Shown here: positions 1-64,000 of the stretch, in pieces
How positions within the stretch are numbered: the first letter of the stretch is position 1
Layout: each line of letters starts with the position of its first letter
Source of the DNA: Variibacter sp.
GTDB lineage: Bacteria > Pseudomonadota > Alphaproteobacteria > Rhizobiales > Xanthobacteraceae
Length of the DNA: 64,000 nt
Direction: 5' to 3'
Assembly (NCBI GenBank): GCA_019689555.1
Contig: JADGHE010000011.1
Location: forward strand, 1-64,000
The notes under the pieces: model-generated
Databases searched by the model: none
What the model was told of the DNA's origin: nothing
The model's input: only the letters and a program-made list of their open reading frames with translations
Translations under genes and position numbers: made by a program

Positions 1-157
1 CTCTCAGGCCCACGGCAGCGGCCGGGATGACGACGGGCACGCCGCCGACCAGGGTGGTGAAGGCGGGGCGCCGAATGTCCCCGTCGACCTCCTGGTCGAT
101 GCGAACGGGGGCCGCGCGCTGCGGAAAGACGCTGAAAATTGCCCGATAGTTGCGCAA
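1..157 (-). CDS. Possible partial reading frame at left edge
   Basis: A minus-strand frame runs off the left edge. From a TTG at 157 it encodes about 52 residues, including GGVPVVIPAAAVGL, which faintly resembles the C-terminal part of amidase-family proteins. No ribosome binding site precedes the TTG. The frame stays open further upstream into the next gene, where its translation looks random. It may be the start of a gene outside the window, a truncated remnant, or chance. The product cannot be named. Confidence 0.2.
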   Translation of the reverse strand, partial: MRNYRAIFSVFPQRAAPVRIDQEVDGDIRRPAFTTLVGGVPVVIPAAAVGLR

Positions 158-279
158 TTGCCACAAGCATCGGCAACGGTGCGCAGGCACCTCCCTCGCT
201 TTGCCTGCGGCCCGCTCTTGCTGCGCGCGAATCACCCGCGCATCATCCGCAGGACGACACGCTTTTGGGGGGATCGACC

Positions 280-1131
280 ATGAAGCTCGTCCGCTATGGC
301 CCGCCCGGCCGCGAGAAGCCCGGCATTCTCGACGCCGAGGGCCGCATTCGCGACCTCTCGGGCGTCGTGCCGGACATCGCCGGCGCGGTGCTGAACCCGA
401 AGGAGCTCGCCAAGATCCGCAAGGCGAAGATCGACAAGCTGCCGCTCGTGCGCGGCCGGCCGCGGCTCGGCCCCTGCGTCGGGGGCGTCGGCAACTACAT
501 CGCCATCGGCCTTAACTATGCCGATCACGCCGCCGAATCCGGACAGCCGGTTCCCGCCGAGCCCGTGGTCTTCAACAAGGCCCCGTCGTGCATCTGCGGC
601 CCCAACGACGACACGATCATCCCCAAGGGCTCGACCAAGCTCGACTACGAGGTCGAGCTCGCCGTCGTGATCGGGCAGACGGCGCGGTATCTTTCAAAGA
701 AGGACGCGATGGAGGTCGTCGCCGGGTACTGCGTGGCCAACGACGTGTCGGAGCGCGCGTTCCAGATGGAACGCGGCCAGACCCTCTGCAAGGGCAAGGG
801 CGCGGAGACGTTCGGGCCGCTTGGGCCCTGGCTCGTGACCAAGGACGAGATCAAGGACCCGCAGAACCTGGACATGTGGCTGACGGTGAACGGCGAGATG
901 CGCCAGAAGGGCTCGACCCGAACCATGGTCTTCGGCGTCGCGCACCTCGTCTGGTACCTGTCGCAGTTCTTCGTGCTCAAGCCCGGCGACGTGATCGCGA
1001 CGGGCACGCCGCCCGGCGTCGCGCTCGGCATGAAGCCCGCGCCGGTGTGGCTCAAGGCGGGCGACATCGTGCGCCTCGGCATCGAAGGGCTCGGCGAACA
1101 GCAGCAGAAGATCGTGCCGTTCCGACCGTGA
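280..1131 (+). CDS. Fumarylacetoacetate hydrolase family protein
   Basis: Protein of 283 residues in the FAA/2-keto-4-pentenoate hydratase family, metal-dependent enzymes that hydrolyse or hydrate beta-diketo and enol acids. Start chosen at the ATG at 280 because GGGGGGAT lies just upstream and the mature-looking sequence MKLVRYG begins there. The family core is visible: IGLNYADHA, the acidic metal-binding segment LDYEVELAVVIG, NDVSERAF, FGPLGPWLVT, and the C-terminal GDVIATGTPPGV. It most resembles the ureidoglycolate lyase/diketo-deoxy-sugar hydrolase branch, but the substrate cannot be told from sequence. It is one of three FAA paralogues here and lies convergent with the HMGL-like gene. 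Confidence 0.88.
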   Translation: MKLVRYGPPGREKPGILDAEGRIRDLSGVVPDIAGAVLNPKELAKIRKAKIDKLPLVRGRPRLGPCVGGVGNYIAIGLNYADHAAESGQPVPAEPVVFNKAPSCICGPNDDTIIPKGSTKLDYEVELAVVIGQTARYLSKKDAMEVVAGYCVANDVSERAFQMERGQTLCKGKGAETFGPLGPWLVTKDEIKDPQNLDMWLTVNGEMRQKGSTRTMVFGVAHLVWYLSQFFVLKPGDVIATGTPPGVALGMKPAPVWLKAGDIVRLGIEGLGEQQQKIVPFRP

Positions 1132-1271
1132 CGCCGGCGCGGCCTTCTCCGCGGTTGCCTTTTCCGGAATCTCCGCCGCTCCGAGGCGGCCGCGCGCCGC
1201 GCGGCCCTCGAAGGGGGACGTCGCAATGCGACGGGGGGCCGCATGAACGGCCCGGATCGCACGAGGCTTCG

Positions 1272-1325
1272 CCTCGTCATCCTTCGAGGCTTGCGCGCCC
1301 TCCGCGCAGATCGAGGATGACGAGG
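1272..1325. repeat. Palindromic intergenic repeat (REP-like)
   Basis: Perfect 12-bp inverted arms, CCTCGTCATCCT at 1272-1283 and AGGATGACGAGG at 1314-1325, enclose about 30 bases that contain further short inverted pieces. Palindromes carrying GTCATCC/GGATGAC arms are common intergenic repeats in Bradyrhizobium-like genomes. It sits between convergent genes, so the hairpin could also help end transcription from both sides. There is no T-tract. Confidence 0.6.
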
Positions 1326-1347
1326 CGCTTCGTCGACCCGCGGCGGC

Positions 1348-2583
1348 TTACGCGGCGCGGCTTTCGTCGAGCACGCGCTTGGCGAGGTCGCGGAACTCGT
1401 CCTTGGTGAGCAGCTTCTTGGTCTCGAGCGAGCGCTTCTTCACGGCGGCCGTGATCTTCAGCGCGTCCTCCTCGGAGACCTGCATGCCGGCTTCCTGCAG
1501 CCACAGATTCACCGAGTCGATGCCGCTGCCCTTGCCCATGACCACCTGCGCCGGCTTCTGCCCGACGAGATCCCAGCGGATCGGGAACAGCTCGGTCGCG
1601 AACTTGTCGCCGCAGTTCTTGAACCAGCTCGCGATGATGCCGGACTCGATCTGGTAGAGCGCCTCGCCCACGATCGGCTTGTTCGACGGCACGGCGACGC
1701 CCGTGCGCTCCTGCACCAGGCGCGCGAGCGGCGTGAGCTTCGTGGTGTCGATGCCGATGTCGACGCCGTAGAGCGTCTTCAGCGCCATCACCGTCTCTTC
1801 CATCGGCGTGTTGCCCGCGCGCTCGCCGATGCCGAGCACGGTCGTGTGCATCACCTCGACGCCTTCGGCGAGCGCCATGATCGTGTTGGCAACGCCCATG
1901 CCGAAGTCCTGATGGAAGTGGGCCTCGAGCCGCTTGTCGATGCGCGACTTCACGGCGCGGACGAAGTACTGCATGGCGTGCGGCGAGACGACGCCGAAGG
2001 TGTCGACCAGCGCCAGCGCGTCCATGTGGCCTTCCTTGGCCACGCGGGTGATCATGTCGAGCACCCAGGTGAGCTCCGCGCGCGAGAAGTCGATCGGGAA
2101 GAAGACGACCTCGAGCCCGTTGTCGTGCGCGAACTTCGTCGCCTCGATCGAGGTCTCGATCGCCTTCTCCATCGGCCAGCGATAGGCGAGCTCGACCATG
2201 TGCTGGCTCGACGGAATCTCCATGACGACGCCCTTGACGCCCGTGTCGATCGCGCGCTGGACGTCCTCCTTCATGCAGCGGGCGAAGGAGAAGATCTGCG
2301 GTCCGAGATTGCGCTTGACGATCTCCTTGATCGCCTCGTTGTCGGAGGGCGAGACGACCGGCATGCCGGCCTCGATGCGGTGCACGCCCGCCTCCGCCAG
2401 CGCCTCGGCGATGCGGATCTTGTCGTCCTTGTTGAGGATGATGCCGGTCTGCTGCTCGCCGTCGCGGAGCGTGACGTCGTGGACCTTGATGTTCTTGGCG
2501 AACTTGAAGTCCTTGCGCACGTCGCCCGCGTAGTTCCACTCGCTTACAAACCAGTCCTTGGTCTTCCAGGGTTGATCAGCCAC
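1348..2583 (-). CDS. HMGL-like / LeuA-type DRE-TIM carboxyltransferase
   Basis: Protein of 411 residues in the pyruvate-carboxyltransferase (DRE-TIM metallolyase) superfamily, which includes isopropylmalate, homocitrate and citramalate synthases and HMG-CoA lyase. These enzymes make or break C-C bonds next to an acyl-CoA or keto acid. The GTG at 2583 is chosen because AAGGAG lies eight bases upstream; the frame could extend 21 codons further. Visible motifs are LRDGEQQ at residues 39-45 and the metal-binding HFHQDFG at 222-228, where Gln replaces the usual Asn of HxHND. The C-terminal ~120 residues follow no motif I know. It lies downstream of the FAA gene at 2851 and the regulator at 3776, probably in one pathway. 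Substrate unknown. Confidence 0.8.
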   Translation of the reverse strand: MADQPWKTKDWFVSEWNYAGDVRKDFKFAKNIKVHDVTLRDGEQQTGIILNKDDKIRIAEALAEAGVHRIEAGMPVVSPSDNEAIKEIVKRNLGPQIFSFARCMKEDVQRAIDTGVKGVVMEIPSSQHMVELAYRWPMEKAIETSIEATKFAHDNGLEVVFFPIDFSRAELTWVLDMITRVAKEGHMDALALVDTFGVVSPHAMQYFVRAVKSRIDKRLEAHFHQDFGMGVANTIMALAEGVEVMHTTVLGIGERAGNTPMEETVMALKTLYGVDIGIDTTKLTPLARLVQERTGVAVPSNKPIVGEALYQIESGIIASWFKNCGDKFATELFPIRWDLVGQKPAQVVMGKGSGIDSVNLWLQEAGMQVSEEDALKITAAVKKRSLETKKLLTKDEFRDLAKRVLDESRAA

Positions 2584-2850
2584 TTGCCTGCTCCTTGTCA
2601 GTTCGGACGGTGCCGGACGGGAAATTGGGCGGCCCTCTCGTGCCACTGCGGGCGCATTGACGCAATCCCTTTCGCTCAGGGCCTGCCGGGCCGCCGGGCG
2701 GCCGCCCGCAAGCCGGTTTCTTCGACGATGACGCCTTATAGGGCGCGCCGCAATCGCCCGTCCGCAAGGCGAACAAGCCCAAGCCCGCGCCGAACCGATC
2801 TTGAACTTCAGGGCCCACGGCCGCGAAGGGTCGAAACGAAAACGGCGGCG

Positions 2851-3711
2851 TCAGACGATCGGATTTTCTAATTCCCCGATGCCAGAAATCGTAACACGCA
2901 CCACGTCGCCCGGCTTGAGATAGCGGGGCGGCTTGAAGCCGATGCCGACGCCCGCGGGCGTGCCGGTGGCGATGAGGTCGCCCGGCTCGAGCGTCACATA
3001 GGCGCTCACGGTCTCGATGATCGTCGGCACGTCGAAGATCATGTCGCGCAGGCGCGCGAACTGCCGGCGCTCGCCGTTGACGAAGGTCGCGAGCTCCTGC
3101 CCGTCGGGCGCCCCGAACTCGTCGGCGGTCACGAGGCAGGGCCCGACCGGGCAGAAGCCGTCGAGGCTCTTGCCGAGGAACCACTGCTTGTGGCGCTGCT
3201 GCACGGCGCGCGCGGTGACGTCGTTGACGATCGTGTATCCGAACACATAGCCGAGCGCCTCGGCCCGCTTCACGCCGCGGCAGCGGCGGCCGATGACGAC
3301 GCCGAGCTCGCCCTCGTAATCGACCGTGTTCGTGGGGTCGGCGGAGGCGGCGACCGGATCGAGCGGATCGGCGAGCGCGCTCACGGCTTTCGTGAACACC
3401 ACCGGCTCCTCGGGCACCTCCTGCTTGTCGCCCGACTGGTCGATGCCGCTGCGCGCAAACTCCTGCGCGTGGTCGTAATAGTTCTTCCCGACGCAAATGA
3501 CGTTCTTGGCGAGCGGGCCGACCGGCGCCGCAAGCCGGACCTCGGCGAGCGGGCGCGGCGCGCCGTAGTCGAGCCGCTTCGCCTCGACGAGCGCGATCAC
3601 CTGCCTGAGGTCGCGCACCGGCGCGCCCTCCGAGAGCAGCGGACGAAAACGGCCGTCCTCCAGAATGCCGAAAATCTTGCCCTCCTGTTCGCGCACGGCT
3701 GCGATACGCAT
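2851..3711 (-). CDS. Fumarylacetoacetate hydrolase family protein
   Basis: Protein of 286 residues, the second FAA-family member. Motifs: CVGKNYYDHA near residue 75, the acidic cluster NTVDYEGELGVVIGR, NDVTARAVQ, GFCPVGPCLVT and GDLIATGTPAGVG near the C terminus. The N-terminal ~65 residues form the usual extension of the longer FAA proteins. The family hydrolyses acylpyruvates, fumarylacetoacetate or related enols with Mg2+/Mn2+. The ATG at 3711 follows AGGAAAGG about 12 bases upstream. The cupin/XRE regulator gene ends 64 bases upstream on the same strand, so the regulator probably shares the transcript or controls it. Confidence 0.88.
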   Translation of the reverse strand: MRIAAVREQEGKIFGILEDGRFRPLLSEGAPVRDLRQVIALVEAKRLDYGAPRPLAEVRLAAPVGPLAKNVICVGKNYYDHAQEFARSGIDQSGDKQEVPEEPVVFTKAVSALADPLDPVAASADPTNTVDYEGELGVVIGRRCRGVKRAEALGYVFGYTIVNDVTARAVQQRHKQWFLGKSLDGFCPVGPCLVTADEFGAPDGQELATFVNGERRQFARLRDMIFDVPTIIETVSAYVTLEPGDLIATGTPAGVGIGFKPPRYLKPGDVVRVTISGIGELENPIV

Positions 3712-3775
3712 GGTCCGACGATGCCTTTCCTGCTGGTGGAGCGTTGAAACTGAAGGATCGGGGCAGCCGGTCCGG

Positions 3776-4396
3776 CTATTCCATGACGGCGGCCTTGAGG
3801 ATGCACACCATGGTGGCGCGCGCGACCTCCCGCCCCGTGTTGCGGATGATGTGGCGGCGATCGGAGCGGTAGCGCACGGTGCCCCCCGCCTCGACCTTCT
3901 TGACGCGGCCGCCGACCTCGACCTCGAGCGTGCCGGCGGTCACCGACAGGCACTCGATCGAGCCGCGCTGATGGCCTTCGGAATCGAGCTCGCCGCCCGG
4001 CTCGGCCGTGACGTCGTACCACTGGAGCCATTCGACCGTGCGGATCCAGCCGATGATGGAGAGCTTGACCTTGCCGTCCTCCGACACGAGCACCGGCGTG
4101 TCGGCGCGCGTCACCACCTCGACGAACGGGTCGTCGTCCTGCGCGGCGAGCACCCGCTCGATCGACACGTCGAGCGCCTGCGACAGCCGCCAGATGGTCG
4201 CGAGCGTTGGGTTCGTCTCGTTGCGCTCGATCTGGCTGATGATGGACTTGGCGACGCCCGACTGCTCGGCGAGCTCCGAAAGCGAGAGGTTATAGGCCTT
4301 GCGCAGGCGCTGGATGGTCTTGCCGAGCTGCCCGGAAAGCGCGAGTGCGCCGGCCTCCAGCTCCGACTTGCGGCCCTCCTTGTCGTTCATGGCCAT
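3776..4396 (-). CDS. XRE-family regulator with C-terminal cupin
   Basis: Protein of 206 residues with an N-terminal XRE-type helix-turn-helix (about residues 28-85, including LSELAEQSGVAKSIISQIER) and a C-terminal cupin beta-barrel (about 125-200). This is the layout of PuuR/HipB-cupin regulators, where the cupin senses a small acid or amine and the HTH binds DNA. The first ATG at 4396 is taken; an in-frame ATG lies two codons later. It is immediately upstream of the FAA gene, so it probably regulates the FAA/HMGL-like genes. The ligand is unknown. Confidence 0.88.
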   Translation of the reverse strand: MAMNDKEGRKSELEAGALALSGQLGKTIQRLRKAYNLSLSELAEQSGVAKSIISQIERNETNPTLATIWRLSQALDVSIERVLAAQDDDPFVEVVTRADTPVLVSEDGKVKLSIIGWIRTVEWLQWYDVTAEPGGELDSEGHQRGSIECLSVTAGTLEVEVGGRVKKVEAGGTVRYRSDRRHIIRNTGREVARATMVCILKAAVME

Positions 4397-4504
4397 GTGT
4401 CTCGCAAGACCTCGCCGTCCATCCTGCCGGGGCCCCCTTCGGCGCCCGCGCGCGACCGATCCGGCAACCGCCTTATAGCGCAGTTCGGCGCGCCGAAACC
4501 CCGT

Positions 4505-5305
4505 TTACCACCAGGTGTGAAAATGATGAACCGGGCCGCGGCCGGAGCCGATCCGCAGCCGGTCGGCGGCGGCGATCGCGGCGGTTACGTAGTCCTTGGC
4601 CTCGCGCACCGCGGCGGCAAGGTCAAGCCCCTTGGCGAGCCCGGCGGCGATGGCGGAGGAGAGCGTGCAGCCCGTGCCGTGGGTGTTGGCCGTGGCGATG
4701 CGGGTGGCGGCGAGCCGCGTCTCGCGCGTCGGCTCGACGAGGAGATCGACGCTTTCCGGCCCGCTGTCGTGCCCCCCCTTGATCAGCACCGCCCGCGGCC
4801 CGAGCGCGAGCAGCCGCTCCGCCTGCTGGCGCATCTCGGCCTCGTTGCGCGCGACCGGCGCGTCGAGGAGGGCCGCGGCCTCGGGCAGGTTCGGCGTGAC
4901 GATCAAGGCGCGCGGCAGCAGCTCGCGGCGCAGGGTCTCGACCGCGTCCGGCGCGAGCAGGCGGTCGCCGGAGGTCGCCACCATGACGGGGTCGAGCACC
5001 ACGCGCTCCTGGCGGTGACGCTTGAGCCCGGCCGCAACCTCGGCGATCACGGCGGCCTGCGACAGCATCCCGATTTTCACCGCGCCGACGGAGAGGTCGG
5101 AGAAGACCGCGTCCATCTGCTGGGCGACGAAGGCGGGCGGAACGTCATGGATCGCGCGCACGCCGCGCGTGTTCTGGGCGGTGAGCGCGGCGATCACCGA
5201 GGCGCCGTAGACGCCGAGCGCCGAAAAGGTCTTGAGGTCCGCCTGGATGCCGGCGCCGCCGCCCGAATCCGAGCCCGCAATGGTGACGGCGATCGGCGTC
5301 GTCAT
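4505..5305 (-). CDS. thiD: Hydroxymethylpyrimidine (phosphate) kinase ThiD
   Basis: Protein of 266 residues that phosphorylates hydroxymethylpyrimidine and its monophosphate to HMP-PP, the pyrimidine half of thiamine. Ribokinase-fold signatures are present: [16 protein letters not shown] at the N terminus, the conserved [13 protein letters not shown] in the middle, and the anion-hole/catalytic segment [14 protein letters not shown] near residue 210. Length is normal for ThiD. Its ATG overlaps the thiE stop as ATGA (5302-5305), so the two are translationally coupled. No TPP riboswitch was seen upstream of the pair. Confidence 0.95.
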
Positions 5306-5964
5306 TGCGCCGCCCGACGGGCCAAGCCGGCGTCGACGACGGCGCGCAGCGCCCGCGCCGCGGCCTCCGGATCGGGCGCGAGCGCGAGCGCCGAAATCAC
5401 CGCGACGCCGTTCACATCCGCGGTCATCACCTGCGCCGCATTGGCCGCGTCGATCCCGGCGATCGCGACCGCCGGCAGGCCCGGCGCTCGGCTGCGCACG
5501 ACGGCGAGCAGCTTCGCGAGACCCTCCACGCCGATCGGCGGGTTGGGGTTGTCCTTCGACAGGGTCGCAAAGACGCCGCCGATGCCGACATAGTCGACGA
5601 CCTCGAGCGGGCCCGTGCGCGCCCGCTCCTCGCTGTTGATCGACAGGCCGATCAGCTTATCGGGGCCAAGGAGGCGCCGCGCGTCCCGCGCGTCCATGTC
5701 GTCCCAGCCGACGTGGACGCCGTCCGCCCCGGCCGCGAGCGCCACGTCCACCCGGTCGTTGATGACGAGGGGCACGCCGGTGCCGGCGATCGCGGCCTTG
5801 ATGGCGCGGGCCTCCTCCACCATCCGGCGCGTCGAGCCCGTCTTGTCGCGGAGCTGCAGGAGCGTCGCGCCGCCCCGGACCACGCTCCGGGCGAGTTCGA
5901 CGAGCGCGCGCCCGCCCGCGCGCTGCGGGTCGAGGATGGCGTTGAGGCGCAGATCGAGCTTCAT
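5302..5964 (-). CDS. thiE: Thiamine-phosphate synthase ThiE
   Basis: Protein of 220 residues from the ATG at 5964 (an in-frame GTG lies three codons upstream). It joins HMP-PP to thiazole phosphate to give thiamine phosphate. TIM-barrel motifs of the family are visible: LQLRDKTGS near residue 40, [22 protein letters not shown] with the Mg2+/diphosphate-binding Asp residues, and a C-terminal [10 protein letters not shown] phosphate-binding loop. It is the first gene of a thiE-thiD pair. The usual LGQxD segment reads VGWDD, a modest departure seen in divergent ThiE proteins. Confidence 0.92.
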
Positions 5965-6051
5965 GCCGGCCACGGATCGGACCGCGGGGCCGCAGCGCCG
6001 CCCGGAACCGGGAGCCGCCGCAGCACCGCACGCACGATGCTGTAAGCGGGC

Positions 6052-6080
6052 GGGCAAGCCGGTGCAAGAGCGGCTTGCCC
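6052..6080. promoter_or_regulatory. 10-bp perfect inverted repeat between thiE and Lrp-like gene
   Basis: GGGCAAGCCG at 6052-6061 and CGGCTTGCCC at 6071-6080 form perfect arms around a nine-base centre. It lies between two divergently transcribed genes, so it is not a normal terminator. It is either an operator or a leader hairpin of the thiE transcript. It does not match the TPP riboswitch core. Confidence 0.4.
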
Positions 6081-6141
6081 CACGGGCGCGGTTTTGCTGG
6101 ATTGGGACCGATCGCCGCGCCGGCCGTCGGGAGACAAGCGC

Positions 6142-6390
6142 ATGGTACCCTTCTTCGTGCAGATCAAATGCCACCTCGGAAAGTCCTACGAGGTCGCGAA
6201 CGCGCTCGCGGACGCCGAAATCGCCTCGGAAATCTATTCGACCGCGGGCGATTACGATCTGCTGGTGAAGTTCTACGTGTCCCCCGAAACGGACATCGGC
6301 CATTTCGTCAACGAGAAGGTGCAGACGATTCCCGGCATCCAGGACACCCGCACGATCATCACCTTCAAGGCGTTTGGGCCGGCCCGCTGA
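6142..6390 (+). CDS. Lrp/AsnC ligand-binding-domain protein (no HTH)
   Basis: Small protein of 82 residues that matches the RAM/AsnC C-terminal ligand-binding domain alone, with no DNA-binding part. It starts MVPFFVQIKC and includes YSTAGDYDLLVKFYV and a conserved tail (RTIITFKAFGP). Stand-alone domains of this type form dimers or octamers and bind amino acids; their physiological role is mostly unknown. GGGAGA lies seven bases before the ATG. It is divergent from thiE across a 177-bp gap holding a perfect inverted repeat. Confidence 0.88.
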   Translation: MVPFFVQIKCHLGKSYEVANALADAEIASEIYSTAGDYDLLVKFYVSPETDIGHFVNEKVQTIPGIQDTRTIITFKAFGPAR

Positions 6391-6436
6391 CGGGAGCCGG
6401 CCGCGCGCGCGGGCGGGCGACGGCCCCGTCGCGGCG

Positions 6437-7366
6437 TCAGGGGCCCCCCGGCGGACCGGCGGAGGGCGCGCGGGCGCGTTCGAGCCCGAGCCGGCGCTCG
6501 CGCCAGATGACGAACAGGCCGGCGGCGATGACGATCGCGGCCCCCACGAAGACGATGGGCAGCGGGATCTCGCCGAACAGCACGTAGCCGAGCAGGAACG
6601 CCCAGATGATCGTCGTGTAGTCGAACGGCGCAACCACCGAGGCCGGCGCGTGGCGGAAGCTCTCGGTCATGAGAATCTGGCCGATGCCGCCGAGGACGCC
6701 GATCGCGACCAGCCCCGCAAAGAGGGGCCAGCTCGGCGTCACCCAGCCGAACGGATAGGTGAGCAGTCCGCCGACCGCGGAGACGAGAGAGAAGTAGAAC
6801 ACGATCGCCGAATTGGTCTCGCTTCCGGTGAGCCGCCGCGTCTGGATGACCGCGCCCGCCTGGGCCATTGCCGACAGGAGCGCGAACAGGGCGCCCAACA
6901 CGGCCTCCGGCCCGTGCGCCGGCCCCGGCGCCACGACATTGAGATGCGGGGAGAGCATGACCAGCACGCCCAGAAAGCCGACGGCGACCGCCGACCAACG
7001 GTAGATGCGCACCCGCTCGCCGAGGATCAGCGCGGCGAGTGCGACCGTCATCAACGGCGCGGCGAAGCCGATCGCCGTCACCTCGGCGAGCGGCAGGCGC
7101 GCGAGCGCCGCGAAGCTCAAGAACATGCCGGCGACGCCGATGAGGCCGCGGGTCACGTGGCCGAAGGGCCGCGCCGTGCGCACCGCCGCCGGAAGCTGAT
7201 TGCGCCAGGCATAGATCAGCAGGACCGGAACGAGGGCGAAGGCGCTGCGGAAAAAGACCACCTGCCCGACGGGTACGCTCTCGCTCGCCCAGCGCACCAG
7301 CGCCGACATGACGGCGAAAACGATCGACGAGGCGATCTTGAGCAGGATTCCCTTGAGCACGTCCAT
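6437..7366 (-). CDS. DMT-family (EamA) membrane transporter
   Basis: Protein of 309 residues with about ten hydrophobic helices arranged as two EamA repeats, the drug/metabolite transporter layout. The first repeat covers about residues 8-140 (VGQVVFFRSAFALVPVLL) and the second about 150-290 (HAPASVVAPFDYTTIIWAFLLGY). The family exports amino acids, metabolites or S-adenosylmethionine-like compounds from the inner membrane. The substrate cannot be inferred. It is the last gene of the minus-strand run that includes the cytochromes, but a 153-bp gap separates it from them. It lies convergent with the Lrp-like gene. Confidence 0.88.
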   Translation of the reverse strand: MDVLKGILLKIASSIVFAVMSALVRWASESVPVGQVVFFRSAFALVPVLLIYAWRNQLPAAVRTARPFGHVTRGLIGVAGMFLSFAALARLPLAEVTAIGFAAPLMTVALAALILGERVRIYRWSAVAVGFLGVLVMLSPHLNVVAPGPAHGPEAVLGALFALLSAMAQAGAVIQTRRLTGSETNSAIVFYFSLVSAVGGLLTYPFGWVTPSWPLFAGLVAIGVLGGIGQILMTESFRHAPASVVAPFDYTTIIWAFLLGYVLFGEIPLPIVFVGAAIVIAAGLFVIWRERRLGLERARAPSAGPPGGP

Positions 7367-7519
7367 GCGGACGAATCGATGTCGCTGGCGGCCTGTGAAG
7401 ACTTCAACTCACCACGGCGGCAGCCAAACCGCCACATGATATTCGCGTCGGGCCAAGCCCTCGATTCTCCCGCGCGGCTGCGCGGCGCGGCCGGCAGCGT
7501 CGGCCCTGCGGGCGCGACC

Positions 7520-8437
7520 TCATGGCCGCGCGGGCGGCCGCGGGCCTTCGACCGGCGGGAGCGACTTGATGTAGAGCGCGATCGCCCTGCGATCGGCGGC
7601 GGGAAGCTGGGAGGTGTTGCGCACGACGGCGGCCATGGTGGCGCCGACCGTGTCGCCTTCCGGCGTCCGGCCCGAGGTCAGAAGCTCCTCGATGTCGCCC
7701 ACCGACCAGTCCTTCAGCGCGGCCTGGGTGATGTTGGGGACCCATCCTTCGCCCTCCGGGTTCGGCCCGCCGGCGAAGCGCTGGCGCGGCCTGATGCCGC
7801 CGAGCGCATCGCGCGGGCTGTGGCATTCGGCACAGTGGGCGAGGCTCGAGACGAGATAGGCGCCGCGGTTCCACTCGGCCGACTGCGCGGGGTCGGGCCT
7901 GAACGGTTCGCCGTCGAGATAGACGAGCTTCCACAGGCCGAGCCCCCGGCGCACGTTGAAGGGAAACGGCAGGGCGTGCGGGCGCGCCTTTCCCTCGACG
8001 GCGGGCAGCGTCTTGAGGAAGGCGAAGAGGTCGCGCAGGTCCTCCATGCGGGCGCGCTGGTAGGAGGTGTAGGGAAAGGCGGGATAGAGATGCTCGCCGG
8101 CGGGCGAGACGCCCTTCACCATCGCGGTGACGAACTGCGCCTCCGTCCAGGCGCCGATGCCGTCCTCGGGATGGGGCGAGATGTTGGGCGCATAGAAGAT
8201 CCCGAACGGCGACTTGAGCGCGCGGCCGCCGCCGAGGCGGAAACGATCGTCCTGGTTCGGCGTCGTGTGGCAGGAGGCGCAGCCGCCTGCGAAGAAGACG
8301 GTGCGTCCGTTGTCGAGATCGGGCGCGTATGGCCCGAGCGTCGCGGCCGCGTCTCCTGCCGGGCGCGTCAAAAGCCAGAACGCCGCAACGCCGATGATCG
8401 CTACGCCGACCGCGAGGATCACCAGCTTGCGCGCCAT
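7520..8437 (-). CDS. Membrane-anchored dihaem cytochrome c
   Basis: Protein of 305 residues from the ATG at 8437 (GGAG eight bases upstream; a GTG lies directly before it). One N-terminal membrane helix (about residues 4-23) anchors two periplasmic cytochrome c domains, with haem sites CASCH at 53-57 and CAECH at 202-206. The layout resembles cytochrome subunits of membrane alcohol, aldehyde and gluconate dehydrogenases, which carry electrons to the respiratory chain. Those subunits usually have three haems; this has two. It lies downstream of a cytochrome c556-like gene and a molybdenum hydroxylase, which suggests an electron-transfer role for one of them. Confidence 0.9.
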   Translation of the reverse strand: MARKLVILAVGVAIIGVAAFWLLTRPAGDAAATLGPYAPDLDNGRTVFFAGGCASCHTTPNQDDRFRLGGGRALKSPFGIFYAPNISPHPEDGIGAWTEAQFVTAMVKGVSPAGEHLYPAFPYTSYQRARMEDLRDLFAFLKTLPAVEGKARPHALPFPFNVRRGLGLWKLVYLDGEPFRPDPAQSAEWNRGAYLVSSLAHCAECHSPRDALGGIRPRQRFAGGPNPEGEGWVPNITQAALKDWSVGDIEELLTSGRTPEGDTVGATMAAVVRNTSQLPAADRRAIALYIKSLPPVEGPRPPARP

Positions 8438-8479
8438 CACCGGGTCTCCACGGGCCCGCCCGAAACGAGCGGCAGGCGC

Positions 8480-8500
8480 GCCCGCCGCCGGCCGGCGGGC
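8480..8500. promoter_or_regulatory. GC-rich hairpin between the two cytochrome genes
   Basis: GCCCGCCG (8480-8487) and CGGCGGGC (8493-8500) form an eight-bp stem with a five-base loop, extended by GGCGC/GCGCC outside. It lies in the 93-bp gap between the cytochrome c556 and dihaem cytochrome genes. Without a T-tract it is more likely an mRNA-processing or attenuation hairpin than a full terminator. Confidence 0.35.
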
Positions 8501-8533
8501 GGGGCGCCTCGATCCGACCCGCGAGGCCGGCGC

Positions 8534-8983
8534 TCAGCGGACCCGGACGCGATAGGATTCATGGCAGTCGTCGCAGGTCTTGTTCACCACCTGATAGACC
8601 GTCTTCAGCTCGTCGAGGTTTTTTGCCTTCGAGCGGTTCTCGTTCACGGCCTTGGTGAAATTCGCGAGCTTCGCTTCGAAATCCGCCTTGTTCTCCCAAA
8701 TCTTCGCCGAGGAGCTGAAATTCGCATCGGGAGCGACGCCGATGGAGTTCGCCGGCCAGAGGGGCGGCAGCTTCGCCGCGATCTCGGCGAGCTTCGCAAA
8801 GGCGGCATCGACCTTGGCCTGTTCGTAGGGTTCCTGTCCCCGTACCATCTGCGTCACCGGGCGCCAGGCATCGCGCCAGACCGACTTCATGAGAGCGTTG
8901 CGCTGCTCCAGTGCTCCCGATTGGGCCAACACAGCCGTCGTGGCAAAGGCGAGGGCCGCGACGGCAAATCCAGTACGGAACAT
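8534..8983 (-). CDS. Cytochrome c'/c556-type protein
   Basis: Protein of 149 residues with a Sec signal peptide (about 20 residues, ending AVLA) and one haem site CDDCH at residues 137-141, very near the C terminus. C-terminal haem attachment in a four-helix bundle is the mark of cytochrome c'/c556 proteins, periplasmic carriers or NO-binding proteins. The ATG at 8983 is chosen because AAAGGAG lies upstream and the signal peptide begins there. It is 162 bp downstream of the molybdenum hydroxylase gene on the same strand. Confidence 0.9.
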   Translation of the reverse strand: MFRTGFAVAALAFATTAVLAQSGALEQRNALMKSVWRDAWRPVTQMVRGQEPYEQAKVDAAFAKLAEIAAKLPPLWPANSIGVAPDANFSSSAKIWENKADFEAKLANFTKAVNENRSKAKNLDELKTVYQVVNKTCDDCHESYRVRVR

Positions 8984-9145
8984 CCGAATCTCCTTTCTAC
9001 GCAGGTCGCTACGCGGCTTGCGCCGCGGCGACGCCAACACCATCGGTCTGGAATTATTCCGCTGCGCAGGCGGCCCGCCGCACCCCGGCGCGAAGGGCGG
9101 CCATGCAAGCTGCGGACGCACCCGCCTCCTCGCACCGCGGGCTCA

Positions 9146-11452
9146 TCACAGCGTGTGCAGGCGCCGCCCCTCTTCCAACGCCTGCCACACGCGCTCGGGC
9201 GTCGCCGGCATGTCGATGTGGCGAATGCGATAAGCGCGCCACAGCGCATCGACGATGGCGTTCATGATCGCCGGGCAGGAGCCGATGGCGCCCGCCTCCC
9301 CTGCCCCCTTGACGCCGAGCGCGTTGGTGGCGCAGCGCACGTTGCGCGTCTCGAAGGTGAACGCCGGCGTGTCGCTCGCCTTCGGCAGCGGGTAGTCCAT
9401 CAGGCTCGCGGTGACGAGCTGGCCGGAATCGGCGTCGTAGACCGCGCGTTCGAACAGCGCCTGGCCGAGGCCCTGCACGGCGCCGCCGTGGATCTGGCCG
9501 GCGAGCAGCAGCGGGTTGAGGGTCACGCCGAAATCGTCGACGACGACGTAATTGACGATCTCCACGCGGCCCGTCGCCGGGTCGATCTCCACCTCTGCGA
9601 CATGCGTGCCGTTCGGATAGGTGGGGGCCGGCGGCGTGCAGGTGTCGGCCGCGGTGAGCAGATTGCGGTCGGACGGCGCGCGCGCAAGCTCCGCGAACGA
9701 GACCGCGCGGTCGGTGCCGGCGACGCGCACCGCGCCCTCGGCGATTTCGAGATCGCTGACGCTGGCTTCGAGCTTGTCGGCGGCGAGTTTCTTGAGGTTG
9801 TCGGCGAGCTTGCGCGCGGCGCCCGAGACGGCGACGCCGCCGACGGGAATCGAGCTCGATCCGCCGGTGCCGGCGCCGGTGGCGATCAGCGCCGTGTCGC
9901 CCTGCACGACGCGCACGCGCTCCGGCGGCAGCCCCAGATGCTCGGCGACGAGCTGCGCATAGGCGGTGTGGTGGCCCTGGCCCGTCGACTGCGAGCCGAT
10001 GAGCACCGTCACGCCGCCGTCGTCGTCGAGCCGAAGAGTCGCGGTCTCGGGGCCGAGCGCGCCGCAGGCCTCGATGTAGCTCGCAAGGCCGATGCCGCGC
10101 AGCCGGCCCTGCTCCGCGGCGCGCTCGGCCCGCGCCTCGAACCCGCTCCAGTCCGCGATCTGCTGGGCGCGCGCCATGTGGCCGGCGAACTCGCCGGAAT
10201 CGTAGACCTTGCCCGTCGGCGTCTTGTAGGGCATCGCCTGCGGCGCGATGAAATTGCGCCGGCGCAGCTCGTCGCGCCCGATGCCGAGCTCGCGCGCCGC
10301 GACGTCCACGAGCCGCTCGATGACATAGGCCGCCTCGGGCCGGCCCGCGCCGCGGTAGGCGTCCACCGGAACGGTGTTGGTGTAGACGCCGCGGATGCGC
10401 ACATGGCAGGCGGGGAAATCGTACAGGCCCGGCAGCATCTCGGCGCCGATCACCGGGATGTAAGGCGCAAAGAGCGAGAGATAGGCGCCCATGTCGGCGA
10501 GCGTGTCGACCGCGAGGGCGAGGAATTTGCCGTCCCTGTCGAGCGCGAGCCGCGCGGTCGTGATGTTGTCCCGCCCCTGCGCATCGGCGAGGAAATGCTC
10601 CGTGCGGTCGGACATCCAGCGCACCGGCCGCTTGAGCGCCTTCGCCGCGATGACGACCAGCGCATATTCCCGATAGGGGAAGAACTTGGTGCCGAACCCG
10701 CCGCCGACGTCGGGCGTCACGACCCGCATCTTCTCCGGCGGCATGCGGAGCACCGACTCGCAGAGCACGTCGCGGATGAGGTGCGGGCCCTGGCTCGGCA
10801 CCGTGAGCGTCACGTGATCCTTCTCGGCATCGTATTCGGCGAGGGCGCCGCGCGTGTCGAGATAATTGGTCACGACCCGCGGATTTACGAGCTTCAAGGT
10901 GACGACATGCGCGGCGCGCGCGAAGGCGGCCTCGGTCTTGGCCTTGTCGCCCAGCGTTGCCTCAAACGCGACATTGCGCGGAACGCTCGGCCACACCGCG
11001 GGCGCGCCGTCGGCCACCGCCCTCTCCGCGTCCACGACATGGGGAAGCGCCTCCCATGAGACGGCGATCGCCTCGGCGGCGTCCTTCGCCTGCTCCAGCG
11101 TGTCGGCGACGACGAAGGCGACCGCGTCGCCCACGTGACGCACGACCTCGCGCGCGAGCAGCGGATAGGGCGGCGGCGAGACCTTCACGCCCTCCGGGAT
11201 GCCGACGCAGGGCAGATGGCCGAAGGCGGCGACATCCTCGCCGGTCAGGACCAGGCGGACCCCCGGCATGGCGCGCGCGGCCTCGATATCCGCGAGGCGG
11301 AAGCGCGCATGCGCGTGCGGCGAGCGCAGCACCACCGCCTGGAGCGCGCCGTCCGCGGCGATGTCGGCCACATAGCGCCCTGCCCCGCGCACGAGCGCGG
11401 CGTCCTCCTTGCGGGTCACAGCCTGGCCGAAGCCGAAACTGACGGGTCGCAT
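9146..11452 (-). CDS. Molybdenum hydroxylase large subunit (form II CoxL-like)
   Basis: Protein of 768 residues in the xanthine oxidase/CO dehydrogenase large-subunit family, binding molybdopterin cytosine dinucleotide. Motifs: VGDAVAFVVA near 107, DVGGGFGTK at 248-256, AYRGAGR at 365-371, GQGHHTAYAQ in the Mo-binding region, and KGAGEAG with the expected active-site Glu near 719. AYRGAGR marks form II CoxL-like proteins, whose substrates are mostly unknown; form I CO dehydrogenases have AYxCSFR. No FAD (CoxM) or 2Fe-2S (CoxS) subunit gene is nearby. Its ATG lies five bases after the RND permease stop, so it may be co-transcribed with the pump. Confidence 0.92.
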   Translation of the reverse strand: MRPVSFGFGQAVTRKEDAALVRGAGRYVADIAADGALQAVVLRSPHAHARFRLADIEAARAMPGVRLVLTGEDVAAFGHLPCVGIPEGVKVSPPPYPLLAREVVRHVGDAVAFVVADTLEQAKDAAEAIAVSWEALPHVVDAERAVADGAPAVWPSVPRNVAFEATLGDKAKTEAAFARAAHVVTLKLVNPRVVTNYLDTRGALAEYDAEKDHVTLTVPSQGPHLIRDVLCESVLRMPPEKMRVVTPDVGGGFGTKFFPYREYALVVIAAKALKRPVRWMSDRTEHFLADAQGRDNITTARLALDRDGKFLALAVDTLADMGAYLSLFAPYIPVIGAEMLPGLYDFPACHVRIRGVYTNTVPVDAYRGAGRPEAAYVIERLVDVAARELGIGRDELRRRNFIAPQAMPYKTPTGKVYDSGEFAGHMARAQQIADWSGFEARAERAAEQGRLRGIGLASYIEACGALGPETATLRLDDDGGVTVLIGSQSTGQGHHTAYAQLVAEHLGLPPERVRVVQGDTALIATGAGTGGSSSIPVGGVAVSGAARKLADNLKKLAADKLEASVSDLEIAEGAVRVAGTDRAVSFAELARAPSDRNLLTAADTCTPPAPTYPNGTHVAEVEIDPATGRVEIVNYVVVDDFGVTLNPLLLAGQIHGGAVQGLGQALFERAVYDADSGQLVTASLMDYPLPKASDTPAFTFETRNVRCATNALGVKGAGEAGAIGSCPAIMNAIVDALWRAYRIRHIDMPATPERVWQALEEGRRLHTL

Positions 11453-11457
11453 GGGTC

Positions 11458-14400
11458 CTACTCCGCAGGATGTGACTGCGCTGCCGCGGCCGCCTCCCTC
11501 GTCCGGCGACGGGAGAGCCGCGCGCCGATGCCGCTCGAAATGACATAGAAGGCCGGCGTGAAGATCAAGCCGAACAGGGTCACCCCGATCATCCCGGCGA
11601 AGACCGCCGTGCCCAGCGCGTGCCGCAGCTCGGCGCCCGCCCCGGTGGCGAAGACCAGCGGGCTCACGCCCAGGATGAAGGCGAGCGACGTCATGATGAT
11701 CGGCCGCATGCGCAGCCGCGCGGCCTCGACCGCCGCCTCGGTGCGGCTGCGCCCGCGCTCCTCGAGCTGGCGGGCGAACTCGACGATCAGGATCGCGTTC
11801 TTGGCCGCAAGCCCGATCAGCACGATGAAGCCGACCTGCGTGAGGATATTGTTGTCCATGCCGCGCAGCACGACGCCGGAGATCGCGGCCACGAGGCACA
11901 TCGGCACGATGAGGATGACCGCAAAGGGCAGCGTCAGGCTCTCGTACTGCGCGGCGAGCACCAGAAACACGAACACCACCGCGAGGCCGAAGGCGAACAT
12001 CGCCGTGTTGCCGGCGCGGAGCTGCTGAAAGGCGAGCGTCGTCCACTCGGTGGCGAAGCCGTCCGGCAGCGTCTCGGCGGCGAGCCGCTCCATGATCGCG
12101 ATCGCCTGCCCCTGCGAGTAGCCGGGCGCGGCGCTGCCATCGAGCTCGGCCGCCGGATAGAGATTGTAGCGCGGCACGCGGTAGGGGCCGGAGACGTCCT
12201 GCACGGTCGTGAACGAGCCGAGCGGCACCGCCGCCCCGACATTGTTGCGCACGCGGATCTTGAGCACGTCCTCGGGATCGAGGCGCTCGCCGCTCTCGGC
12301 CTGCGCGACGACGCGGAAGGTGCGGCCGAACAGGTTGAAGTCGTTGACGTAGGACGAGCCGAGATAGGTCTGCAGGGCGGCGAACACGTCGGAGACGTTG
12401 ATGCCGAGGAGCTGCGCCTTGGTGCGGTCGATGTCGAGATAGATCTGCGGGGTCGCGGTCTCGAAGAGCGAGAAGACCTGCTGGACGCCCGGCGTCTGGC
12501 TCGCGCGCGCCATCATCGCATAGACGGCGTTCTGCAGCGCCTCCGGCCCGCGCCCGGCGCGGTCCTCGACCATCATACGGAAGCCGCCGGCATTGCCGAT
12601 GCCCGCCACCGGCGGGGGCTGAATCACGAGCGCGAGCCCCTCCCGTATGGCGCTCAGCCGTTTGAACAGCTCGCCCTGGATCGCGCCCGCGGACAGCGCC
12701 GGGTCGTGGGCGCGGCGCGCGAAAGAATCGAGCACGACGAAGATCGCGCCGGAGTTCGGCGCGTTCGTGAAGGTCGCACCGGAGAAGCCGACAATGTTGA
12801 CCGCATGCGCGACCCCCGGCGTCGTGAGCGCGAGGTCGACCGCGCGGCGCATCACCGCGTCGGTGCGCGCGAGCGACGCGCCGGGCGGCAACTGCACGGC
12901 GATGATGAGGTAGCCGCGGTCCACCTGGGGGATGAAGCCCTGCGGCGTCTTGCGGAACTCGTTGAGACCGAAGGCGAGAACCCCGGCATAGAGCATCACC
13001 ATGAGCACCGCGAACCGCACCGCCTTGCGCGCCACCCAGCTGTAGCCGCGCGCGAAGCGCTCGAACCCGAAATTGAAGCCGCGGAAGAAGAGGCGCAGCG
13101 GCCACTCCCAGAGGCGCGGCCGGACCTCCGCATGCGGCTTGAGCAGCAGCGCGCACATGGCGGGCGACAGCGTGAGCGAGACGACGAGCGAGATCACCGT
13201 CGCGCCGGCGATGGTGAGTGCGAACTGCCGGTAGAACTGGCCGGAAATGCCGGTGATGAACGCCGCCGGCACGAACACCGCGCAGAGCACGAGCGCGATC
13301 GCGACCAGCGCCCAGCCAACCTCGTCCATCGACTTCACCGCCGCCTCGCGCGGCCTCAGGCCGGTGGCGATGTTGCGCTCCACATTCTCCACCACGACGA
13401 TCGCGTCGTCGACGACGATGCCGATCGCCAACACCAGGCCCGAGAGCGTGAGATTGTTCAGCGTGAAGCCGAACGCGCCCATGAGGAAGAACGTGCCGAT
13501 GAGCGAGATCGGGATCGCGAGGATCGGGATGATGGCGGCGCGCCACGTCTGCAGGAAGAGGATGATCACCAGCACGACGAAGAGGATCGCCTCGACGATC
13601 GTGCGGATGACGGCGTTGACCGATTCCTGAATGAACTGCGTCGGATTGTAGACGATCGCGTGCTTCACGCCGTCCGGAAAGCGCGCCGACAGCCGCTCCA
13701 TCTCCTGGATGATGGCCTGCGCGGTCGCGAGCGCGTTGGAGCCCGGCCGCTGGAAGATCGCGAGCGCGACCGCCGGGTCGCGGTCGAGATAGGAGTTCGA
13801 GGAATAGTCCTGCGCCGCGAGCTCCACGCGGGCGACGTCCTTGAGCCGCACCACGGCGGTGGGCGTGGTCTTGACCACGATCCCGGCGAACTGGTCGGGA
13901 TCGGCGAGGCGGCCGAGCGTGCGCACCGCGATCTGGAACGCGCGCGGATCGTCGACCGGCGGCTGGTTGAGCACGCCGGAGGCGACCTGGACGTTCTGCC
14001 CCAGCAGCGCCTGCACCACGTCCGTCGCCGTCAGGTTGAGTGACTGCAGCCGGTCGGGATCGAGCCAGACCCGCATGGCGTAGTCGCGGCTGCCGAACAC
14101 GATGATGGAGCCGACCCCGTCGATGCGGGTGAGAACGTCCTTGATTTCGAGATTGGCGTAGTTGGAGATGAACAGCGGGTCCCGCGACTGGTCGGGCGAA
14201 TAGAGGTGCACGACCATCATCAGGTCGGGCGAGCTCTTGTTCACCGTGACGCCGATCTGGCGCACCTCCTGCGGCAAGCGCGGCTGGACGATCGCGACAC
14301 GATTCTGCACCTGCACCTGAGCCTGATCGAGATCGGTGCCGATGTCGAACGTGACCGAGATGGAAAAGCGGCCGTCGGCGGTCGAGTTCGAGGAGATGTA

Positions 14401-14634
14401 AAGCATCCCCTCGACGCCGTTGATCTGCTCCTCGATCGGCGCCACCACCGTGGTCGCCACCACGTCGGCGCTCGCGCCCGGATACTGGCCCTGCACGCTG
14501 ATGATCGGCGGCGCGATCTCGGGATATTGCGCGATGGGCAGGCGCCCGAAGGACACGCCGCCGAGGATGATCAGCACGATCGACACGACGGAGGCGAAGA
14601 TCGGCCGGTCGATGAAGAAGCGCGAAATCTGCAT
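11458..14634 (-). CDS. RND efflux pump permease (AcrB/MexB type)
   Basis: Protein of 1058 residues, full length for a hydrophobe/amphiphile efflux RND permease. It drives export of drugs or metabolites across the outer membrane using the proton gradient. It has the N-terminal helix, a large periplasmic loop (about 35-340), the membrane block with proton-relay residues Asp409-Asp410 in GIVVDDAIVVVE, and a second block with the relay Lys in GLAAKNAILIVEFA. It starts 17 bases after the adaptor stop, so the two form an operon. No TolC-type outer-membrane partner is adjacent. Confidence 0.95.
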   Translation of the reverse strand: MQISRFFIDRPIFASVVSIVLIILGGVSFGRLPIAQYPEIAPPIISVQGQYPGASADVVATTVVAPIEEQINGVEGMLYISSNSTADGRFSISVTFDIGTDLDQAQVQVQNRVAIVQPRLPQEVRQIGVTVNKSSPDLMMVVHLYSPDQSRDPLFISNYANLEIKDVLTRIDGVGSIIVFGSRDYAMRVWLDPDRLQSLNLTATDVVQALLGQNVQVASGVLNQPPVDDPRAFQIAVRTLGRLADPDQFAGIVVKTTPTAVVRLKDVARVELAAQDYSSNSYLDRDPAVALAIFQRPGSNALATAQAIIQEMERLSARFPDGVKHAIVYNPTQFIQESVNAVIRTIVEAILFVVLVIILFLQTWRAAIIPILAIPISLIGTFFLMGAFGFTLNNLTLSGLVLAIGIVVDDAIVVVENVERNIATGLRPREAAVKSMDEVGWALVAIALVLCAVFVPAAFITGISGQFYRQFALTIAGATVISLVVSLTLSPAMCALLLKPHAEVRPRLWEWPLRLFFRGFNFGFERFARGYSWVARKAVRFAVLMVMLYAGVLAFGLNEFRKTPQGFIPQVDRGYLIIAVQLPPGASLARTDAVMRRAVDLALTTPGVAHAVNIVGFSGATFTNAPNSGAIFVVLDSFARRAHDPALSAGAIQGELFKRLSAIREGLALVIQPPPVAGIGNAGGFRMMVEDRAGRGPEALQNAVYAMMARASQTPGVQQVFSLFETATPQIYLDIDRTKAQLLGINVSDVFAALQTYLGSSYVNDFNLFGRTFRVVAQAESGERLDPEDVLKIRVRNNVGAAVPLGSFTTVQDVSGPYRVPRYNLYPAAELDGSAAPGYSQGQAIAIMERLAAETLPDGFATEWTTLAFQQLRAGNTAMFAFGLAVVFVFLVLAAQYESLTLPFAVILIVPMCLVAAISGVVLRGMDNNILTQVGFIVLIGLAAKNAILIVEFARQLEERGRSRTEAAVEAARLRMRPIIMTSLAFILGVSPLVFATGAGAELRHALGTAVFAGMIGVTLFGLIFTPAFYVISSGIGARLSRRRTREAAAAAQSHPAE

Positions 14635-14651
14635 GCTGGGGCTCCGCGCGG

Positions 14652-15830
14652 TCAGCCCGCCTTCGCCTGCGGGCTCGGGGTGGGCGGCTCGACGCCCTCC
14701 TGCGGCGTGACCTTCTGGCCGGGGCGCACGCGCATGAGGCCGTCGACGATCACCCGATCGTCCGGCTTGAGCCCCTCTTTCACCACGCGCAGGCCGTCGA
14801 CGAGAGGACCGAGCTTCACGTAGCGCTGGCGCGCGACGTTTTCGCCGTCGACGGTGAGCACGAATTTGCGCACCTGTTCGCTGCCGATCGCCCCGTCGGG
14901 AATGAGCAGGGCCTGGTAGGGCGCCGAGGCCGGGACCTCCACGCGCGCGAACATGCCGGGCGTGAACAGCCCGTCCCCGTTGGCGAGAACCGCCCGGCCG
15001 CGAATCGTGCCCGAGGTGCGGTCGATTACGTTGTCGACGAAGTCCATGGTTCCCTGGTGCGGGAAGCCCTGCTCGTCGAGCAGCTTGAGCGCCACCTTCG
15101 TCCGCGCGCCGCGGCTCGCGATGTCCGGCCCCTCCTCGGCGAGGCGCTTGTAGCGCAGATAGGAGGCCTCGTCGAAGGTGAACTCGAAGCGGATCGGGTC
15201 GATGGAGACGATCGTCGCGAGAAGCGTCGTGTTGCCGCCCGTCCCGCCGGTGACGAGATTGCCCGGGGAGACGCGCCGGTCGCCGATGCGGCCCGCGATG
15301 GGCGCCCGCAATTCGGTGAATTCGAGATCGAGCGTCGCCTGCCGCACCGCCGCCTCGTTGGCGGCGACGGACGCCTCGGCGGTCTTCTTCGCCTGAACGC
15401 GCTGCTCGTACACCTGCTCGGAGATCGTGCGCTCGCGCACGAGCTGCTGCGCGCGGGCGAGATCGGCCTCCGCATAGGCAAGGTTGGCCCGCGCCTGAGC
15501 GAGATTCGCCTTCGCCTGATCGAGCGCATTCTGGAACGGCCGACGGTCAATCGTGAACAGGAGGTCGCCCTGCTTCACGAGCTGGCCGTCGACGAAGTGC
15601 ACCTTCTCCAGATAACCGGACACACGCGCGCGCACCTCGACCATATCGACCGCGACGAAGCGGCCGACATATTCGTCCTTGTCGACGATCATGCGCTGGA
15701 CCGGCTTGGCGACCGTGACCGCCGGCGGGGGCGGCGCCGGGGCGGGCTGCTGAGCCTCGCCGCAGCCGGCGAGGGCGCCCGTCAGAAACAACGCAAGGAC
15801 CGTGTTGCGCGCGTCAACGAGCGCTGCCAT
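14652..15830 (-). CDS. RND periplasmic adaptor lipoprotein (AcrA/MexA type)
   Basis: Protein of 392 residues, the membrane-fusion adaptor of the adjacent RND pump. The signal peptide ends in lipobox LAGC with Cys23 as the lipid site, followed by a Pro-rich linker. The lipoyl half-motif GYLEKVHFVDGQLVKQGDLLF, a long Ala-rich helical hairpin (about 95-165, DQAKANLAQARANLAYAEADLARA region) and beta-barrel domains follow in the expected order. GGAGG lies six bases before the ATG. It is the first gene of the adaptor-permease operon; no TetR or other regulator is next to it. Confidence 0.95.
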   Translation of the reverse strand: MAALVDARNTVLALFLTGALAGCGEAQQPAPAPPPPAVTVAKPVQRMIVDKDEYVGRFVAVDMVEVRARVSGYLEKVHFVDGQLVKQGDLLFTIDRRPFQNALDQAKANLAQARANLAYAEADLARAQQLVRERTISEQVYEQRVQAKKTAEASVAANEAAVRQATLDLEFTELRAPIAGRIGDRRVSPGNLVTGGTGGNTTLLATIVSIDPIRFEFTFDEASYLRYKRLAEEGPDIASRGARTKVALKLLDEQGFPHQGTMDFVDNVIDRTSGTIRGRAVLANGDGLFTPGMFARVEVPASAPYQALLIPDGAIGSEQVRKFVLTVDGENVARQRYVKLGPLVDGLRVVKEGLKPDDRVIVDGLMRVRPGQKVTPQEGVEPPTPSPQAKAG

Positions 15831-15916
15831 GAAGCCTCCATCGAAGCTGTCGGGAATGTGGGGACACGATCACCATACCGCAACGCAACGAAATATGCAT
15901 CCCTTCCGGGAGAGGC

Positions 15917-17500
15917 TCATGCGGCCGGCCTGCCGAGGCCGAGCAGAGTGCGCCAATTCCTCCCGAAAACGGCAACAAGGACAGGCACATAAATGATCGC
16001 CCCAAGGCCTGCGAGGGCGGCCAGCGCGATCTCGTCGCGCAGAGCCCATCGATAAGCGATCGCCCCCGTCAGCGGTTCCGCAATCCACAGCGCCGCCGCG
16101 AGCAGGGCCGACGCAAGCGCGAGCTTGCCGATCGCGCGCTTGAGCCGCGTGTCGGCCGAAAACAGGCCCGCGCGCACGGCAAACCAGGTGACGAGCCCGA
16201 CATTGACCCAGGCGCCGACCGTGGTCGCGAGCGCAAGGCCGACCTGCGCGAGGCCCGTCGTGGTCACGAGCGCAATCTTGAGAACCACGTTGAGCGCCGC
16301 CGCGGTCAGGGACGCCTTCACCGGCGTCGCCGTGTCGCCGCGGGCGAAGAACGTCGCGACGAGGCTGCGGATCAGCACGAAGGGAATAAGCCCGAGCGCA
16401 TAGGCGCGCAGGGTCGCCCCGGCGGCGGCGGCGTCCGCGGCCGTGAACGCGCCGCGGCCGAACAGCGCGCGCATGATCAGCTCCGGCACGACCAGGAAGC
16501 CGACGGTGAACGGCATCGCGAGCGCGAGCGTGAGCTCGATGGCGCGGTTCTGGGCGTCGAGCGCGCCCTGCTCGTCCTCCGCGGCGATGCGGCGCGCCAT
16601 TTCGGGCAGCAGCACCGTGCCGGCCGCGATCCCGATCACCCCGATGGGGAGCTGGTTGAGCCGGTCGGCATAGTAGAGCGCCGACAGCGCGCCGACCGAA
16701 AGAAAGCTCGCCAGAATCGTGTCCGCAAACAGCGCAAGCTGCACGCCCGCCGAGCCGACGGTCGCCGGCCCGAGCGCGCGGAAGAATCGCTTCACGTCCG
16801 CGTCCCAGCGCGGCCTGCGGAAGCTCACCGCGAGGCCCGCGCGCCTGGCGTCGCCAGCGACCAGCAGAAGTTCGAGACATCCGGCGATCAGCACCCCCCA
16901 GGCGGCCGCGTGCCCCGCCGTGGGAAAGAAAGCGGCGAGCGCCAGCGCCGCGATCATCGAAAGATTGAGCAGCACCGGCGCCGCGGCCGCGGCCGCGAAG
17001 CGGTCGATCGCATTGAGCATGCCGCTGAACAGCGTCACCAGCGTCATCAGCAGCAGGTAGGGAAAGGTGATTCGCGTGAGCTCGACCGCGAGCGCAAACC
17101 GGCCGCCGCCATGGTCGAACCCCGGCGCGAGCAGTCGAATGACGGCGGGCGTGAACACGAGCGCGAGCGCAAGCAGCGCGAGCTGGCTCGCGAACAGCAG
17201 CGTGAACACGCGGTCCGCAAAGACGCCGGCGGCCGCCGCGCCCGCCTGCTCCCGCACGCGCGCATAGCTCGGCACGAAGGCGGCGTTGAAAGCGCCTTCG
17301 GCGAAGATCGCGCGGAAATGATTGGGCAGCCGCAGCGCGACGAGAAAGGCGTCGGCGACCGGCCCGGCGCCGAGGACCGCCGCCATCACGACGTCGCGGA
17401 AAAAGCCGGCGAGGCGCGAAAGCAGCGTCAGCCCCCCGACCGACATCATGCGTGCGGCGAGGCCGCTCTGCCCGCCCTTCCGCTGCGATTCGCCGTCCAT
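15917..17500 (-). CDS. murJ: Lipid II flippase MurJ
   Basis: Protein of 527 residues with about 14 membrane helices, matching MurJ/MviN in length and pattern. It moves lipid II across the inner membrane for peptidoglycan synthesis. The hallmark N-terminal segment GGLTLLSRLAGFFRDVVMAAVLG and the conserved GAFNAAFVPSYAR are present. The ATG at 17500 is taken; a second candidate start, MMSVGGL, lies 17 codons in. It follows the Gfo/Idh gene by 73 bp and precedes the RND operon by 86 bp. Confidence 0.95.
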   Translation of the reverse strand: MDGESQRKGGQSGLAARMMSVGGLTLLSRLAGFFRDVVMAAVLGAGPVADAFLVALRLPNHFRAIFAEGAFNAAFVPSYARVREQAGAAAAGVFADRVFTLLFASQLALLALALVFTPAVIRLLAPGFDHGGGRFALAVELTRITFPYLLLMTLVTLFSGMLNAIDRFAAAAAAPVLLNLSMIAALALAAFFPTAGHAAAWGVLIAGCLELLLVAGDARRAGLAVSFRRPRWDADVKRFFRALGPATVGSAGVQLALFADTILASFLSVGALSALYYADRLNQLPIGVIGIAAGTVLLPEMARRIAAEDEQGALDAQNRAIELTLALAMPFTVGFLVVPELIMRALFGRGAFTAADAAAAGATLRAYALGLIPFVLIRSLVATFFARGDTATPVKASLTAAALNVVLKIALVTTTGLAQVGLALATTVGAWVNVGLVTWFAVRAGLFSADTRLKRAIGKLALASALLAAALWIAEPLTGAIAYRWALRDEIALAALAGLGAIIYVPVLVAVFGRNWRTLLGLGRPAA

Positions 17501-17573
17501 GGGCCCTGTTAGCTTGCGAGAGGCGGGCTGTCCACGCACCGCCGACGCCGCGCGGCGCGACCGCCCGGCGCCG

Positions 17574-18590
17574 TCAGCGGCCGCCCTGGCGCGCGAAGGC
17601 GCGCGATTCCACAACCGGTTTCATGCGGCGGCCGATGCCGGAATCCCGCTGCAGACAGAGCATGGCGATTTCGAGGCTCGCGACCCCCTCCTCGCCCGTG
17701 ACGACCGGCGGCGTGCCGTTGCGGATCGCCTTGACGAAGGCGAGCAGCTCGGCCCGCAGCGGCTCGGCATGGCCGACCGGCAAATGCCGCATGGAATAGC
17801 TGCCGTCCGGCTTGAAGCCGAAGCACTCGGTGACCTGCCGCGTCAGCAGATCGGCGACGACATATTTCTTGCGGGTCGCCACGTGCACGGTGCGCGCCTT
17901 GAACGGCGTGAGCCAGTTCGTGGTGATCTGCGCCAGGACGCCGGAGGCCGTGCGAAACTGCAGCAGCGCGATGTCCTCGGTCTGCGCGCGCGCGGAGGCC
18001 AGCATCGGCTGCACCTCGGCGATCTCCGAATCCGTGAACCAGCGGATGAGGTCGATGTCGTGCACCGCGAGGTCGATGACGACGCCCACGTTCGACATGC
18101 GCGGCGGAAACGGCCCGACGCGCGTGATGCCGATTGAGAGGATTTCCTCGCCGCGCAGCGCGTCCTTGGTCGACTGTACGGCGGGATTGAAGCGCTCGAC
18201 GTGGCCGACCATCAGCGTGACGCCGGCGCGGCGGGCGGCGGCGACGATCGCGCGCCCCTCCTCCGGCGTCGAGCCGATCGGCTTCTCCACGAGCACGTGG
18301 ACGCCGGCGCGAATGGCCTCGAGGGCGAGGTCGTGATGGAGATGCGTCGGCGCCGCGATCGACACCGCATCGACGCCGAGCTTCAGCAGCGCCGACAGGT
18401 CGTCGACCGCGGCGCAATTGAGCGCGTTTCCGATGAACTCCGCCTGCTTGCGATCCGGATCGGCGATCCCGACGAGGCTTACGCCCGGCAGTTCGGCGAG
18501 CACGCGCGCGTGGTTGCTGCCCATCACGCCGACGCCGACGACGCCCACGCGCAAGACGTCGTCGCCCTGCCCCGTTGCGGCTCTCACCAT
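17574..18590 (-). CDS. Gfo/Idh/MocA oxidoreductase (GnnA-like candidate)
   Basis: Protein of 338 residues from the ATG at 18590. It has an N-terminal Rossmann domain (VGVVGVGVMGSNH, about 15-27), the EKP motif at 102-104 that places the catalytic Lys, and a C-terminal alpha/beta domain with DLAVHDIDLIRW, whose His-Asp is typical of the family. These enzymes oxidise sugars or sugar nucleotides with NAD(P). Its size and its place in an LPS block fit a UDP-GlcNAc 3-dehydrogenase (GnnA), the first step to 2,3-diamino-glucose lipid A. No aminotransferase GnnB is adjacent, so this remains an inference. Confidence 0.85.
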   Translation of the reverse strand: MVRAATGQGDDVLRVGVVGVGVMGSNHARVLAELPGVSLVGIADPDRKQAEFIGNALNCAAVDDLSALLKLGVDAVSIAAPTHLHHDLALEAIRAGVHVLVEKPIGSTPEEGRAIVAAARRAGVTLMVGHVERFNPAVQSTKDALRGEEILSIGITRVGPFPPRMSNVGVVIDLAVHDIDLIRWFTDSEIAEVQPMLASARAQTEDIALLQFRTASGVLAQITTNWLTPFKARTVHVATRKKYVVADLLTRQVTECFGFKPDGSYSMRHLPVGHAEPLRAELLAFVKAIRNGTPPVVTGEEGVASLEIAMLCLQRDSGIGRRMKPVVESRAFARQGGR

Positions 18591-18721
18591 CGACCCCGCA
18601 TCCCTCGTGCACGTTCCAGAACGCACACTCGAATACCACAGGCCGCACCCGATTGACCATGCGGGGCGCCTGTGCCGTTCAACACTTTTTGCGCCAACGC
18701 ATTACAATTCGTGCAACACGC

Positions 18722-19477
18722 TCATTCCGCGGCATGGGAGTCCCGTGCGGGGGAAAGCGAAAGGCCTGCGGCCAGCGCGTCCGCGCGGAACGCGCGAACC
18801 GCATCGAGCGACAGCTCGTCCGGGCTCTTGGAGCCGAGGGCGGGAAGCTTCTTGAGCACGTCCGCAGGCGCGGTGATGATGTGGCAGCCCATGCGGTCGG
18901 CCTCCACGACGTTGAAGACTTCCCGCGTGGAGGCCCAGATGATCTCCACGTTCGCGGTCGCCCGCGCGCGGCGGACGGCATCCTGCATCAGCGGGCGGTA
19001 GTCGTAGCCGACATCGGCGAGCCGGCCGGCGAAGACCGAGACGCAGGCGGGCGCGCCGCCGGCGAGCGCGTCGACCGCGCGCGCGACCTGCTCGGCGGTG
19101 AAGATCGCCGTCACGTTCACCTTCACGCCCTCGCGCGCGAGCGCGCGCACCGCCTCGTAAAGCGGCTCGCCGCGCGTGGTGGTGACGGGCAGCTTCACAT
19201 AGACGTTCGGGCCCCATGTGGCGATCGTGCGCGCCTGCGCCACCATCTCCGGGATGTCATCGGAGAAGACCTCGAAGGAAATGTGGCGGTCGGGCACGGC
19301 GGCGACGATCTCGCGGCCATAGGCCTCGTAGTCGGTCACGCCCGCCTTCTTCAGGAGCGAGGGATTGGTGGTGAAGCCCTTGACCCAGCCGTGCGCGGCC
19401 ATGTCGAGGATCTGCGCCTTGTCGGCGCCGTCCGTGAACAGCTTCACCGCGAGATCCGCGAGCCGTATGCGATCCAT
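18722..19477 (-). CDS. Transaldolase-family protein in heptose cluster
   Basis: Protein of 251 residues in the transaldolase/fructose-6-phosphate aldolase family. The Schiff-base Lys95 lies in NVYVKLPVT, with the conserved Asp16 (LFTDGAD) and TTNPS at 36-40. Small (~220-250 residue) members do either transaldolase or F6P-aldolase chemistry. The ATG at 19477 follows AAGGTG. It sits 152 bp downstream of hldE and upstream of the Gfo/Idh gene. Transaldolase can yield sedoheptulose-7-phosphate, the precursor of ADP-heptose, so a role in feeding LPS core synthesis is plausible but unproven. Confidence 0.88.
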   Translation of the reverse strand: MDRIRLADLAVKLFTDGADKAQILDMAAHGWVKGFTTNPSLLKKAGVTDYEAYGREIVAAVPDRHISFEVFSDDIPEMVAQARTIATWGPNVYVKLPVTTTRGEPLYEAVRALAREGVKVNVTAIFTAEQVARAVDALAGGAPACVSVFAGRLADVGYDYRPLMQDAVRRARATANVEIIWASTREVFNVVEADRMGCHIITAPADVLKKLPALGSKSPDELSLDAVRAFRADALAAGLSLSPARDSHAAE

Positions 19478-19629
19478 GCCGGTCACCTTGGAGGCGGCGC
19501 CGAGACGCCGGGACGGCGTCGTGAGTCGGGCGAGCGCTCCACCCCCCTTGTAGGGCTTTTGGGCGCCGCCGCAAACAGCCGAGCCAAGCCCCCGCGAGAC
19601 GAACGCAATCGCCGGCCGGCGGCGCCCCG

Positions 19630-21102
19630 TCAGCCCCGGCTGCGACGGGACTGGGCGACGAGGCGGCTCGTGCTCTGGCCGGGAACCAGGTCGACCAGAA
19701 GCACCTCGCCGCCGGCCGCCTCGACGAGGTCGGCGCCGACCACGTCCTCGCGCCGGTAGTCGGCGCCCTTGACCAGCACCTTGGGGCGGATTTCGCGGAT
19801 CAGCTCGAGGGGCGTCGGCTCGTCGAACAGCACGACGAGATCGACCGCCTCGAGCGCGGCGAGCACCTGGGCGCGGGCCTGCTGATCCTGGATCGGCCGG
19901 CCTTCGCCCTTGAGGCCGGCCACGGAGACGTCGCTGTTGAGGCCGACCACGAGGCGGTCGCAGGCGGCGCGCGCCTGGGTGAGCAGCTTCACGTGCCCCG
20001 GATGGATGAGGTCGAAGCACCCGTTCGTGAAGCCGATGCGCAGGCCCACGCGGCGCCATTCGCCGAGGACGTCCTTGAGCACGCGACGGTCGAAGACGAT
20101 CTTTTCCTCCGCGGCGAGCGCCGCGTGCGGCAGCAGGCGCGCGCGCAATTCGGCCGCGGAGACCGCCGCCGTTCCGCGCTTGCCGACGACGATCGCGGCC
20201 GCCGCATTGGCGGCGCGCATCGCGATCTCGAAATCGGCGCCGGCGGCGAGCAGCGTTCCGAGCACGGCCGCCACGGTGTCGCCTGCGCCGGAGACGTCGC
20301 GCACGCGCACCGGATAGGCGGGCACATGCACCGGGGCCGCGCCCCGCACGTGCAGCGTCATGCCGTCCTCGCTGCGCGTCACCAGCACCGCTTCGCTGCC
20401 CACGAGCTCGGCGAGCTCGGCGGCCGCCGCCTCGATCTCGTCGTTGCTCGTCGCCGGGCGGCGCACGGCCTCGGAGAGCTCCTTGCGGTTGGGCGTGATG
20501 AGCGTCGCGCCCCGGTAAATGCTGTAGTCGTTGCCCTTCGGATCCACGATCACGGGCTTGCCGGCTGCGCGCGCGCCGTCGATCAGGGCGCGAATGACGC
20601 GCGGCGTCAGCACGCCCTTGGCATAATCCGAGAGGATCACGGCGCCGGCCCGCGCGATCGCCGGCAGCGCCTCCTTGAGCAGCGCCTCCTCCACCGCGGG
20701 TCCGACCGGGCGCGCGAGCTCCCAATCGGCGCGCAACAGGTGCGTCGAATGGTGCTCGGAGACGAAGCGCGCCTTCCGCGTCGTCGGCCGCGTCGCATCG
20801 ACGATGAGATGTGCTTTCGTGCGCGGATGCGCCACGAAGGCGGAAGCGAGGCCGCGCCCCTCCTCGTCGTCGCCGACCACGCCCACGAAGATGCATTGCG
20901 CGCCGAGCCCGGCGACGTTGCGCGCGACGTTGCCGGCGCCGCCGATCTCCGTCTCCCGGCGCCTCACGGCCAGGACGGGCGTCGCCGCCTCCGGGGAAAT
21001 GCGGGAGACCTCGCCGTAGATGAATTCGTCGAGCATGAGGTCGCCGATGCACAGCACGGTCTGCGCTTCAAGCCGCGGCAGGATCTCCTCGAAGGTCTGC
21101 AT
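19630..21102 (-). CDS. hldE: Bifunctional heptose-7-P kinase / heptose-1-P adenylyltransferase HldE
   Basis: Protein of 490 residues. The N-terminal ribokinase domain (about 1-325; GGAGNVARN near 54, GAGDT at 272-276 with base Asp275) phosphorylates heptose-7-P at C1. The C-terminal nucleotidyltransferase domain (about 350-490; [13 protein letters not shown] with HxGH at 367-370) makes ADP-heptose. The fused form is typical of Proteobacteria. The product is used for LPS inner-core heptose after epimerisation by HldD, whose gene lies 23 bp upstream on the same strand. GmhB, needed between the two HldE steps, is encoded at 23375. Confidence 0.96.
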
Positions 21103-21125
21103 GGTCGCCAGGCGAGATGTGAGCT

Positions 21126-22106
21126 TCAGCGGTAACGGTCGGAGGTTGCGAGATAGCGCGTCACGTAGTGCCGGACGGCGTCCTCGAGCGGGGTGAATCC
21201 GGCGTTGAATCCGGCCCGCCGGAGGTTCGCGGTCGAGGCCTGGGTGAAATACTGATACCGGCCGCGCAGGGATTCCGGCATGTCGATATATTCGATGTGC
21301 GGCTTGCGCCCGAGCGCGGCGAACAGAGCTTCCGCAAGATCGCGAAAGGTGCGGGCGCGGCCGGTGCCGACATTGAAGATGCCGGAGACGGAGGGGCTCG
21401 CGAGCAGCCACAGGATCACGGCGACCACGTCGTCCACATAGATGAAGTCGCGCTGCTCGCCGCCGTCGGCGATGTCCGGCCGGTGCGAGCGAAAGAGCTG
21501 CATGGGATGGCCCTCGCGCACGCGGTCGAACGCCTTCGCGACGAGGCTCATCATGTGGCCCTTGTGGTACTCGTTGGGGCCGAAGACGTTGAACAGCTTG
21601 AGCCCCACCCACTGCGGCGGCAGCGGCGCGCCGCGCGCGGCGCGCTCGGCGACCACCAGATCGAACTGGTGCTTGCTCCAGGCATAGAGATTGAGCGGCA
21701 CGAGCCGCCTCAGGGCCGGCAGCGACCAGTCGTCCTCGAAGCCCGCCGAGCCGTCCCCGTAGGTTGCGGCCGAGGAGGCGTAGATGAATCGCGTGCCCGT
21801 CTTCGTGCACCAGTCGAGCAGCGCGAGCGAGAGGCGGAAATTGCTGGCGACCACGCTGTCGCCGTCCTGCGCCGTCGTGTCCGAATTGGCGCCGAGATGG
21901 ATGATCGCCTCGAGCTTGCGGCCCTCGAGCCACGCCAGGGTCTCGCCGATCGGGACAACGTCGGCGAGCTGGCGCTTCTGCAGATTGCGCCAGCGCCCGT
22001 CGTTCCCCAAGGTGTCGTTGACCACGACATCCGTGCGGCCGGCATCGTTCAGCGCGGCAACGACATTCGATCCGATAAAACCGGCTCCGCCGGTCACCAG
22101 CAACAT
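21126..22106 (-). CDS. hldD: ADP-glyceromanno-heptose 6-epimerase HldD
   Basis: Protein of 326 residues, an extended SDR that converts ADP-D-glycero-D-manno-heptose to the L-glycero form. It shows the NAD(P)-binding GGAGFIGSN at 6-14, the HLGAN and YASSAATYG segments, the catalytic YxxxK in LYAWSK, and the ADP-heptose-specific PNEYHKGHM region. Length fits HldD. GGAG precedes the ATG at 22106. It is the first gene of the minus-strand envelope run and is divergent from the GT9 gene at 22290 across 183 bp that must hold promoters for both. Confidence 0.95.
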
Positions 22107-22289
22107 GCATGCACTCCAGGCGTGAGCCGGGGTCGCTTCCTTTGCCCCAGCCGGGCTTTCGGCGCAACATGCGGCGGGGGCCGCGCGAAGGCCGGGGGTC
22201 CGGCCGCCCGGCCGAACTGGACACCTCGCCGGTTGCGCGCTACCCGCTCGTCACCCGTGACCGCAAGATTAGGACCCGCCGCCCCGCCG

Positions 22290-23369
22290 ATGGATGCGCG
22301 CCTCGAGGACAGCCTGGGCCGACTCGCCGGCGGAGACGCCGAGACCTCGCCGATTCTCGTGGTTCCCTACATGTGGATCGGCGATTTCGTGCGCTGCCAC
22401 ACGGTGGTGCGCGTGCTCAAGGCCCGTTTTCCTTCGCGCCCGGTGGACGTGGTCGCGACCTCCCTGACGGCCCCCCTCGCCGACTACATGCCGGGCGTGC
22501 GGCAGGCCGTCGTCGCGGACATTCCGCACCGGCGCCTCGCGATCGGCCAGCAGGCGGCGCTCGCCCGCCGCCTGCGCCGGGAGGGCTACGGCACGGCCCT
22601 CGTGATGTCCCGCAAGTGGAAGGCGGCGCTGGCGCCGTTCCTGGCCGGGATCCCCGAGCGCATCGGCTATGTCGGCGAGGGGCGGTTCGGGCTCCTCAAC
22701 GCGCCGCGATGGGGCGAGCGCAGGCTGCCGCGGATGGTCGACCAGTGCGCCGCCCTGGCGCTGCCGGCCGGGGCGCCGCTGCCCCCCGCATGGCCGCCGC
22801 CCCGCCTCGCGGTGCCCGCGGCCGAGATCGCGGATTGGCGGGCGCGGCGCGGGCTCGGCGACGAGCCGTCCGTGGTCGCGCTCGCGCCCGGCGCGGTCGG
22901 CCCGTCCAAGCGGTGGCCGGTGGAGCGGTACGGCGCGGTCGCGTCCGAACTCGCCCGGCAGGGCTGGACCGTCTGGGTGATCGGGGGACCGGCGGAGCGC
23001 CCGCTCGCCGCGGAGATCTGCGCCGCCTCCGGGGGGCTCGCGCGCGACCTCACCGGCGAGGACCTGCGCGAGGCGATCCTGGCGCTCGGCGCGGCGCGCC
23101 TCGCCATCTCCAACGATTCGGGCCTGCTCCACGTTGCCGCCGCCATCGGCACCCCGACGATCGGCATCTTCGGCCCTACCAGCGCCTGGCACTGGGCCCC
23201 GCTCAACCCGCTCGCCGGGACCGTCGCGGCGGAGACGCCGCCGCCCTGCCAGCCGTGTCACAAGCCGGTCTGCCGCTTCGGGCATCATCGGTGCATGCGC
23301 GACATCCCGGCAGGCCAGGTTCTCGCCGCGGTCCGCCGCGCCCTCGAACCGACCTCGGGAACGGCCTGA
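22290..23369 (+). CDS. GT9 glycosyltransferase (heptosyltransferase II-like)
   Basis: Protein of 359 residues in glycosyltransferase family 9, the ADP-heptose:LPS heptosyltransferases. The two GT-B domains are recognisable: an N-terminal acceptor domain beginning [22 protein letters not shown], and a C-terminal nucleotide-sugar domain with [13 protein letters not shown] and the family signature [23 protein letters not shown]. Closest in pattern to WaaF. The ATG at 22290 starts just before the first strand. It is followed five bases later by gmhB. It works at the inner membrane, extending the core oligosaccharide. Confidence 0.88.
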
Positions 23370-23374
23370 GCGCA

Positions 23375-23953
23375 ATGACGGACCGGCCGGCCAAAACGGA
23401 CGCGCAACCGCGGCCCGCCGCCTTCCTGGATCGCGACGGCGTGCTGATCCACGACGACGGATATATCGGCCAGCGCGAGCGGGTGCGCTGGATTCCGGGC
23501 GCGGCGGAAGCCGTGCGACGTCTCAACCAGAACGGGTATCTGGTCTTCATCGTCTCCAATCAGTCGGGGGTCGCCCGCGGGCTGTTCACGGAGGCCGACC
23601 TCGCCGCCGTGCATGCCTTCATCGTCGCGGGCCTCGCCGCGCAGGGCGCGCGCATCGACGATGTGCGCTACTGCCTCTACCACCCGGAGGGGAAGGTCGA
23701 GGCCTATCGCCGCGTCTCGGACTGGCGCAAGCCCGCGCCCGGCATGATCCTCGATCTGATGCGGCACTGGCCGGTCGATGCCGCGCGCAGCTTCGTGGTC
23801 GGGGACAAGCCGTCGGACGTGGCGGCGGGGGAAGCGGCGGGACTCCGCGGCTTCCTGTTCACGGGCGGGAACCTCGACACGTTCATCGCGCGCTGCCTTG
23901 CGGCGACGGGCGCGCCCGCACCGCTCCCCGGCGCCGACGCCCGGGCGCGTTGA
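23375..23953 (+). CDS. gmhB: Heptose-1,7-bisphosphate phosphatase GmhB (zinc-site variant)
   Basis: Protein of 192 residues, HAD phosphatase of the GmhB/HisB-N group. The nucleophile pair Asp19/Asp21 is in FLDRDGVL, then SNQSGVARG and the acidic GDKPSD near 144. It should remove the 7-phosphate of heptose-1,7-bisphosphate. Most GmhB proteins bind structural zinc through CxH and CxC. Here only Cys100 of CLYHPEG remains; the first His position is Tyr and the CxC positions are Ser115 and Trp117. The fold may be zinc-free. Placement between two GT9 genes supports the heptose role. Confidence 0.85.
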
Positions 23954-23977
23954 CCGCCGGACGGCCTATGCTAGGTT
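23950..23977 (+). promoter_or_regulatory. Candidate sigma70-type promoter
   Basis: TTGACC (23950-23955), a 16-base spacer and TAGGTT (23972-23977) overlap the gmhB stop and point to the GT9 gene at 24202. The -35 matches five of six consensus bases; the -10 is weak. It would leave a leader of over 200 bases, of which the 248-bp gap otherwise shows nothing recognisable. Confidence 0.3.
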
Positions 23978-24201
23978 GCTGCGACCTCTCAGCCCGGACG
24001 GCGCGTTGGCGGCAACGCGAGCCGTGGGATGTTCGATGATCTCGTTTTGCCCCGATCTCGAAGCTTTTTCAGCCCCTGTGCTGAACGACAGGCTTTTTCA
24101 GACGTCCATCGTTCCGCACCCCGTCGCGGCGGCGGCGGCCGTCGGTCGGGGGAGCGTTCGCACCCCTTTCATCACGCCTTCCGGCGACATGGACTGATCG
24201 T

Positions 24202-25395
24202 GTGGATTCCGAGACCCTGCTCAGGCGCGACTTCCGGCGCATCCTGTTGATCAAGCTGTCCGCGCTCGGCGACGTCATTCACACGATCCCGGTGCTGAAC
24301 CAGCTGCGGCGGCGCTACCCGGACGCGGAAATCCACTGGCTCACCAAGCCCGCCATGGCCGAGCTCATCGGCCACCACCCGGCGCTCGACCGCGTCATCC
24401 TCTTCCATGACGAGGAATGGCGGCGTCCGTGGCGCACCGGCGCGAAGGCGCTGCGCACGCTGTGGACGCTCGTCCGCGCGCTGCGCGGCGGCCGCTACGA
24501 CCTGGTGATCGACCTGCACGGGCAGATCCGCTCCGCCGCCTGCACGCTGCTGACCGGGGCGCCGGTGCGCATCGGCTTCGACCGCCCGCGCGAGGAAGTC
24601 CGCAAGGCCTCGGCGCGCAAGCTGCCCGCCAACGCCTACCGGCACGCCTGGGCCGGCGCGCGGGAGGGATCGTGGCTCGCCTACACGCACCCGATCCGGC
24701 TCGCGACGCTCGATACGCACGCGGTCGACCGCTATCTGCGCGTCGGCCTGCTGCTCGGATTCGAGCCGGCGCCCGCCGACTTCTCCTTCCCCATCCCGGA
24801 GGCGGCCGAACGGCGCGCCGGCGCCCTTCTCGCCGAGCATGGAATAGGCGCCGCGCCCGAATCGCGGTTCGTGCTGCTCGCGCCCGGCAGCGCCTGGGAG
24901 ACCAAGCGGTGGACGGCGGAAGGATTCGCGGCCGTGGCGCGCCATGTCCTGGACCGGGGCCTGCCGGTCGTGCTCATCGGCTCCGGCAAGGACCGGCTCG
25001 CCTGCCGCGCGGTCGCGGAGCGCGCGCCGGGCGTGGCCGATCTGTGCGGGCGCACCGCGCTCACCGAGCTCGCGGCGATCGTCCGGCGCGCCGCCGTCGT
25101 GGTGACGAACGATTCGGGGCCGATGCATCTTGCGGCGGCGCTGGGCCGGCCGACCGTCAGCATGTTCGGCCCGACCGATCCGCTCTGGATCGGCCCTTAC
25201 GGGCAGCCGGACGCCGTGATTTCCGCCGAGCTTTCGTGCGCTCCCTGCTATCTGCGCCAGTTGCGGCGTTGCCCCCACGGCCATGCCTGCATGTACGGCC
25301 TCGCGCCGGAGGAGGTGATCGCGCGCATCGAGCGCGCGCTCGCCCCGGCGGAGGCGCGGCCGGCGGCGCGGCGCATCGCTTCCGCGGGGGAGTGA
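24202..25395 (+). CDS. GT9 glycosyltransferase (WaaC/WaaF/WaaQ family)
   Basis: Protein of 397 residues from a GTG at 24202. It shows the GT9 N-terminal ILLIKLSALGDVIHTIPVLN, DLVIDLHGQIRSA, and the C-terminal LAPGSAWETKRWT and NDSGPMHLAAALGRPTVSMFGPT. It should move a heptose or other sugar from an ADP- or similar donor to LPS core. With the GT9 at 22290 it could supply the two inner-core heptoses. Three Cys near 350-365 (SCAPCYLRQLRRC) match those seen in many GT9 proteins. The GTG has no clear Shine-Dalgarno, so the exact start is uncertain. Confidence 0.87.
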   Translation: MDSETLLRRDFRRILLIKLSALGDVIHTIPVLNQLRRRYPDAEIHWLTKPAMAELIGHHPALDRVILFHDEEWRRPWRTGAKALRTLWTLVRALRGGRYDLVIDLHGQIRSAACTLLTGAPVRIGFDRPREEVRKASARKLPANAYRHAWAGAREGSWLAYTHPIRLATLDTHAVDRYLRVGLLLGFEPAPADFSFPIPEAAERRAGALLAEHGIGAAPESRFVLLAPGSAWETKRWTAEGFAAVARHVLDRGLPVVLIGSGKDRLACRAVAERAPGVADLCGRTALTELAAIVRRAAVVVTNDSGPMHLAAALGRPTVSMFGPTDPLWIGPYGQPDAVISAELSCAPCYLRQLRRCPHGHACMYGLAPEEVIARIERALAPAEARPAARRIASAGE

Positions 25396-25465
25396 AGAAC
25401 CGCTCGACGGCTTGTTCCGGCGTCGGTTCGGTTTCGCTGAACCGCGCGCGTAAGGCCTTCTTCAC
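25392..25465. promoter_or_regulatory. Nested inverted repeats between GT9 gene and galE
   Basis: Outer arms GTGAAGAA (25392-25399) and TTCTTCAC (25458-25465) enclose an inner CGGTTC/GAACCG pair. Together they could fold the start of the 120-bp gap into one structure, overlapping the GT9 stop codon. There is no T-tract, so this could be a processing or attenuation element. Confidence 0.3.
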
Positions 25466-25515
25466 GCCTGCCCCCGTATGGTCTGCGCATCGGCAATCGC
25501 GCGCGGACCTGGCCA

Positions 25516-26496
25516 ATGACGATCCTGGTGACCGGAGGGGCCGGCTATATCGGCAGCCACATGGTGCACGAGCTCCTCGACGCCGGCGAGCGGGTCGTCG
25601 TACTCGACAATCTCTCGACCGGGCGGCGCCAGGCCGTACCGGCGGGCGTACCGCTGATCGTGGGCGACACCGGCGACGAGGCCCTGCTCGCCTCGCTGAT
25701 GCGGACCTGGCGCCCCGAGGCCATCATCCACTTCGCGGCCTCGATCGTCGTTCCCGATTCGGTCCGCGATCCGCTTGGCTACTACCGCAACAACACGGCC
25801 AATTCCCGCGCTTTGCTGGCCGCGGCCGTCGACGCCAAGGTGCACCACTTCATCTTTTCCTCGACCGCCGCCGTCTACGGCAACCCGGCGCAGGTCCCGG
25901 TCGACGAGGACGCGCCCACCCAGCCGCTGTCGCCCTACGGCACCTCGAAGCTCATGACGGAAATGATGCTCCGCGACGCCGCGGCGGCGCACGGGCTCGG
26001 TTACGTGATTCTGCGGTACTTCAACGTCGCGGGCGCCGACCCGAAGGGCCGCGCCGGCCAGTCCACCCCCGGCGCCACGCATCTCGTCAAGGTGGCGGTG
26101 CAGGCCGCGCTGGGCCTGCGGCCGCATCTCGAGGTCTATGGCACGGACTATCCGACGCGGGACGGCACCTGCGTGCGCGACTACATCCACGTCACGGACC
26201 TGGTGCGGGCGCATTCCGCGGCGCTGGCGCATCTGCGCGCCGGGGGCGGCAATGCGACGCTCAACTGCGGCTACGGGCGGGGCTACTCGGTTCTCGAAGT
26301 CGTCGAGGCGGTCAAGCGGATCGCCAAGAAGGATTTCCCGGTGCGTCTTTCGGCCCGCCGCCCTGGCGATCCGGCCATGATCGTGGCGGACGCCGGCCGC
26401 ATCCGCCGCCTGCTCGGCTGGAAGCCGATGCTCGACGAACTCGACGCGATCGTCGCCCACGCCCTCGCCTGGGAGCGCCGTCTGATCGGGACCTAG
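25516..26496 (+). CDS. galE: UDP-glucose 4-epimerase GalE
   Basis: Protein of 326 residues, an extended SDR that interconverts UDP-glucose and UDP-galactose (or the N-acetyl forms). The NAD-binding GGAGYIGSH is at 7-15, then DNLSTGRR, the catalytic Ser-Tyr-Lys in FSSTAAVYG and SPYGTSK, and the GalE signatures RYFNVAGAD and RDGTCVRDYIHV. Length fits. It provides sugar nucleotides for surface polysaccharide and lies between the GT9 and MsbA-like genes on the same strand. It is followed by a short GCAGGC/GCCTGC hairpin at 26501-26515. Confidence 0.93.
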   Translation: MTILVTGGAGYIGSHMVHELLDAGERVVVLDNLSTGRRQAVPAGVPLIVGDTGDEALLASLMRTWRPEAIIHFAASIVVPDSVRDPLGYYRNNTANSRALLAAAVDAKVHHFIFSSTAAVYGNPAQVPVDEDAPTQPLSPYGTSKLMTEMMLRDAAAAHGLGYVILRYFNVAGADPKGRAGQSTPGATHLVKVAVQAALGLRPHLEVYGTDYPTRDGTCVRDYIHVTDLVRAHSAALAHLRAGGGNATLNCGYGRGYSVLEVVEAVKRIAKKDFPVRLSARRPGDPAMIVADAGRIRRLLGWKPMLDELDAIVAHALAWERRLIGT

Positions 26497-26677
26497 GCGG
26501 GCAGGCTCCGCCTGCGGCCGGCCTTCGCCCGCGCGGAACCGCCCGATGCCGCCGGGGACACGCGCCCGCTGGCAGCCGCTTTTTGCTTGAAATCGCCCGC
26601 CGGGCAGGGCAACGGTGCCCGAAAGGCCGGGTGCCGTGATCGCAGCGGCCGTTCCTTCCCGTTGCTGACGGTTGGCG

Positions 26678-28492
26678 ATGCCTGGACTCCCAGCTCAATT
26701 TCCGCTCGGCGAACACGGCGCCCTCGCGCTCGTGCGGCGGCTGTTCGCCGAATTCGCCTACCGCCACCGCGACCGCTATGCGCTCGCCTTCGCGCTGATG
26801 GCTGTCGCCGCCGCCTGCACCGCGGCCTCCGCCTATCTCATCGGCGAGGTGGTCAACTACGCCTTTGGCGACCGCAGCATGAGCAAGATCGTCACGCTCG
26901 CGGGCGTCACCGTCGCGCTGTTCGCCACGAAAGGGCTCGCGACCTACGGGCACGCGGTGATCATGGCGCGGATCGGCAACCGCATCATCGCCGAGAACCA
27001 GCGGCGCATGGTCGGCCGGCTGCTCGATCAGAACATCGGCTTTTTCGAAGACCGGCATTCTTCGGAATTCCTCGCGCGCCTCAACGCGGGCGCCGTCGCG
27101 GCAACCCAGGCGCTCGGGCTCGTCATCACGGCGGCCGGGCGCGACTTCCTCTCGCTGATCGGCCTCGTGGCGGTGATGGTCTATCAGGAGCCCTTCCTGT
27201 CCCTCATCGGGCTCGTCGTCGTCCCGCCGGCCGTGTTCCTTCTGCGCAAGCTGATCCGGCGCGCGCGCAACGTCGCGCACGCCCAGTTCGTCGGCAGCGC
27301 GCGCATCCTCGAGACGCTGCAGGAGACGTTGCAGGGCATCCGCATCGTCAAGGCGTTCGCGCTCGAGGACGTGATGCGCGCGCGCGCCGCGAGCAATATC
27401 GAGGAGATCGAGCGGGCCTCGAACAAGATGGCGCGCGTCGCCAACCGCTCGAGCCCGCTGATGGAGACGCTGGGCGGCTTCGCCATCGCTGCGGTGATGC
27501 TGTACAGCGGCTACCGCGTGATCGAGACGGGCGCGAGCCCGGGCACGTTCTTCTCCTTCATCACCGCGTTCCTGCTCGCCTACGAGCCCGCCAAGCGCCT
27601 TGCGCGGCTGAACATCGACCTCAGCGCCGCGCTCGTCGGCGTTCGCGTGCTGTTCGATGTGATCGACGGTCCGCCCGGCGAGCCCGCCGACGAGGACAAG
27701 CCGGCGCTCAAGCTTTCACGCGCGCGCGTCGAATTCCGCGGGGTGCGCTTCTCCTATCGCAGGGGCGAGCCGGTGCTGCGCGACCTGTCCTTCGTCGCCG
27801 AGCCGGGGCGCGTCACGGCGCTCGTCGGCCCCTCGGGCGGCGGCAAGTCGACGGCGCTCGCGCTGATCATGCGCTTCTACGACATCGAGGCGGGCGCGAT
27901 CCTGATCGACGGGCAGGACATCGCCACCGTCTCGCGCCGCTCGCTGCGCGGGCAGATCGCCTATGTGGGCCAGGACGTGTTTCTCTTCCGCGGCTCGATC
28001 CGCGACAACATCGCCTTCGGCCGGCCCGGCGCGAGCGAGGCGGAGATCGTCGCCGCCGCCAAGGCGGCGTTCGCCCACGATTTCATCATGAGCTTTCCGG
28101 CCGGCTATGATACGCCGGTCGGCGAGCACGGCCTGCAGCTTTCCGGCGGACAGCGCCAGCGCATCGCCATCGCGCGCGGGCTGATCAAGAATGCGCCGAT
28201 CATCCTCCTCGACGAGGCGACGGCCGCGCTCGATTCGGAGTCCGAGCGGCAGGTGCAGGACGCCATCGCCCGCCTGTGCGAGGGCCGCACGACGATCATG
28301 ATCGCGCACCGCCTGCACACGATCATGCACGCCGATCGCATCTTCGTCATCGAGGACGGGCGGGCGGTCGAATCCGGCCGCCACGAGGAGCTGCTGCGCC
28401 GCGGCGGGCGCTATGCCTCCTTCTACCGCCTGCAGTTGCAGAAGCAGGAGAATCCGCCGCCGGCCGTCGCCGCCGCCGCCTCCGGCGGCTGA
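26678..28492 (+). CDS. MsbA-like ABC exporter (fused TMD-NBD)
   Basis: Protein of 604 residues from the ATG at 26678 (a TTG lies two codons upstream). Six membrane helices (about 25-320) are followed by an ATPase domain with Walker A GPSGGGKST, Q-loop, signature LSGGQRQR, Walker B IILLDEAT and the H-loop His. As a homodimer it would flip lipid-linked glycans or lipid A-core across the inner membrane. Placement after LPS genes supports an MsbA role, but ABCB-type exporters for other substrates look alike. The last ~20 residues are Pro/Ala-rich. Confidence 0.88.
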   Translation: MPGLPAQFPLGEHGALALVRRLFAEFAYRHRDRYALAFALMAVAAACTAASAYLIGEVVNYAFGDRSMSKIVTLAGVTVALFATKGLATYGHAVIMARIGNRIIAENQRRMVGRLLDQNIGFFEDRHSSEFLARLNAGAVAATQALGLVITAAGRDFLSLIGLVAVMVYQEPFLSLIGLVVVPPAVFLLRKLIRRARNVAHAQFVGSARILETLQETLQGIRIVKAFALEDVMRARAASNIEEIERASNKMARVANRSSPLMETLGGFAIAAVMLYSGYRVIETGASPGTFFSFITAFLLAYEPAKRLARLNIDLSAALVGVRVLFDVIDGPPGEPADEDKPALKLSRARVEFRGVRFSYRRGEPVLRDLSFVAEPGRVTALVGPSGGGKSTALALIMRFYDIEAGAILIDGQDIATVSRRSLRGQIAYVGQDVFLFRGSIRDNIAFGRPGASEAEIVAAAKAAFAHDFIMSFPAGYDTPVGEHGLQLSGGQRQRIAIARGLIKNAPIILLDEATAALDSESERQVQDAIARLCEGRTTIMIAHRLHTIMHADRIFVIEDGRAVESGRHEELLRRGGRYASFYRLQLQKQENPPPAVAAAASGG

Positions 28493-28689
28493 CGAGGCGT
28501 GCAGGGGGCGTTCCGCGCCTGCTCTTTCCGTCCCCGCGGCTGCGCCGCGACCGCCCACTAACGATGCGCATTGACCGGGCCGGCGCGTCGGTCTATCGGC
28601 TCCCGGCCTTCTTGCGCGCCCGTCCGCGCTCCGCGGGGCGGGCGCGCACGGCGCACCCCTCACGGTTCCTCAACAAGGCGACACAAATC

Positions 28690-29415
28690 ATGAGCGCAGA
28701 AGACGGACGCTACGTCATTCCCCAGCCGCCGCAGCCGGTCATCGCCGTCGCGGGAAGCGCCAAAACCTTTCCGGTGCGCCGCATCTGGTGCGTGGGGCGC
28801 AACTATCTCGAGCACATCCGCGAGATGGGCCAGGACGAGCGCGAGCCGCCGTTCTTCTTCGCCAAGCCGGCGGATGCGGTCGTGCCCGACGGCGCGCAGG
28901 TGCCCTACCCGCCCCTCACCAAGGACTTCCATTTCGAGGTCGAACTCGTGGTGGCGCTCAAGAGCGGCGGCCGCAACATTCCGACGAGCCGCGCGCTCGA
29001 CTGCGTCTGGGGCTACGCCGTGGGCATCGACCTCACCCGCCGCGACCTGCAGATCGCCTCCCGCAACATCAAGCGCCCGTGGGAGATCGGCAAGGCCTTC
29101 GATGCGTCCGCCCCGATCGGCCCGCTCAAGCCCGCGTCCGAGATCGGTCATCCGAACATGGGCCGCATCGTTCTCAAGCAGAATGGCGTCGTGAAGCAGG
29201 ACGGCGATCTTTCGCAGATGATCTGGAACGTGCCCGAGATCATCAACCAGCTCTCGCAGCAGGTCGGGCTCGAGGCCGGCGACGTGATCATGACGGGCAC
29301 GCCGGCGGGCGTCGGCCAGATCGCGGTCGGCGACAGGCTCGAATGCGAGGTCGAAGGCGTGGGGCGCCTCGCGGTGACGATCGGGCCGATGGAGAAGGAA
29401 TACCAGCCCGCCTAA
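28690..29415 (+). CDS. FAA hydrolase family protein (fumarylpyruvate hydrolase-like)
   Basis: Protein of 241 residues, third FAA-family member and the shortest. Motifs: CVGRNYLEH, the acidic FHFEVELVVAL, YAVGIDLTRRDLQ, FDASAPIGP and GDVIMTGTPAGVG. Length and the RRDLQ segment resemble fumarylpyruvate/acylpyruvate hydrolases of gentisate or related pathways. No gentisate dioxygenase is near. The ATG at 28690 has AAGGCG upstream. It follows msbA by 197 bp and is convergent with the amidase gene across a clear hairpin. Confidence 0.88.
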   Translation: MSAEDGRYVIPQPPQPVIAVAGSAKTFPVRRIWCVGRNYLEHIREMGQDEREPPFFFAKPADAVVPDGAQVPYPPLTKDFHFEVELVVALKSGGRNIPTSRALDCVWGYAVGIDLTRRDLQIASRNIKRPWEIGKAFDASAPIGPLKPASEIGHPNMGRIVLKQNGVVKQDGDLSQMIWNVPEIINQLSQQVGLEAGDVIMTGTPAGVGQIAVGDRLECEVEGVGRLAVTIGPMEKEYQPA

Positions 29416-29429
29416 ACGCGCGGCGCTGC

Positions 29430-29452
29430 GGGGCGGGCGCAGTGCCCGCCCC
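29430..29452. terminator. Bidirectional hairpin between convergent genes
   Basis: GGGGCGGGC (29430-29438) and GCCCGCCCC (29444-29452) form a perfect nine-bp stem with a five-base loop, in the 49-bp gap between the FAA gene and the amidase gene, both of which end here. No strong T-tract follows on either side, as is common in GC-rich Alphaproteobacteria. Confidence 0.55.
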
Positions 29453-29464
29453 GGCGGTTCCGCT

Positions 29465-30760
29465 TCAAGACTGCAGGAGGAGTTCGACCGCGAGCGCGAT
29501 CCGGAACAGGCGATGGTCGTCGCCGTTGCGCGCCACGAGCATCAGCCCGACCGGCAGGCCGGGCGACGGCAGCGGCAGCGAGATCGCGCACAAGTCGAAG
29601 AAGTTGACGATCGAGGTGTTGCTGAGCAGCGCCGTGTTCCGGGCGACGAACGTGTCCGGATCCGCGATTTCGGCGATCGTCGGAGCGACGATCGGGGTCG
29701 TCGGCAGCACCAGAGCGTCGAAGTCCTCCATCCAGGCGTCGATCTCCTCGACGAGCCGGTTGCGGATCTGAATGAGGTCGATGTAGTCGGCCGCGGTGAT
29801 GCTCGCCCCGCGGCTCATGCGGGCGCGCACATTGGGATCGAACGCGTCGCCGCGGGTCTGAAGCCGCTCGCGGTGGATCGAATAGGCTTCCGGCACCGGG
29901 AACCCGCCTTTCGGGTTGGCGGCGAGCATCCGGTCGAGGAACGGGAACGGCGCATCGGCGACGCGGGCGCCGGCCTTGCCGAGCCGCTCGATCCCGCCGG
30001 CAAACGCCGCCGCCACGGTCTCGTCATGGGGCGTGAAGGCCGCGTTCTGCGGAATCGCGAGCCGCAGCCCGGCGATCGGGGCGGGCTCGAGCGGCGCCAC
30101 CTCCTCCCCGGCCATGACGGCATCGGCCTCGGCGCACTCCCTCACCGTGCGCGCGAGCGGGCCGACGGAGTCGAGCGTGTACGACAGCGGAAACACGCCT
30201 TCGGTCGGCACGCGCCACTTGCTCGGCTTGAAGCCGACGACGCCGCACAGCGCGGCGGGAATGCGCGTCGAGCCGCCCGTATCGGTGCCGATGGCGATCT
30301 CGCACATGCCGTCCGCCACGGCCACGGCCGCGCCCGAGGACGAGCCGCCGGGCACGCGCGCGCGGTCCGCCGGATTGCCGGGCGTGCCGTAATGGGGGTT
30401 CGCGCCGATGCCCGAGAAGGCGAACTCGGTCATGTTGGTCTTGGCGACGATGACGGCGCCGGCCGCGCGCAGCCGCTGCACCACCGGCGCGTCGGCCGCC
30501 GCAGGCGGCGCATCGGCAAGGATCTTCGAGCCGGCGCGTGTCGGCTCGCCGGCGACGTCGAACAGGTCCTTGAGACTGACGATCACGCCGTCGAGCGGCC
30601 CGAGCGTCATTCCGTGGCGCGCGCGCGCGTCCGCGGCGTCGGCGGCCGCGCGCGCCGCTTCGGCATAGACCGTGAGACACGTGCGCGCGCCTTCCCCTGA
30701 CGGATCGCGGATGCGCTCCAGCGCCTGTTCGAGACGATCGCGGGCGGATGTGTTCGGCAT
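29465..30760 (-). CDS. Amidase signature-family hydrolase
   Basis: Protein of 431 residues with the Ser-cisSer-Lys triad of the amidase signature family: Lys64 in VSLKD, the cis-Ser in GGSSSGAA (about 140-141) and the nucleophile Ser164 in DTGGSTRIP. The family cleaves amides, including GatA-type and plant-hormone amides. It lacks GatA's full partner set here and is shorter than GatA, so a catabolic amidase is more likely. It is preceded by 162 bp and the MetF-like gene on the same strand. Substrate unknown. Confidence 0.9.
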   Translation of the reverse strand: MPNTSARDRLEQALERIRDPSGEGARTCLTVYAEAARAAADAADARARHGMTLGPLDGVIVSLKDLFDVAGEPTRAGSKILADAPPAAADAPVVQRLRAAGAVIVAKTNMTEFAFSGIGANPHYGTPGNPADRARVPGGSSSGAAVAVADGMCEIAIGTDTGGSTRIPAALCGVVGFKPSKWRVPTEGVFPLSYTLDSVGPLARTVRECAEADAVMAGEEVAPLEPAPIAGLRLAIPQNAAFTPHDETVAAAFAGGIERLGKAGARVADAPFPFLDRMLAANPKGGFPVPEAYSIHRERLQTRGDAFDPNVRARMSRGASITAADYIDLIQIRNRLVEEIDAWMEDFDALVLPTTPIVAPTIAEIADPDTFVARNTALLSNTSIVNFFDLCAISLPLPSPGLPVGLMLVARNGDDHRLFRIALAVELLLQS

Positions 30761-30922
30761 TGCTGACCCTGCTGCTCAGGATGGGCGGGCCAGAATGGCG
30801 ACCGATCGGGCGTCGGGCAAGGGGCCAGCGCAAGGCGCGCAGAAGCCGGCCCCGCCGCTTCAGCGGCGACGAACTGTGCGACGAGGCGGCCGGCGCCCTG
30901 CCAATGCTTGCGCCCCTGTCCC

Positions 30923-31855
30923 TCAGCCTCCCTCCGCGGGGCGGGCGGCCCTGCGGCCGGGCGTTTCGCGGCGGAATTGCGCGAGAATGTCCGGAACGGC
31001 CGAGGCGTTGGCGATCGGCATCAGATGCGCGCCGGCGACTCCGGGAATCTCCGACAGTTCGTGCAGCAGTTCGAGGCAGATCGCCCGCCCCTCGGCCCGG
31101 GGGTCGGCGGCGCGCGCGAGGCGGGCCACGATCGCGTCAGGAATGACGGCGCCGTGAAGGTGCTTGCGGATCCACAGCGCGGAGCGCACCGAACCGAGCG
31201 GCGCGAGGCCGATCAGAATCGCGAGGCGATCCGTCAGGCCCGCCTGGCGCAAGGCCGCGACATAGCGGCGGACCACGCCCGCATCCATGCAGAATTGCGT
31301 CTGCACAAACCGGGCGCCGGCCTCCGCCTTGGCGGCGAGACTCGCGGGCTGCCACCCCGGCGGCGGGTCCACCGGAATGTCCGCTGCCCCGAGGAAGAAA
31401 TCGGGGCGCTCGCCCTGCAGCTCGGTCCCCGAGAGCAATCGGCCGCGATCGCGCATCGCGGCGGCCACATGCAGCAGATCGCGCGTGTCGAGGTCGAAGA
31501 CCGGCTTCGCCTGGGGTTCGTCCCCCGCGCGCGGATCGTCGCCGCGCAGAATCAGCAGGTTGCGGATCCCCAGCGCCGCCGCGCCGAGCAGATCGCTCTG
31601 AAGCGCGATGCGGTTGCGGTCGCGGCAGGTGAGCTGGAGGATCGGCTCGAGCCCGTTCGCCTGCAGCAGCCCCGCCGCCGCGAGCGCGCTCATGTGGACC
31701 CGCGCACTCGGGCCGTCCGGCACGTTGATCGCGTGGGCGAGGCCGCGCAGCGGCAGCGCCTGAGCGAGAAGTAGCGCGGAATCGCCCGCGACGGGCGGAA
31801 CCACCTCCACGGTCAGGACGAATTCGCCGGCTGCGAGCGCGCTTCGGAAAGACAT
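30923..31855 (-). CDS. Methylenetetrahydrofolate reductase family protein
   Basis: Protein of 310 residues in the MetF/MTHFR TIM-barrel family, which reduces methylene-THF to methyl-THF using FAD. The catalytic-Glu region is VEVVPP near residue 18, and LRGDDPRAG matches the FAD-binding ALRGDxP loop. The sequence is divergent from housekeeping MetF, so the substrate may differ. The ATG at 31855 has GGAG upstream. It is divergent from a core MetE-type gene at 32119, a meaningful partner because MetE-like enzymes use the methyl group MetF makes. Confidence 0.82.
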   Translation of the reverse strand: MSFRSALAAGEFVLTVEVVPPVAGDSALLLAQALPLRGLAHAINVPDGPSARVHMSALAAAGLLQANGLEPILQLTCRDRNRIALQSDLLGAAALGIRNLLILRGDDPRAGDEPQAKPVFDLDTRDLLHVAAAMRDRGRLLSGTELQGERPDFFLGAADIPVDPPPGWQPASLAAKAEAGARFVQTQFCMDAGVVRRYVAALRQAGLTDRLAILIGLAPLGSVRSALWIRKHLHGAVIPDAIVARLARAADPRAEGRAICLELLHELSEIPGVAGAHLMPIANASAVPDILAQFRRETPGRRAARPAEGG

Positions 31856-32118
31856 AAGCACTCCGTTCCTTGATCCCGGCCTTCCTCGCCGCCGGTGCCC
31901 GGCCGCCCACGCACACACGCACACCATTCGCCGCCATGCGGGCCCTGCCGTCAATCACATGCCGGCGCGGCGGATAGCGAAACCGCCTGCCGGCCGGGGC
32001 GAGAACGCGCTACACTCGCCGCGCTGCACCTCGAGAACGTGCGTGCCTGCGAAGGAGCGCCGGCGCCGGTCCGGTCGGAGCGCTCCTTGAAACGTCAATT
32101 GCAACGGGGAGGACGAGC

Positions 32119-33168
32119 TTGCTGCCTCAGCACCTGCTGCCGACCACCGTCGTCGGAAGCTATCCCCAGCCGGACTGGCTGGTCGACCGCGCCATGCTGT
32201 CCAAGAGCGTGCCGCGCATCCGCATGACCGCGCTGTGGCGCATTCCCGAGCCTTTCCTCGAGCAGGCGCAGGACGATGCGACCATCCTCGCCATCCGCGA
32301 CATGGAGCGCGCCGGGATCGACATCATCACCGACGGCGAAATCCGACGCGAGAGCTACTCCAACCGCTTCGCCACCGCGCTCGAGGGCATCGACATCCAA
32401 AATCCGGGGCGGATAAGGAACAGCGTCGGCGGCTACAGCGAGGTCCCGCGCGTGGTCGGCCGGATCCGCCGCACGCGACCGGTCGAAGTGCGGGACATGC
32501 AGTTCCTGCGCCGCAACACCGAAAAACCGGCGAAGATCACCATGCCCGGGCCGTTCACGATGAGCCGGCAGGCGCAGAACGACTACTACAAGGACGAAGA
32601 CGAGATGGTGATGGACTACGCCGTCGCCGTGAACGAGGAGCTGCGCGATCTGCAGGCGGCGGGCGCGGACGTGGTTCAGCTCGACGAGCCGTGGCTGCGC
32701 AACGACCCGGAGGCCGCCAAGCGCATCGCGGTGAAGGCCATCAACCGGGCGCTCGAAGGCATCACGGTGCCGACCGTCGTGCATCTGTGCTTCGGCTATG
32801 CGGCGGTCGTGCCGGGCGCGACCAAGCCGAGCGGCTACTCCTTCCTGCCGCAGCTCGCCGACTCGATTGCGGAGACGATCTCGATCGAAGCCGCCCAGCC
32901 GAAGCTCGATCTCGGCGTGCTGCGGGAGCTGTCCGGCAAGAAGATCATGCTGGGCGTGCTCGATCTCGGCGATCCGGCGATCGAGACGCCGCAGGTGGTG
33001 GCGGACCGCATCCGCGCCGGGCTGAACTACGTCGCGCCGGAGCGGCTGATCCCGGCGCCGGATTGCGGCATGAAGTATCTCTCGCGCGAGACAGCCTTCG
33101 GCAAGCTGAAGGCGCTGAGCGAGGGCGCCACGATCGTGCGCCGCGAACTCGGCGAGGCGCGCGCCTGA
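32119..33168 (+). CDS. Core MetE-type methyltransferase
   Basis: Protein of 349 residues from a TTG at 32119 (GGGGAGGA upstream). It corresponds to only the C-terminal catalytic barrel of cobalamin-independent methionine synthase. All four zinc-site positions appear present: His222 and Cys224 in VVHLCFGYA, Glu257, and Cys316 in PAPDCGMKY. N-terminal VVGSYPQP and DGEIRRESY are also typical. Stand-alone core MetE proteins are known to act without the N-terminal folate domain, some using methylcobalamin. Its acceptor and donor here are unknown. Divergent from the MetF-like gene; a weak TACACT -10 lies at 32011 in the 263-bp gap. Confidence 0.88.
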   Translation: MLPQHLLPTTVVGSYPQPDWLVDRAMLSKSVPRIRMTALWRIPEPFLEQAQDDATILAIRDMERAGIDIITDGEIRRESYSNRFATALEGIDIQNPGRIRNSVGGYSEVPRVVGRIRRTRPVEVRDMQFLRRNTEKPAKITMPGPFTMSRQAQNDYYKDEDEMVMDYAVAVNEELRDLQAAGADVVQLDEPWLRNDPEAAKRIAVKAINRALEGITVPTVVHLCFGYAAVVPGATKPSGYSFLPQLADSIAETISIEAAQPKLDLGVLRELSGKKIMLGVLDLGDPAIETPQVVADRIRAGLNYVAPERLIPAPDCGMKYLSRETAFGKLKALSEGATIVRRELGEARA

Positions 33169-33200
33169 GCGGACGCCGGCGCGTCGGCGCCCGCGGCCGG

Positions 33201-34133
33201 CTACGCGGCCGCCTTCCTTCGGAACGTCTTGGGCAGTCCGGCGCGCGCGACCATGCCGAAGAAGCGCTCGCCGGGCAGCCAGGCCTCGACCTCCGCGCGC
33301 ACGGCAATGAGCTTTTCGATGTCGATGCCGGTGTCGAAGCCCAGCGATTCGAGGAGAAACACGCAGTCCTCGGTGTTGATGTTGCCGGTCGCCCCCGGTG
33401 CGAAGGGGCATCCTCCGAGGCCGGCGAGCGAGGCGTCGAAGCGCCGCACGCCGACGTCCACCGCCGCGGACACGTTGGCGAGGCCGAGCCCGCGCGTGTC
33501 GTGGAAATGCGCCGCGAGCGGCACGCCGCCCGCAACCTCGGCCACGGCGGCAAACAGGCGCCGCACCTGCGCGGGATTGGCGTAGCCGACCGTATCCGCG
33601 AGACTGATCTCGTCGGCGCCCGCGGCCGCGAGGGTCTCGGCGATCGCGACCACGCGCTTCTCCGGCACCTCGCCCTGGATGGTGCAGCCGAAGGCGGTGG
33701 CGATGGCGGCGTTGACCTTCACCCTGTCCTTGAGGCCGCGCGCGTTTCGCTCCGCGATGATGCGGCGGAAATCCGCGATCGACTCGTCGGTCGTGCGGCG
33801 CACATTCGCCATGTTGTGGGCCTCGCTCGCCGACAGCACGTAATTGACCTTCGGCACGCCGGCGTCGAAGGCGCGCTGCGCCCCCTTGAGGTTCGGCACC
33901 AGCACGGCCGCCTCGATGCCCTCGATCGCGAGCGCGCCGCGCGCGACCTCCGCGGCGTCGGCGAACTGGGCGATCACGTGCGGCGGCACGAACGACGTCG
34001 CCTCGAAGTGGCGGACGCCGGCGGCCGCTTCCTTGCGGATCCAGGCGAGCTTCTGCTCCGCCGACAGGATGGTCTTCACCATCTGGATGCCGTCGCGCGG
34101 GCCCACCTCGCGCACCTGCGCCGTCTCAGCCAT
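33201..34133 (-). CDS. mvaB: Hydroxymethylglutaryl-CoA lyase
   Basis: Protein of 310 residues, DRE-TIM lyase that splits HMG-CoA into acetyl-CoA and acetoacetate in leucine or similar catabolism. Motifs: GPRDGIQMVK at the N terminus, the metal-binding HFHDTRGLGLAN, and the Cys loop GGCPFAPGATGN with the catalytic Cys. Length matches bacterial HMG-CoA lyase. It starts ten bases after the enoyl-CoA hydratase stop, so the two form an operon. MvaB-like proteins in such operons can also cleave other 3-hydroxy-3-methyl acyl-CoAs. Confidence 0.9.
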   Translation of the reverse strand: MAETAQVREVGPRDGIQMVKTILSAEQKLAWIRKEAAAGVRHFEATSFVPPHVIAQFADAAEVARGALAIEGIEAAVLVPNLKGAQRAFDAGVPKVNYVLSASEAHNMANVRRTTDESIADFRRIIAERNARGLKDRVKVNAAIATAFGCTIQGEVPEKRVVAIAETLAAAGADEISLADTVGYANPAQVRRLFAAVAEVAGGVPLAAHFHDTRGLGLANVSAAVDVGVRRFDASLAGLGGCPFAPGATGNINTEDCVFLLESLGFDTGIDIEKLIAVRAEVEAWLPGERFFGMVARAGLPKTFRRKAAA

Positions 34134-34143
34134 GTCGAGCCTC

Positions 34144-34938
34144 CTAGCGTCCCGTGAACCGGGGCGGCCGCTTCTCGTTGAACGAGCGAATGCCCTCCCG
34201 CCGGTCCTCGGTCGGCACCATGCGGTTGTAGGCCTCGATCTCGAAGGCGAGCCCGTCCCACAGCGACATGTTCATGGCGCGGCTGATCGCCTGCTTGGCC
34301 TGACGCACCGAAATCGGCGCGTTGCGGGCGATCACGGCGGCGGTCTCCAGCGCCTCCTTCATGAGATCGGCCCCCGGCAGCACCCGGTTGACCAGCCCCC
34401 ATTCCGCCGCCTGCTGCGCCGTGAACGGCCGGCCGGTCAGGATGATCTCCTTCGCCCGCCGCTCGCCGACCGCGCGCGGGAGGTTCTGCGTCGCGCCCGC
34501 GCCCGGCATGATGCCGAGCGTCACCTCGGTGAGCGCGAAGCGCGCATGATCGGCGGCATAGATGAAGTCGGCGCAGAGCGCGATCTCGCAGCCGCCGGCA
34601 TAGGCCGCGCCGTTGACGGCCGCGATGATCGGCGTCGGACAGGCGATGAGGGCGCGCACCATGCGCTCGAAGATCACGTGCTGGCGCGTCCACTGCTCGT
34701 CCGTCATGCCGTTGCGCTCCTTGAGGTCGCCGCCGGCGCAGAACGCCTTGTCCCCCGTGCCGGTGAGCACGACGCAGCGCACGTCGCCGGGGTCGAGCGC
34801 GAGATCTTCGAAACAGTGCATGAGGTCGAGCCCCATCTGCGTGTTCAGCGCATTGGCGACCTCGGGCCGGTTCATCGAGACCTGCAGGACGTGCTCCTGC
34901 GGGGTGGCGAGGCTGAGCGTCGGAAATTCACGGTTCAT
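34144..34938 (-). CDS. Enoyl-CoA hydratase/isomerase family protein
   Basis: Protein of 264 residues from the ATG at 34938. It is a crotonase-fold enzyme with the oxyanion-hole segments AFCAGGDLKE and AAVNGAAYAGGCEIAL. Both catalytic Glu positions of true hydratases are kept (GGCEIA and LTEVTLGIMPGAG), so hydratase activity is likely. It is the first gene of a two-gene operon with HMG-CoA lyase. Together they suggest catabolism of a branched acyl-CoA, such as methylglutaconyl-CoA in leucine breakdown, though the carboxylase subunits are not in the window. Confidence 0.9.
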   Translation of the reverse strand: MNREFPTLSLATPQEHVLQVSMNRPEVANALNTQMGLDLMHCFEDLALDPGDVRCVVLTGTGDKAFCAGGDLKERNGMTDEQWTRQHVIFERMVRALIACPTPIIAAVNGAAYAGGCEIALCADFIYAADHARFALTEVTLGIMPGAGATQNLPRAVGERRAKEIILTGRPFTAQQAAEWGLVNRVLPGADLMKEALETAAVIARNAPISVRQAKQAISRAMNMSLWDGLAFEIEAYNRMVPTEDRREGIRSFNEKRPPRFTGR

Positions 34939-35320
34939 GAAAGGCCCTGGGGTTCTGGATGACGGTTCTCTTCGGCGCTGCGCCGGCGAGCGGCGCGAGA
35001 GCACTCCCGCCTCACGAGCGATCGCGGTCTCCGGTCGCGGGGTCTGCGGCGCGGATCGCGCCGGGCGGCGCGGTCCGCGAAAGGCGTGCCCGCGGCGGAG
35101 GCGACGCGACGCCCCCTTGCGAGGCTTGACCCGTCTCCGGTCACCGATCCGGTGCCATTTCGGCATTTCCCGGTCCGCGGTCAACCGCGACCATAGAAGC
35201 CGGCCGACGTGAACTCAAGAAAGCCACGAAACGCCCTCGAGGGCGGCCGCCCGCTTGCTTTCGCGGGCGCGATCGTCGAGCGTAGAGGCGAGGAGGCTGT
35301 GCATCGCACGGGTCGCCGGA
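34939..35320. other. 382-bp divergent intergenic region
   Basis: Lies between the minus-strand enoyl-CoA hydratase operon and the plus-strand ABC ATPase pair, so it should hold promoters for both. I see no strong -35/-10 pair, RNA gene or repeat. A TTGACC at about 35125 has no matching -10. No open frame here looks coding. Confidence 0.5.
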
Positions 35321-36301
35321 ATGGCAGACGCGCCGACGCTCCGCGTCGAGAATCTAAAAACCTATTTCTTCACCCGGGCGGGCGTGGTGAAGGCCGTCGA
35401 CGACGTGAGCTTCACCGTCGAGCGGGGGCGCATTCTGGGCCTGGTCGGCGAGTCCGGCTCCGGCAAGACGGTCACGGGCTTCTCGATCCTCGGCCTCGTC
35501 GATCCGCCGGGCCGGATCGTCGGCGGGCGCATCCTGTTCAAGGGCGTGGACCTGCTCGGCCTGCCGCCGGAGGCGATGCGGTCCTATCGCGGCGCGCGCA
35601 TCGCCATGATCTTCCAGGACCCGATGATGACCCTCAACCCGGTCCTGCGGATCGAGACGCAGATGATCGAGGCCGTGCTCGCGCACGAGGCGGTGGATCG
35701 CGAGACCGCGCGCCAGCGCGCGCGCGACGCTCTCGGGCAGGTCGGCATCCCCTCCCCGGACGAACGGCTCCGCGCCTACCCGCACCAGTTCTCCGGCGGA
35801 ATGCGCCAGCGCGTCGCCATCGCCATCGCGCTCATCAACCGGCCGGACCTCATCATCGCCGACGAGCCGACCACCGCGCTCGACGTCACCATCCAGGGCC
35901 AGATCCTTTACGAGGTGCAGAAGCTGTGCCGCGAGCGCGACACCGCGCTCATCTGGATCACCCACGATCTCGCCGTCGTGGCCGGCCTCGCGGACACGGT
36001 CTGCGTCATGTACGCCGGCAAGATCGTCGAGCGCGGCCCCGTCGACGCCGTGCTGACGCGGCCGCTGCATCCCTACACGATCGGGCTCATCGGCTCGGTG
36101 CCGAGCCGCAACCGGCGCGGGAAGCCGCTGCAGCAGATCCCCGGCATGGCTCCCTCGCTGATCGATCTCGGACCGGGCTGCGCCTTCCGCAACCGCTGTC
36201 CGCGGGCGGACGCCGCCTGCGGCGGCGAGATCGCGCCGATCGCGCCTGAAGAGGGGCGCGAGGTGCGTTGCATCCACACCACGCCGGCGGACGCCGCATG
36301 A
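35321..36301 (+). CDS. Dpp/Opp-type ABC transporter ATPase (DppD)
   Basis: Protein of 326 residues, the first of two ATPases of a peptide/nickel-type (PepT) ABC importer. Walker A GESGSGKT near 41-48, signature FSGGMRQR, Walker B and H-loop ITHDL are present. The C-terminal oligopeptide/dipeptide domain carries CAFRNRCP and further Cys. The ATG at 35321 is taken because the domain starts there. The next gene overlaps by ATGA. There are no permease or binding-protein genes in the window, so the transporter is incomplete here. Confidence 0.93.
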
Positions 36302-37362
36302 GCTTGGGCTTCGATCCAGCGCGCGAGTCTCCCGCGGACGCGGCGCCGCCGCGACGGCCGCCGCCGCTGATCGCGCTGACGCACGTCTCGCGCAACTTCG
36401 TGCAGCCAAGGGGCCTGGCCGACCGGCTCGCCGGCCTGTTCAGCGGCGCCCCGGCCGAGTTGCGGGTGCGGGCGGTCGCGGACGTGAGCTTCCACGTCGA
36501 GGAGGGCGAGGTGGTCGGGCTCGTCGGCGAATCCGGCTGCGGCAAGTCGACCCTCGGGCGCATCGTCGCGGGCCTTTTGCCGCCGAGCGCCGGCCGCGTC
36601 TTCTTCCGCGGCGAGGATGTCTCCGCCTTGCGCGAGAGCCGCAGGCGCGAGGTCGCGCTCGCCGTGCAGATGATCTTCCAGGACCCGGCCGCCTCCCTCA
36701 ACCCGCGCATGCGCGTCAGCGAAATCATCGGCGAGGCGCCGCGCGTGCACGGCCTCGTGCCGCGGTCGGAGATTCCCGCCTATGTCGACGAGATGCTGCG
36801 CCGGGTCGGGCTCGACCCCGCGATGAAGCGGCGCTATCCGCATCAGTTCTCCGGCGGCCAGCGCCAGCGCATCGGCATTGCGCGCGCGCTCGCGGTGCGC
36901 CCGCAGTTCCTCGTCTGCGACGAGGCGGTGGCCTCGCTCGACGTGTCGATCCAGGCGCAGATTCTCAATCTGTTCATGCGCCTGCGCGAGGAGCTGAAGC
37001 TCACCTATCTGTTCATCAGCCACGATCTCGGCGTGGTCGAGCACCTGAGCGACCGCGTTCTCGTCATGTATCTCGGGCGCATCGTCGAGGAGGCGCGGAC
37101 GGAAGAGCTGTTCGCCCGGCCGAACCACCCCTACACGCAGGCCCTGCTCAAGGAGGTGCCGCGCATCGAAGCGGGCCGGCGGCTCTATCGCGGCATCGGG
37201 GGCGAAATCCCCTCCCCGCTCAACCCGCCCTCAGGCTGCCACTTCCATCCCCGCTGCCCCTGGGCAATGCCCGTCTGCCGCGTCGAGGCGCCGCCGTTGA
37301 TCGAGATCGCGCCCGGCCATCGCTCCGCCTGCCATCTCAACACCACGCCTGCGACGGTGTAA
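36298..37362 (+). CDS. Dpp/Opp-type ABC transporter ATPase (DppF)
   Basis: Protein of 354 residues, second ATPase of the pair. Walker A GESGCGKST near 78, signature FSGGQRQR, Walker B (LVCDEAV, a variant of the usual DEP), H-loop ISHDL, and the C-terminal CHFHPRCPWAMPVC typical of DppF/OppF. Its ATG overlaps the DppD stop (ATGA at 36298-36301). The pair would energise uptake of peptides, opines or similar solutes. Partner permeases must be elsewhere, or these serve several permeases. Confidence 0.93.
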   Translation: MSLGFDPARESPADAAPPRRPPPLIALTHVSRNFVQPRGLADRLAGLFSGAPAELRVRAVADVSFHVEEGEVVGLVGESGCGKSTLGRIVAGLLPPSAGRVFFRGEDVSALRESRRREVALAVQMIFQDPAASLNPRMRVSEIIGEAPRVHGLVPRSEIPAYVDEMLRRVGLDPAMKRRYPHQFSGGQRQRIGIARALAVRPQFLVCDEAVASLDVSIQAQILNLFMRLREELKLTYLFISHDLGVVEHLSDRVLVMYLGRIVEEARTEELFARPNHPYTQALLKEVPRIEAGRRLYRGIGGEIPSPLNPPSGCHFHPRCPWAMPVCRVEAPPLIEIAPGHRSACHLNTTPATV

Positions 37363-37406
37363 GGTCGCGCTCCCGCCTTTTGTTTCATCCTGCAGGGACA
37401 ATCATC

Positions 37407-37988
37407 ATGCCCAAGGTCAAGCGGCCGAAGACGCGCCTGCCCAATCCTCGCGAAGAGGAGCTCAACGCCGAACAGAGGAAACTGCTCGCGGCGATCCAGT
37501 CCGGCCCGCGCGGGAAGGTTCCCCTCAGCGGCCCGTTCGCCATCTGGATGCAGGCGCCGGAATTCGGCCACTACGCGCAGGCGCTCGGCGGCTATGTCCG
37601 GCTGTGCACGTCGATCGAGCCGCGGCTCTCCGAGTTCGCCATTCTCTGCACCGCGCGGCACTGGCGCGCGCAGTACGAATGGATCGCGCATGCGCCGATC
37701 GCCGAACGTCAGGGCGTGAAGCCCGCAACGATCAAGGCGATCCAGGCCGGCCGCCGCCCGACAAAGGCGCCCGCCGACGAGCTCGCGATCTACGATTTCG
37801 TCAAGGAGCTGTATCGGGACCGCCGCGTGAGCGACGCGGTGTTCAAGCGCGTGCACAAGCGCTTCGGCAACAAGGGCATGGTCGAACTGCTGGGAATTCT
37901 CGGCTACTACGCCATGGTGTCGATGATGCTCAACGTCTTCCGGGCGGAGACGCCGCCCGACAAGCCGCTGCCCTTCAAGGAGCCGTAG
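37407..37988 (+). CDS. Carboxymuconolactone decarboxylase family protein
   Basis: Protein of 193 residues with the CMD/AhpD fold: SEFAILCTARHWRAQYEW carries the conserved Glu, and HAPIAERQGV the His region. It lacks the CxxC of AhpD-type peroxidases, so it is closer to the PcaC-type group. Substrate and reaction cannot be named. The ATG at 37407 follows CAGGGACA. It is 44 bp after the DppF gene and may belong to the same transcript. Confidence 0.8.
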   Translation: MPKVKRPKTRLPNPREEELNAEQRKLLAAIQSGPRGKVPLSGPFAIWMQAPEFGHYAQALGGYVRLCTSIEPRLSEFAILCTARHWRAQYEWIAHAPIAERQGVKPATIKAIQAGRRPTKAPADELAIYDFVKELYRDRRVSDAVFKRVHKRFGNKGMVELLGILGYYAMVSMMLNVFRAETPPDKPLPFKEP

Positions 37989-38142
37989 CCGCCGCGCCCC
38001 GACCCGCCGCTCCGGCGCGTTTCCACGGCCCGCCGCGGCCGTGGAAGCGTCCGTTTCGGGAAGCGCAGGACCCGATGTCGGTCGCGCGCGGCTTTGTGAT
38101 AGGATCGCCCCGTCGATCGAACTTCAAGCCCGCGCGGGCCGC

Positions 38143-38487
38143 ATGGATCGTACGACCACCGGCGACGGAGAACCCAACGTGCTGCGCTTCCGCCGCCGCG
38201 CGCGCGGCGGCGGCGTCGTGCGCCGCGTGCCCCGCGCGCACGCCTCTCTCTCGCCGTTTCACTCCCCGATCGCAGATGTGGGCAAGTACGAACGCTCGAG
38301 CGCCGAGCGCGACGACTACACGCACCGCATGCTGGTCAATGCCGCGGGGTTTCTGGTGTGCGCCCTTCTGGTCGCGGCGGGCGTATGGATCGTGAGCAAG
38401 ATGGCTGAGATCCGTCGCGACCAGGATTGCGTGCTGTCGGGCCGACGCAACTGCGCGCAGATCGGGATCGTCGGCCCGGCACGTTGA
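38143..38487 (+). CDS. Small single-pass membrane protein
   Basis: Protein of 114 residues from the ATG at 38143. The N-terminal ~65 residues are Arg-rich and polar; one membrane helix lies about 66-85 (MLVNAAGFLVCALLVAAGVW), followed by a short tail with two Cys (QDCVLSGRRNCAQIG). Positive charge before the helix suggests a cytoplasmic N terminus and periplasmic tail. I recognise no named family; similar short proteins with a C-terminal RRNC occur in Rhizobiales. It ends eight bases from the convergent rlpA-like gene. Confidence 0.65.
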   Translation: MDRTTTGDGEPNVLRFRRRARGGGVVRRVPRAHASLSPFHSPIADVGKYERSSAERDDYTHRMLVNAAGFLVCALLVAAGVWIVSKMAEIRRDQDCVLSGRRNCAQIGIVGPAR

Positions 38488-38495
38488 AGCGCCTC

Positions 38496-38855
38496 CTACT
38501 GCACCGCGATCGTCACCGGGGCGAGGCCCGAAAACCCGAGCGCGCGCGCCGCGCCCGGCGTGAGGTCGATGATGCGCCCACGGACGAACGGACCGCGATC
38601 GTTGACGCGGACGACGACCGATCGGCCGTTGCGGCGATTGGTGACCCGCACCTTCGTTCCGAAGGGCAGCGTCCGGTGGGCGGCGGTCAAGCCGGTGGGA
38701 TGCGCGCGCTCCCCGCTCGCGGTGCGGGTGCCTCTGTAGCCGTAAACGGACGCCAGGCCGCTTTGCGGCGAAAAGCGCTTGGCGGCCTGGGTCTCGGCCG
38801 AAGTCAAAGTCAAAGCGAACGGAACCATGATCGTCAGGAGGTGCCTGTAAGCCAC
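38496..38855 (-). CDS. rlpA: RlpA-family septal-ring/double-psi beta-barrel protein
   Basis: Protein of 119 residues from a GTG at 38855 that has GAGGAG six bases upstream; an ATG seven codons earlier would overlap that site. The signal peptide ends about residue 24 (SAETQA). The rest is an RlpA-like double-psi beta-barrel: [43 protein letters not shown] with the catalytic-type Asp, and [15 protein letters not shown]. RlpA cleaves naked glycan strands or binds the cell wall. No SPOR domain follows, so this is the short form. Confidence 0.9.
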
Positions 38856-39311
38856 GCTTGTCTCCTCGTGCATCCAGCGAGCGTGGCCCCCCAAGCGCGC
38901 GGACACCGATGCCCGTTCAATGCGGCCGGAATTCGGCCGGCCCGCCGCGGGCCGCAAGCCCCGCCGCGCGGGACGGCGCCCAATCCCCGCCGTCTGACGC
39001 GCGTCGCGCGCGGCGTGGCGCAAATTCGCCGGCGACATTCGAGGTGAAGGCGGCGGATGCAGCGCGGGAAAGGCGTGCCCCGCATTTGCAGTCCCGGCGC
39101 CGTTTGGCTATACGACACGCGATTTTGCGGAGCGTGCCACTGCGCAAGGCCTCGCACTCCGGGAGCGGACGCGCTCCGCGTTCGGGAGGCCGGTTGCGCC
39201 GTGGTCGACGGCGCGCAAGGCCTTGCGGGGTTGCGCTTCGCGGGGACTTGGTCGCCGGCCGCCGAATTTTCGAAGAATTTTTGTCGACGGCAGAGCGGAG
39301 CAGAACGCGCC
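38856..39311. other. 456-bp divergent intergenic region
   Basis: Lies between rlpA (minus) and the acyltransferase gene (plus). It holds a candidate plus-strand promoter at 39086 and a locally AT-richer stretch at about 39267-39290 around TTCGAA. The frame of the acyltransferase is open upstream through much of it, but that translation looks random, so I do not extend the gene. No RNA gene was recognised. Confidence 0.5.
39086..39114 (+). promoter_or_regulatory. Candidate promoter for the acyltransferase gene
   Basis: TTGCAG (39086-39091), 17-base spacer, TATACG (39109-39114). The spacing is ideal and the -10 matches four of six bases, the -35 three. It would give a leader of about 190 bases before the GTG at 39312. 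Confidence 0.35.
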
Positions 39312-40247
39312 GTGGTGCACACACAAGTCGGACGCTCGGCGCGCCCCTGGTCTGCCCTTTTCAAGCGCATTCTCTACGCCGCGGCGGGATCGCTGGCGGT
39401 CGTCCTGCTCAAGGTGATCCGGCTCGCGAAGCCGGAAGCCATGGCGACGCTGGGCGGGCGGCTTCTGCGCCGCGTGGGCCCCTGGCTGCCGGAACATCGC
39501 ACCGGGCGCGCGAACCTCGCGGCCGCGTTTCCCGAAAAATCCCCCGGCGAGATCGAAGACACCCTGCGCGGCGTCTGGTTCAATCTCGGCCAGGTCGGTG
39601 CCGAATACGCCTTTCTCGACAAGCTGTGGGATTACGATCCGCACAATCCCGGCCGCGGGCGCATCGAAATTCCGCCCGAGACGCTGGAGCGCGCCCGCAT
39701 CGTCCGCGACGACGGCAAGCCCGCCCTGCTGTTCACCGCGCATTTCGGCAACTGGGAGCTCTGCGCGGTGGCGATCGCCGCGCTCGGGATCGACGCCCTC
39801 ATCCTCTACCGCCAGCCGAACATCGCCGCGATCGACGACGCGATCCGCCGCATCCGCGCCGGCAAGATGGGCACGCTCGTGCCCACGACCTCGGACTCGG
39901 TGCCTGCGATCATAAAGGCCCTCAATCGCGGGCTGCATGTGGGCATGGTCGTCGACCAGTTCTTCGGGCAGGGCGTGGACATCACCTTCTTCGGCCGCAA
40001 GTGCAAGGCCAACCCCACGCTCGCCCGCCTCGCGCGCCGCTTCGAATGTCCGATCTATGGCGCGCGCATCGTGCGCCTGCCCGGCCACCGCTTCCGCTTC
40101 GAGGCGACGCCGGAGATCGTTCCCGTGCGCGACGCGGACGGCAAGATCGACGTGCAGGGCACGACGCAGAAGATCAACGACGTCATCGAAGGCTGGGTGC
40201 GCGAGTACCCGGAGCAATGGCTCTGGCTGCACCGGCGCTGGCGCTGA
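39312..40247 (+). CDS. Lipid A lauroyl/myristoyl acyltransferase (LpxL family)
   Basis: Protein of 311 residues from a GTG at 39312 (a second GTG follows; GGAG upstream). LpxL/HtrB family: an N-terminal membrane segment (about 20-38), the catalytic HX4E in HFGNWEL (His144, Glu149), and the GMVVDQFFGQGVDITFFGR segment. It adds a secondary acyl chain to Kdo-lipid A at the inner membrane. Its closest subgroup (LpxL, LpxM or the long-chain LpxXL) cannot be set; no acpXL-fabZ genes are adjacent, which argues against LpxXL. Confidence 0.9.
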   Translation: MVHTQVGRSARPWSALFKRILYAAAGSLAVVLLKVIRLAKPEAMATLGGRLLRRVGPWLPEHRTGRANLAAAFPEKSPGEIEDTLRGVWFNLGQVGAEYAFLDKLWDYDPHNPGRGRIEIPPETLERARIVRDDGKPALLFTAHFGNWELCAVAIAALGIDALILYRQPNIAAIDDAIRRIRAGKMGTLVPTTSDSVPAIIKALNRGLHVGMVVDQFFGQGVDITFFGRKCKANPTLARLARRFECPIYGARIVRLPGHRFRFEATPEIVPVRDADGKIDVQGTTQKINDVIEGWVREYPEQWLWLHRRWR

Positions 40248-40266
40248 GCCCGCGCCGGCCTTCCCC

Positions 40267-41373
40267 CTATTGTCCGGTCTTGATGCGCGTCCACAGCCGG
40301 TTCATGAGCCGCTGCGTTCTCGCATCGCGCGCGGTCATCACGTAGAGCCTGCTCATCGTCTGCGCATCCGGGTAGACCGTGCGGTCGTTGAGCACGGCGG
40401 GATCGATGAACTTCTGGCTCGCCAGATTGCCGTTCGGAAAGCCGAGAAAATTCGTGTTGCGCGCGGCGACCTCGGGGCGCAGCAGATAGTCGATGAAGGC
40501 GTGCGCCTCCGCGACGTGCTGGGCGTCCTTGGGGATGGCCAGGTTGTCGAAGAAGATCTGCGCACCCTCCTTCGGGATCGCGTAGCCGACCTCGACGCCG
40601 CCCTTCGCTTCCGCCGCCCGCTTCTGCGCCTGCTTCACGTCGCCGGAGAAGCCGACGGCGAGACAGATTTCGCCGCCCGCCAGCGCATTGAGATATTCGG
40701 AGGAGTGGAACTTGCGTACCGAAGGCCTGACCTTCGCCACCAGCTCGGCCGCCCGCTCGATCTCCTGCGGGTTTCGGGAGTTGGGGTCGAGGCCGAGATA
40801 GTGCAGCGCGGCCGCGAGGATGTCCTCCGCCGAGTCCAGCATGTGCACGCCGCAGTCCGCGAACTTTGCGAGATTTTCGGGCCGGAAGACGATGTCCCAG
40901 CTGTCGATGCGGCGTTCGCTGCCGAGACGCTCCTTCGCGCGCGCGACGTTGAAGCCGATGCCCACCGTGCCCCACATGTAGTTCACGGCATACTGATTGC
41001 CGGGATCGTAGACGGCGAGGCGCGAGGTGATCTCGGGCCAGGCGTTCGCGAGGTTCGGCAGCTTCGACTTGTCGAGCTTCTGGAAGACGCCCGCCTGAAT
41101 CTGGCGCGCCATAAAATTGCCGCTGGGCACCACGACGTCGTAACCCGAGCGGCCGGCGAGCAGCTTCGTCTCCAGGATGTCGTTGGAATCGAAGGTGTCG
41201 TACTTGACCTCGATCCCGGTCTCCCGGGTGAAGTCCGCGAGCACGCCGGGCGCGATATAGTCCGACCAGTTGTAGACGTTGACAACCCGCTCCGCGCGGT
41301 TCTGCGCACGGGCGGAGGACCATGCGCCGAACGCCGTCAGCGCCACCGCAACGCATGTCAGGAATCGCCGCAT
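40267..41373 (-). CDS. Polyamine-type ABC substrate-binding protein (PotD/PotF)
   Basis: Protein of 368 residues with a Sec signal peptide (about 23 residues, ending SARA). The mature protein starts with VVNVYNWSDYIAPGVL, the hallmark of spermidine/putrescine-binding proteins, and has DVVVPSGNFMARQ and the C-terminal YPDAQTMSRLY. It should bind polyamines in the periplasm for an ABC importer, but no PotABC genes are here. Its start is preceded by a duplicated SD-like 11-mer. It is convergent with the LpxL-type gene. Confidence 0.92.
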   Translation of the reverse strand: MRRFLTCVAVALTAFGAWSSARAQNRAERVVNVYNWSDYIAPGVLADFTRETGIEVKYDTFDSNDILETKLLAGRSGYDVVVPSGNFMARQIQAGVFQKLDKSKLPNLANAWPEITSRLAVYDPGNQYAVNYMWGTVGIGFNVARAKERLGSERRIDSWDIVFRPENLAKFADCGVHMLDSAEDILAAALHYLGLDPNSRNPQEIERAAELVAKVRPSVRKFHSSEYLNALAGGEICLAVGFSGDVKQAQKRAAEAKGGVEVGYAIPKEGAQIFFDNLAIPKDAQHVAEAHAFIDYLLRPEVAARNTNFLGFPNGNLASQKFIDPAVLNDRTVYPDAQTMSRLYVMTARDARTQRLMNRLWTRIKTGQ

Positions 41374-41386
41374 TCCGTTGCTTCCC

Positions 41387-41414
41387 CTCGCCTGCTCCTC
41401 GCCTGCTCCTCGCC
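41387..41414 (-). repeat. Tandem 11-bp repeat carrying Shine-Dalgarno-like motifs
   Basis: CTCGCCTGCTC is repeated head to tail at 41387-41397 and 41398-41408, with a third partial copy to 41414. Read on the minus strand (GAGCAGGCGAG) it gives several GAGG/GGAG motifs in front of the polyamine-binding protein ATG at 41373. The motif nearest the start has normal spacing. Confidence 0.7.
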
Positions 41415-41442
41415 GACCTGCCGAAGTCTGTTCCCGTCCGCC

Positions 41443-42615
41443 TCATGTCGCGCCGCCGCGGCCCTTCAGGGCGCCAGCCAGCCGATCCAGCGCAGCGTCG
41501 AGCGTCGAATCGTGCTTTGCGAAGCAGAAACGTATGACCGAGCGGATCGGTTCGGCCGCGTAGAACGCCGAGACCGGAATCGCCGCCACCTTATGCTCCG
41601 CGACGAGGCGGCGGCAGAACGCCTCGTCGTCCTCGTTAAGGCCGAGCGGCTTCAAGTCGACATTGAGGAAATAGGTGCCCTGGCAATCGAGAACCGGAAA
41701 GCCGATGGCGCGCAGGCCCTCGGCGAAACGGTCGCGGCTGCGCTCGAAGCTGCGCCGCATCTCGTCGAAGTAGGCGTCCGCCTTTCCGAGTCCGTAGGCC
41801 ACCGCCGCCTGCAGGTTCGGCGGCGTCGTGAAGGTGAGGAACTGGTGCGCCTTGGCGAGCACGCGCAAGAGCCGCGCCGCCGCGCACACGAAGCCCACCT
41901 TCCAGCCGGTGAGCGAGAAGATCTTGCCCGCCGAGCCGATCTTGACGCAGCGCTCGCGCATGCCGGGAATCGCCAGCAGCGGAACATGGCGCCGCCCGTC
42001 GAACACGACGTGCTCCCACACCTCGTCGCAGATCGCCACGACATCGAAGCGCTCGCAGAATCGCGCGAGCAGCTCCAAATCCTCGCGCGGAAAGACGACG
42101 CCCGCCGGATTGAGCGGATTGTTGAACAGCACCACCTTGGTCCTGGGCGTGAACGCGGCCGCGAGCATCTCCTCCGTGAAGCGCCAGTGCGGCGGCTCGA
42201 GCCGCACGAAGCGCGGCACCCCGCCCGCGCGCAGCACGAGCGGCAGATAGGCGTCGTAGAGCGGCTGGAAGAGCACCACCTCGTCGCCCGGCTCGACGAG
42301 CGCGAAGAGGCTGCCCGCAAGCGCCTCCGTCGCCCCGGAGGTCACCATGACCTCGGTCTCGGGATCGAGCGCGAGGCCCTGCCAGTGGCGGTAGTGCGCG
42401 GCGATCGCCTGGCGCAGCTCCGGCAGGCCCATCATGGGCGGATACTGGTTCCAGCCGTCGATCACGGCCTCGGCGGCCTTGCGCCGCACGTCCTCGGGAC
42501 CGGGATCGTCCGGGAAGCCCTGCCCCAGATTGACCGCGACGTGCTCGCGCGCCAGGCGCGACATCACCTCGAACACGGTGACCGGAAGATCGGAGAAGAC
42601 GGAGTTCATCGGCAT
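41443..42615 (-). CDS. PLP-dependent aminotransferase, class I/II
   Basis: Protein of 390 residues, fold type I aminotransferase. The PLP Lys231 is in SAGKIFSLTGWK; NNPLNPAG and the C-terminal Arg of IRFCFAKH bind cofactor and substrate carboxylate. The start VNLGQGFPDDPGP and YPPMMGLPELRQAIA resemble the kynurenine/methionine aminotransferase branch (YbdL-like). It moves amino groups between amino and keto acids; the true substrate is unclear. Starts at 42615, 42618 (TTG) or 42609 are all possible. Confidence 0.88.
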   Translation of the reverse strand: MPMNSVFSDLPVTVFEVMSRLAREHVAVNLGQGFPDDPGPEDVRRKAAEAVIDGWNQYPPMMGLPELRQAIAAHYRHWQGLALDPETEVMVTSGATEALAGSLFALVEPGDEVVLFQPLYDAYLPLVLRAGGVPRFVRLEPPHWRFTEEMLAAAFTPRTKVVLFNNPLNPAGVVFPREDLELLARFCERFDVVAICDEVWEHVVFDGRRHVPLLAIPGMRERCVKIGSAGKIFSLTGWKVGFVCAAARLLRVLAKAHQFLTFTTPPNLQAAVAYGLGKADAYFDEMRRSFERSRDRFAEGLRAIGFPVLDCQGTYFLNVDLKPLGLNEDDEAFCRRLVAEHKVAAIPVSAFYAAEPIRSVIRFCFAKHDSTLDAALDRLAGALKGRGGAT

Positions 42616-42698
42616 CAAGGATCACGGGACGAGCGAACGCGCGGCATCCTCGTGCGGCCCCGGCGCAGCGCCGCGCGCGGCGGCCGGCCGGAGCCGCG

Positions 42699-43031
42699 TC
42701 AGCTCTTCGTCGGCAGGCCGGCCGCCTTCCAGGCCAAGAGGCCGCCGGCGAGATGGGCGTCGTAGGGAAAGCCCTGCTCCTGCGCGGCGAGCGATGCGGT
42801 CACCGAGCGCTTGCCCGAGCGGCAGGCGAAGACGACCCGCCGGCCCTGCGGATCGGGAATGAGCGCGGGGTCGAACTGCGACAGCGGCACGATCACGGCG
42901 TCCGGAAAGCTTTCGACCGCCGTCTCGTTCGGCTCGCGCACGTCGACGAGCAGGATGCGGCCCGCGGCGATGCCCTCCGCAACCTCCTCCGGTTCGAGAT
43001 CCGTGACGCCGTGATGGGATCGGCCCAGCAT
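42699..43031 (-). CDS. Single-domain rhodanese
   Basis: Protein of 110 residues with one rhodanese-like domain. The active-site loop CRSGKRS starts at Cys70; VDVREPNE near 29 and AGGLLAWKAAG near the C terminus are typical. It would carry a persulfide sulfur on Cys70 for sulfur transfer or cyanide/sulfide handling. It has no signal peptide, so it is cytoplasmic. It lies between the kup gene and the aminotransferase on the same strand. Confidence 0.92.
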   Translation of the reverse strand: MLGRSHHGVTDLEPEEVAEGIAAGRILLVDVREPNETAVESFPDAVIVPLSQFDPALIPDPQGRRVVFACRSGKRSVTASLAAQEQGFPYDAHLAGGLLAWKAAGLPTKS

Positions 43032-43084
43032 GTCCTTCTCCGTCTCGCCCGCGCGGGCCGTGCGGCCCGTGCGGCGGCAGCCTA

Positions 43085-45010
43085 TCAGACCGTGACCTGC
43101 GTGCCCACCTCGACGGCGCGGCCCGTCGGTATCTGGAAATGGTCCGCCGCGTCATTGGCGCTGCGCGCCAACCATATGAACAGGCGATCCTGCCAGCGCG
43201 GCATGCCGGATTTCGCCGCCGGCTTGAGCGCGCGGCGCGACAGGAAGAACGAGGTCGACATCACGTCGAAGGTCCAGCCTTGCTTGCGGGCGATGGCCAG
43301 CGCGCGCGGCACATTCGGGCTTTCCATGAAACCGTACTGGATGATGACGCGCGAGAAGCTCTCGCTCAAGGGTTCGATGCGCACCCGCTCCTCCGGCGCG
43401 ACGCGGGGGGCGCTCGTCGTCTGCACGGTGAGGATCGCGTTCTTCTCGTGCAGCACCTTGTAGTGCTTGAGACTGTGCAGCAGCGCGGTCGGGGCGCTCT
43501 GCGGATCGCCGGTCAGAAACACCGCCGTTCCCGGCACGCGGACGGGCGGCTTGCGCTCGAGCGCCTGCACCAGGCTCTCGAGCGGGGTCTCGAGCCGGCG
43601 CGTCTTCTCGAACAGCAGCCGGCTGCCGCGCCGCCACGTATACATCACGGTCATGAGCGCGCCGCCGAGCGCCAGCGGCACCCAACCGCCCTCGACGATC
43701 TTGAGCAGATTCGCCGCGAGGAACGTGATGTCGATGCAGAGGAAGGGCACGATGAGCGCGGCGGCCGCCCAGAGCGGCCACTTCCACACCTTCCAGATCA
43801 CCACCAGCGCGAGCAGCCCCGTGACCACCATGGTGCCGGTGACGGCGATGCCATAGGCGGAGGCAAGCGCGCTCGACGAACGGAAGAGCCCGACCAGCAG
43901 CAGAACGCCGACGAGCAGCAACATGTTCACGCGCGGCATGAAGATCTGGCCGGCATGCTCGGCGGAGGTGTGGCGGACCTCCAGCCGCGGCAGAAGGCCG
44001 AGCTGCATCGCCTGGCGCGTGAGCGAATAGGCGCCGGTGATGACCGCCTGGCTCGCGATGACGGTCGCGGCGGTCGCGAGCACGATCATCGGCAGCAGCG
44101 CCCATTGGGGATAGAGCAGGAAGAAGGGATTCTCGATCGCCTTCGGCTCGGCCAGCAGCAGCGCGCCCTGGCCGAGATAGTTGACGAGCAGCGCCGGCAG
44201 CACCAGCCCGATCCACGCGGTGCGGATCGGCCGGCGGCCGAAATGGCCGAGATCGGCATAGAGCGCCTCCGCGCCGGTGACGGCCAGAAAGACCGCGCCC
44301 AGCGTGAACAGGGCGATGACGCCGTGCCCGGCGACGAAGCTCACGCCGAAGAGCGGGTTGAACGCGAGCAGCACCCGCGGATTCTGCGCGACGTGCGCGG
44401 CGCCGGCGGCGGCGATCGCCGCGAACCACAGCAGGGTCACGGGCCCGAAAAAGGCGGCGACGCGCGCCGTGCCGCGGGACTGCACCGCGAACAGCGCGAT
44501 CAGAATCACGACCGTGAGCGCCACCACGTAATGGTCCAACGCCGGTGTCGCGACCTTCAATCCTTCGACCGCCGACAGCACCGAAAGCGCCGGCGTGATG
44601 ATCGCATCGCCGTAGAACAGGGCGGCGCTCGTGACCCCGAGCATGACGACGGCGCCGCTGCCGCGCGTGACCACGCGGCGCGCGAGCGCCATGAGGGCGA
44701 GCGTGCCCCCCTCACCGTTGTTGTCGGCCGTCAGAAGGATGACGACGTATTTGAGCGTCACCACGAGCAGCAGCGCCCAGACGATGAGCGATAGCACGCC
44801 GAGAATCACCGCTTCGTCCGCGGGCCCGCCGGCGCCCGTCGCGGCGGCGACCGACTCGCGCAGCGCATAAAGCGGGCTCGTTCCTATGTCGCCGTAGACG
44901 ACGCCGATGCTCCCGAGCGTGAGCGCCCAAAAATTGGCCTTGGGACGTGGGTCGCCCGCCCGCTCGGCCGCCGATGCGGCGCCGACGGAAGCGACAGAAC
45001 TGGTCACCAT
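43085..45010 (-). CDS. kup: Kup potassium transporter (copy 1)
   Basis: Protein of 641 residues, KUP/HAK/KT family H+/K+ symporter with about 12 membrane helices and a C-terminal cytoplasmic domain (about 440-641). Hallmarks: [19 protein letters not shown] near the N terminus, [32 protein letters not shown] and the C-terminal [14 protein letters not shown]. It takes up K+ at low external levels or low pH. It follows the second kup gene by 199 bp on the same strand, a tandem pair of paralogues. Confidence 0.95.
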
Positions 45011-45209
45011 GGATTGCCTCGATCGTTGCACTCCACTCCGCCCGGCGCCCGCCTGCAAGATATGGCGAAGATGGCGAGGCGCCACCTCTCGATCACGCGG
45101 GCCCGCCGGGGGTCGGCAGGCCGGCAGGGCACGGCTCCCTCAAGGGGGCAACGCGCTTCCGCCACTGCGCCGTTTCCCGCGCCATTTTGCGCCCTTTCGC
45201 GCCGAGGCG

Positions 45210-47123
45210 TCAGACGGCGACCTGCGTGCCAATTTCGACCACCCGGCCGGTGGGGATCTGGAAGAAGTCGCTCGCATCGCTCGCGGACTTGGCCAGGCTG
45301 ATGAACAGGCGGTCCTGCCAAAGCGGCATGCCCGAATGCGCGGCCGGCTTGATCGCGCGCCGCGACAGGAAGAACGACGTCGACATGATGTCGAAGGTCC
45401 AGCCGAGCTTGCGGGCGATCGCCAGCGCCTTGGGCACGTTCGGCGTCTCCATGTAGCCGTAGCGCAGCGACACGCGCGAGAAGCGCGGGGTGATGTGGCT
45501 GATGCGGACGCGATCCTCGTCCGACATGCGGGGCATGTCGGTCGTGACCACCGTGAGGATCACGTTATGCTCGTGCAGAACCTTGTTGTGCTTGAGGTTG
45601 TGCAGCAGCGCCGTCGGCGCGAAATCGGGATCGCTGGTGAGGAAGACGGCCGTGCCCGGCACGATGTGGGGCGGCTTCTTCTCGAGGCTCTGGATCAGGG
45701 TTTCGAGCGGGATCTCCGTGCGGCGCGTCTTCTGCGCCAGGATGGCGGTGCCGCGCCGCCAGGTCATGACGATCAGGATCAGCACGCCGCCGAACAGCAC
45801 GGGCACCCAGGCGCCCTCGACGAGCTTCATCATGGTCGCCATCAGGAAGGTGCCGTCGACCAGCATCAGCGGACCCATCATCAGCGCGGCGAGCCACAAG
45901 CGCCACCGCCACAGCCGCCAGATGACGATGAATCCCAAGAGCGAAGCCATCAGGCTCGTGGCCGCCACCGCGAGAACGTAGGCCGAGGCCAGGGCGCTGG
46001 AGGTGCGGAACAGCCCGACGAGCAGCAGCACGCCCACGAGCAGGATCGTGTTCACGCGCGGCATGTAGATCTGGCCGTACTGCGTGGCCGAGGTGTGGCG
46101 TATCTCGAACCGCGGCAGGAGGCCGAGCTGAATGGCCTGCCGGGTGAGCGAATAGGCGCCGGTGATGACCGCTTGGCTGGCGATCACGGTTGCCGCCGTG
46201 GCGAGCGCGACGAGCGGCAGCAGCATGGATTCCGGCACCAGGCGATAGAACGGGTCGTCCATCGCGGACGGATTCGACAAGACCAGCGCGCCCTGGCCGA
46301 AATAGTTGAGGAGCAGCGCCGGCAAAACCAGAAACAGCCATGCGGTCTGGATCGGCTTGCGGCCGAAATGCCCGAGGTCGGCGTAAAGCGCCTCGCTGCC
46401 GGTGACGACGAGGAAGACGGCTCCGAGCGTGACCAGGCCGACGGTGCCGTTGCTCGCGAGAAACATGATCCCGTAATACGGATTGAGCGCCGCGAACACG
46501 CCGAGATCGTCGGCGAGATGGACGACGCCCAGCGCGGCCACGACGACGAACCACAGCGTCGTGATCGGCCCGAACAGGGCGGACACCCGGGCGGTGCCGT
46601 GCGACTGGACGGCGAAAAGCGCCGCAAGGATCAGGATCGTGAGCGGCAGCACATAGCGCTCGAAGGCGGGCGTCGCGATCTTCAGTCCTTCGACCGCCGA
46701 CATCACCGAGAGGGCCGGCGTGATGAAGGAGGAGCCGTAGAACATCGCCGCGCCGATGACCCCGAGCGTCAGCACCAGGGTCGAGCGCCGGCCGAGCGCG
46801 CGGAAGGCGAGCGCCGTCAGGGAGAGGGTGCCGCCCTCGCCGTTGTTGTCGGCGCGCAGCAGGATGATGATGTATTTGAGCGTGACGACGATGATCAGCG
46901 ACCAGACGATCAGAGACAGGACGCCGAGGACCGTCTCGCGCAGCACCGGCCCGGATCCGGTCGCGGCCGCCACGGCCTCGCGGAAGGCGTAAAGGGGGCT
47001 TGTACCGATGTCGCCGTAGACGACACCGACGCTGCCGATGGTCAAGGCCCAAAAGCCGGCGCGCGGCTTGCCATGAGTGTCCGCGGAGGTCGCGGGGGCC
47101 GGAGACTGCACTGTGTCGGTCAT
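45210..47123 (-). CDS. kup: Kup potassium transporter (copy 2)
   Basis: Protein of 637 residues, second KUP-family K+ symporter, clearly homologous to the first along its length ([67 protein letters not shown]). Differences are spread evenly, and the DNA does not look recently copied, so the duplication is old. In this family, paralogues often differ in affinity or pH range. A TATAAG motif lies about 45 bases upstream of the ATG on the minus strand, a weak promoter hint. Confidence 0.95.
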
Positions 47124-47255
47124 ATCAAGGTTACGGCGCCGCCCCAGGAGGCGCGTCCTTATATCAGCCCGCCACGGAAGGGAACATCTGGCCCCCCGGC
47201 TCTGTTCACCGTTCTCCTGGGGGCCGCCCTGGAGACTGTATGTGGGGACCCGGGA

Positions 47256-48080
47256 TCAGGGCTTAAAGCCGGCGGGCAGCGGGGGCGCCTCTTGCAGGAG
47301 CGTGATCGTCACCCGCCGGTTCACGGCGAGGTACGGGTCCTCGGGGAACAATGGGTGCGTGTCCGCCCGCCCCGCCACCATGGAGAATCGCGAGGCGGGG
47401 ACCCCCTCCATCTCCAGAATCTGGCGCACGGCGTTGGCGCGGCCGGCCGAGAGCTCCCAGGCGTTGTATCCGGGGCGCGGCGGCAGCCGGCTCGCGGCCG
47501 TATGACCGGTGATGACGATCGGGTTCGGGAGGTTCTTCAGCGGCCCCGCGAGCTTCTGGATCAGCCGGCGGGTGCGCTCGTAGGGCTCCCGGCTGCCTTC
47601 CGGGAACATCGAGCGGCCGTCCTGATCGGCGATCTCGATATTGAGACCGTGCTTGCTCTCCTCGATGAAGATCGCCTTGGAGAGCTCCGCAATGTCGGGA
47701 AGCTCCTGCAGCGCCTGGCGCAGGGAGGCCGCAGCGAGCGCGAAGGCGCGGTCGGTCTCGATGCGCGCCCCGCTGTCGCGCTGCCGGTCCTTCTCGTCCG
47801 GGCTCGTGATGTTGGAGGCCTCCTCGGGCGGGATCTGCTCGGCGTTCCGGAGCTTCGGCCGGGTCGGCAGACCCTCGACCTCGATGATGCCGGAAAAGCG
47901 GGCCTGGGTCTGGACGCCGAACGCCTCGCGCATCGAGCCGGCCACGATCTTGAGCTTCTGCTGGTCCTGGTTGGAGAACGCGACCAGCATCACGAAGAAG
48001 CTCATGAGCAGGCCCATGAGGTCGGCGAAGGTCACGAACCAGCCGTGCCCCCCATGCGCCGCTCCGCGTTTCTTGGCCAT
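47256..48080 (-). CDS. motB: MotB/PomB-type stator protein
   Basis: Protein of 274 residues. One N-terminal membrane helix carries the ion-binding Asp in TFADLMGLLMSFFVML; the C-terminal OmpA-like peptidoglycan-binding domain (about 145-270) has ITGHTAASR and ELSAGRANAVRQIL. The ATG at 48080 has GAGGAG upstream. With MotA it forms the ion-driven stator that turns flagella. The motif resembles the PomB side of the family, but ion choice cannot be read with certainty. No other flagellar gene is in the window. Confidence 0.92.
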   Translation of the reverse strand: MAKKRGAAHGGHGWFVTFADLMGLLMSFFVMLVAFSNQDQQKLKIVAGSMREAFGVQTQARFSGIIEVEGLPTRPKLRNAEQIPPEEASNITSPDEKDRQRDSGARIETDRAFALAAASLRQALQELPDIAELSKAIFIEESKHGLNIEIADQDGRSMFPEGSREPYERTRRLIQKLAGPLKNLPNPIVITGHTAASRLPPRPGYNAWELSAGRANAVRQILEMEGVPASRFSMVAGRADTHPLFPEDPYLAVNRRVTITLLQEAPPLPAGFKP

Positions 48081-48239
48081 GCCGACGGGCTCCTCAGAGA
48101 CGGGATGCCGTTTTGCCCGCCACCCGCCAGGCGGCCGCGCGCCGGCGCAGGCGCGCGCCCGGCCCGCGCTCCAGCGGCCTGACACCCGTCCGATGCGGGC
48201 TGCGGGACGTCTGCCTGCGACTCATGAGGCCAACCGCCG

Positions 48240-49016
48240 TCACGCCGCCGCGAGCTCCTCGGCCGGCTGGTCGCGATGCTTCTCGGGCAGGTAGGCGAGC
48301 AGCATCTCGCGCACCAGCGCCGGGCTCTTGGCGTCGCGGATCATCAGCACGCCGTCGATGATGAGAGTGCGGTTGACCTCCTCGTCGATCAGCTTGCCGT
48401 GCAGCTTGTCGGCGATCGGCAGGCAGATCAGATTCGCGACCACGGCCCCGTAGAGCGTCGCCAGCAGGGCGACGGCCATGAACGGGCCGAGCTTCGAGGG
48501 ATCGGTCATGTTGGCGAACATCTGCACCATGCCGATGAGCGTGCCGATCATGCCGAAGGCCGGCGCGCAGTCGCCGATGGCGCGGTAGATCTTCTGGCCC
48601 TCGTCGAGGTGGGTGAGGAAATTGTCGCGGTCGCGCTCGAGATTGTCGCGAATGAAATCGGCGTCGTAGCCGTCGGCGACGAAGCGGATGCCCTTGGCCA
48701 GGAAGGGGTCCTGGATCTCGACCTTCTCGAGGCCGATCGGCCCCTGCCTGCGGGCGATTTCGGCGAGCCTCGCGATCTCGTCGACCAGCTCGCGCTGCGT
48801 CGTACGCCGCAGCGTGAAGGCGAAGCGTGCGCCCAGCGGCAGGCCGTGGAGCATCGTCGCGATGGGGAAGCGAATCAGCGTCGCGGCGAAGGAACCGCCG
48901 AAGATCACGATGATGGCGTGGATATCGTAGAACATCCGCAGATCGCCACCCATCAGAATGAGCGTGACGACCACGGCTGCGCCGGCCAACAGACCGAGAG
49001 CTGTTGCGATATCCAT
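48240..49016 (-). CDS. motA: MotA/PomA-type stator protein
   Basis: Protein of 258 residues with four membrane helices and a cytoplasmic loop (about 70-150), the short PomA-like form. Conserved pieces: YDIHAIIVIFGGSFAATLIRF, DEGQKIYRAIGDCAPAFGMIGTLIG and the last helices with ALLATLYGAVVANL. It pairs with the downstream MotB-type gene (159 bp later). Its length fits the ~250-residue PomA form rather than the ~290-residue MotA form. The 263-bp gap upstream, shared with mmsA, holds CGGCT/AGCCG arms around TAAGG at 49078-49092. Confidence 0.92.
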   Translation of the reverse strand: MDIATALGLLAGAAVVVTLILMGGDLRMFYDIHAIIVIFGGSFAATLIRFPIATMLHGLPLGARFAFTLRRTTQRELVDEIARLAEIARRQGPIGLEKVEIQDPFLAKGIRFVADGYDADFIRDNLERDRDNFLTHLDEGQKIYRAIGDCAPAFGMIGTLIGMVQMFANMTDPSKLGPFMAVALLATLYGAVVANLICLPIADKLHGKLIDEEVNRTLIIDGVLMIRDAKSPALVREMLLAYLPEKHRDQPAEELAAA

Positions 49017-49279
49017 GCCCCGTCCCCGCGGCGTGCTCACACGGCTTTCTTTTTTGCCGACGGGACCCTAGTGGGCTCGGCTTAAGGAGCCGTAAAATCT
49101 AGCGATTGGCGGCCGGGAGCACCCGCCGCGCCCGAAGCAATCCACTCCCGGACTCACAAAAACGGCGCAGGCGCTTTCGCCTCGGCCTTTGCTGCGCTAT
49201 CAAGCCGGCCGGCAGGACGGGTCAGCGGGCGTCGACTGTCGGTCGCGTCAAAAGACCAGCCGATTCTAAGGAGAAAACC

Positions 49280-50776
49280 ATGCGAGAAATCGGCCATTTC
49301 ATTGACGGTAAGGGAGTCCCTGGCAGCTCCGGCCGGTATGGCGATGTGTTCAACCCCAACACCGGCGAAGTGCAGGCGCGCGTCGCGCTCGCCTCGCGGG
49401 CCGAGGTCGAAAAGGCGATCGCCTCGGCGGCGGCGGCGCAGCCCGCCTGGGCCGCGACCAACCCGCAGCGCCGCGCGCGCGTGCTCTTCAGGTTCCTCGA
49501 TCTGGTGCAGCGGGAATTCGACAGCCTCGCCGCCCTGCTCTCCTCCGAGCACGGCAAGACCATTGCCGACGCCAAGGGCGACATTCAGCGCGGCCTCGAA
49601 GTAGTCGAATTCGCCTGCGGCATTCCCCATCTGCTCAAGGGCGAGTTCAGCGAGGGGGTCGGCCCCGGCATCGACCTCTATTCGATCCGTCAACCGCTCG
49701 GCGTCGTCGCCGGCATCACGCCGTTCAACTTCCCGGCGATGATCCCGATGTGGAAGTTCGCGCCGGCGATCGCCTGCGGCAACGCCTTCGTGCTCAAGCC
49801 GTCGGAGCGGGACCCGTCGGTGCCGATGCGTCTGGCGGAGCTGATGATCGAAGCCGGGCTGCCGAAGGGCATCCTCAACGTCGTCAACGGCGACAAGGAG
49901 GCGGTCGACACCCTCCTCACCGATCCGCGGGTGATGGCGGTCGGCTTCGTCGGCTCCTCCGACATCGCTCAGTACATCTACGCCACGGCCGCGGCGCACG
50001 GGAAGCGCGTCCAGTGCTTCGGCGGCGCCAAGAACCACATGATCATCATGCCGGACGCCGACATGGATCAGGCCGTGGACGCCCTCATCGGCGCGGGATA
50101 CGGCTCCGCCGGCGAGCGCTGCATGGCCGTGTCGGTCGCGGTGCCGGTCGGCAAGAAGACCGCCGACGTCCTGCTCGAGAAGCTCATTCCGCGGGTCGAG
50201 AGCCTGCGCGTCGGCCCCTCGACCGATCCGCAGGCCGACTTCGGGCCGCTGGTCACCAAGGCGCATCTCGAGCGGGTCAAGAGCTATGTCGACCTCGGCG
50301 TCAAGGAAGGCGCCAAGCTCGTGGTCGACGGGCGCAATTTCAAGCTCCAGGGCTACGAGAACGGCTTCTTCATGGGCGGCTGCCTGTTCGACGAGGTCAA
50401 GCCGGACATGCGCATCTACAAGGAGGAGATCTTCGGTCCCGTCCTCTCGGTGGTGCGCGCGAAGGACTATGACGAAGCGCTGCGCCTGCCCTCCGCCCAC
50501 GAATACGGCAACGGCGTCGCGATCTTCACCCGCGACGGCGACACCGCGCGGGATTTCACGAGCCGCGTCAATGTCGGCATGGTGGGGGTGAACGTGCCCA
50601 TCCCGGTGCCGCTCGCCTACTACACGTTCGGCGGCTGGAAGCGCTCCGGCTTCGGCGATCTCAACCAGCACGGGCCGGACTCGATCCGCTTCTACACCAA
50701 GACGAAGGTCGTGACCTCGCGCTGGCCTTCCGGCATGAAGGAAGGCGCCGAGTTCGTCATGCCGACGATGAAGTGA
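49280..50776 (+). CDS. mmsA: Methylmalonate-semialdehyde dehydrogenase (CoA-acylating)
   Basis: Protein of 498 residues, ALDH superfamily, MmsA/IolA group. It turns methylmalonate semialdehyde (valine, thymine breakdown) or malonate semialdehyde (inositol breakdown) plus CoA into propionyl- or acetyl-CoA. Motifs: ITPFNFPAMIPMWKFAPAIACGN, FGGAKNHMI and the catalytic Cys281 in GSAGERCMAVS. The usual general-base Glu of ALDHs is missing, as expected for CoA-acylating members. A perfect TAAGGAG precedes the ATG. The following lipoprotein gene overlaps its stop. Confidence 0.95.
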   Translation: MREIGHFIDGKGVPGSSGRYGDVFNPNTGEVQARVALASRAEVEKAIASAAAAQPAWAATNPQRRARVLFRFLDLVQREFDSLAALLSSEHGKTIADAKGDIQRGLEVVEFACGIPHLLKGEFSEGVGPGIDLYSIRQPLGVVAGITPFNFPAMIPMWKFAPAIACGNAFVLKPSERDPSVPMRLAELMIEAGLPKGILNVVNGDKEAVDTLLTDPRVMAVGFVGSSDIAQYIYATAAAHGKRVQCFGGAKNHMIIMPDADMDQAVDALIGAGYGSAGERCMAVSVAVPVGKKTADVLLEKLIPRVESLRVGPSTDPQADFGPLVTKAHLERVKSYVDLGVKEGAKLVVDGRNFKLQGYENGFFMGGCLFDEVKPDMRIYKEEIFGPVLSVVRAKDYDEALRLPSAHEYGNGVAIFTRDGDTARDFTSRVNVGMVGVNVPIPVPLAYYTFGGWKRSGFGDLNQHGPDSIRFYTKTKVVTSRWPSGMKEGAEFVMPTMK

Positions 50777-51180
50777 TGCCGGCGCGCAGCGGTCAGCCCG
50801 TGCGGCCGCTGGCGCTCGCGGTCGCGTTCGCCTCTCTGGTCGCCGGCTGCGGCGGCGGCGTGCTCGAAACCGAGCCTGCCCCGCCGACGGCGGCGGCGTC
50901 GCCGGCGCCCGCGGACATGGCCGGGCGCTGGGCGCTCACGGCAACCGGTGCGACCTGCGCGGTCAACCTCGCCGGGGGCGCCTCGCCCAACGAGGGCGCC
51001 GTCCGCCCCGAAGGCGGCTGCCCCGGCAACTTCTACACGACCCGCAAGTGGACCTTCGAGAACGGCGCGCTGATCCTGCGCGACCACAACGGCCAGCCGC
51101 TCGCAGAGCTGCGGCAGATCGGCCCCGGCCGCTTCGAGGGGCAGTCCACGGACGCGCGGCACGTCTCGCTCGTTCGCTGA
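50776..51180 (+). CDS. AprI/Inh-domain outer-membrane lipoprotein (Omp19-like)
   Basis: Protein of 134 residues with a lipoprotein signal peptide (lipobox LVAGC), a Pro/Ala-rich linker, and an AprI/Inh-type beta-barrel: GRWALTATGATCAVNLAG, EGGCPGNFYTTRKWTFENG and LAELRQIGPGRFEGQS, with two Cys placed to form the domain's disulfide. Brucella Omp19 has this layout and inhibits proteases. The ATG overlaps the mmsA stop (TGATG), so it is co-translated with mmsA, an odd pairing by function. Likely an outer-membrane protein. Confidence 0.83.
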   Translation: MPARSGQPVRPLALAVAFASLVAGCGGGVLETEPAPPTAAASPAPADMAGRWALTATGATCAVNLAGGASPNEGAVRPEGGCPGNFYTTRKWTFENGALILRDHNGQPLAELRQIGPGRFEGQSTDARHVSLVR

Positions 51181-51417
51181 TCCCTCCCCCGTTACGGCGA
51201 CCGGCGGGCGCAAGAGGGCGGCTCTGCAGACCTGCGGCGCGGACGGCCCGTCCCGCGCCGCGGGCCGCGCGATAGCCAAGCTCTTCCGGCTCCTACCTGA
51301 TCCAGGCGATCGAGCGCGCCGCCGCGCTCCGCGGCACGGCGCTCCGCGCGGCGGGCCGCGCCTCGCAACGGGGGGCCTCCGTTCCCATATGGGCTTACGC
51401 CGTTACGAGGAGTTGCC

Positions 51418-51954
51418 ATGCCCTTCGCTTCTGCCTTTGCGAGACCGCTTCTGGCCATGGCCGTCGCCGCTCTCGTCTCGCTCCGGCCCGGCGCGCCGGC
51501 GCAGGCTGCCGAGGAGCCGGACCTGATCTTCAAGCGGTCCACCGTCTTCAAATGGCTGACGCCGAACGACAAGCTCGCGACCTACGCCCTCGACGACCCG
51601 GAGGTGGAAGGCGTCGCCTGCCATTTCACGGTGCCGGAGCGCGGCGGGCTGAAGGGCTGGGTCGGCGTCGCCGAAGAGGTCTCCGACATTTCGCTCGCCT
51701 GCCGCCAGATCGGCCCGATCAAATTCAAGAAGAAATTCGAGCAGGGCGAGGAGATGTTCCGCCAGAGGCGCTCGCTGTTCTTCAAGCGCATGCGCATCGT
51801 GCGCGGCTGCGACACGAAGCGAAACGTCCTCGTCTACATGGTCTATTCGGACCGGATCATCGAAGGCTCGCCCAAGAACTCCACCTCGAGCGTGCCGATC
51901 ATGCCCTGGGGCACGGAAACGGCGGTGCCGAAATGCGCCGACTGGCTGGAATAA
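51418..51954 (+). CDS. creA: CreA family protein
   Basis: Protein of 178 residues with a Sec signal peptide (about 30 residues, ending AQAA) and the CreA domain: DDPEVEGVACHFTVPERGGLKGWVGVAEEVSDISLACRQ, KKFEQGEEMFRQRRSLFFKRMRIVR and DTKRNVLVYMVYSDRIIEGSPKNSTS. CreA is a periplasmic protein of unknown function. GAGGAG precedes the ATG at 51418. The 237-bp gap before it shows no RNA gene or clear promoter. It is convergent with a small exported protein. Confidence 0.9.
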   Translation: MPFASAFARPLLAMAVAALVSLRPGAPAQAAEEPDLIFKRSTVFKWLTPNDKLATYALDDPEVEGVACHFTVPERGGLKGWVGVAEEVSDISLACRQIGPIKFKKKFEQGEEMFRQRRSLFFKRMRIVRGCDTKRNVLVYMVYSDRIIEGSPKNSTSSVPIMPWGTETAVPKCADWLE

Positions 51955-51982
51955 CCGCCGACGGAGGCGGCCGCCGACAACC

Positions 51983-52276
51983 CTAGCGGGCGCACTCGAT
52001 CGCCACGAAAGATGCGCTCTCCCCCGGCGCCTCGCCCGCGACGGCGCTGGTGATCTCGGCCGCGTCGACCTTCCGGAAGGAGGCCGCCCGGACGTAGTTC
52101 TGCGACTGGCAGTAGGCGTTGGCGATGAGGAGCCCGCAGCGCGCGCCGGTTGCGAGGCACTGGTCGACCCCGTAACCGTCGGGCATGCTGGCGATGACAA
52201 AGGTCCGCGTTTCCGCCGCGGCCGGCGCGGCAAGCGAGAGCGCGCCCAGACAGGCCGCAACAATCACCGATCGCAT
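51983..52276 (-). CDS. Small exported Cys-containing protein
   Basis: Protein of 97 residues with a Sec signal peptide (about 21 residues, ending AAA) and four Cys in the mature part (40, 47, 56, 95), which could form two disulfides. The centre AYCQSQNYVRAASFRKVDAAEIT and C-terminal FVAIECAR look conserved-protein-like, but I know no function. CGGAG precedes the ATG at 52276. A strong CtrA-type box lies about 60-80 bases upstream, which suggests cell-cycle control. Confidence 0.7.
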   Translation of the reverse strand: MRSVIVAACLGALSLAAPAAAETRTFVIASMPDGYGVDQCLATGARCGLLIANAYCQSQNYVRAASFRKVDAAEITSAVAGEAPGESASFVAIECAR

Positions 52277-52338
52277 GGAGAGCTCCGCACGGCGCCGGAG
52301 GGCCCGGCGCGCAGAAGCCTGATACTGGATTCGCCGGG

Positions 52339-52355
52339 TTAAGGGCAGCTTAACC
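52339..52355 (-). promoter_or_regulatory. CtrA-type full binding site
   Basis: TTAA (52339-52342), seven bases, then TTAACC (52350-52355), within the wider inverted repeat GGTTAAG/CTTAACC (52337-52343, 52349-52355). TTAA-N7-TTAA(C) is the CtrA consensus of Alphaproteobacteria, and such AT pairs are rare in this GC-rich DNA. It lies upstream of the 97-residue exported protein. Confidence 0.5.
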
Positions 52356-52390
52356 AAGCGCCTCCGCAGTCCCGCAACGAAGCACGCCCG

Positions 52391-52636
52391 CTAATGCAGG
52401 CGCCGGCGCCCGGCATAAGGGGCGAACAGAACCCACGGCTCGAACGCCGCCGCCGATCCGGGTAGGCGAATCGCATTCGCGGAGCCGAAGCCCGGCCTGC
52501 CGACAAGCTCGTCGAGCTCCGGGAGCAGCACATAGACGCAGGCCCCGGGGCTCGCCCTGGTCGGCGCTTCCACGCGTCGCAGTTCCAGTTCAAGAAGGGG
52601 CTTTTGGGTTGCCATCGCAGTGCTCGCCGATTCCAT
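52391..52636 (-). CDS. Possible small hypothetical protein
   Basis: Minus-strand frame of 81 residues from the ATG at 52636 (an in-frame ATG at 52615 gives 74). A G-rich stretch precedes the first ATG. The sequence LLELELRRVEAP then CVYVLLPELDELVG looks like a folded small protein, but I recognise no family. It could be a chance frame in GC-rich DNA. Confidence 0.35.
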   Translation of the reverse strand: MESASTAMATQKPLLELELRRVEAPTRASPGACVYVLLPELDELVGRPGFGSANAIRLPGSAAAFEPWVLFAPYAGRRRLH

Positions 52637-53050
52637 CGCTCCGCCCCGGTTCGGCCGCCGGGGCATGCCTTTGAGGATTGTGTTTCCGGATGACGCCGCC
52701 CTGTGCTTCGGACGGTTTCCTCGCACAGGCATCCGGTCGTTGGTCGGCCGCAGAGAGAACACGGTTCAGGCCCCCGTGTTCCATGGAGACCGCTGCGCGG
52801 GGCCACGGCCCTCCCGGGGCGGCCGACGGAGCGAAATCGGAAGTCCGGGCACGGACCGCGCGGCGCCTGGCCGCATCAAATCCTTGACGATCTGCCCCGA
52901 GCCGACCATTCTCAGCGCGATGCACGGCCTCCTTCACAGATGCGGCCTCGGCCGCGGGATTATTTGCAGCTAGCGACCAGCGCTGGCTGAGGCCGCCTTT
53001 TCTTGCCCCCAAAGAAACGGACGCCCGGCCAGCCGAGCCGGGACCGCCGT
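52637..53050. other. 414-bp intergenic region before cysS
   Basis: Divergent gap between the small minus-strand frame and cysS. Several long frames cross it but none looks coding. A TTGACG at 52884 with ATTCTC 18 bases later is a poor promoter candidate for cysS. I see no T-box, terminator or RNA gene. Confidence 0.4.
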
Positions 53051-54703
53051 ATGGACTTGAAGCTTTACAACACGCTGACGCGGGCCAAAGAGGTCTTCAA
53101 ACCGCTCGATCCGACCAATGTCCGCATGTATGTGTGCGGGCCCACGGTCTACGATTTCGCCCATATCGGCAATGCGCGGCCCGTCATCGTCTTCGACGTG
53201 CTGTTCCGTCTGCTGCGGCACCTCTACGGGCCGCAGCACGTGACCTATGTGCGCAACATCACGGACGTCGACGACAAGATCAATGCGCGGGCGGCCCAGC
53301 GCGGCGTCCCGATCCGGGCGCTGACGGAGGAGACCTACCGCAATTTCAAGCAGGACGTCGCGGCGCTCCGCTGCCTCGAGCCCACGCACGAGCCGCGTGC
53401 GACCGAGCACATCGACGCGATGAAGGAGCTGATCGAGCGCCTCGTCGCCTCGGGCCATGCCTATGTCGCCGAGGAGCACGTGCTCTTTCACGTGCCCTCG
53501 ATGCCCGACTACGGCCGGCTCTCGAAGCGGCCGCTCGACGAGATGATCGCCGGCGCGCGCGTCGAGGTCGCGCCCTACAAGCGCGACCCGCAGGACTTCG
53601 TGCTGTGGAAGCCGTCCAAGGCCGGCGAGCCGGCGTGGCCCTCCCCCTGCGGCATCGCGACGCCCGGCCGGCCCGGCTGGCACATCGAGTGCTCCGCGAT
53701 GTCGTGGAAGCATCTCGGCGAGACGTTCGACATCCACGGCGGCGGCATCGACCTCGTCTTTCCGCACCACGAGAACGAGATCGCGCAGACGCGCGCGGCC
53801 TTCCATACGCCCTTCATGGCGCAGGTGTGGATGCACAACGGCTTCCTGCAGGTGGAAGGCGAGAAGATGGCGAAGTCCGCCGGGAACTTCGTGACCATCC
53901 GGGAGCTGCTGGAGGGCGAGCAGGGTCAGGCCTGGCCGGGCGAGGTCGTCCGCCTGGCGATGCTCCAGACCCACTACCGCGAGCCGATCAATTGGACCGT
54001 CGAGCGCCTCCACAGTTCGTGGCGGGAGCTGTGGCACTGGGCGCGCGTGTCCCGCGAGCGCGCGTCCGAGGCGTTTCGTCTCGCGCGCGATGCGGGGCAA
54101 GCGCCGATCACGCCGAACGACAAGGTCGTCGAGGCGCTGGCCGACGACCTGAACACGCCGCTCGCGATCACGCGGCTGCGCGAACTGTCCAAGGCGGCCG
54201 AGCACGGCGACGCCGCCGCTGCCGAGAGCCTGAGCCGCACGCTGACGTGGCTCGGTCTCTACCGCTGGCCCTATCATCGGGCCTACGAGTATGAGTCCGA
54301 GCACGGACGCGGAGCTGTCCATCCGACGCTGATCTTGCGCCATAGGCCGGCCGTGCTCTCGGCGCGGGCGCTCGTCCTCAACGAATACGAGCTCGAGGCG
54401 GACACGGAGACGAGACGGCGGAGCCTCGCGGCCGTCACCGCGAAGGCGAACCGGATCGCGCCGGCCATGGCGGCGGACGGCGTCGCGCTGAAGATCTCCG
54501 AGCGCGGCGAGGTTGAGCTCGTCCCCGTGACGGAGAGCGCGAAGCTCGACAGGCAGCGGATCGAGGCCTTGATCGCCGCGCGCGCCGCGGCGCGCCAGGC
54601 GAAGAACTTCGCCGAGGCCGACCGCATTCGCGACGAGCTCGCCGCGATAGGCATCGTTCTCAAGGACACCAAGGACGGCACCACCTGGGAGGTCGCACGG
54701 TGA
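53051..54703 (+). CDS. cysS: Cysteinyl-tRNA synthetase with C-terminal insertion
   Basis: Protein of 550 residues, class I synthetase that charges tRNA-Cys. It has zinc-ligand Cys29, HIGN at 38-41, HIECSAMS with Cys214, PHHENE near 239 and KMAKS at 272-276 (Ala for the usual Ser). CysRS proteins are usually about 460-480 residues. Here about 90 extra residues (about 407-496) sit between LTWLGLYRW and the conserved tail [25 protein letters not shown]. The insertion is Glu/Arg-rich and of no known domain. The start at 53051 fits the family N terminus. The GNAT gene overlaps its stop. Confidence 0.95.
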
Positions 54704-55203
54704 TGGCCCGCGCGCGCCCCACGCTCGGGCTGCGGCCGTTCCTGCCGGCGGACGCGCCGCTGCTCGCGGAAATCTTCCGCGCCAGCATCGAGGCCTTGAC
54801 CGGCGACGACTACAGCCCGGAGCAGCAGGACGCCTGGATGTCCACCGCCGATGACGAGGAGGCGTTCGCCGCGAACCTCGCCGGCTGGCTGACGCTCGTG
54901 GGCACGCTCGACGGCTCGCCGGTCGGATTCATCGCCCTGAAAGGCGCGGACAAGATCGAGATGCTCTACGTCCACCCCGCCGCCGTCGGCCAGGGCGTCG
55001 GCGCCATGCTGTGCCATGCCATCGAGACGATCGCGGCCGCGCGCGGGGCGCGAAAGCTCACGACGGACGCAAGCGACACCGCCCTGTCCTTCTTCGAGCG
55101 GCGCGGATACGTGCCGCAGCGCCGCAACACCGTGATCTGCGACGGCGAGTGGCTCGGCAGCACGACCATGGAGAAGACGCTCGCCGCAAGAGACAGCGCA
55201 TGA
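54703..55203 (+). CDS. GNAT-family N-acetyltransferase
   Basis: Protein of 166 residues with the GNAT fold: the beta4-alpha3 pyrophosphate-binding segment reads IEMLYVHPAAVGQGVGAMLCHAI (R/Q-x-x-G-x-G/A type), followed by LTTDASDTALSFFERRGYVPQ. It transfers acetyl from acetyl-CoA to an amine; the target is unknown. Its start overlaps the cysS stop (TGATG) and it precedes a micro-ORF and cimA, so it lies in an operon with them. Confidence 0.88.
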   Translation: MARARPTLGLRPFLPADAPLLAEIFRASIEALTGDDYSPEQQDAWMSTADDEEAFAANLAGWLTLVGTLDGSPVGFIALKGADKIEMLYVHPAAVGQGVGAMLCHAIETIAAARGARKLTTDASDTALSFFERRGYVPQRRNTVICDGEWLGSTTMEKTLAARDSA

Positions 55204-55313
55204 CAGAGCCCGGCACGTTCTTTCCGCGCCCCCGCCCCTCCTGCGTCGCGCCGAAAACCGTCGTGCCGGCCGCCGCCGTCGTGCCCGCGATCGACGTGCT
55301 CGGAGTGATGTGA
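55200..55313 (+). CDS. Micro-ORF of 37 codons between GNAT and cimA
   Basis: ATG at 55200 overlaps the GNAT stop as ATGA, and the frame ends TGA at 55313, seven bases before cimA. The 37-residue product is Pro/Val/Ala-rich with one Cys and ends VPAIDVLGVM. It may be a true small protein or a translated leader that couples GNAT translation to cimA. No family recognised. Confidence 0.35.
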   Translation: MTEPGTFFPRPRPSCVAPKTVVPAAAVVPAIDVLGVM

Positions 55314-55320
55314 GGCTGGG

Positions 55321-56916
55321 ATGGCCCGTGATCGCCTTTACCTGTTCGACACCACCCTGCGCGACGGCGCACAGACGAACGGCGTCGATTTCACGCTGCA
55401 GGACAAGCGCGCCATCGCCGCGATGATCGGCGCGCTGGGCATCGACTACATCGAGGGCGGCTATCCCGGCGCGAACCCGACCGACACCGAGTTCTTCTCC
55501 GAGCCGCACGCCTTCGGCGCCACCTTCACGGCCTTCGGCATGACCCGGCGACCGGGCCGGTCGGTGTCCAACGATCCCGGCCTTGCGGCGCTGCTCGAGG
55601 CGAAGGCCGACGCCGTCTGCTTCGTCGCCAAGTCCTGGGACTATCATGTCCGCGTCGCGCTGGAGACGACGCTCGAGGAGAACCTCGCCTCGATCCGCGA
55701 CAGCGTGCGCGCGGCCGCCGAACGGGGCCGCGAAGTTCTCCTCGACTGCGAGCACTTCTTCGACGGCTACAAAGCCAACCGCGACTACGCGCTCGCCTGC
55801 GCGCTCACCGCCTATGAGGCCGGCGCGCGCTGGGTGGTGCTCTGCGACACCAACGGCGGCACGCTGCCGCACGAAGTGGAGGCGATCGTCGCCGACGTGG
55901 TGAAGCGCATTCCGGGCGAGCGCGTCGGCATCCACGCCCACAACGACACCGAGCAGGCCGTCGCCAACTCGCTCGCCGCCGTCCGCGCCGGCGCCCGCCA
56001 GATCCAGGGCACCCTCAACGGACTCGGCGAGCGGTGCGGCAACGCCAATCTCGTGTCCATCATTCCGACGCTCAAGCTCAAGCCGGAATTCGCCGAGCGC
56101 TTCGAGATCGGCGTGTCGGACGAGCAGCTCAAGCGGCTGACGCACGTCTCGCGCATGCTCGACGAGATGCTCAATCGCGCGCCGAACCGGCACGCGCCCT
56201 ATGTGGGCGAGAGCGCCTTCACCACGAAGGCCGGCATTCACGCCTCGGCGATCCTCAAGGAGCCGGAGACGTACGAGCACGTGCCGCCGGAAAAGGTCGG
56301 CAACCGTCGCCGCGTCCTGGTTTCCGACCAGGCCGGCCGCTCCAACGTCCTCGCCGAGATCGAACGCATCGGCCTGCGCGTCGACAAGGACGATCCGCGC
56401 ATCGCCCGCCTGCTGGAGGAGGTGAAGGAGCGCGAAGCCATGGGCTACGCCTACGAGGCCGCGGACGCCTCGTTCGAGCTGCTGGCGCGGCGCGCCTTCG
56501 GCGGCGTTCCGCGCTACTTCGACGTCACGCAGTTCGACGTGAATGTGGAGCACCGCGTCAACGCCAAGGGGGAGCGGGTCACCGTTTCGCTCGCCGTCGT
56601 CAAGGTTCAGGTCGGCGGCCAGAGCCTGATCTCGGCGGCCGAAGGCAACGGCCCGGTCAACGCGCTCGATCTCGCGCTGCGCAAGGATCTCGGCATCTAC
56701 CAGCGTTACATCGAGGGTCTCCAGCTCACCGATTATCGCGTGCGCATTCTCAACGGCGGCACCGAGGCGGTGACGCGCGTGCTGATCGAAAGCCAGGACG
56801 AGACCGGCGAGCGCTGGACGACCGTCGGCGTCTCGCCGAACATCATCGACGCTTCGTTCCAGGCGCTGATGGATTCGATCGTCTACAAGCTGGTGCGCGC
56901 CGGCGCGCCGGCGTAG
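55321..56916 (+). CDS. cimA: (R)-citramalate synthase CimA
   Basis: Protein of 531 residues, DRE-TIM family, that condenses pyruvate with acetyl-CoA to citramalate, the threonine-independent route to isoleucine. N-terminal catalytic barrel: DTTLRDGAQTNGVDF, IEGGYPGANPTDTEFF, and HAHNDTEQAVANSLAAV with the metal site. The C-terminal regulatory (LeuA dimer) domain about 395-525 includes LRKDLGIYQRYIEGLQLTDYRVRILNGG. Length and the GGYPGANP motif match CimA rather than LeuA. GAGG lies before the ATG. Confidence 0.95.
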   Translation: MARDRLYLFDTTLRDGAQTNGVDFTLQDKRAIAAMIGALGIDYIEGGYPGANPTDTEFFSEPHAFGATFTAFGMTRRPGRSVSNDPGLAALLEAKADAVCFVAKSWDYHVRVALETTLEENLASIRDSVRAAAERGREVLLDCEHFFDGYKANRDYALACALTAYEAGARWVVLCDTNGGTLPHEVEAIVADVVKRIPGERVGIHAHNDTEQAVANSLAAVRAGARQIQGTLNGLGERCGNANLVSIIPTLKLKPEFAERFEIGVSDEQLKRLTHVSRMLDEMLNRAPNRHAPYVGESAFTTKAGIHASAILKEPETYEHVPPEKVGNRRRVLVSDQAGRSNVLAEIERIGLRVDKDDPRIARLLEEVKEREAMGYAYEAADASFELLARRAFGGVPRYFDVTQFDVNVEHRVNAKGERVTVSLAVVKVQVGGQSLISAAEGNGPVNALDLALRKDLGIYQRYIEGLQLTDYRVRILNGGTEAVTRVLIESQDETGERWTTVGVSPNIIDASFQALMDSIVYKLVRAGAPA

Positions 56917-56962
56917 CGCGGCCCCCTGCGCCGGCGCGTCGGGAGCCGGGCGCCGCGACGGC

Positions 56963-57568
56963 TCACATGCGATCGGCGGGGGCCGACGTCATCCCCGTCT
57001 CGCCCTCAGAAAGCGTGCGCGCCGCATCGCAGAGCTTCGGCAGGATTTCGTCGACCGATTGCGCCACGATCAGGTTGACCGCGAGGCGCTGGCGGATGAA
57101 GCCCTGCTCCGTCATGTGGTCCAAGAGCACGCAGAGCGGGTCCCAGAAGCCCTCGACATTGGCGATCAGGATCGGCTTGCGGTGGCGGCCGAGCTGCGAC
57201 CAGGTCATCTGCTCGACCAGCTCTTCCAGCGTGCCGATGCCGCCCGGCAGCGCCACGAAGGCGTCCGCGCGCTCGAACATCGTGCGCTTGCGCTCGTGCA
57301 TGTCGCGCGTGATGATGAGCTCCTGCGCCTGCGTCAGCGCCTTCTCCCGGTCCGTGAGGAATTCGGGGATGATGCCCGTGACCCGGCCCCCGTGCTCGAG
57401 GACCGACTTGGCGATGGCCCCCATGAGGCCGAGCGAGCCGCCGCCGTAGACGAGGCCGACGCCGTTTTCGGCCAGAATGCGGCCGAAGCGCCGCGCAGCC
57501 TCGACAAAGGCCGGGTTGGCGCCCGGCCCCGAACCGCAATAGACACACACAGTCCGAATCGGTTGCAT
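56963..57568 (-). CDS. LOG family phosphoribohydrolase
   Basis: Protein of 201 residues of the LOG (LONELY GUY) family, which releases free base from nucleoside 5'-monophosphates such as cytokinin or purine nucleotides. The conserved signature PGGIGTLEELVEQMTW is intact, as are VYCGSGPG at the N terminus and MHERKRTMFERADAF in the middle. Length fits. It is divergent from the ATM1 exporter across 193 bp and convergent with cimA. Confidence 0.92.
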   Translation of the reverse strand: MQPIRTVCVYCGSGPGANPAFVEAARRFGRILAENGVGLVYGGGSLGLMGAIAKSVLEHGGRVTGIIPEFLTDREKALTQAQELIITRDMHERKRTMFERADAFVALPGGIGTLEELVEQMTWSQLGRHRKPILIANVEGFWDPLCVLLDHMTEQGFIRQRLAVNLIVAQSVDEILPKLCDAARTLSEGETGMTSAPADRM

Positions 57569-57761
57569 TCCTGCGATGTGGCATTGATCCGGCTGCGCCG
57601 CAAGCGTGAACCCGCCCCGGCGCGGGCCGGCGTCCCGGCTCCTCCCCGCAAGCCGCCCGCCGCACCTTGCGAAATCGCCACGACAGGCTACCTAGAGCCA
57701 TTGTAAAGTGCAGGATGATCGGTCCTTCGCGGGCCGCCTGCAGCGGGGCCCGTAGACCGCC

Positions 57762-59723
57762 ATGACTTATCAGCTAGCCGGCAGCCAGCCGCCGCGCAGC
57801 CCTGCCATAACCGGCAAACTCGTCTCGGCGCTCATTCGCTTGTGGCCGTACATCTGGCCCTCCGAGCGCGCCGACCTGAAGCTGCGGGTGCTCGGCGCCA
57901 TGGCGCTGCTCGTGCTCGCCAAGCTCGCGACCGTGGCGGTGCCGTTCACCTTCAAATGGGCGACCGATGCGCTGGCCGGCCAGCCGAGCGACCCGGCCGG
58001 CATGCCCTGGGAGACCTACGCGCTCGCCCTGCCGGTGCTGATGACCCTCGCCTACGGCGGTATGCGCGTGTTGATGGCGCTGCTGACGCAGGCGCGGGAC
58101 GGCGTCTTCGCCAAGGTCGCGATGCACGCGGTGCGCCGCCTCGCGCTGATGACGTTCGAGCACGTGCACAGACTGTCGCTGCGCTTTCACCTCGAGCGCA
58201 AGACCGGCGGGCTGACGCGCGTGCTCGAGCGCGGTCGGCTCGGCATCGAGACGATCGTGCGCATGGTGATCCTGCAGGTCGCCCCCACGATCGTCGAGCT
58301 CGCGCTCATCGTGGGCGTACTGCTCTACGTGTTCGACTGGCGCTATGTGGTGCTCATCCTCGTCACCGTCGCGCTGTACATGTGGTTCACCTATGCGGCG
58401 ACGGAGTGGCGCATCGGCATCCGCCGCGCGATGAACGAGAGCGATACCGACGCCAACACCAAGGCGATCGATTCGCTGCTCAATTACGAGACGGTGAAGT
58501 ACTTCGGGGCCGAGGAGCGCGAAGCGCGCCGCTACGACCGCTCGATGGAGCGCTACGAGCGGGCGAGCGTGAAGTCCTACACCTCGCTCGCGATTTTGAA
58601 CGCCGGGCAGGCCGTGATCTTCACCGCCGGCCTGACCGCGGCGATGGTGATGGTCGTCTACGGCATTCGCGCCGGCACGCAGACGGTCGGCGACTTCGTC
58701 ATGATCAACGCCATGATGATTCAGCTCTATCAGCCGCTGAACCTCATGGGCATGCTCTACCGCGAGATCAAGCAGGCGGTGATCGACATCGAGGCGATGT
58801 TCGGCATCCTGGCGCGCGAGCCGGACATCACCGACAGGCCGGGCGCGCGGCCGCTGCGGGTCACGGCCGGGACCGTGCGGTTCGAGAACGTGCGCTTCGC
58901 CTATGAGCCCGAGCGCCCGATCCTGAAGGGCGTCAGCTTCGAGGTTCCGGCCGGCAAGACCATCGCCATCGTCGGTCCCTCGGGCGCCGGCAAGTCGACG
59001 ATCTCCCGCCTGCTCTTCCGTTTCTACGAGGTGACCGGCGGGCGCATCCTCATCGACGGGCAGGACATCCGCGACGTGACGCAGGCCTCCCTGCGCGCCG
59101 CGATCGGCATCGTTCCCCAGGACACCGTGCTCTTCAACGACACGATCCGCTACAACATCCGCTACGGCCGCTGGGAGGCGAGCGACGCGGAGGTCGAGGA
59201 GGCGGCGCGCCTTGCGCAGATCGACGGTTTCATCCGCGCCGCGCCCAAGGGATACGAAACCGAGGTCGGCGAGCGCGGCCTGAAGCTCTCGGGCGGCGAG
59301 AAGCAGCGCGTGGCCATCGCCCGGACCATCCTCAAGGGGCCGCCCATCCTGGTGCTCGACGAGGCGACCTCGGCGCTCGACAGCTACACGGAAAAGGAAA
59401 TCCAGAACGCGCTCGAGCGCGTGTCGCGCAACCGCACGACGCTGGTCATCGCCCACCGGCTCTCGACCGTCGTCGCCGCCGACGAGATCATCGTGCTCGA
59501 TGCCGGAGAAATCGTGGAGCGCGGCACGCACCAGGAACTCCTCGCCCGGGGCGGTGTCTATGCCGGCATGTGGAACCGTCAACGCGAGGCCGACGAAGCG
59601 CGCGAGAAGCTCGCGCGCGCCGAACAGGATCAGTCCGCTCCCAACCGCGAACCGCCGTCGCCTGCCCAGGCTCCCGGCGAACCCGCCTTGGCCGAGACGC
59701 CGGAGGCGACCGCGGCGGAGTGA
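57762..59723 (+). CDS. ATM1-type ABC exporter
   Basis: Protein of 653 residues with six membrane helices (about 45-350) and a C-terminal ATPase: Walker A GPSGAGKST, signature LSGGEKQR, Walker B ILVLDEAT, H-loop AHRLS. The segment MNESDTDANTKAIDSLLNYETVKYFGAEEREARRYD and QPLNLMGMLYREIKQA identify the ATM1/HMT1 group, which exports glutathione-bound or persulfide compounds and metals. Bacterial members protect against heavy metals. The last ~50 residues are a polar Ala/Glu/Pro-rich tail. psd follows in the same direction. Confidence 0.93.
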   Translation: MTYQLAGSQPPRSPAITGKLVSALIRLWPYIWPSERADLKLRVLGAMALLVLAKLATVAVPFTFKWATDALAGQPSDPAGMPWETYALALPVLMTLAYGGMRVLMALLTQARDGVFAKVAMHAVRRLALMTFEHVHRLSLRFHLERKTGGLTRVLERGRLGIETIVRMVILQVAPTIVELALIVGVLLYVFDWRYVVLILVTVALYMWFTYAATEWRIGIRRAMNESDTDANTKAIDSLLNYETVKYFGAEEREARRYDRSMERYERASVKSYTSLAILNAGQAVIFTAGLTAAMVMVVYGIRAGTQTVGDFVMINAMMIQLYQPLNLMGMLYREIKQAVIDIEAMFGILAREPDITDRPGARPLRVTAGTVRFENVRFAYEPERPILKGVSFEVPAGKTIAIVGPSGAGKSTISRLLFRFYEVTGGRILIDGQDIRDVTQASLRAAIGIVPQDTVLFNDTIRYNIRYGRWEASDAEVEEAARLAQIDGFIRAAPKGYETEVGERGLKLSGGEKQRVAIARTILKGPPILVLDEATSALDSYTEKEIQNALERVSRNRTTLVIAHRLSTVVAADEIIVLDAGEIVERGTHQELLARGGVYAGMWNRQREADEAREKLARAEQDQSAPNREPPSPAQAPGEPALAETPEATAAE

Positions 59724-59807
59724 TCGGACGAGAACGCCTCTTGCGCCGGCCGTGGCCCGCCACTACGCACGGGCGGCCGCCTCGGTCGCGCGGCGCAGGG
59801 ATTGTCC

Positions 59808-60506
59808 ATGTCGGTGCTGGCCTCGATTCGCTCCCAGTTGGTTCCCGTCCACCGCGAGGGCTACGTCTTCATCGCCGCCTTCGCCGCCGCCGCCGTGCTC
59901 CTGTTCTTCGTGTGGCAGCCGCTCGGCTGGATCGGCGCGATCCTCGCCGCATGGTGCGCCTACTTCTTTCGGGATCCTCCGCGCGTGACGCCGATCCGCG
60001 AGGGCCTCGTGGTCGCGCCGGCAGACGGCAAGATCCTACGCGTGACGAATGTCGTCCCGCCGCTCGAGCTGGGGCTCGGCGAGGCGCCGGCCCTGCGCAT
60101 CTCGATCTTCATGAGCGTGTTCGACTGCCACGTGAATAGGAGCCCCGTGGCGGGGCGCATCAAGCGCATCGTCTATCGGGCGGGCAAGTTCCTCAACGCC
60201 GACCTTGACAAGGCGAGCGAGGACAACGAGCGCAACATGTTCGTGATCGAGAGCGGCGGGGTGGAGGTCGGCGTGGTCCAGATCGCCGGGCTGGTGGCGC
60301 GGCGGATCGTCTGCTTCGTGCGCGAGGGAGGCGCGGTCCGCGCCGGCGACCGCATCGGACTCATCCGCTTCGGCTCGCGCGTCGACGTCTATCTGCCGGC
60401 GGGCACGGCGCTCCTGGTGGCCGAGGGACAGACAGCCGTCGCCGGAGAAACGCCGCTCGCCGATCTCGCGGCGCGCCCCGCGCCGACGACATTCCGGATC
60501 GGCTGA
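59808..60506 (+). CDS. psd: Phosphatidylserine decarboxylase (short alphaproteobacterial form)
   Basis: Protein of 232 residues that makes phosphatidylethanolamine from phosphatidylserine. Two N-terminal membrane helices (about 18-52) precede [27 protein letters not shown] and the self-cleavage pair Gly189-Ser190 in IRFGSRVDV, which yields the pyruvoyl group. This ~230-residue form is the archaeal/rhizobial type. The ATG at 59808 is preferred over a TTG two codons upstream. pssA, the preceding enzyme of the pathway, lies about 630 bp downstream. Confidence 0.95.
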
Positions 60507-60619
60507 GCGGGAATGGTTAGCGCGGATTAAGCATCTTCCCGCGCCGGGGTTAGGGAGCTTGAGCGAACTCCGGTGGTATCGGTGCGCCCACGCCAAACGT
60601 CCCCTTTTGGAGCGCCCCG

Positions 60620-60979
60620 GTGCAGAAGGTTGCGGCAGACATCGCCAACAGGTTCATCGAATTCGCCGAGACGGCGATCGCCCTCGCGGACGCGGATCGC
60701 GAGGAGGACCTGGCCGCATTGATCGCCTCCCGCGCCGCCATCGACAGCGACGTGGTCCTGAAGGCGCTGACGGCGGAACGCCCGGAGGTGACCGCGGCCG
60801 TCTGCCGCTTCGCCGGCCTGCCGCTGAACAGCTATTCCGCCGTCCTGCGCATGCGCGCCCGCAAGCGCCGCTTGAAACCGGAGCCGTCCTCCCTTCTCGC
60901 CGCCTACCGTCAAAGCACGAAGGCGAGCGCGGCCGAGCTGCGGCAGCTCCTTAAGGAGGCGGGCTGCTGCGACCGCTGA
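60620..60979 (+). CDS. Small DUF2336-like helical protein
   Basis: Protein of 119 residues from a GTG at 60620 (GGAG eight bases upstream). It is all-helical and Ala-rich with Leu-rich repeats, similar to the C-terminal part of DUF2336 proteins (FIEFAETAIALADADREEDLAALIASRAAI, VCRFAGLPLNSYSAVLRMRARK). Function unknown. It lies between psd and pssA, which are usually neighbours. About 90 bases upstream, TTAG/TTAA with a six-base spacer is a weak CtrA-like site. Confidence 0.6.
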   Translation: MQKVAADIANRFIEFAETAIALADADREEDLAALIASRAAIDSDVVLKALTAERPEVTAAVCRFAGLPLNSYSAVLRMRARKRRLKPEPSSLLAAYRQSTKASAAELRQLLKEAGCCDR

Positions 60980-61023
60980 GGCCGCCCGCAACCGGTCGCG
61001 GCCTGAGACGCCCGGCCCTTGCG

Positions 61024-61118
61024 GGCGAACACGCCCGCCGACGGCGGACGCGCCCACGCGCGGCGAACACCTCCGTCCGCGGCGAAAGCGCCGACCCGTG
61101 GCGAAGGCGCGGCTTGCC
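61024..61118. repeat. Five-unit tandem repeat, exact 19-bp period
   Basis: Units begin at 61024, 61043, 61062, 61081 and 61100, each 19 bp, opening GGCGAAC, GGCGGAC, GGCGAAC, GGCGAAA and GGCGAAG. The period is not a multiple of three, so the array is non-coding. It lies between the DUF2336-like gene and pssA and includes a possible upstream GTG for pssA at 61098. Confidence 0.7.
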
Positions 61119-61133
61119 GGCTATATTCGGCGC

Positions 61134-62036
61134 ATGATCTCCCGTCTCGATCCGGCTCGGCTCGAAGCCCGGCGGGCGCGCTTCCGCGCGATCCCGATCC
61201 GCACGCTGGTGCCGAACGTCATCACCCTGCTCGCGCTTTGCGCGGGGCTCACCGCCATCCGCATGGCCGCCGAGGGCAAGCTGGAGCTCGCGCTCGCGGC
61301 CATCGTCTTCGCGGCGGCGCTGGACGGGATCGACGGGCGCATCGCCCGCATGATCAAGGGCACCTCGCGGTTCGGCGCCGAGCTCGACAGCCTCGCGGAC
61401 TTCGTCAATTTCGGCGTGGCGCCGGGGCTCGTGCTCTACTTCTGGGGCCTGCAGAACCTCAAATCCGTGGGCTGGATCGCCGCCATGGTCTTTGCGATCT
61501 GCGCCGGGCTGCGGCTGGCGCGGTTCAATGTGGCGATCGACGAGCCGAACAAACCCGCTTTTGCCGCGAACTTTTTCGTCGGCGTTCCGGCGCCCGCGGG
61601 AGCCATCACGGTCCTGTTGCCGGTCTACGTGTCCTTCCTCGGCGTGCCGAAGCAGCCGCTGCTCGTCAGCGCGGCCTTCCTCTACACCCTCGCCGTCGCT
61701 TTCCTGATGGTCTCGCGGCTGCCGGTCTATTCGGGCAAGAAGCTCGGGAACCGGGTGCCGCCCGAGCTGGTGCTGCCGGTCGTGATTCTCGTCGTGCTCT
61801 TCGTCGCGCTGCTCATCAGCTATCCCTGGGAGGTGCTGACGATCGGCACGCTGCTCTATCTCGGCAGCCTTCCCTTCGGCGTTTTGTCGTACCGCCAGCT
61901 CGAACGCGCCGCGGCCGAGGCGCGCGCCGAACGCCATGAAGCGGCGCAGGCGCAGGCCGCACCGGGCCCCACGGAAGGGCTCGGCGGAGCGGGAGCGGTC
62001 CCGCCCGACGATCAGCGCCCGGCCCGCCTCAACTGA
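61134..62036 (+). CDS. pssA: CDP-diacylglycerol-serine phosphatidyltransferase PssA
   Basis: Protein of 300 residues from the ATG at 61134. It joins serine to CDP-diacylglycerol, giving phosphatidylserine for Psd. The CDP-alcohol phosphotransferase motif DGx2ARx8Gx3Dx3D is intact in DGIDGRIARMIKGTSRFGAEL and the DSLAD that follows. About eight membrane helices follow; the C-terminal ~40 residues are a polar Ala/Glu-rich tail. An upstream GTG at 61098 lies in a tandem repeat and is less likely to be the start. No clear SD is seen for either. Confidence 0.93.
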   Translation: MISRLDPARLEARRARFRAIPIRTLVPNVITLLALCAGLTAIRMAAEGKLELALAAIVFAAALDGIDGRIARMIKGTSRFGAELDSLADFVNFGVAPGLVLYFWGLQNLKSVGWIAAMVFAICAGLRLARFNVAIDEPNKPAFAANFFVGVPAPAGAITVLLPVYVSFLGVPKQPLLVSAAFLYTLAVAFLMVSRLPVYSGKKLGNRVPPELVLPVVILVVLFVALLISYPWEVLTIGTLLYLGSLPFGVLSYRQLERAAAEARAERHEAAQAQAAPGPTEGLGGAGAVPPDDQRPARLN

Positions 62037-62180
62037 TCGAACGTCAGGCCCTGCCTGCGGTCGATTGTTCGCCTTCCCTCTTTTTGCTATCGGCGATGAC
62101 CGGACGATCGCGTCCGCCATCGCTGCGACCACGACGGAAAGACGGGGGTCGGGCGGAAGCCGTCCTCAGGGAGGACTCCT

Positions 62181-63230
62181 ATGACTATCGCTCGTCGTCA
62201 CTTCCTTCAGGCGGCGGCTGCCGCCGTGGCCGCGCCCTCCGTCGCCCGCGTCGCCTGGGGCCAAACACCGCAGGTGACCCTGAAGCTGCACCATTTCCTG
62301 CCGCCGGTCTCGAACGCGCATGCAAAATTCCTGGTGCCCTGGGCGCAGAAGGTCGAACGCGACTCCGGCGGGCGGATCAAGATCAACATCTTCCCGTCCA
62401 TGCAGCTCGGCGGAACGCCGCCGCAGCTCTATGACCAGGCGCGCGACGGGGTTGCCGACATCATCTGGACGCTGCCCGGCAGCACGCCGGGGCGCTTCCC
62501 GGGGATCGAGGTGTTCGAGCTGCCGTTCGTGGGGGCGAAGAAGGCGACGCCGAACGCCCACGCCGTGCAGGCGCTGTACGAAACCCACCTCCGGGACGAG
62601 TTCAAGGAGGTGCATCCGATCTGCCTGTGGGCGCATGACGGCGGGCTCATCCACGCGAGCAAGCCGATCAAGGTCATGGAGGACCTGCGCGGGCTGAAGC
62701 TGCGCTCGCCGACCCGGCTCGCCGGCGAGGCCCTGAAGGCACTGGGCGCGATCGGCATTCCGATGCCGATTCCGCAGCTCCCGGAGTCGCTCGCGCAGCG
62801 CGTGCTCGACGGCTGCGTCATCCCTTGGGAGGTCGTGCCCGCCGTGAAGGTGCACGAACTCGTGAAGTACCACACCGACATTCCCGGGTCTCCCACCCTC
62901 TATACGGCCACCTTCGTGCTGGCGATGAACAAGGCGAAATACGAGTCGCTGCCGGCCGACCTGAAGAAGGTCATGGACGACAATTCCGGCCACGCGGTCG
63001 CCGCGCTCGCCGGCAGCATGTGGGACACCCAGGCCGCGGTGGTCGAGGAGATGGTCCGCAAGCGCGGCAATGTGATCACCCAGATCAGCGCGGAGGAGGC
63101 CGCACGCTGGCGCAAGGCGACCGAGCCGGTGATCGACGCCTGGATCAAGCAGGTCAAGGAGCGCGGGCTCGACGGCGGCAAGCTCATCGAGGCCGCCCGC
63201 GCGCTGGTCGCCCAATATGAAAAAGTCTGA
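62181..63230 (+). CDS. dctP: TRAP transporter substrate-binding protein DctP
   Basis: Protein of 349 residues with a twin-arginine-like signal (ARRHFLQAAAAAVAA) and the DctP fold: TLKLHHFLPPVSNAHAKFLVPWAQKVERD, the carboxylate-binding Arg segment GLKLRSPTRLAGEALKALGA, and an IPWEVVPAV hinge region. It binds an organic acid or amide in the periplasm for the TRAP permease encoded next. GGGAGGA precedes the ATG. The ligand cannot be read. It is the first gene of a dctP-dctQ-dctM operon. Confidence 0.94.
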   Translation: MTIARRHFLQAAAAAVAAPSVARVAWGQTPQVTLKLHHFLPPVSNAHAKFLVPWAQKVERDSGGRIKINIFPSMQLGGTPPQLYDQARDGVADIIWTLPGSTPGRFPGIEVFELPFVGAKKATPNAHAVQALYETHLRDEFKEVHPICLWAHDGGLIHASKPIKVMEDLRGLKLRSPTRLAGEALKALGAIGIPMPIPQLPESLAQRVLDGCVIPWEVVPAVKVHELVKYHTDIPGSPTLYTATFVLAMNKAKYESLPADLKKVMDDNSGHAVAALAGSMWDTQAAVVEEMVRKRGNVITQISAEEAARWRKATEPVIDAWIKQVKERGLDGGKLIEAARALVAQYEKV

Positions 63231-63238
63231 CCGGCGCG

Positions 63239-63751
63239 ATGGACGGCGGGCCTGACTCCGAGCCGCCGCCCGCCGCGCGCGGCCGGGCGCTCGAGACGCT
63301 GACGCGGCCGCTCGCCGTTGCCGGCGGCCTTCTTTCGCTCGCCGCGGCGGCGATGGTGGTGACGAGCGTGCTGCTGCGCTGGCTCACCGTCCATTCGGTG
63401 CCGGGCGACATCGAGCTCGTGCAGATCGCGACCGGGCTCTCGATTTTCGCTTTCCTGCCGCTCTGCCAGGCGCAGCGCGGCAATATCATGGTCGACACGT
63501 TCACGACCTGGCTGCCGGCGCGGGCGCAACGGGGGCTCGATGCGCTGTGGGACGTGGTCTACGCCTGCGCGGCGGCCGTGATCGCCTGGCGGCTCGCCGT
63601 CGGGGCGGCGGACACCATCCGCAGCCACACCGTCTCGATGATGCTCGGCCTGCCCATTGGCTGGGTCATCGCGGCCTGCGCCGTCATGGCGGCGCTGCTC
63701 ATGGTCGTCGCGCTCGCGACCGCGTGGCGCCTCGTGCGGGGCCGTCGATGA
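63239..63751 (+). CDS. dctQ: TRAP transporter small permease DctQ
   Basis: Protein of 170 residues with four membrane helices (about 30-50, 65-82, 105-123, 140-160), the DctQ layout. The LRWLTVHSVPGDIELVQIATGLSIFAFLPLCQAQRGNI segment matches the family. It pairs with DctM to form the Na+-driven uptake channel. It starts eight bases after dctP and its stop overlaps the dctM start (ATGA at 63748-63751). Confidence 0.93.
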   Translation: MDGGPDSEPPPAARGRALETLTRPLAVAGGLLSLAAAAMVVTSVLLRWLTVHSVPGDIELVQIATGLSIFAFLPLCQAQRGNIMVDTFTTWLPARAQRGLDALWDVVYACAAAVIAWRLAVGAADTIRSHTVSMMLGLPIGWVIAACAVMAALLMVVALATAWRLVRGRR

Positions 63752-64000
63752 GCGAGCTCGCCGTCGCCGGGATCGGCTTTGCGGTGATGCTCGCGCTCAT
63801 TGCCGTGCGCATGCCGGTCGGGCTCGCGATGCTGGTGACCGGCAGCCTCGGTTATATCTGGCTCGCGGGCCTGTCGCCGTTCCTCAACTACATGAAGTCC
63901 ACGCCCTACTACCTGTTCTCCAACTACACGCTGTCGGTGATCCCGCTGTTCATCATGATGGGGGCGCTGGCGGAACGCTCGGGGCTTTCGACCAAGCTCT
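63748..64000 (+). CDS. dctM: TRAP transporter large permease DctM (cut by window end)
   Basis: First 84 residues of the DctM subunit; the gene runs off the right edge. The N terminus shows membrane helices with VRMPVGLAMLVTGSLGYIWL and VIPLFIMMGALAERSGLS, the conserved start of DctM proteins. It is the ion-coupled transport subunit working with DctQ and the DctP binding protein. Overlap with the dctQ stop shows one operon. Confidence 0.93.
   Translation, partial: MSELAVAGIGFAVMLALIAVRMPVGLAMLVTGSLGYIWLAGLSPFLNYMKSTPYYLFSNYTLSVIPLFIMMGALAERSGLSTKL

Follow-up and report, generated by a model that had tools for sequence, protein, structure and literature searches.

The window analysed here, a 64,000-nucleotide stretch of Variibacter sp. 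DNA, encodes a molybdenum hydroxylase large subunit (CoxL-like) with two cytochrome genes behind it, raising the question of which partners such a subunit would use and where its electrons would go. The initial annotation, made from the letters and open reading frames of the window, had offered two answers: subunits encoded elsewhere, or an unusual electron path.

The lone large subunit and its surroundings

The CoxL-like open reading frame is intact, running from an ATG at 11452 to a stop at 9146 on the negative strand and encoding 768 amino acids (Table 1). Its product carries the Ald_Xan_dh_C (hammerhead), MoCoBD_1 and MoCoBD_2 domains, every one above its Pfam cut-off, which is the domain set of xanthine oxidase/CODH-type large subunits. 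The predicted structure has a mean pLDDT of 87.9 and a pTM of 0.88, and it superposes on the CODH and quinoline 2-oxidoreductase large chains with a TM of 0.88. Both motifs named in the initial annotation are present and its coordinates for the gene are exact; AYRGAGR is invariant at 7 of 7 positions among 30 aligned homologs, and the active-site glutamate loop is a GAGE sequence, unchanged among 30 aligned homologs at G716, G718 and E719. Glu719 is presumably the catalytic glutamate, going by the role of this residue in the xanthine oxidase family. No CXXCH haem motif was found by pattern scan in the 768 residues.

According to PMC13240472 and PMC13203968, AYRGAGR is the mark of form II enzymes as opposed to the form I motif. 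By this mark the protein is of form II type; it has AYRGAGR at residues 365-371 and no AYxCSFR-type motif of form I. Gene order agrees with neither form, as CoxM and CoxS are absent from the contig and the flanks, leaving no coxMSL order as in form I and no position between coxS and coxM as in form II coxSLM operons. None of the NCBIfam models scores above its own cut-off for this protein; the highest score, 607 bits against a cut-off of 790, goes to glyceraldehyde dehydrogenase alpha, and the CODH models reach 525 of 991 and 576 of 950 bits. Filing the protein as a CODH was ruled out on the missing form I motif and the missed CODH cut-offs.

Table 1. Features on and around the lone large-subunit gene in the window.
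Feature	Position	Strand	Basis
Two-haem cytochrome c, CXXCH at residues 54 and 203, hydrophobic N-terminal stretch (by eye)	7520..8440	-	
Cytochrome c'-family protein (c556-like), PF01322, one CXXCH at residue 137	8534..8983	-	
Lone form II-type molybdenum hydroxylase large subunit (CoxL-like)	9146..11452	-	MoCoBD domains, fold
GAGE, residues 716-719, putative catalytic Glu719	9296..9307	-	Invariance in 30 sequences
AYRGAGR, residues 365-371; form II mark, without the form I (Mo-Cu CODH) motif	10340..10360	-	
RND (AcrB-family) pump gene, upstream of CoxL	11458..14634	-	
Membrane-fusion (HlyD-type) protein gene, adjoining the RND pump gene	14652..15830	-	

The neighbourhood is as first described, with no FAD (CoxM) or 2Fe-2S (CoxS) subunit gene in the window's initial 24 kb or on the whole contig, and with the two cytochrome genes 3′ of CoxL on the same strand. 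The gap between CoxL and the c556-like gene is 162 nt, and the stop of the RND pump gene lies 5 nt (11453-11457) ahead of the CoxL start; the two upstream genes, for the pump and the membrane-fusion protein, are absent from the initial annotation's account. No promoter- or terminator-like match was found in 8300-9300, a result of little weight as hardly any would be expected.

Orthologs of the lone CoxL were defined at no less than 54% identity and 890 bits, giving 53 loci in 52 of 101 genomes, those of the window included; the next match below this set scores 808 bits. Named relatives at 59-68% include Bradyrhizobium, Afipia, Rhodopseudomonas and Methylobacterium. Flanks were fetched for 51 ortholog loci (L046-L096, with the G046 locus left out) and for the more distant L097 and L098, mostly at 8-9 kb per side and shorter at contig ends. 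A tblastn scan with the six CoxS and CoxM proteins of the window's own genome found neither subunit in the flanks of any of these 53 fetched loci. Neighbouring genes were counted in 52 loci, L046-L096 and the window. An RND gene lies upstream of CoxL in 17 of these and immediately so in 11; a general association with RND pumps was dismissed because it is upstream in just those 17.

Candidate partners in an unlinked operon

The genome of the window (3.31 Mb in 108 contigs, 99.2% complete) contains nine matches to MoCoBD_2, three to Fer2_2 and three to FAD_binding_5. All three Fer2_2 and all three FAD_binding_5 proteins adjoin a large subunit, on contigs C39, C68 and C9. Seven of the nine MoCoBD_2 proteins are full-length, the one on C5 being cut by a contig end and the one on C84 being a remnant; as three of the seven are paired with small (S) and medium (M) subunits, four intact large subunits stand alone, on C91 (the window), C71, C36 and C90. 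The unpaired CoxS or CoxM genes that the initial annotation had proposed to look for are absent from this assembly. The matching pair, on C68, has a CoxL of its own, and sharing of the S and M subunits must therefore be assumed in this genome.

The further intact lone large subunits on C71, C36 and C90 are loci L099, L100 and L101; after that on C36 comes a gene resembling an NAD aldehyde dehydrogenase, a label given by reading the sequence. In the remnant (C84:73616-73915; loci L105 and L009), N- and C-terminal parts meet with the middle gone, in a frame of 213 residues.

A closed genome, G060, consists of a single contig of 3,402,093 bases with exactly one match each to MoCoBD_2, Fer2_2 and FAD_binding_5 at E ≤ 0.001. 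The MoCoBD_2 match belongs to its lone CoxL, at 1182912-1185194; the other two matches lie side by side at 2,398,046-2,398,858, 1.2 Mb from CoxL, and no CoxL occurs in the 17 kb fetched around this S-M operon. As each kind of subunit is present once, these proteins are each other's sole candidate partners, unless a subunit lies beyond the Pfam E-value of 0.001. Among the genomes checked, partner identity is forced in G060 only, most of the others holding more S and M sets. Between G060 and its congener G019, dN/dS is 0.11 for the lone CoxL, 0.12 for CoxS and 0.11 for CoxM; the unrelated neighbour MurJ also gives 0.11, and the likeness of these values therefore shows maintenance, not partnership. 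The Nitrobacter winogradskyi sequence NC_007406 is printed at 3402093 in PMC2928768, and the identity of G060 with this organism rests on that match. A 2025 paper (PMC12815253) describes one Mo-CODH cluster in N. winogradskyi with its large-subunit gene missing; the lone CoxL of G060 would be this missing subunit.

The G060 operon encodes CoxG, CoxS, CoxM, an AAA ATPase, a VWA-CoxE protein, XdhC_CoxI and XdhC_C proteins and a MobA-like protein. Searches with CoxS and CoxM in the 101 genomes recovered adjacent S-M pairs with no room for a large subunit between them. The CoxM of C68 has matches of at least 344 bits in 48 of the 101 genomes, and the operon was fetched in 38 of the 48. In 23 of the 38 operons S is directly followed by M and CoxL is absent from the fetched stretch, and in 15, including that of the window's genome (C68), CoxL lies between S and M; the 23 of 38 is not a frequency, because apparent adjacency of S and M was the reason for choosing many of the loci, namely the greater part of the first batch and some of the second. 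The lone CoxL is found elsewhere in 18 of the 23 genomes with a CoxL-less operon, the other five (G008, G011, G021, G051 and G054) lacking this ortholog. Counts of large against small subunits over many genomes were set aside as a measure, since at most 21 large-subunit candidates were scored per genome and some enzymes of the family are without a medium subunit.

Wider searches over 397 genomes of the order detected the lone CoxL in 125 (E ≤ 1e-255) and members of the C68-type CoxM family in 216 (E ≤ 1e-60), with the best 2 and best 6 candidates per genome scored and both searches taken as covering the same 397 genomes. The CoxM family occurs in all 125 genomes with the lone CoxL, CoxM occurs without it in 91 and neither is found in 181, counts that are uncorrected for phylogeny and genome size. 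Such a one-way pattern, from CoxL to CoxM, is what dependence predicts. Within the first 101 genomes the CoxM family is present in 51 of 52 genomes with a lone CoxL; the exception, G003 (98% complete, 6% contamination), lacks a member of the CoxM family at E ≤ 1e-60 and carries two lone CoxLs. In family f1 alone the association is weak (39/40 vs 17/21, p 0.04). CoxS of the C68-type family was confirmed where it was looked at, and the operon itself was seen in the 38 genomes. The first of the two answers in the initial annotation, that the subunits are encoded elsewhere, is thus supported by the presence of the CoxM family in every lone-CoxL genome but G003, by the unlinked position of the operon and by the closed genome, where the C68-type S-M pair is the only possible partner.

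In a quick tree of 117 large subunits, with rows chosen largely by likeness to the window protein and near-copies included, the 26 operon-borne CoxLs group as a single clade (SH-aLRT 99); their sister group (support 95) consists of 88 lone rows and one linked row. The lone CoxLs thus form a separate clade beside the operon-borne form II proteins, and all four intact lone large subunits of the window's genome belong to it. The labels lone and linked change twice on the tree, compared with a mean of 26 changes in 500 shuffles; some of the loci are short (L161 and L097, for example), such that a CoxS may have been missed, and L094 was dropped as too short. The linked row, L122, is a 3.6-kb contig carrying CoxS (68%) and CoxM (57%) of the C68-type family and, directly after them, a CoxL of the lone clade, the placement of which is unsure because of its long branch.

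The lone CoxL is quite probably the catalytic subunit of a cytoplasmic trimer whose small and medium subunits come from the unlinked coxGS(L)MDEF operon. It would bind CoxS and CoxM of the C68 type; C68 itself would provide the 2Fe-2S protein CoxS and the FAD protein CoxM in the window's genome, and the same unlinked operon would supply the CoxG, CoxD/E, XdhC-type and MobA-like assembly proteins. The substrate would be hydroxylated at the molybdenum of the lone CoxL, with electrons passing from there first to the 2Fe-2S centre, then to FAD and finally into the respiratory chain, as is expected from the family. The C68 pair would be common to the operon's own CoxL and the lone CoxL, and perhaps to the three further lone ones. 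More tentatively, and with somewhat less than even confidence, the lone CoxLs may represent a large-subunit clade without dedicated partners, in which one module of S, M and assembly proteins serves interchangeable catalytic subunits with different substrates. Under such a plug-in architecture, as many as five large subunits of the window's genome, those of C68, C91, C71, C36 and C90, would draw on a single S-M set.

The cytochrome pair and competing explanations

The adjacency of CoxL and cytochrome genes in relatives, which the initial annotation had put forward as a check, is borne out in part. In 33 of the 52 loci the c556 gene lies 3′ of CoxL in the same orientation, immediately so in 30 (gaps of 23-286 nt), and the adjacency is therefore real; the dihaem gene lies 3′ of CoxL in 25 loci, and 18 have neither cytochrome. 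These counts are what speaks for electrons passing straight from the lone CoxL to c556 and the dihaem protein, without 2Fe-2S or FAD subunits, as does the recurrence of the arrangement: CoxL and c556 adjoin without the dihaem gene in a different neighbourhood (seven loci, L077, L079-L082, L084 and L088), and three loci from other families (L150, L153 and L154) bring CoxL, c556 and dihaem genes together. However, 13 family-f1 genomes have the dihaem gene (at least 399 bits) and no ortholog of this CoxL, and in all 13 the c556-dihaem pair stands by itself, with an RND gene upstream in 10 and a DMT gene downstream in 9 of the 13 fetched stretches; at least two of the 13 (G002 and G055) have a more distant lone CoxL elsewhere (L097, L098). 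The pair also stands together but apart from the CoxL of the same genome in L239, L242 and L244, and the dihaem gene is without an adjoining c556 in L240 and L241, with L243 and L245 being pieces cut by contig ends. Six genomes with a lone CoxL (G019, G023, G031, G038, G046 and G060) have no dihaem match at E ≤ 1e-50. In a c556 tree of 74 proteins, of modest support with many weak forks and two poorly filled rows, sequences from loci with and without CoxL interleave. The N-terminus of the c556-like protein looks exported and, by eye, the cytochromes look exported where CoxL does not; a pattern scan of the first 40 residues of CoxL found no RR (twin-arginine) motif. The cytochromes are accordingly no obligate partner: since CoxL and the pair are each found alone, the pair is a unit of its own that often adjoins CoxL, and electrons would reach it indirectly at most. 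Direct transfer to the cytochromes is very improbable, and the unusual electron path of the initial annotation is given up, with a link to CoxL by regulation or further down the respiratory chain being possible. That annotation had named two observations that would count against it, matching CoxS and CoxM genes elsewhere and unconserved cytochrome neighbours; the outcome is mixed, as candidate partners do lie elsewhere but the cytochrome neighbourhood is still partly conserved.

Two other explanations leave the cytochromes aside. The lone CoxL might pair with the S-M set of C39 or C9 in place of the C68-type operon, a reading that draws on the presence of three S-M sets in the window's genome and on G003, where a lone CoxL occurs with no CoxM of the C68-type family; it is distinctly unlikely, as G060 has the C68-type pair only and the lone CoxLs are sister to the C68-type CoxLs, with those of C39 and C9 outside both clades, each on a long branch. 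That the gene is instead a decaying or moonlighting leftover without a redox role would fit the absence of subunit genes nearby, and another large-subunit gene of the same genome, on C84, is plainly a remnant. Such decay is hard to reconcile with the lack of an internal stop in 51 of the 53 ortholog matches, with invariant catalytic motifs, with the low dN/dS (0.29 between the window and G027, in addition to the 0.11 of the G060/G019 pair) and with the presence of the gene in 125 of the 397 genomes of the order, and it is highly doubtful.

A b561-type cytochrome b gene lies close to the CoxL-c556 genes in L077, L079-L082, L084 and L088.

Relation to known molybdenum hydroxylases

Among the nearest known systems are the form II 'CO dehydrogenases' (coxSLM), with which the lone CoxL has AYRGAGR in common; it is 49% identical to the C68 CoxL and would use the same CoxS, CoxM, CoxG, CoxD, CoxE and XdhC set. 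It differs from them in lying outside a coxSLM operon and in its separate sister clade, and in being one of four intact copies in the genome without S and M genes of their own. Form II enzymes are distinguished by motif together with coxSLM order (PMC13203968). Form I Mo-Cu CODHs (Oligotropha/Afipia carboxidovorans, Hydrogenophaga and Mycobacterium) have the same fold and domain order and, as 1n5w, 1ffu and 8uem, provide the best solved-structure matches of the lone CoxL, which is set apart from them by the missing AYxCSFR motif, by scores far under the NCBIfam cut-offs and by not being part of a coxMSL operon.

The same large-subunit fold is found in the glyceraldehyde, quinoline and 6-hydroxypseudooxynicotine molybdenum hydroxylases (4zoh, 1t3q and 7dqx), in which the large subunit is encoded together with small and medium subunits. 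Periplasmic molybdenum aldehyde and nicotinate dehydrogenases of the IorAB, NicAB and AldFGH types have a cytochrome c subunit. These likewise combine a molybdenum hydroxylase gene with a neighbouring gene for a multi-haem cytochrome c, but the lone CoxL has no adjoining small subunit and, by pattern, no Tat-like motif in its first 40 residues, and its cytochromes are separable.

If the lone CoxLs use the unlinked S-M operon, clusters lacking CoxL, such as that of N. winogradskyi, would be complete, and unlinked partners may explain why that cluster seems to be without its catalytic part. A genome could then hold more distinct molybdenum hydroxylases than S-M operons, and the function of form II enzymes could be approached in a simple genome that holds each of the three subunits once. 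A survey of marine form I genes ascribes solitary coxL to incomplete genome recovery (PMC13240472). The present arrangement was not found described in the titles and abstract openings searched for form II or lone coxL, Nitrobacter coxL and shared subunits, a search mostly outside subscription journals that leaves novelty unproven.

CO is unlikely to be the substrate of the lone CoxL, because the form I motif is absent and because of the papers on form II, which leave its activity unsettled or regard it as probably not acting on CO (PMC6794299, PMC13240472 and PMC13203968); PMC11771112 notes disagreement between studies, part of which treat form II as active. In 16 of 20 loci (L106-L116, L118-L121 and L125), the S-M operon has on its CoxG side a branched-chain amino acid-type ABC transporter encoded on the other strand, some kilobases off in L125, and the transporter's position possibly hints at the class of substrate.
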